Origin: Candidatus Eiseniibacteriota bacterium
Lineage (GTDB): Bacteria > Joyebacterota > Joyebacteria > Joyebacterales > Joyebacteraceae
Assembly: GCA_030630395.1 (NCBI GenBank)
Contig: DAOVNE010000014.1
Coordinates: 1 to 12,950 of the forward strand
Direction of reading: 5' to 3'
Length of the DNA: 12,950 nt
The position numbers were made by a program, and so were the translations under genes. Below the pieces are notes generated by a model, which was not told where the DNA came from, searched no databases, and saw only the letters and a program-made list of their open reading frames with translations. Positions 1-12,950 of this stretch are shown piece after piece. Numbering within the stretch: the stretch's first letter is position 1; every line of letters starts with the position of its first letter.

Positions 1-844
1 ATGCTATCTCACCGAGCTCCCAACGGCTGAAGCCCATCCATTCGATGGCGTCCTGAACGCCCTCGTCGTTCAGCCTGACGGCCCAGTCGAAGACGTCGCG
101 CATGGCGGCCTTGGCATCCGCCGTCTGGCCCTGGAGACGGATCACATGGGCAACCGAGTAGTCGGCTATGAGCCTCGGCAGATTGCGCTCACCCATGTAG
201 TGATACACACGTGCCTTCTCGAGTGCGTCGCGAGCCTCGTCGTAGCGCTCAGCTTCTACGTAGTTCCAGCCGAGGTTGTTCCAGAGCGGTCCCAGCCATT
301 TCGTCAGTTCGCCGGACTCGGCCATGGCGATGGCCTTTTCGGACCACTCGAACCGTTCCTCCGGATCGCCCGTGATCGCGGCCATGTGGGCCGCGTCGAT
401 CGCGCGACTCCACAGCTCGTGCGCCTCGCAGTAGTCGAACATCGCTCTGAAGGTGGCCGTCGCCGTTGGGTTGTCGCCGTCCTTCCACTCGAAGCGACCG
501 CGCACTCCGATGTAGCGAGACCATCCGAGTGCATCGCCTTCGGTAGCCTTCGCCGCCGCTCTGTCCAGCCACGGCCGTCCGGTCTCGCCGTCATCCTGGA
601 TGAGGTACGAGCGTGCCCGCATCGATGCCGCCTCGACGAACGCTGACACGTCTCCCGCGGTCTCGGCTTCGTTGGCTATGGCCTCGAACAGAACCCCGGC
701 GTCGGCATACTGGCCGCCGCGGAACGTCTGATCGGCCTCGTCGAGACGCTCGGCGAAGACGCTCTCCTCCGCGGTGGGGGAGCACCCAACAAACGCGAAT
801 GCGGCCGTGAGTACGACCAACGAGGTTAGAAGAAGGGGGTTCAT
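1..844 (-). CDS. TPR-containing lipoprotein, 3' end beyond the left edge
   Basis: The open frame starts at the ATG at 844 and stays open for 281 codons to the window edge, so the stop lies outside. A strong Shine-Dalgarno (GGGAGGA, about six bases upstream) supports the start. Residues 1-20 are a hydrophobic signal segment ending FVGC, a lipobox with Cys21 as the likely lipidated residue, so the mature protein is probably membrane-anchored in the periplasm. The rest is helical. Residues 186-219 match the TPR pattern well (Trp, Leu-Gly-x-x-Tyr, Tyr-x-x-Ala, Ala-Leu-x-Lys-Ala), and weaker TPR-like stretches lie near 31-62 and 227-258. TPR lipoproteins usually act as scaffolds or assembly factors; nothing here identifies a partner. 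The gene diverges from pckA and has its own promoter. Confident as a gene, not in its role. Confidence 0.85.
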   Translation of the reverse strand, partial: MNPLLLTSLVVLTAAFAFVGCSPTAEESVFAERLDEADQTFRGGQYADAGVLFEAIANEAETAGDVSAFVEAASMRARSYLIQDDGETGRPWLDRAAAKATEGDALGWSRYIGVRGRFEWKDGDNPTATATFRAMFDYCEAHELWSRAIDAAHMAAITGDPEERFEWSEKAIAMAESGELTKWLGPLWNNLGWNYVEAERYDEARDALEKARVYHYMGERNLPRLIADYSVAHVIRLQGQTADAKAAMRDVFDWAVRLNDEGVQDAIEWMGFSRWELGEIA

Positions 845-893
845 CGTTATCCTCCCGTGGAGCAGGTTAGACGGTGACAGGCGATTCAACACT

Positions 894-922
894 ACTATCG
901 TGTCATCCACGTTCCGTGTCAA
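894..922 (-). promoter_or_regulatory. Sigma70-type promoter for the TPR lipoprotein gene
   Basis: Read on the minus strand, a perfect TTGACA (922-917) is followed after exactly 17 bases by GATAGT (899-894), which matches the -10 consensus at four of six positions. Transcription would begin near 887, giving a leader of about 43 bases before the ATG at 844. Assigned by sequence only. Confidence 0.65.
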
Positions 923-1288
923 CCTCGCCTGCGCGCCGGGATCCTGAGCGATTGGCCCCTCGGAGCCCATGCGTTCAACGCCTGGAGGGGCCTAATTGTC
1001 CAACAGATCGAGCACAGCAAGCATACGGGGAGTCACGCAAGTTACCATGGACCGGAGTGATCCGAGCTACATGGGGGGATAACGACGTCGTGGCTCCCCG
1101 TGCACATTCATTATCGATCAGAACCATGAGAGCCCGGGCCTGTTGCTCGGGCTTTCGTGCTTCCAATCGCTCTTCTGGCAGCCTATCATAGAGGTTCATT
1201 GAGCTGGCTGTTTGCTGAAAACACGAGTGTTTTTGTGCCTTCGACGTGCATCGGAGGCCGGTCTCTCAATCGACCAGGAGAGGGAGCG
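923..1288. other. Non-coding stretch with inverted repeats upstream of pckA
   Basis: I see no convincing protein gene here; the open frames present lack ribosome binding sites and recognisable sequence. The stretch is rich in potential RNA structure. GGCCCCTC (954-961) pairs perfectly with GAGGGGCC (985-992), enclosing a smaller GCGTT/AACGC repeat (971-981). A ten-base palindrome, ACGACGTCGT (1082-1091), sits between GGGGA (1075-1079) and TCCCC (1095-1099). A 15-pair hairpin follows at 1125-1159. The region could be a small RNA, a long pckA leader, or spacer. No tmRNA, SRP RNA, RNase P or tRNA signature was recognised. A weak promoter-like pair for pckA may be TTCCAA and TATCAT, with the latter just before 1190, but it is not convincing. 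Confidence 0.4.
1125..1159 (+). terminator. Terminator-like GC-rich hairpin upstream of pckA
   Basis: AGCCCGGGC (1131-1139) pairs with GCTCGGGCT (1145-1153) around a five-base loop with one G-T wobble. The stem extends outward to 1125/1159 with two more wobbles. The inner hairpin followed by TT looks like a short intrinsic terminator in a GC-rich genome, but the T run is only three bases counting the last base of the stem. No plus-strand gene precedes it, so it would end an unrecognised transcript or act as an attenuator in the pckA leader. Confidence 0.4.
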
Positions 1289-2938
1289 ATGACTTTTCAG
1301 GAGAAGCTTGCCGCACTGCTCGAGAAGCGTTCCAATGTCAAGGCGAACATACCGCGAGCGGAGATGATCCGCGACGCCGTCGCGCGCCGCGAGGCGATCC
1401 CAAGCGCGTGTGGCGCGCTCGCAACGTGGACACCTACAGATTCGAACGGCCGGAGTCCGAAGGACACCTACATCGTGAAGCGTCCGGAGAGCCAGGATAC
1501 GATCGACTGGACGAGTCCCAACAACATCCCGCTTGCTCCCGAGACGTTCGACATGCTGCTTGAGGATTCGCTGGCGACGCTGGCCGAGGTCGAGACCGTA
1601 TACGTGACCGATCGCGTAGTCGGAGCCGACTCCAAGTACGCGCTCCCGGTGCACACGATCGCCGACCAAGCCCTTTCAGCGCTTTTTACAGACAACATGT
1701 TCCGTCCGTGGTCGGATGAGATCGTGGCGACGACGTGTTTCAAGGATCGGCACTTCACGCTCGTCGCACTTCCGTACGACAAGCTCGATCCCGCCAGGTA
1801 CGAGGGGAAACTCCGCGTGGATCCGCGGATCGGTGGCACCTCAACGATGGCCGTTGCCATTGACGCGGACCGCCGGATCGGTGTCGTCTACGGGTCCGCG
1901 TACGGCGGTAGTATCAAGAAGCTCATCTTCACGGTCATGAACTACATCCTCCCGGCTGAGGGGATCCTTCCCATTCATTGCAGTGCGAACGAGGGCCCCG
2001 ATGGAAGGAGTGCGTTGCTCCTGGGTCTCTCCGGCACGGGCAAGACCACGCTCTCGGCCGATGCATCACGCGCGCTTCTTGGCGACGACGAGCACGGGTG
2101 GAGCGATGAGGGCATAGCGAACTTCGAGAACGGCTGCTATGCGAAGCTGATCGATCTCGATCCTGTGAAGGAGCCCGAGATCACGAGCGCCTGTTTTCAT
2201 GAGGACGAGGTGGAGAAGCACGGGGCGATCATTGAGAACGCGATGATGTACCCGTGGGGCTCGTTTGATCTGTTTGACTCTCGCCTGACTCCCAACTCGC
2301 GTGGCTCGTACCCGCTCAGGTACCTGTCGAACACCAAGGAGACATCGACGGCCGGCCATCCGGCCACCATCCTGTTCCTTACCGCCGACGCGAACGGAGT
2401 GATCCCGCCGGTCTCGAAGCTTACCCGCGAGCAGGCGATGCTCTGGTTCATCATGGGCTACACGAGCAAGCTGGCCGGAACGGAGACAGGCATCACCGAG
2501 CCCGTGAGCACGTTCTCGCGTTTCTTCGGAGAGCCATTCATGCCGAGGAACCCAGAGGACTACGCTTCACTGTTGGGAGAGAAGATGGAGGAGCACGGTA
2601 CACAGGTCTTCCTCGTCAACACCGGGTGGAGTGGTGGTCCGTATGGGGTCGGTTCCAGAATAGACCTCCCGATCACGAGACGCATGGTGAACGCGGCCCT
2701 CTCGGGTGAACTCGATGGTGTCGAGTGCGAGATCGATCCTTACTTCAAGGTAGCGGTCCCGAAGAGCTGCCCCGGTGTGGATGCGGCCATTCTGAAGCCT
2801 GTGAATACGTGGGACGATCCGAAGGCGTTTGACGAGCGGGCGAAGAAGCTCGCTGCCGATTTCGCCGCGCACTATGACAAGGCGTACGGTAGTGCGGGTA
2901 TCGACGCAGCCGTTGCCGCGGAGTGTCCCGGGAAGTAG
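1289..2938 (+). CDS. pckA: Phosphoenolpyruvate carboxykinase (ATP)
   Basis: This cytoplasmic enzyme interconverts oxaloacetate plus ATP with PEP plus ADP and CO2, linking the TCA cycle to gluconeogenesis. The 549-residue length is normal for the ATP-dependent family. The sequence shows the substrate-binding RSPKD motif (Arg55), a Lys-Lys pair at 210-211 in a YGGSIKK context, the metal-ligand region LPIHCSANEG (His230), the kinase-1a P-loop GLSGTGKTTLS (246-256) and the kinase-2 motif GDDEHGW (265-271). The P-loop and GDDEHGW are the ATP type rather than the GTP type. The ATG at 1289 follows GGAGAGGGAG and begins at the usual N terminus. An in-frame extension back to 1157 would start inside the terminator-like hairpin and has no homology-like content. 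The gene stands alone with its own terminator, so it is probably monocistronic. Confidence 0.97.
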   Translation: MTFQEKLAALLEKRSNVKANIPRAEMIRDAVARREAIPSACGALATWTPTDSNGRSPKDTYIVKRPESQDTIDWTSPNNIPLAPETFDMLLEDSLATLAEVETVYVTDRVVGADSKYALPVHTIADQALSALFTDNMFRPWSDEIVATTCFKDRHFTLVALPYDKLDPARYEGKLRVDPRIGGTSTMAVAIDADRRIGVVYGSAYGGSIKKLIFTVMNYILPAEGILPIHCSANEGPDGRSALLLGLSGTGKTTLSADASRALLGDDEHGWSDEGIANFENGCYAKLIDLDPVKEPEITSACFHEDEVEKHGAIIENAMMYPWGSFDLFDSRLTPNSRGSYPLRYLSNTKETSTAGHPATILFLTADANGVIPPVSKLTREQAMLWFIMGYTSKLAGTETGITEPVSTFSRFFGEPFMPRNPEDYASLLGEKMEEHGTQVFLVNTGWSGGPYGVGSRIDLPITRRMVNAALSGELDGVECEIDPYFKVAVPKSCPGVDAAILKPVNTWDDPKAFDERAKKLAADFAAHYDKAYGSAGIDAAVAAECPGK

Positions 2939-2980
2939 GTGGGACCTTAAGTAACCACCGAACGATGTAGCTATTGGAAG

Positions 2981-3017
2981 CGCCGTGCTCATAGGATAAG
3001 AGTGCGGCGTTTCTCTT
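2981..3017 (+). terminator. Intrinsic terminator of pckA
   Basis: CGCCGTGCTC (2981-2990) pairs with GAGTGCGGCG (3000-3009) over ten positions, including two G-T wobbles, around a nine-base loop. TTTCTCTT follows directly. It sits 42 bases after the pckA stop and before the convergent pseudouridine synthase gene, as expected for a transcript end. Confidence 0.75.
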
Positions 3018-3070
3018 GGACGCCGGGTATGCCACTACAGTCCCGGTGCATCATCACAGTACGTGCTGTG

Positions 3071-4051
3071 TCATTGCGATGCTGGGTCTTTCGTCAGGAG
3101 GCGGTGAGCATCGATGAAATCCGCGATGTCCGCCGGGAGAGGTGCGATGAGCTCGAGCCGCTCGCCGGTGCGAGGGTGCTCAAACGCAATGCTCGCGTGA
3201 TGGAGCGCGTGACGGGGAAGGACGAGATGAGCTAGGACCTCCGGTGACTCCGGGTCCTCCACGAGCTTCCGCAGGAGCGTCGCGGGCAGCCCGTAGGTCT
3301 TGTCACCGATGATCGGATGACCTGTGGACTCCAGATGGACGCGGATCTGATTCGTGCGGCCCGTGTGCGGTCGGGCCTCGACGACGCTGAACTCCTGCTC
3401 GCCCTGCAGGCGCTCTATCACCCTCACGCTCGTCCTCGCCGCCTTGCCATTCCTCCTGTCTATGATCGACCGCGGGATCGGGTGCTGCTTCCCGATTCGT
3501 CCGAGCGGAGCATCGATCTCGAATGCGACATCGCTCGGGCATCCACGCACGATAGCCAGGTAGGTCTTCGAGACGGCTCCTCCCGCAAACGCGGCCGAGA
3601 TCGCTCGCGCCGCTTCGACGTTTCTCGTGAGAATCACAAGGCCGCTCGTCTCCCGGTCGAGGCGATGAGCGAGATTGAGGTCCTTACCGAGATCGTCTCT
3701 AAGCCTCGCGATGAGCGTGTTCCTGATGAACTTCCCGCTTGCATGGACGGGGATGTTCCCCGATTTCGAAACCACCAGGATGTCATCGTCGGTGTAGATG
3801 ATGTCGTAGGCGAAGTCGACCGTGGGCTCGATGATCTCGATCGTGTACTCGATCTCATCATCGGTATCCACGACATCCTCTGCTCCGGCCGTGCGTCCGT
3901 TCAGCCGGATCTTCCCGGTCTCGATTCGCGTCTCCCAGAGTTCACGCGGGAGATAGCGGAACCTCTCGCACAGGAACTCCAGGACGGTCCGCCCGCGGTA
4001 GGGGTGGTGGACCTTCGTTCGGAGATGAATCGGTTCTGGGCGCTCAGTCAT
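3071..4051 (-). CDS. RluA-family 23S rRNA/tRNA pseudouridine synthase with S4 domain
   Basis: The protein isomerises specific uridines to pseudouridine in structured RNA. An S4 RNA-binding domain occupies about residues 19-65 (YRGRTVLEFL to the IRLNG region). The catalytic domain carries the family motif HRLDRETSGL, with Asp132 as the catalytic aspartate, and further family features such as KTYLAIVRG and GRTNQIRVHL. The 326-residue length fits the RluC/RluD/YlyB-type enzymes. The ATG at 4051 is chosen because GGGG precedes it and the protein then begins just before the S4 domain. In-frame ATGs at 4060 and 4126 are possible, but the latter would overlap the divergent promoter region. Which RNA and site it modifies cannot be read from the sequence. 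It is convergent with pckA and divergent from the DtxR-family gene. Confidence 0.93.
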   Translation of the reverse strand: MTERPEPIHLRTKVHHPYRGRTVLEFLCERFRYLPRELWETRIETGKIRLNGRTAGAEDVVDTDDEIEYTIEIIEPTVDFAYDIIYTDDDILVVSKSGNIPVHASGKFIRNTLIARLRDDLGKDLNLAHRLDRETSGLVILTRNVEAARAISAAFAGGAVSKTYLAIVRGCPSDVAFEIDAPLGRIGKQHPIPRSIIDRRNGKAARTSVRVIERLQGEQEFSVVEARPHTGRTNQIRVHLESTGHPIIGDKTYGLPATLLRKLVEDPESPEVLAHLVLPRHALHHASIAFEHPRTGERLELIAPLPADIADFIDAHRLLTKDPASQ

Positions 4052-4119
4052 AATCCCCATACTACACCGGCTTCGCAGAAGGAGACCATATAAGAGCGAA
4101 GAGAAGCACGAGATTTCTG

Positions 4120-4148
4120 TTGACACGGAATTAGGCCACCCTTATAAT
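4120..4148 (+). promoter_or_regulatory. Consensus sigma70 promoter of the metal-uptake cluster
   Basis: TTGACA (4120-4125) and TATAAT (4143-4148) are both perfect consensus hexamers separated by the optimal 17 bases. Transcription would start near 4155, some 33 bases before the GTG of the DtxR-family gene. Such a strong promoter implies tight repression, consistent with the operator-like sites lying on it. Confidence 0.9.
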
Positions 4149-4154
4149 ATTAGG
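4129..4154. promoter_or_regulatory. Candidate DtxR-type operator overlapping the -10 element
   Basis: Three half-site-like elements alternate in orientation: TTAGG (4131-4135), CCTTA (4140-4144) and TTAGG (4150-4154). The first two form an imperfect inverted repeat with a four-base gap. The second and third form the interrupted palindrome CCTTATA-A-TATTAGG (4140-4154, six of seven arm positions paired), which contains the -10 box. Half-site spacing is about 9-10 bases. TTAGG/CCTAA half-sites are known from DtxR and IdeR operators, so autoregulation by the downstream repressor is inferred. AT-rich -10 sequences can look palindromic by chance. Confidence 0.5.
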
Positions 4155-4187
4155 TGTGTATAGATTTTGCCCTGAATAGGAGATTCC

Positions 4188-4718
4188 GTGGAGACAGGAC
4201 GACTGAGCGAGAGCCTGGAAGACTACCTGGAGGCCATCCTCGCCGTTCTCGATGAGAAACAGGCCGTCAGGGCGAAGGACATAGCCAAGCGGCTCAGCGT
4301 GAGCAGCCCATCTGTGACCGGCGCTCTTCACGCGCTCAGCGAGAAGAACCTGATCAACTACGCTCCCTACGACGTCATCACGCTGACTTCGGAGGGAGAG
4401 GCGATCGCGCGGGATGTCACCGGGCGGCACCATGTCCTTCAAGAGTTCTTCACAAAGGTGCTTGGTGTGAATGAAGCGGAGGCAAGTGAGGCTGCTTGCA
4501 GGATGGAACACTCGCTCTCGCCGGATCTGATGAAGAGACTGGTGGGATTTCTCGCGTGCGTTGAGAACTACACAGACGGCGATACCGACTGGATCTGCGG
4601 GGCGGCGAAGTCGTACGGGGAGGTCAACGATCCCGACGCCTGCCGGGAGTGCGTGGAGAAATGTATCGAGAGTCACAGGAAGGAACCGAGGGAGAGTGAG
4701 GATTCCGATGGCGCGTGA
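4188..4718 (+). CDS. DtxR/MntR-family metal-dependent transcriptional repressor
   Basis: This is a cytoplasmic regulator that binds operator DNA when loaded with Fe(II) or Mn(II). The N-terminal winged helix-turn-helix spans about residues 8-75 (recognition region SVSSPSVTGALHAL) and the dimerisation/metal domain about 76-125. Aligned by eye to MntR, the predicted ligands are Asp12, Glu15, His81, Cys104, Glu107 and His108. The ACRMEH motif resembles DtxR/IdeR, whereas the EDYLEAI start resembles MntR. The C-terminal tail has cysteines at 124, 137, 152, 155 and 159 and lacks a recognisable SH3-like domain; at 176 residues it is longer than MntR and shorter than DtxR. The GTG start has AGGAGA just upstream. 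Promoter overlap suggests autoregulation, and the downstream receptor and chelatase genes are the likely regulon. Iron is favoured over manganese because of Cys104 and the neighbours. Confidence 0.9.
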   Translation: METGRLSESLEDYLEAILAVLDEKQAVRAKDIAKRLSVSSPSVTGALHALSEKNLINYAPYDVITLTSEGEAIARDVTGRHHVLQEFFTKVLGVNEAEASEAACRMEHSLSPDLMKRLVGFLACVENYTDGDTDWICGAAKSYGEVNDPDACRECVEKCIESHRKEPRESEDSDGA

Positions 4719-4820
4719 CCGCGATCTGCAGGAGAAGAGCGATCCTTTTTTTTGCATCCATAGTTAGGGAGAGCGAACTTTATGCGGGCGGCCAAACTTC
4801 AAGAGAGAGAGGAGACCGTC
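4719..4820 (+). other. Short gap between the repressor and receptor genes
   Basis: This 102-base gap holds a run of eight T (4746-4753) without a good preceding stem (only AGGA/TCCT, four pairs), so it is not a convincing terminator. One isolated TTAGG (4764-4768) resembles the half-sites at the promoter. I see no good second promoter, so read-through from 4120-4148 into the receptor gene is likely. Confidence 0.4.
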
Positions 4821-7241
4821 GTGAGAAATGTCATATTGATAGCCGTTGTAGCTGCAATGCTGCTGATTGCTGGAGCAGGACAAGCTCAAGAGCTGGGTGG
4901 TCTGACCGGGAGCGTCGTTGACACCGAGACCGGTGAGCCGCTGGCGTTCGTCAATGTGAGCGTCAGGGGGACGGTGTCGGGAGGCATCAGCGGCCGGGAC
5001 GGGAAATTCTACATCCAGAACATCATGGCAGGAACGCACGAGGTGGCCGTTTCCATGATGGGCTATGAGACTGTCATCAGGACGGTAACGGTTAGACCCG
5101 ACAGAACAGTGGAGATCGATTTCGAACTCAAGGAGAGCGTCATAGCGATGGGGGAAGTCGTGGTCACCGCGACGAGAACCCCACGCTACTTGAAGGACGT
5201 TCCCATTCGAACGGAGGTCGTGACCCGGCAGTCGTTCAAGGATGCCGGCGCCTGCGACATCTACGAGGCGCTCGAGGGCGTCGCGGGTGTGCGCGTTGAG
5301 CAGCAGTGTCAGTTCTGCAACTTCAGCCAGGTGAGAATGCAGGGGCTTGGGCCCGATCATACGCAGATTCTTGTCGACGGCCAGCCCGTCTACTCCGGCC
5401 TCGCGAGCGTCTACGGATTGCAGCAGACAGGTACAAGCTCTATCGAGCGGATCGAGGTGGTGAAAGGGGCGGGCTCGGCACTGCACGGAAGCGGAGCGAT
5501 TGCGGGCGCCATCAATTTGGTGACACGGGTTCCTTCAGCACGTCCGGAGGCGGGGATAGGGATCGAGTTCGGAGAGCACGAGTCGCGGCGCTATGACTTC
5601 TCTGCCTCTCAGAGGTTCGGAAACGTTGGGCTGGTTCTCTTCGCCCAGAAGAACTCGGGTGGTGTCATCGACGAGACTGGAGACGGCATCGGCCGCGAGA
5701 GCGTCTACGAGCCCGACCGCATATCCGATCGGGTCAGGACCGATCTCACGAGCGGTGGGTTCAACGCGATCGTAAGTGATGTTCTTGGCATGGACCAGTT
5801 CGTGATCAGGGGGCGAGCGCTCCACGAGCTCAGACAGGGAGGTGAGCTCTACAACAACGACTACGATGTTCCCGAGGACGTCTATGAGAACCCCTTCACG
5901 CCGGGAACGGAGCGGATCGTCACGGACAGACATGAGATCGATGTGTCGGTCAAGAAACAGTTTGAGAGTGGGAATGATGTCGGCGTCTCGTTCTCTTATG
6001 CGCACCACGACAGGAATGCGACGAACGACACGTTCATCACTGACTACGAAAGCGTGAACGGTGAACTTGCACCGATCGATCTCCTGAGACCTTACCTGGC
6101 ATCAGAGGACATCTACGCCGCGAACATAAACTACTCACATCCTGTTGGCGGGAAGCACCGGCTGCTCCTTGGAGGACAGCTTGCGCACAACCGGCTCGAG
6201 GAATCGGGCATGTATGTCGTCGTCGAGGAAGAGGACGAGAACTACGGCGAGGCGTACAGATCCACGAGTGAGAAGCACTCGACGGATGTCGGTCTGTACA
6301 TCCAGGATGAGTTCGCTCCCAGCAAGGCACTCGAGTTCGTTCTGGGTGTCCGGTACGACAAGCACGACTCGGAGGACAAGTTTCGGGGATCCGGCAGCGT
6401 GGCTCCACAGGGTGTGCCGACGGTCGAGTACTCCGAATCGTCTGTAAGCCCCCGTGCCGCCGTACGGTTCAGCCCGACACCCGGCCTGGCGCTTCGCGCC
6501 AGCGTGGGTACCGGCTTCCGTGTTCCCTACGGGTTTTCGGAGGATCTTCACCTGTGCAGTGGATCGCCTCGTGTCTGGAAGGGAGGCAATCTAATGCCGG
6601 AGAAATCCGTAAGCTACAGTGTTTCTGCCGACTACTACGCCACGCGGTACAACATCGGCGTCTCGCTCTACCGGACCGATGTTCGCGGCAAGATCGGGCT
6701 GGTCGATGCGGGTGAGGAGGCGTCCGCTCGAGGGTACGACTACGAGTGGGAGAACATCGACGATGCGTTCGTGCAGGGACTCGAGTTGAGTGGCCGCTAC
6801 GAGGCAACCAACAACCTGGTCCTCGATGGTCACGCAACGCTCGCGTCCGGCGAGTACGAGAACGTCCGGGAGGACTGGATAGGAACCGAGTACGAAGACA
6901 ACAGCATCTACGTGTCGCGACTGCCGCGATACTCCGCCGGTCTCAAGGCTGAGTACAGACCCACCGGTTGGAGTGCTGTGCTGAATGCGGAGCTTAAGGG
7001 TCCGCTCTACATCGACTACTACGCTGATGGGGAGGATCCTACGAAGATCAAAGAAACGGAGACCTACGTCATCGTTAACGCGCGTGTTGCGAAACATCTG
7101 ACAGAAGACCTGTCGCTCTTCGTGGGGAGTCACAACCTCACCGACTACGTGCAGGAGGAGAAGCACACTGATGACGCGGCCTTCATGTACGCTCCGGTCT
7201 ACGGGCGGATCTTCTACGGAGGAGTAGCAATCGACTTCTAG
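4821..7241 (+). CDS. TonB-dependent outer-membrane receptor, HmuR-like plug
   Basis: The protein is an energy-coupled outer-membrane importer of metal complexes. The GTG at 4821 is preferred: GGAGA lies five bases upstream and the protein then begins with a clean signal peptide (residues 1-22, cleavage near GQA-QE). An in-frame ATG at 4782 would put a charged extension before it. Order: carboxypeptidase-regulatory-like domain (about 27-105), a TonB-box-like EVVVTATR (112-119), plug (about 125-235, with ILVDGQPVYSGL and GSGAIAGAINLVT), then a barrel ending in a C-terminal Phe. The 806-residue length is typical. A CQFC motif (Cys163, Cys166) in the plug and GTGFRVPYGFSEDLH in the barrel resemble, from memory, receptors of the haem/HmuR type in Bacteroidota, but the ligand is unproven. 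Its place between a DtxR-type repressor and a chelatase homologue supports uptake of haem, another metallo-tetrapyrrole or a siderophore. TonB and ExbBD are not encoded here. Confidence 0.93.
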   Translation: MRNVILIAVVAAMLLIAGAGQAQELGGLTGSVVDTETGEPLAFVNVSVRGTVSGGISGRDGKFYIQNIMAGTHEVAVSMMGYETVIRTVTVRPDRTVEIDFELKESVIAMGEVVVTATRTPRYLKDVPIRTEVVTRQSFKDAGACDIYEALEGVAGVRVEQQCQFCNFSQVRMQGLGPDHTQILVDGQPVYSGLASVYGLQQTGTSSIERIEVVKGAGSALHGSGAIAGAINLVTRVPSARPEAGIGIEFGEHESRRYDFSASQRFGNVGLVLFAQKNSGGVIDETGDGIGRESVYEPDRISDRVRTDLTSGGFNAIVSDVLGMDQFVIRGRALHELRQGGELYNNDYDVPEDVYENPFTPGTERIVTDRHEIDVSVKKQFESGNDVGVSFSYAHHDRNATNDTFITDYESVNGELAPIDLLRPYLASEDIYAANINYSHPVGGKHRLLLGGQLAHNRLEESGMYVVVEEEDENYGEAYRSTSEKHSTDVGLYIQDEFAPSKALEFVLGVRYDKHDSEDKFRGSGSVAPQGVPTVEYSESSVSPRAAVRFSPTPGLALRASVGTGFRVPYGFSEDLHLCSGSPRVWKGGNLMPEKSVSYSVSADYYATRYNIGVSLYRTDVRGKIGLVDAGEEASARGYDYEWENIDDAFVQGLELSGRYEATNNLVLDGHATLASGEYENVREDWIGTEYEDNSIYVSRLPRYSAGLKAEYRPTGWSAVLNAELKGPLYIDYYADGEDPTKIKETETYVIVNARVAKHLTEDLSLFVGSHNLTDYVQEEKHTDDAAFMYAPVYGRIFYGGVAIDF

Positions 7242-7252
7242 GACGCAGGGGG

Positions 7253-7287
7253 TTCCGACGAACGGAAGCCGGGCGCTGCATCCCGGC
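7253..7287 (+). other. Two abutting hairpins between receptor and chelatase genes
   Basis: TTCCG (7253-7257) pairs with CGGAA (7263-7267), and directly after it GCCGGG (7268-7273) pairs with CCCGGC (7282-7287). No T run follows, so they are unlikely to terminate transcription. They could stabilise the upstream mRNA or set the expression ratio of the two genes. No cobalamin-riboswitch box was recognised. Confidence 0.4.
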
Positions 7288-7316
7288 GAATCCACAGTCC
7301 GAAGGGAGCACAGATC

Positions 7317-8273
7317 ATGCTGTTTCAATCAGATTCGGGGCGTTGGGGGCGGTTTCTGAGGGGCACCGGCCTCATCATTGTCGCGGCGCTCATCATTGTC
7401 GCACTGACATCAGCCGCCGCCGCGACAGGTGAGAGGCTTGGGTTGGTGCTGGTCGCTCACGGCGCCCCGATGCCGTCGTGGAATGCGCCGGTCCTCGCTC
7501 TGGAGGACGAGGTCAGAGGTCTTCTGGCGGAGGCCGGCGACAATCCGTTCGATGAGGTTCGTGTTGCGCTCATGGAATTCACCGAGCCTTCGATTCACAC
7601 TGTGATCGGGGATCTCGAGGAGGCGGGGATAGACAGGGCCTACGTGCTTCCGCTCTTCATTGCTCCGTCGGGTCACTCGCTGTTCGACATTCCCGCGATC
7701 CTTGGACTCTATAGCGATCCTGCGATGCTGGACGAACTGAGGGGTGAGGGGACAGAGATCGTGGGGACCGACATTCGGCTCACCGTCGGTCCGACCCTCA
7801 ACTACGGTGACATTCTTAGGACGATCATGCTCGATCGCGTTAGGGAGATGTCCGTGGATCCCGCGTTGGAGAGCCTCGTTCTCCTGGCACACGGAGACGC
7901 GTCTACCGAACCTGTGTGGGACGCACTATGCAACGAGATCGGTGTGTACGTCTGCGCGCACACCGGCATCGAGTACTTCGACCATGCGCTCGTAGAGGTC
8001 GGCCAGTCGTTTGCGACAGAAGGACTGGGAGCCATAGCTCAAGCCACCGAGCACGCCGAGCGAACTCTCGTCGTCGGTCTGTACCTGTCGATGGGAGTCG
8101 AGAATATGGCAAAGAGCGCCATGGTCCGGTCCGGAATGATGACGATCAGTGCGGAGGATGTTCTCAAGGACGAGGATATCCGCTACGGCGGGCAGGGGGT
8201 TCTGCCCGATCCGCGGGTGGCCGCGTGGGCTGTCGAGCGGGCCGGGGAGTGGCTTCTGGATCAGGGGGACTGA
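7317..8273 (+). CDS. Exported CbiX/SirB-like tetrapyrrole chelatase homologue
   Basis: The family inserts Co(II) or Fe(II) into sirohydrochlorin in the cytoplasm. This 318-residue protein instead begins with basic residues (GRWGRFLR), a hydrophobic core (about 19-31) and Ala-rich cleavage region near AAAA-TG (33-37), so it is predicted to be periplasmic or anchored in the inner membrane. Two chelatase-like halves are visible. Half one has LVLVAHGAP (His48), MEFTEPS (Glu87/Glu90) and LPLFIAPSGH (His120), which fits the His-Glu-His site of SirB/CbiX. Half two has LVLLAHGDA (His192), but the second His position reads GVEN, so it looks non-catalytic. SirB is likewise two-domain with its active site in the N-terminal half. 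Cys205 and Cys213 lie in half two. The ATG follows GGGAG. Location after the receptor gene suggests work on an imported tetrapyrrole; metal insertion, metal removal or simple binding all remain possible. Confidence 0.85.
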   Translation: MLFQSDSGRWGRFLRGTGLIIVAALIIVALTSAAAATGERLGLVLVAHGAPMPSWNAPVLALEDEVRGLLAEAGDNPFDEVRVALMEFTEPSIHTVIGDLEEAGIDRAYVLPLFIAPSGHSLFDIPAILGLYSDPAMLDELRGEGTEIVGTDIRLTVGPTLNYGDILRTIMLDRVREMSVDPALESLVLLAHGDASTEPVWDALCNEIGVYVCAHTGIEYFDHALVEVGQSFATEGLGAIAQATEHAERTLVVGLYLSMGVENMAKSAMVRSGMMTISAEDVLKDEDIRYGGQGVLPDPRVAAWAVERAGEWLLDQGD

Positions 8274-8311
8274 CCGAGAGCGCCGCGTGATCTGGCGAAC
8301 GGACCCCGGGC

Positions 8312-8340
8312 TTGACAGGAAGGCACACTGACGCTAGTAT
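8312..8340 (+). promoter_or_regulatory. Sigma70-type promoter of the tetR-RND operon
   Basis: A perfect TTGACA (8312-8317) is followed after 17 bases by TAGTAT (8335-8340), four of six matches to the -10 consensus. The predicted start, near 8347, falls at the edge of the palindromic operator, so repressor binding would block initiation. Confidence 0.8.
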
Positions 8341-8348
8341 TGTATAGA

Positions 8349-8366
8349 GAACAACATTCGTTGTTC
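8349..8366. promoter_or_regulatory. Palindromic TetR operator at the tetR transcription start
   Basis: GAACAAC (8349-8355) and GTTGTTC (8360-8366) are a perfect seven-base inverted repeat separated by ATTC. Size, symmetry and position just after the -10 box are typical of an autoregulated TetR-family site. A related sequence recurs before the LolA-like gene at 9064, which supports a real regulatory motif. Confidence 0.8.
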
Positions 8367-8409
8367 GATGTGGAGCCATCACATTGGGACTTCAGGCGGG
8401 CGACACGGC

Positions 8410-9045
8410 ATGCAGGTCAAGAAAGAAGAGATAGAGAATAGGATTCTCGAAGGCGCCCGGCGCGAGTTCGTCGCAAAGGGTTTCTCCGGGGCAAGCATGC
8501 GGGCGATCGCGAAGTGGGCGGGGACGTCGCTCAGCAACGTCTACAACTACTTCGAAAGCAAGGATCGGCTCTTCCGTGCCGTTGTCGGCCCGACGGTCGA
8601 CGGACTCAGAGCCGTCGTGATACGCGAGACGTCGCCCTTGCTCCAGGATCTCGATGAGCATGGCTTCAAGCGATTCGAACGGCAGAAGGAGATGATGAGA
8701 ACCATCGTCGCCTACGTGGATGAGCACCGCGAGGACCTCAAGCTCATCTTCTTCCAATCGGAGGGTTCATCTCTGAGCGGGTTCCACGACGAGCTGATAG
8801 AGGAGCACACGCGAGGGCACGCGCGGTGTTTCCGGAACCTCGGCAAGAGAGACCCGGAGGCCGGAGCGGCGGGCCTCGTGTCAGAGTTCTTCATTCACAA
8901 CACGAGCGGGTTCTTCGTCAATACGTTTGTTGAGATGCTCATGCACGATGTTCCACTGAAGGACATGGAACGATACGCGGATGAGCTTGTGAGGTTCTCG
9001 TACCCGGGGATGAGGGCGGTAGTGGGCTTGGGCAAGGAAGAGTAG
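8410..9045 (+). CDS. TetR/AcrR-family transcriptional repressor
   Basis: The product is a ligand-responsive DNA-binding repressor. The N-terminal TetR domain spans about residues 8-55, with the helix-turn-helix at about 28-47 (SMRAIAKWAGTSLSNVYNYF) and the following FESKDRLFRAVV typical of the family. The C-terminal ligand and dimer domain is variable and does not identify the inducer. The 211-residue length is normal. The ATG at 8410 is preferred, with AGGCGGG upstream; an in-frame ATG at 8368 has no ribosome binding site and would begin right at the operator. The gene is followed by the LolA-like, barrel and RND genes in the same direction, separated by short gaps, so it most likely represses its own operon. 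Confidence 0.92.
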   Translation: MQVKKEEIENRILEGARREFVAKGFSGASMRAIAKWAGTSLSNVYNYFESKDRLFRAVVGPTVDGLRAVVIRETSPLLQDLDEHGFKRFERQKEMMRTIVAYVDEHREDLKLIFFQSEGSSLSGFHDELIEEHTRGHARCFRNLGKRDPEAGAAGLVSEFFIHNTSGFFVNTFVEMLMHDVPLKDMERYADELVRFSYPGMRAVVGLGKEE

Positions 9046-9063
9046 TTTTTTTGGAACAGGACT

Positions 9064-9080
9064 GAACAATGTTCGTTTTT
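9064..9080. promoter_or_regulatory. Second, related TetR operator before the LolA-like gene
   Basis: GAACAATGTTCGTT (9064-9077) matches the first 14 bases of the operator at 8349 at 12 positions; the distal half-site is degraded (TTT in place of GTTC). Inside it, GAACA-A-TGTTC is itself a perfect small palindrome (9064-9074). It lies 18 bases before the ATG at 9098. I could not find a good promoter beside it, so it may act as a roadblock or accompany a non-consensus promoter. Confidence 0.55.
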
Positions 9081-9097
9081 GAGACAGGAGGTCCGAC

Positions 9098-9898
9098 ATG
9101 TGTCACCGAGCCATCAGCACGCTGCTCCTGATCCTGGTCGCGACTGCGAGTGCCGCGACCGCGAGCACAGGCGTCGCCGCTGACCTGACCGGCCGCGACA
9201 TCGCCGTGATGGTGGATGAGAGACCGGATGGGGACGACAGGAAGGGAACGATGACGCTGACCCTCACCAACAGCAGAGGGAAGACGCGGGTCCGGAGTGT
9301 GACGTCCTTCGACAAGGACTACGGACTGGATTCCAGGAGCCTCATGTACTTCGAGGCTCCGGCGGATGTGAAGGGAACGGCTTTCCTTCAGTTCGAGTAT
9401 GAGGACCCGGAGAGGCAGGACGACAAGTGGCTCTATATGCCGGCACTCAGAAGAACCCGCCGGATCGCAGGGTCTTCGAAGAACGAGTACTTCATGGGCA
9501 CCGACTTCACCTACGACGACCTCGGTGACCGTAGCGTGGATGAGGACGTGTATGAACTCCTGCGCGAGGAGGAGTTCGGCGGACACGAGTGCTGGGTGCT
9601 CGAGGCCGTACCCGTGGATGAGGACTACATGTACTCAAGGGTCGTGCGCTGGATTCGCAAGGACGTTCTCCTGCCTGCTCGTGTCGAGTTCTACGAGAGG
9701 CAAGGGAAACTCCTCAAGATTCTTACTGTCGTAGATGTGCGCGAAGTCGATGGCTTCTGGAGCATATACGAGATGGAGATGGAGAACGTTCTTGAGGAAC
9801 ATCGGACGAGGATCGCGTACGAGGACCTGCACTACAACATTGGCCTATCAGACGATCTATTCAGGGTTTCCACACTTGAGAGGGGAAGGATCCAATGA
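9098..9898 (+). CDS. Periplasmic LolA-like protein (outer membrane lipoprotein-sorting family)
   Basis: Residues 1-28 form a signal peptide (hydrophobic core LLLILVATASAA, cleavage near VAA-DL), predicting a periplasmic protein of 266 residues in total. Recognisable features of the LolA-like family found next to RND pumps are KGTAFLQFEY (92-101), the WLYMPALRRTRRI stretch (111-123) and YFMGTDFTYDDL (131-142). The fold is a half-barrel that can shield a lipid or another hydrophobic ligand. The family name reflects similarity to LolA, but this gene is not the housekeeping lolA by context: it is followed by a barrel and an RND transporter, so it probably shuttles that pump's substrate. The ATG follows GGAGG by seven bases. 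Its stop overlaps the next start as ATGA, indicating translational coupling. The ligand is unknown. Confidence 0.87.
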   Translation: MCHRAISTLLLILVATASAATASTGVAADLTGRDIAVMVDERPDGDDRKGTMTLTLTNSRGKTRVRSVTSFDKDYGLDSRSLMYFEAPADVKGTAFLQFEYEDPERQDDKWLYMPALRRTRRIAGSSKNEYFMGTDFTYDDLGDRSVDEDVYELLREEEFGGHECWVLEAVPVDEDYMYSRVVRWIRKDVLLPARVEFYERQGKLLKILTVVDVREVDGFWSIYEMEMENVLEEHRTRIAYEDLHYNIGLSDDLFRVSTLERGRIQ

Positions 9899-11196
9899 TC
9901 ATCCGGATCACAGCACCGCCCGCAGTCACGGCGATCATCCGGATCACAACATCGGCCGCAGTCACGGCGGTCCAGGTTCTGGTCGTCTCCCTTCTTCTGT
10001 TCTCGGCAGGCGATGCTCCGGCGGCCGAATTCGACACACACGGCTTCGTCGATTCGCACTACGGCGTGCGGCTCGGGGAACCGCACGACTTCATCACTTC
10101 CAGGACCCGGGCGCGCATCGAGAGCTGGATGTGCGAGGGAGAGACTTGGGCGTACCTGAGCGTGAATGCCACAGAAGACGGCGTGGTTACCGGGGAGAAG
10201 GGAATAGAGCTCCGCGAGGCGTTCGTCGAGTACGTGGCGGATAGCTGGGACTTGAGGGTCGGACGCCAGATCATTGTGTGGGGGAAGGCGGACGGGGTGG
10301 CCATAACGGACATCATCTGCCCGCGCGACTACGCGGAGTTTTTCGCAGCGGAGTATGACGATACCCGGATACCGGTAGATGCGGCGAAGTGGCGATACCT
10401 CGGGAACAGTTTCGACCTGGAGTTCATCTGGCTGCCGCGGTTCATCCCGGCCACGTTCCCGCAGCAGGGAAGCCCGTGGTTCAGAGAGACCGGGTTTCCC
10501 GCCGGCGTGCACGTCGAGTACCAGGCGGTGTCGGAGCCGGAGCTCAATCTGGAGAACGGTGAGTTCGCCGCCAAGGCAAGCATCTATACGTCGGCAGTCG
10601 ACCTCGCGGTCTCCTGCTTCCGCACGTGGCACGATACTCCCACGGCGTATCGGGAAGTGGTGTCACAAGGCGACTCCGTTCGGGTCAGCTTCCGTCCGGA
10701 GTATGAGCGCACGGTCCTTTATGGAGCGGAGCTGTCAAAGCCGTGGGGTGATGTCGTTCTCCGCGCGGAGGCAGCTTACTTCACCGGGCTCTGTTTCGAG
10801 CCCGCGGACGAGCTTTCGGAAGAGATGTTCGAAAGAGACGTGCTCAAGTGGATGGTTGGGGCGGACTGGAGTCCCGGAGGTAACTGGATTGTCACTGTGC
10901 AGTTCGTCGATGGCTTCATCCTCGACTACGAGGAGGCGATCGCGGACGACGAGCACTCGATGCTCGTTACCACGAGCGTCTCGAAGACGTTCCTCAGAGA
11001 GAGCCTTGAGCTGTCCGGAATAACGTACCTCGGCATGAGTGACAACGACATGTACGCGCGGATGGCAGCTGACTATGAGCTTGCGGATGCACTCCATCTC
11101 TCGGTGGGCGTGGATGTCCTCAGCGGGGATGGTGGACGATTCGGCGCGTACGACGACAACGATCAGATCTGGGTGAGGGCCAAGTACAGCTTCTGA
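9895..11196 (+). CDS. Outer-membrane beta-barrel protein, DUF1302-like
   Basis: The 433-residue protein has an N-terminal signal sequence (hydrophobic core about 25-37, cleavage near APAA-EF at 44), alternating polar/hydrophobic strands throughout, and ends in the aromatic-rich WVRAKYSF with a terminal Phe, as outer-membrane barrels do. The motif GRQIIVWGKADGVAITDI (123-140) followed by CPRDYAEF resembles the DUF1302-type barrels that neighbour RND pumps; this is recognition by eye. The ATG overlaps the previous stop and is the only ATG, GTG or TTG in frame before the hydrophobic core. The signal peptide n-region is unusually long because of a 36-base tandem duplication. It is probably the outer-membrane partner or acceptor for the RND system; porin, channel or lipid-acceptor roles cannot be told apart. 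Confidence 0.85.
   Translation: MIIRITAPPAVTAIIRITTSAAVTAVQVLVVSLLLFSAGDAPAAEFDTHGFVDSHYGVRLGEPHDFITSRTRARIESWMCEGETWAYLSVNATEDGVVTGEKGIELREAFVEYVADSWDLRVGRQIIVWGKADGVAITDIICPRDYAEFFAAEYDDTRIPVDAAKWRYLGNSFDLEFIWLPRFIPATFPQQGSPWFRETGFPAGVHVEYQAVSEPELNLENGEFAAKASIYTSAVDLAVSCFRTWHDTPTAYREVVSQGDSVRVSFRPEYERTVLYGAELSKPWGDVVLRAEAAYFTGLCFEPADELSEEMFERDVLKWMVGADWSPGGNWIVTVQFVDGFILDYEEAIADDEHSMLVTTSVSKTFLRESLELSGITYLGMSDNDMYARMAADYELADALHLSVGVDVLSGDGGRFGAYDDNDQIWVRAKYSF
9898..9969 (+). repeat. 36-base tandem duplication in the barrel gene's signal-peptide coding region
   Basis: Unit one (9898-9933) and unit two (9934-9969) abut and are identical at 33 of 36 positions. Each encodes 12 residues, IIRITAPPAVTA and IIRITTSAAVTA, so the frame is preserved. 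It lies directly after the start codon and lengthens the signal-peptide n-region. Confidence 0.95.
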
Positions 11197-11213
11197 GCTA
11201 CGGGAGGAAGGCC

Positions 11214-12950
11214 ATGTCGGAACGAATAGAGAGGATCAACGCGTGGTTCAAGAGACGATCGAAAGAGATCATCCGCTTCCGGTGGTTGATCATAATCACA
11301 GTCATTGTTCTCAATGTCCTGTCGATACCGGGTGTGATGCGTGTTGAGCAGGACAACTCGATGGAGGGGTGGCTGCTCGAAGGGGACCCGCTTCGTCTCG
11401 CGCGCGACGAGTTCGAGGAGATCTTCGGCAACAACGACTACGTGCTCGTGCTGGTTGAAGCCGATGATGTCTTCTCCAGTGAGACACTGGCGATGATGCG
11501 AAGGCTTGGGGACGATCTTGAGGAAGAAGTTCCGTTCGCCGACAAGGTGACATCGATCGCACACTTGGATTTCACGGAGGGTACCGAGGACGGGATTGTC
11601 GTGGATGAGCTTGTTCCCGAGGAGATCCCGACGGATCCTGCTCTTCTCGCGGAGATAAGAGCGCGCGCGATGACGAAGCCGTTTCTTGTCGATCGCCTCT
11701 TCTCGCGGGACGGTACGCAGGCGGCCGTTCTTCTCCGGCTTCACAAGTACGCGGACGTGAACGGGAGTGAGGCGCGGGGTGAGGTTCTGGTCGGGGCGAA
11801 GGTGAATGAGATCCTTGCCAGGGAGGAGTACCGCGATCACGGACTGCTGTCCGGGGGGATGCCGATCTTCTCTGCCGAGAAGGAGCTCTGGTTCAAGCGA
11901 GAGGGGGCCAGGCTCTTCTCGCTCACGGTTCTGGTCATGATGATCGTGCTCGGAGTGTCGCTTCGGTCGATCAGGGCGATGTTCGCCCCCATCTTCACGG
12001 CGCTCTCCGCCATTCTGTGGGTCTTCGGCATCATGGGCTACACGGGCGTGAAGATGATTCCGATGATCGCCACGATCCCGGTCATGCTCCTGGTCGTTAT
12101 CTCAGTCGGATACTCGGTTCACATCGTCTCCTTCTTCAAGCAGCACTTCCTTGCTACCGGGAATCGAAGGGAGTCGGTGGCGCATGCTCTCGAGCACACG
12201 GGCTGGCCCGTTCTCTTCACGGCATTCACAACCGTGCTGGGTTTCCTGTCGTTCACCGTCGTCGAGATCTCGGCTATCAGATGGCTGGGGTTCGCAGCCT
12301 CGGGTCTGGTGCTCGCCGCGTATCCCCTAGTCATGGCGCTGACGCCGGCCCTTCTCAGGTTTGGAAAGGACCGCGAGCCGGATCCTGATTTCGCTCGCGG
12401 AGGGGGCGGGCGGATGGAAACCGGGCTGGTGAGGTTGGGTGAGTGGGTCCGGGGGCGCGGACGCGTCATCATCGTCGTCTTCACTGTTGTAACGATCGCG
12501 GCCGCTATCTCAATGACGGGTCTCGTTGTTGATACGGATTCACTGAAGGTGATGGGAAGGCGGGTTCCCTTTGTAGGGAAGATCTTCTACATCGCCGATC
12601 AGATTGGATCGCTCTACGCGTACGACGTGACACTGGAGTTCCCGGAAGATGGGATGGCGAAGGACCCCGAGACGCTGCGGAAGCTGGACGCGCTCGCTCG
12701 GGAACTCGAGGAGACGGAGATTGTGAAGAGGACGATGTCCATCACGGACATCGTCAAGGACCTGAACCAGGTACTCAATGACGGGGATCCCGCGCACTAC
12801 ACGATTGGCGAAGAGCGTGATCTCGTGGCGCAGCAGCTGCTCCTGTATGAGATGTCGGGCGGTTCGGATCAGGAGAACTGGGTCGACTACGACTATCGTG
12901 TCTTGCGGCTGAACGTCGAACTGCGCCGGTTCTCCTCGACGCAGGTGGAA
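11214..12950 (+). CDS. RND/MMPL-family transporter, C-terminal part beyond the right edge
   Basis: The frame is open for 579 codons to the window edge. The protein is an inner-membrane RND-superfamily exporter. Visible parts: TM1 (about 22-40), a periplasmic domain (about 41-230), TM2-TM6 (about 234-252, 257-277, 282-306, 333-351, 357-381), a cytoplasmic loop, TM7 (about 417-438) and the start of the second periplasmic domain. This is the duplicated RND layout, with most of the second half missing. TM4 reads SVGYSVHIVSFF where many MMPL proteins carry an acidic residue before the Tyr. The ATG follows GGGAGGAAGG, 17 bases after the barrel gene's stop, so it is in the same operon. Together with the LolA-like protein and the barrel it probably exports a lipid or hydrophobic compound; the substrate is not evident. 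HpnN-like roles cannot be excluded, but no hopanoid gene is nearby. Confidence 0.92.
   Translation, partial: MSERIERINAWFKRRSKEIIRFRWLIIITVIVLNVLSIPGVMRVEQDNSMEGWLLEGDPLRLARDEFEEIFGNNDYVLVLVEADDVFSSETLAMMRRLGDDLEEEVPFADKVTSIAHLDFTEGTEDGIVVDELVPEEIPTDPALLAEIRARAMTKPFLVDRLFSRDGTQAAVLLRLHKYADVNGSEARGEVLVGAKVNEILAREEYRDHGLLSGGMPIFSAEKELWFKREGARLFSLTVLVMMIVLGVSLRSIRAMFAPIFTALSAILWVFGIMGYTGVKMIPMIATIPVMLLVVISVGYSVHIVSFFKQHFLATGNRRESVAHALEHTGWPVLFTAFTTVLGFLSFTVVEISAIRWLGFAASGLVLAAYPLVMALTPALLRFGKDREPDPDFARGGGGRMETGLVRLGEWVRGRGRVIIVVFTVVTIAAAISMTGLVVDTDSLKVMGRRVPFVGKIFYIADQIGSLYAYDVTLEFPEDGMAKDPETLRKLDALARELEETEIVKRTMSITDIVKDLNQVLNDGDPAHYTIGEERDLVAQQLLLYEMSGGSDQENWVDYDYRVLRLNVELRRFSSTQVE

Follow-up and report, generated by a model that had tools for sequence, protein, structure and literature searches.

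An exported class II chelatase encoded behind a DtxR-type repressor and a TonB-dependent receptor: a candidate unit for removing iron from imported haem in Eisenbacteria

The window, a stretch of 12,950 nucleotides that constitutes contig C130 of a 1.83-Mb Candidatus Eisenbacteria genome estimated as 74% complete, carries on its plus strand a promoter followed by genes for a DtxR/MntR-type repressor, a TonB-dependent receptor and a CbiX-like protein of 318 aa, and this series is flanked by a pseudouridine synthase gene on the minus strand (3071 to 4126) and by a TetR gene (8368 to 9045). The promoter scan and Pfam searches confirmed the initial annotation, which had described these elements as running in one direction, the CbiX/SirB-like protein bearing a signal, and whose coordinates were right. 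The features are as follows.

4120 to 4148, plus strand: sigma-70-type promoter, TTGACA-17-TATAAT, a 12-of-12 match, conserved before the regulator in the related loci L021, L022, L023, L026 and L027
4142 to 4154, plus strand: TTATAATATTAGG, the -10 box plus a TTAGG element, candidate operator half-site of the DtxR-type protein (promoter alignment)
4188 to 4718, plus strand: DtxR/MntR-type metal-dependent repressor with a GTG start (Pfam, PDB relatives, metal-ligand columns)
4821 to 7241 (open reading frame readable from 4782), plus strand: TonB-dependent receptor with an N-terminal CarbopepD_reg domain (Pfam, relatives, conserved loops)
7317 to 8273, plus strand: exported two-lobed class II chelatase (CbiX/SirB-like), putative haem dechelatase (Pfam, fold, family alignment)
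8312 to 8340, plus strand: promoter-like site before the TetR gene, TTGACA-17-TAGTAT, a 10-of-12 match to the consensus and credited on that match only

The site at 4120 to 4148 is the sole 12-of-12 promoter match in the window; promoter-like sites as a class are not enriched there (four against 3.3 expected), and we credit this one because it is conserved in relatives, its distance to the start of the regulator being 68 bases in L021 and L023 (12 of 12) and in L022 (11 of 12), and 67 bases in L026 and L027 (both 11 of 12). The gap between the repressor gene and the receptor frame is 63 bp, or 102 bp if the receptor begins at its likely start, and the receptor and chelatase genes are 75 bp apart; the window scan found no terminator-like site on the plus strand from 4120 to 8273; the three genes would be carried on one transcript, and the promoter-like site at 8312 to 8340 likely marks the end of the unit. 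Neither the Rfam scan nor the tRNA scan of the window gave a match.

The repressor matches PF02742 (E = 5e-18) and PF01325 (E = 5e-14), comprising a helix-turn-helix and a dimerisation/metal domain that both score above cut-off. Its nearest solved relatives are 8pvt, a putative iron-dependent repressor (E = 2e-17), and Bacillus subtilis MntR, 1on1 (E = 8e-14), and its best NCBIfam matches are MntR models, which fall below cut-off. In an alignment with 1on1, residues D12, E15, H81, C104, E107 and H108 fall on metal-ligand columns, and all six are kept in eight of eight aligned regulators; on our assumed assignment of columns to individual metal ligands, D12 is the MntR-like Asp and C104 the DtxR-like Cys. 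In the window's family the protein (4188 to 4718 here) has a C-terminal tail rich in Cys (CR.C...C), possibly a further metal or Fe-S site; in L031 and L033 this tail is reduced. We infer that the metal sensed is iron.

In eight of eight aligned promoters, TTAGG comes immediately after the -10 box, and a TAYAWTRTTAGG block precedes the regulator, in L031 and L033 as elsewhere. The TTATAATATTAGG element seems to resemble the DtxR box, and its TTAGG portion is a candidate operator of the DtxR-type protein. With one mismatch allowed, the 13-mer TTATAATRTTAGG occurs 10 times in seven genomes, once per genome at the repressor promoter (exact in six of the seven, with one mismatch in G001) and at three one-mismatch sites beyond it, against two matches for the reversed control pattern; this distribution fits a regulator that would act mainly as a local autoregulator. 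A further site, TTACAATGTTAGG, lies at 4850 to 4862 of L103 (contig C50 of G004), about 370 bp before another TonB-dependent receptor gene, and is possibly a second target of the regulator.

The receptor is recognized by Pfam through its plug (5e-23), barrel (3e-45) and CarbopepD_reg_2 (7e-22) domains, and it probably starts at the GTG at 4821 rather than the ATG at 4782, because the resulting length of 806 aa recurs in L021, L022, L023 and L026. Haem-receptor models provide its two best NCBIfam matches (TIGR01786, 144 of 324 bits; TIGR01785, 136 of 317 bits), and all 25 matches listed, siderophore, haem and B12 models among them, are below cut-off. A CxxCN plug loop near residue 176 and an FRxP...DLHLCSG loop near 578 (numbering from 4782) are strongly conserved, the HLC of the latter being present in 115 of 120 receptor relatives among the matches listed, and the two loops could be the ligand site; a His in the loop after the FRAP box is, we assume, relevant to haem. 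Database names for the receptor relatives are generic, and among the matches listed none calls the family a haem receptor. The receptor family is seemingly larger than that of the chelatase (at least 1700 against at least 277 matches). Haem is the ligand that we would assign to the receptor.

Judged from its sequence, the third protein is a class II chelatase (CbiX/CbiK/SirB/HemH fold) with a conserved His pair. CbiX is its only Pfam domain (PF01903, 5e-12), and two alpha/beta lobes of the chelatase fold, spanning about residues 37 to 318, were matched to CpfC, SirB, CbiK and FetB. H48, E87 and H120, all in the N-terminal lobe, are kept in practically all of 160 aligned sequences, and H48 and H120 align to the His columns of CfbA; E87 presumably has a role in the catalytic site as well. 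The second lobe is without its second His, SMG replacing GxH. A catalytic role of the two His of class II chelatases is described in the literature (PMC7689651).

The protein opens with a hydrophobic signal-like lead, as do 114 of 118 homologues with a start motif found among the matches listed, leads being called by a hydrophobicity rule and not by a trained predictor; two of the four homologues with a short lead (P0005 and P0012) are an artefact of an earlier HGA. The lead, which the initial annotation had seen and against which it had set the prospect of a cytoplasmic homologue, is thus general among the listed family members. There is no Cys in the lead of the window protein, and a simple motif search found a lipobox-like site in one of the 118 homologues. 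The family is one of putatively exported class II chelatases, found mostly in metagenome-assembled genomes, and no description of this exported CbiX family was found among the matches listed from the open-licence PMC literature. Among 12 weak CbiX matches taken as a control for leads, most of which were read on the wrong strand, L009, L015, L016 and L017 are without a lead, and the 333-aa CbiX-like protein of L012 (G061) also starts with a signal-like one; exported class II chelatases may extend more widely than the family of the window protein.

Recurrence of the gene order in related genomes, which the initial annotation had set as a test of its reading, was found. In our phylum sample of 20 genomes (G000 to G019, 13 of them with completeness of 90% or more and contamination of 5% or less), the chelatase family is present in eight, and six of these (G000, G001, G003, G004, G007 and G013) have the order DtxR-receptor-chelatase. 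In G014 the unit is split, with DtxR and receptor on one 3.6-kb contig and a piece of the chelatase opening another, and G002, which is 100% complete, has the chelatase immediately after DtxR and gave no match to this receptor subtype at E = 1e-60. The receptor subtype occurs in seven of the 20 genomes, all of them among the eight with the chelatase. On this conserved order we reject a chance collection of genes. In the neighbour scan an antisense open reading frame displaced the DtxR call in L022, L023 and the window, where a separate comparison shows DtxR. G006 holds another, unrelated PF01903 match in a 179-aa frame. The genes that flank the unit in the PEPCK and RluA positions recur in L021 to L023 (clusters 10 and 11) and in G002. 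A phage origin was considered and rejected, none of 22 pattern matches in viral contigs being confirmed.

Beyond this sample, DtxR also lies directly upstream of the chelatase in L031 (Tariuqbacter) and L033 (LCP-89; taxon names of loci are those of the depositors), the latter with a receptor carrying the same plug loop four genes downstream, and receptors sharing both the plug loop and the FRxP...DLHLCSG loop adjoin the chelatase in L045 (Bacteroidetes) and L057 (another Eisenbacteria record). A profile survey at E = 1e-3 gave matches in 20 of 98 genomes; 12 of these lie outside the window's family and match weakly (best 3.3e-10). In the order of G117, the source of the Bacteroidales locus L040, the chelatase was detected at E = 1e-20 in seven of 295 sampled genomes, with weak matches (about 1e-47) in two of the seven.

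A contig scan yielded 41 loci; with a distant archaeal one (L061) left out and six assigned to the window's family, 34 remain. A gene for a TonB receptor, Feo, Fur, DtxR, HmuY or ChaN lies within three genes of the chelatase in 21 of these 34, which are not independent: L034 and L044 come from one genome, L052 to L054 are near relatives by sequence, and the two loci within L030/L035, like those within L058/L059, belong to a single group. No such marker was found within three genes in the other 13 (L025, L028, L029, L034, L037, L038, L041, L042, L043, L046, L048, L055 and L060), some of which are cut by contig ends. The most informative arrangements are Fur-FeoA-chelatase-FeoB (L030 and L035, two Zixibacteria records), Fur-FeoA-FeoB-chelatase (L039), FeoAB-TonB receptor-HmuY-chelatase (L040) and FeoB-TonB receptor-chelatase (L057), with HmuY near the chelatase in L045, L050, L051 and L056 and ChaN in L058 and L059 (two Prevotella records). 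At each of the five Feo loci a PF02421 match verified FeoB; FUR, FeoA, HmuY and ChaN were identified by Pfam in representatives and by similarity in the rest. Marker genes accounted for 40 of 163 near genes (within three) against 6 of 93 far genes, a comparison favoured by the drawing of marker sequences from near genes, and for TonB-dependent receptors alone the counts were 17 of 163 against 3 of 93 (p = 0.051, borderline). Because the marker choice is biased and the loci are not independent, we give the identities of the genes more weight than this ratio. The presence of iron and haem genes beside the chelatase in other lineages supports the view, put forward when the locus was first annotated, that receptor and exported chelatase together handle metal.

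The host background bears on which ring the enzyme would meet. HemB was found in none of the 20 phylum genomes (controls positive in 11 of 14), nor was HemH (8 of 14) or CobN (PF02514; 5 of 14), the CobN controls including no genome shown to carry HmuS, so that the absence of HmuS is less firmly tested than that of HemB. All 20 genomes matched the cytochrome c assembly model, which also covers related haem-handling proteins. This combination across G000 to G019 gives the appearance of a clade-wide haem auxotrophy alongside c-type cytochromes. Since the cells seem to use haem without making it, the ring that the chelatase encounters is most likely imported. The enzyme is an accessory component, given that 12 of the 20 genomes are without it although all match cytochrome c assembly. 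A cytoplasmic CbiX serving B12 or siroheme synthesis is rejected on the absence of HemB from the 20 genomes together with the export-type lead.

We favour, with modest confidence, a reading of the three genes as a metal-regulated tetrapyrrole-scavenging unit whose exported chelatase takes the iron out of haem brought in from outside. Under iron shortage the DtxR-type repressor would lose its metal and leave its site over the -10 box, and the unit would be expressed; the receptor would bring haem, or a similar metalloporphyrin, into the periplasm, where the CbiX-like enzyme would distort the ring and remove the metal through its H48/E87/H120 site, yielding porphyrin and Fe(II), which FeoB would carry into the cytoplasm. 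The hand-over to FeoB is a postulated step. FeoB was detected at E = 5e-62 or better in five of six close relatives searched, G100 being without a strong match (best 3.6e-14). Iron removal is the likelier reaction direction, the DtxR-type repressor here and the Fur/Feo loci elsewhere fitting release of Fe(II) under iron shortage. Other routes of anaerobic haem breakdown use the ChuW/HutW radical enzymes. In Bacteroides fragilis, haem iron is freed in the periplasm and FeoAB is needed, the dechelatase being unidentified as of 2018 (PMC6460266), and HmuS is an NADH-dependent de-chelatase for which direct evidence came in 2025 (PMC12583661). Against removal, class II chelatases are known mainly as metal inserters, and disruption of B. 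fragilis cbiK was without effect on haem-iron use (unpublished data cited in PMC6460266).

The main rival is insertion: a periplasmic ferrochelatase would load scavenged, metal-free porphyrin with Fe(II) or some other metal, supplying haem for c-type cytochromes to cells without HemH. Cytochrome c assembly in all 20 genomes and HemH in none would suit this reading, the fold is that of inserting chelatases, and FetB is reported to insert Mn into protoporphyrin (PMC13402209); however, the 12 genomes that match cytochrome c assembly manage without the chelatase, and a DtxR-type repressor with FeoB or Fur neighbours fits release better than insertion, so that we regard it as unlikely. Similarly improbable, in our estimate, is removal or exchange of another metal (Co, Ni, Mg, Zn or Mn) in an imported tetrapyrrole such as chlorophyll products, corrinoids or siroheme under a manganese-type regulator. 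The MntR models, below cut-off, that best match the regulator and its D12, the MntR-type Asp by our assumed assignment, point that way, and the sub-threshold receptor matches span siderophore, haem and B12 models, but the Fur, FeoA, FeoB, HmuY and ChaN neighbours are iron and haem genes, the regulator's closest match among solved structures is labelled a putative iron-dependent repressor, and C104 is presumably DtxR-like. That the chelatase fold persists as a non-catalytic carrier of haem or metal from receptor to inner membrane, as the haem-binding families of HmuY and ChaN and the loss of the second His from the second lobe might suggest, is the poorest of the candidates in view of the near-universal retention of H48, E87 and H120.

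Haem iron removal by a receptor-linked exported chelatase has its closest precedents in Porphyromonas Iht and Bacteroidota HmuR-HmuS. The initial annotation had named HmuR-HmuS, which does belong among the closest, and the CbiK of Desulfovibrio; the system that it did not name, Iht of Porphyromonas gingivalis, is nearer. There the IhtA receptor is accompanied by the CbiK-like lipoprotein IhtB, which we take to be FetB, and by IhtC-E, just as the window pairs a receptor with a chelatase. The segment of the window-family profile that contains H120 aligns weakly (E = 0.014) to residues 205 to 241 in the C-terminal half of FetB, and by this weak match the His pair seemingly lies in the C-terminal lobe there, whereas it lies in the N-terminal lobe of the window protein; furthermore, IhtB is a putative lipoprotein and the window lead has no Cys, and the binding protein and ABC transporter of IhtC-E have no counterpart in the window's unit. 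HmuR-HmuS joins a TonB haem receptor to a de-chelatase of the hmu operon (PMC12583661), as in the scheme proposed here, and the HmuS relatives BtuS1 and BtuS2 of B. fragilis are predicted to be exported, with FeoAB taking up the iron (PMC6460266), but HmuS is a large class I protein of the CobN/ChlH type, whereas the window protein has CbiX and no CobN-Mg_chel domain. The periplasmic cobaltochelatase CbiK of Desulfovibrio vulgaris gives a very weak profile match (residues 186 to 221 in the C-terminal half, E = 0.96), carries its catalytic His pair in the C-terminal lobe (PMC7689651) instead of the N-terminal one, and is encoded with B12 genes (PMC545781, in which export is not discussed), whereas HemB was not found in the window's phylum; the CbiK Pfam model, over positions 144 to 217 or 140 to 217, aligns below cut-off to the N-lobe of three homologues. 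By sequence the nearest enzymes are SirB, CbiX and CfbA, the resemblance running through the N-terminal lobe (family profile to CfbA, E = 9e-14; to SirB, E = 2e-5). These sirohydrochlorin chelatases are cytoplasmic enzymes of cofactor synthesis, in contrast to the window family with its export-type lead and a host without HemB. On these comparisons, the unit follows the known pairing of a receptor with an exported chelatase and varies it by using an enzyme of a distinct lineage.

Conserved, exported and embedded in loci with Feo, HmuY and DtxR genes, this class II chelatase is a further dechelatase candidate, small and probably soluble. We would go further tentatively, rating the proposal a little short of probable: beside HmuS, bacteria may possess another family of periplasmic haem dechelatases, made up of soluble SirB/CbiX-type class II chelatases working in reverse. 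The family would extend across many lineages, most of them uncultured, would be coupled to any iron control available there (DtxR, Fur-Feo, HmuY or ChaN), and in this Eisenbacteria clade would act in cells that make no tetrapyrrole. If true, this would be a route by which uncultured lineages that do not make haem turn scavenged haem into iron, and it would extend a cofactor-synthesis fold to nutrient breakdown.

Other genes accompany the chelatase in some loci. LolA-like (PF17131) and DUF1302 genes follow it in three lineages (window, 8368 to 12950; L043, 8530 to 13842; L051, 3684 to 5824), with TetR and MMPL genes in the window and, judged by eye, TetR-like and MMPL-like genes in L043, and are possibly a linked lipid or porphyrin exporter. 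An FmdE-domain protein with an export-like lead and the motif GHVCxG is encoded within three genes of the chelatase in four loci, identified by Pfam in L036 (6895 to 7623) and by similarity in L033 (8534 to 9307), L038 (2718 to 3530) and L044 (4626 to 5372). In L036, flavodoxin and DUF2023 genes (2740 to 3641) stand directly before the chelatase, receptor and FmdE genes, and Fer4_5 proteins adjoin the chelatase in L032 and L039; the flavodoxin-DUF2023 pair and the Fer4_5 proteins could supply electrons to the chelatase. In L038, a gene for a ZIP-family metal transporter (4453 to 5259) follows the chelatase.
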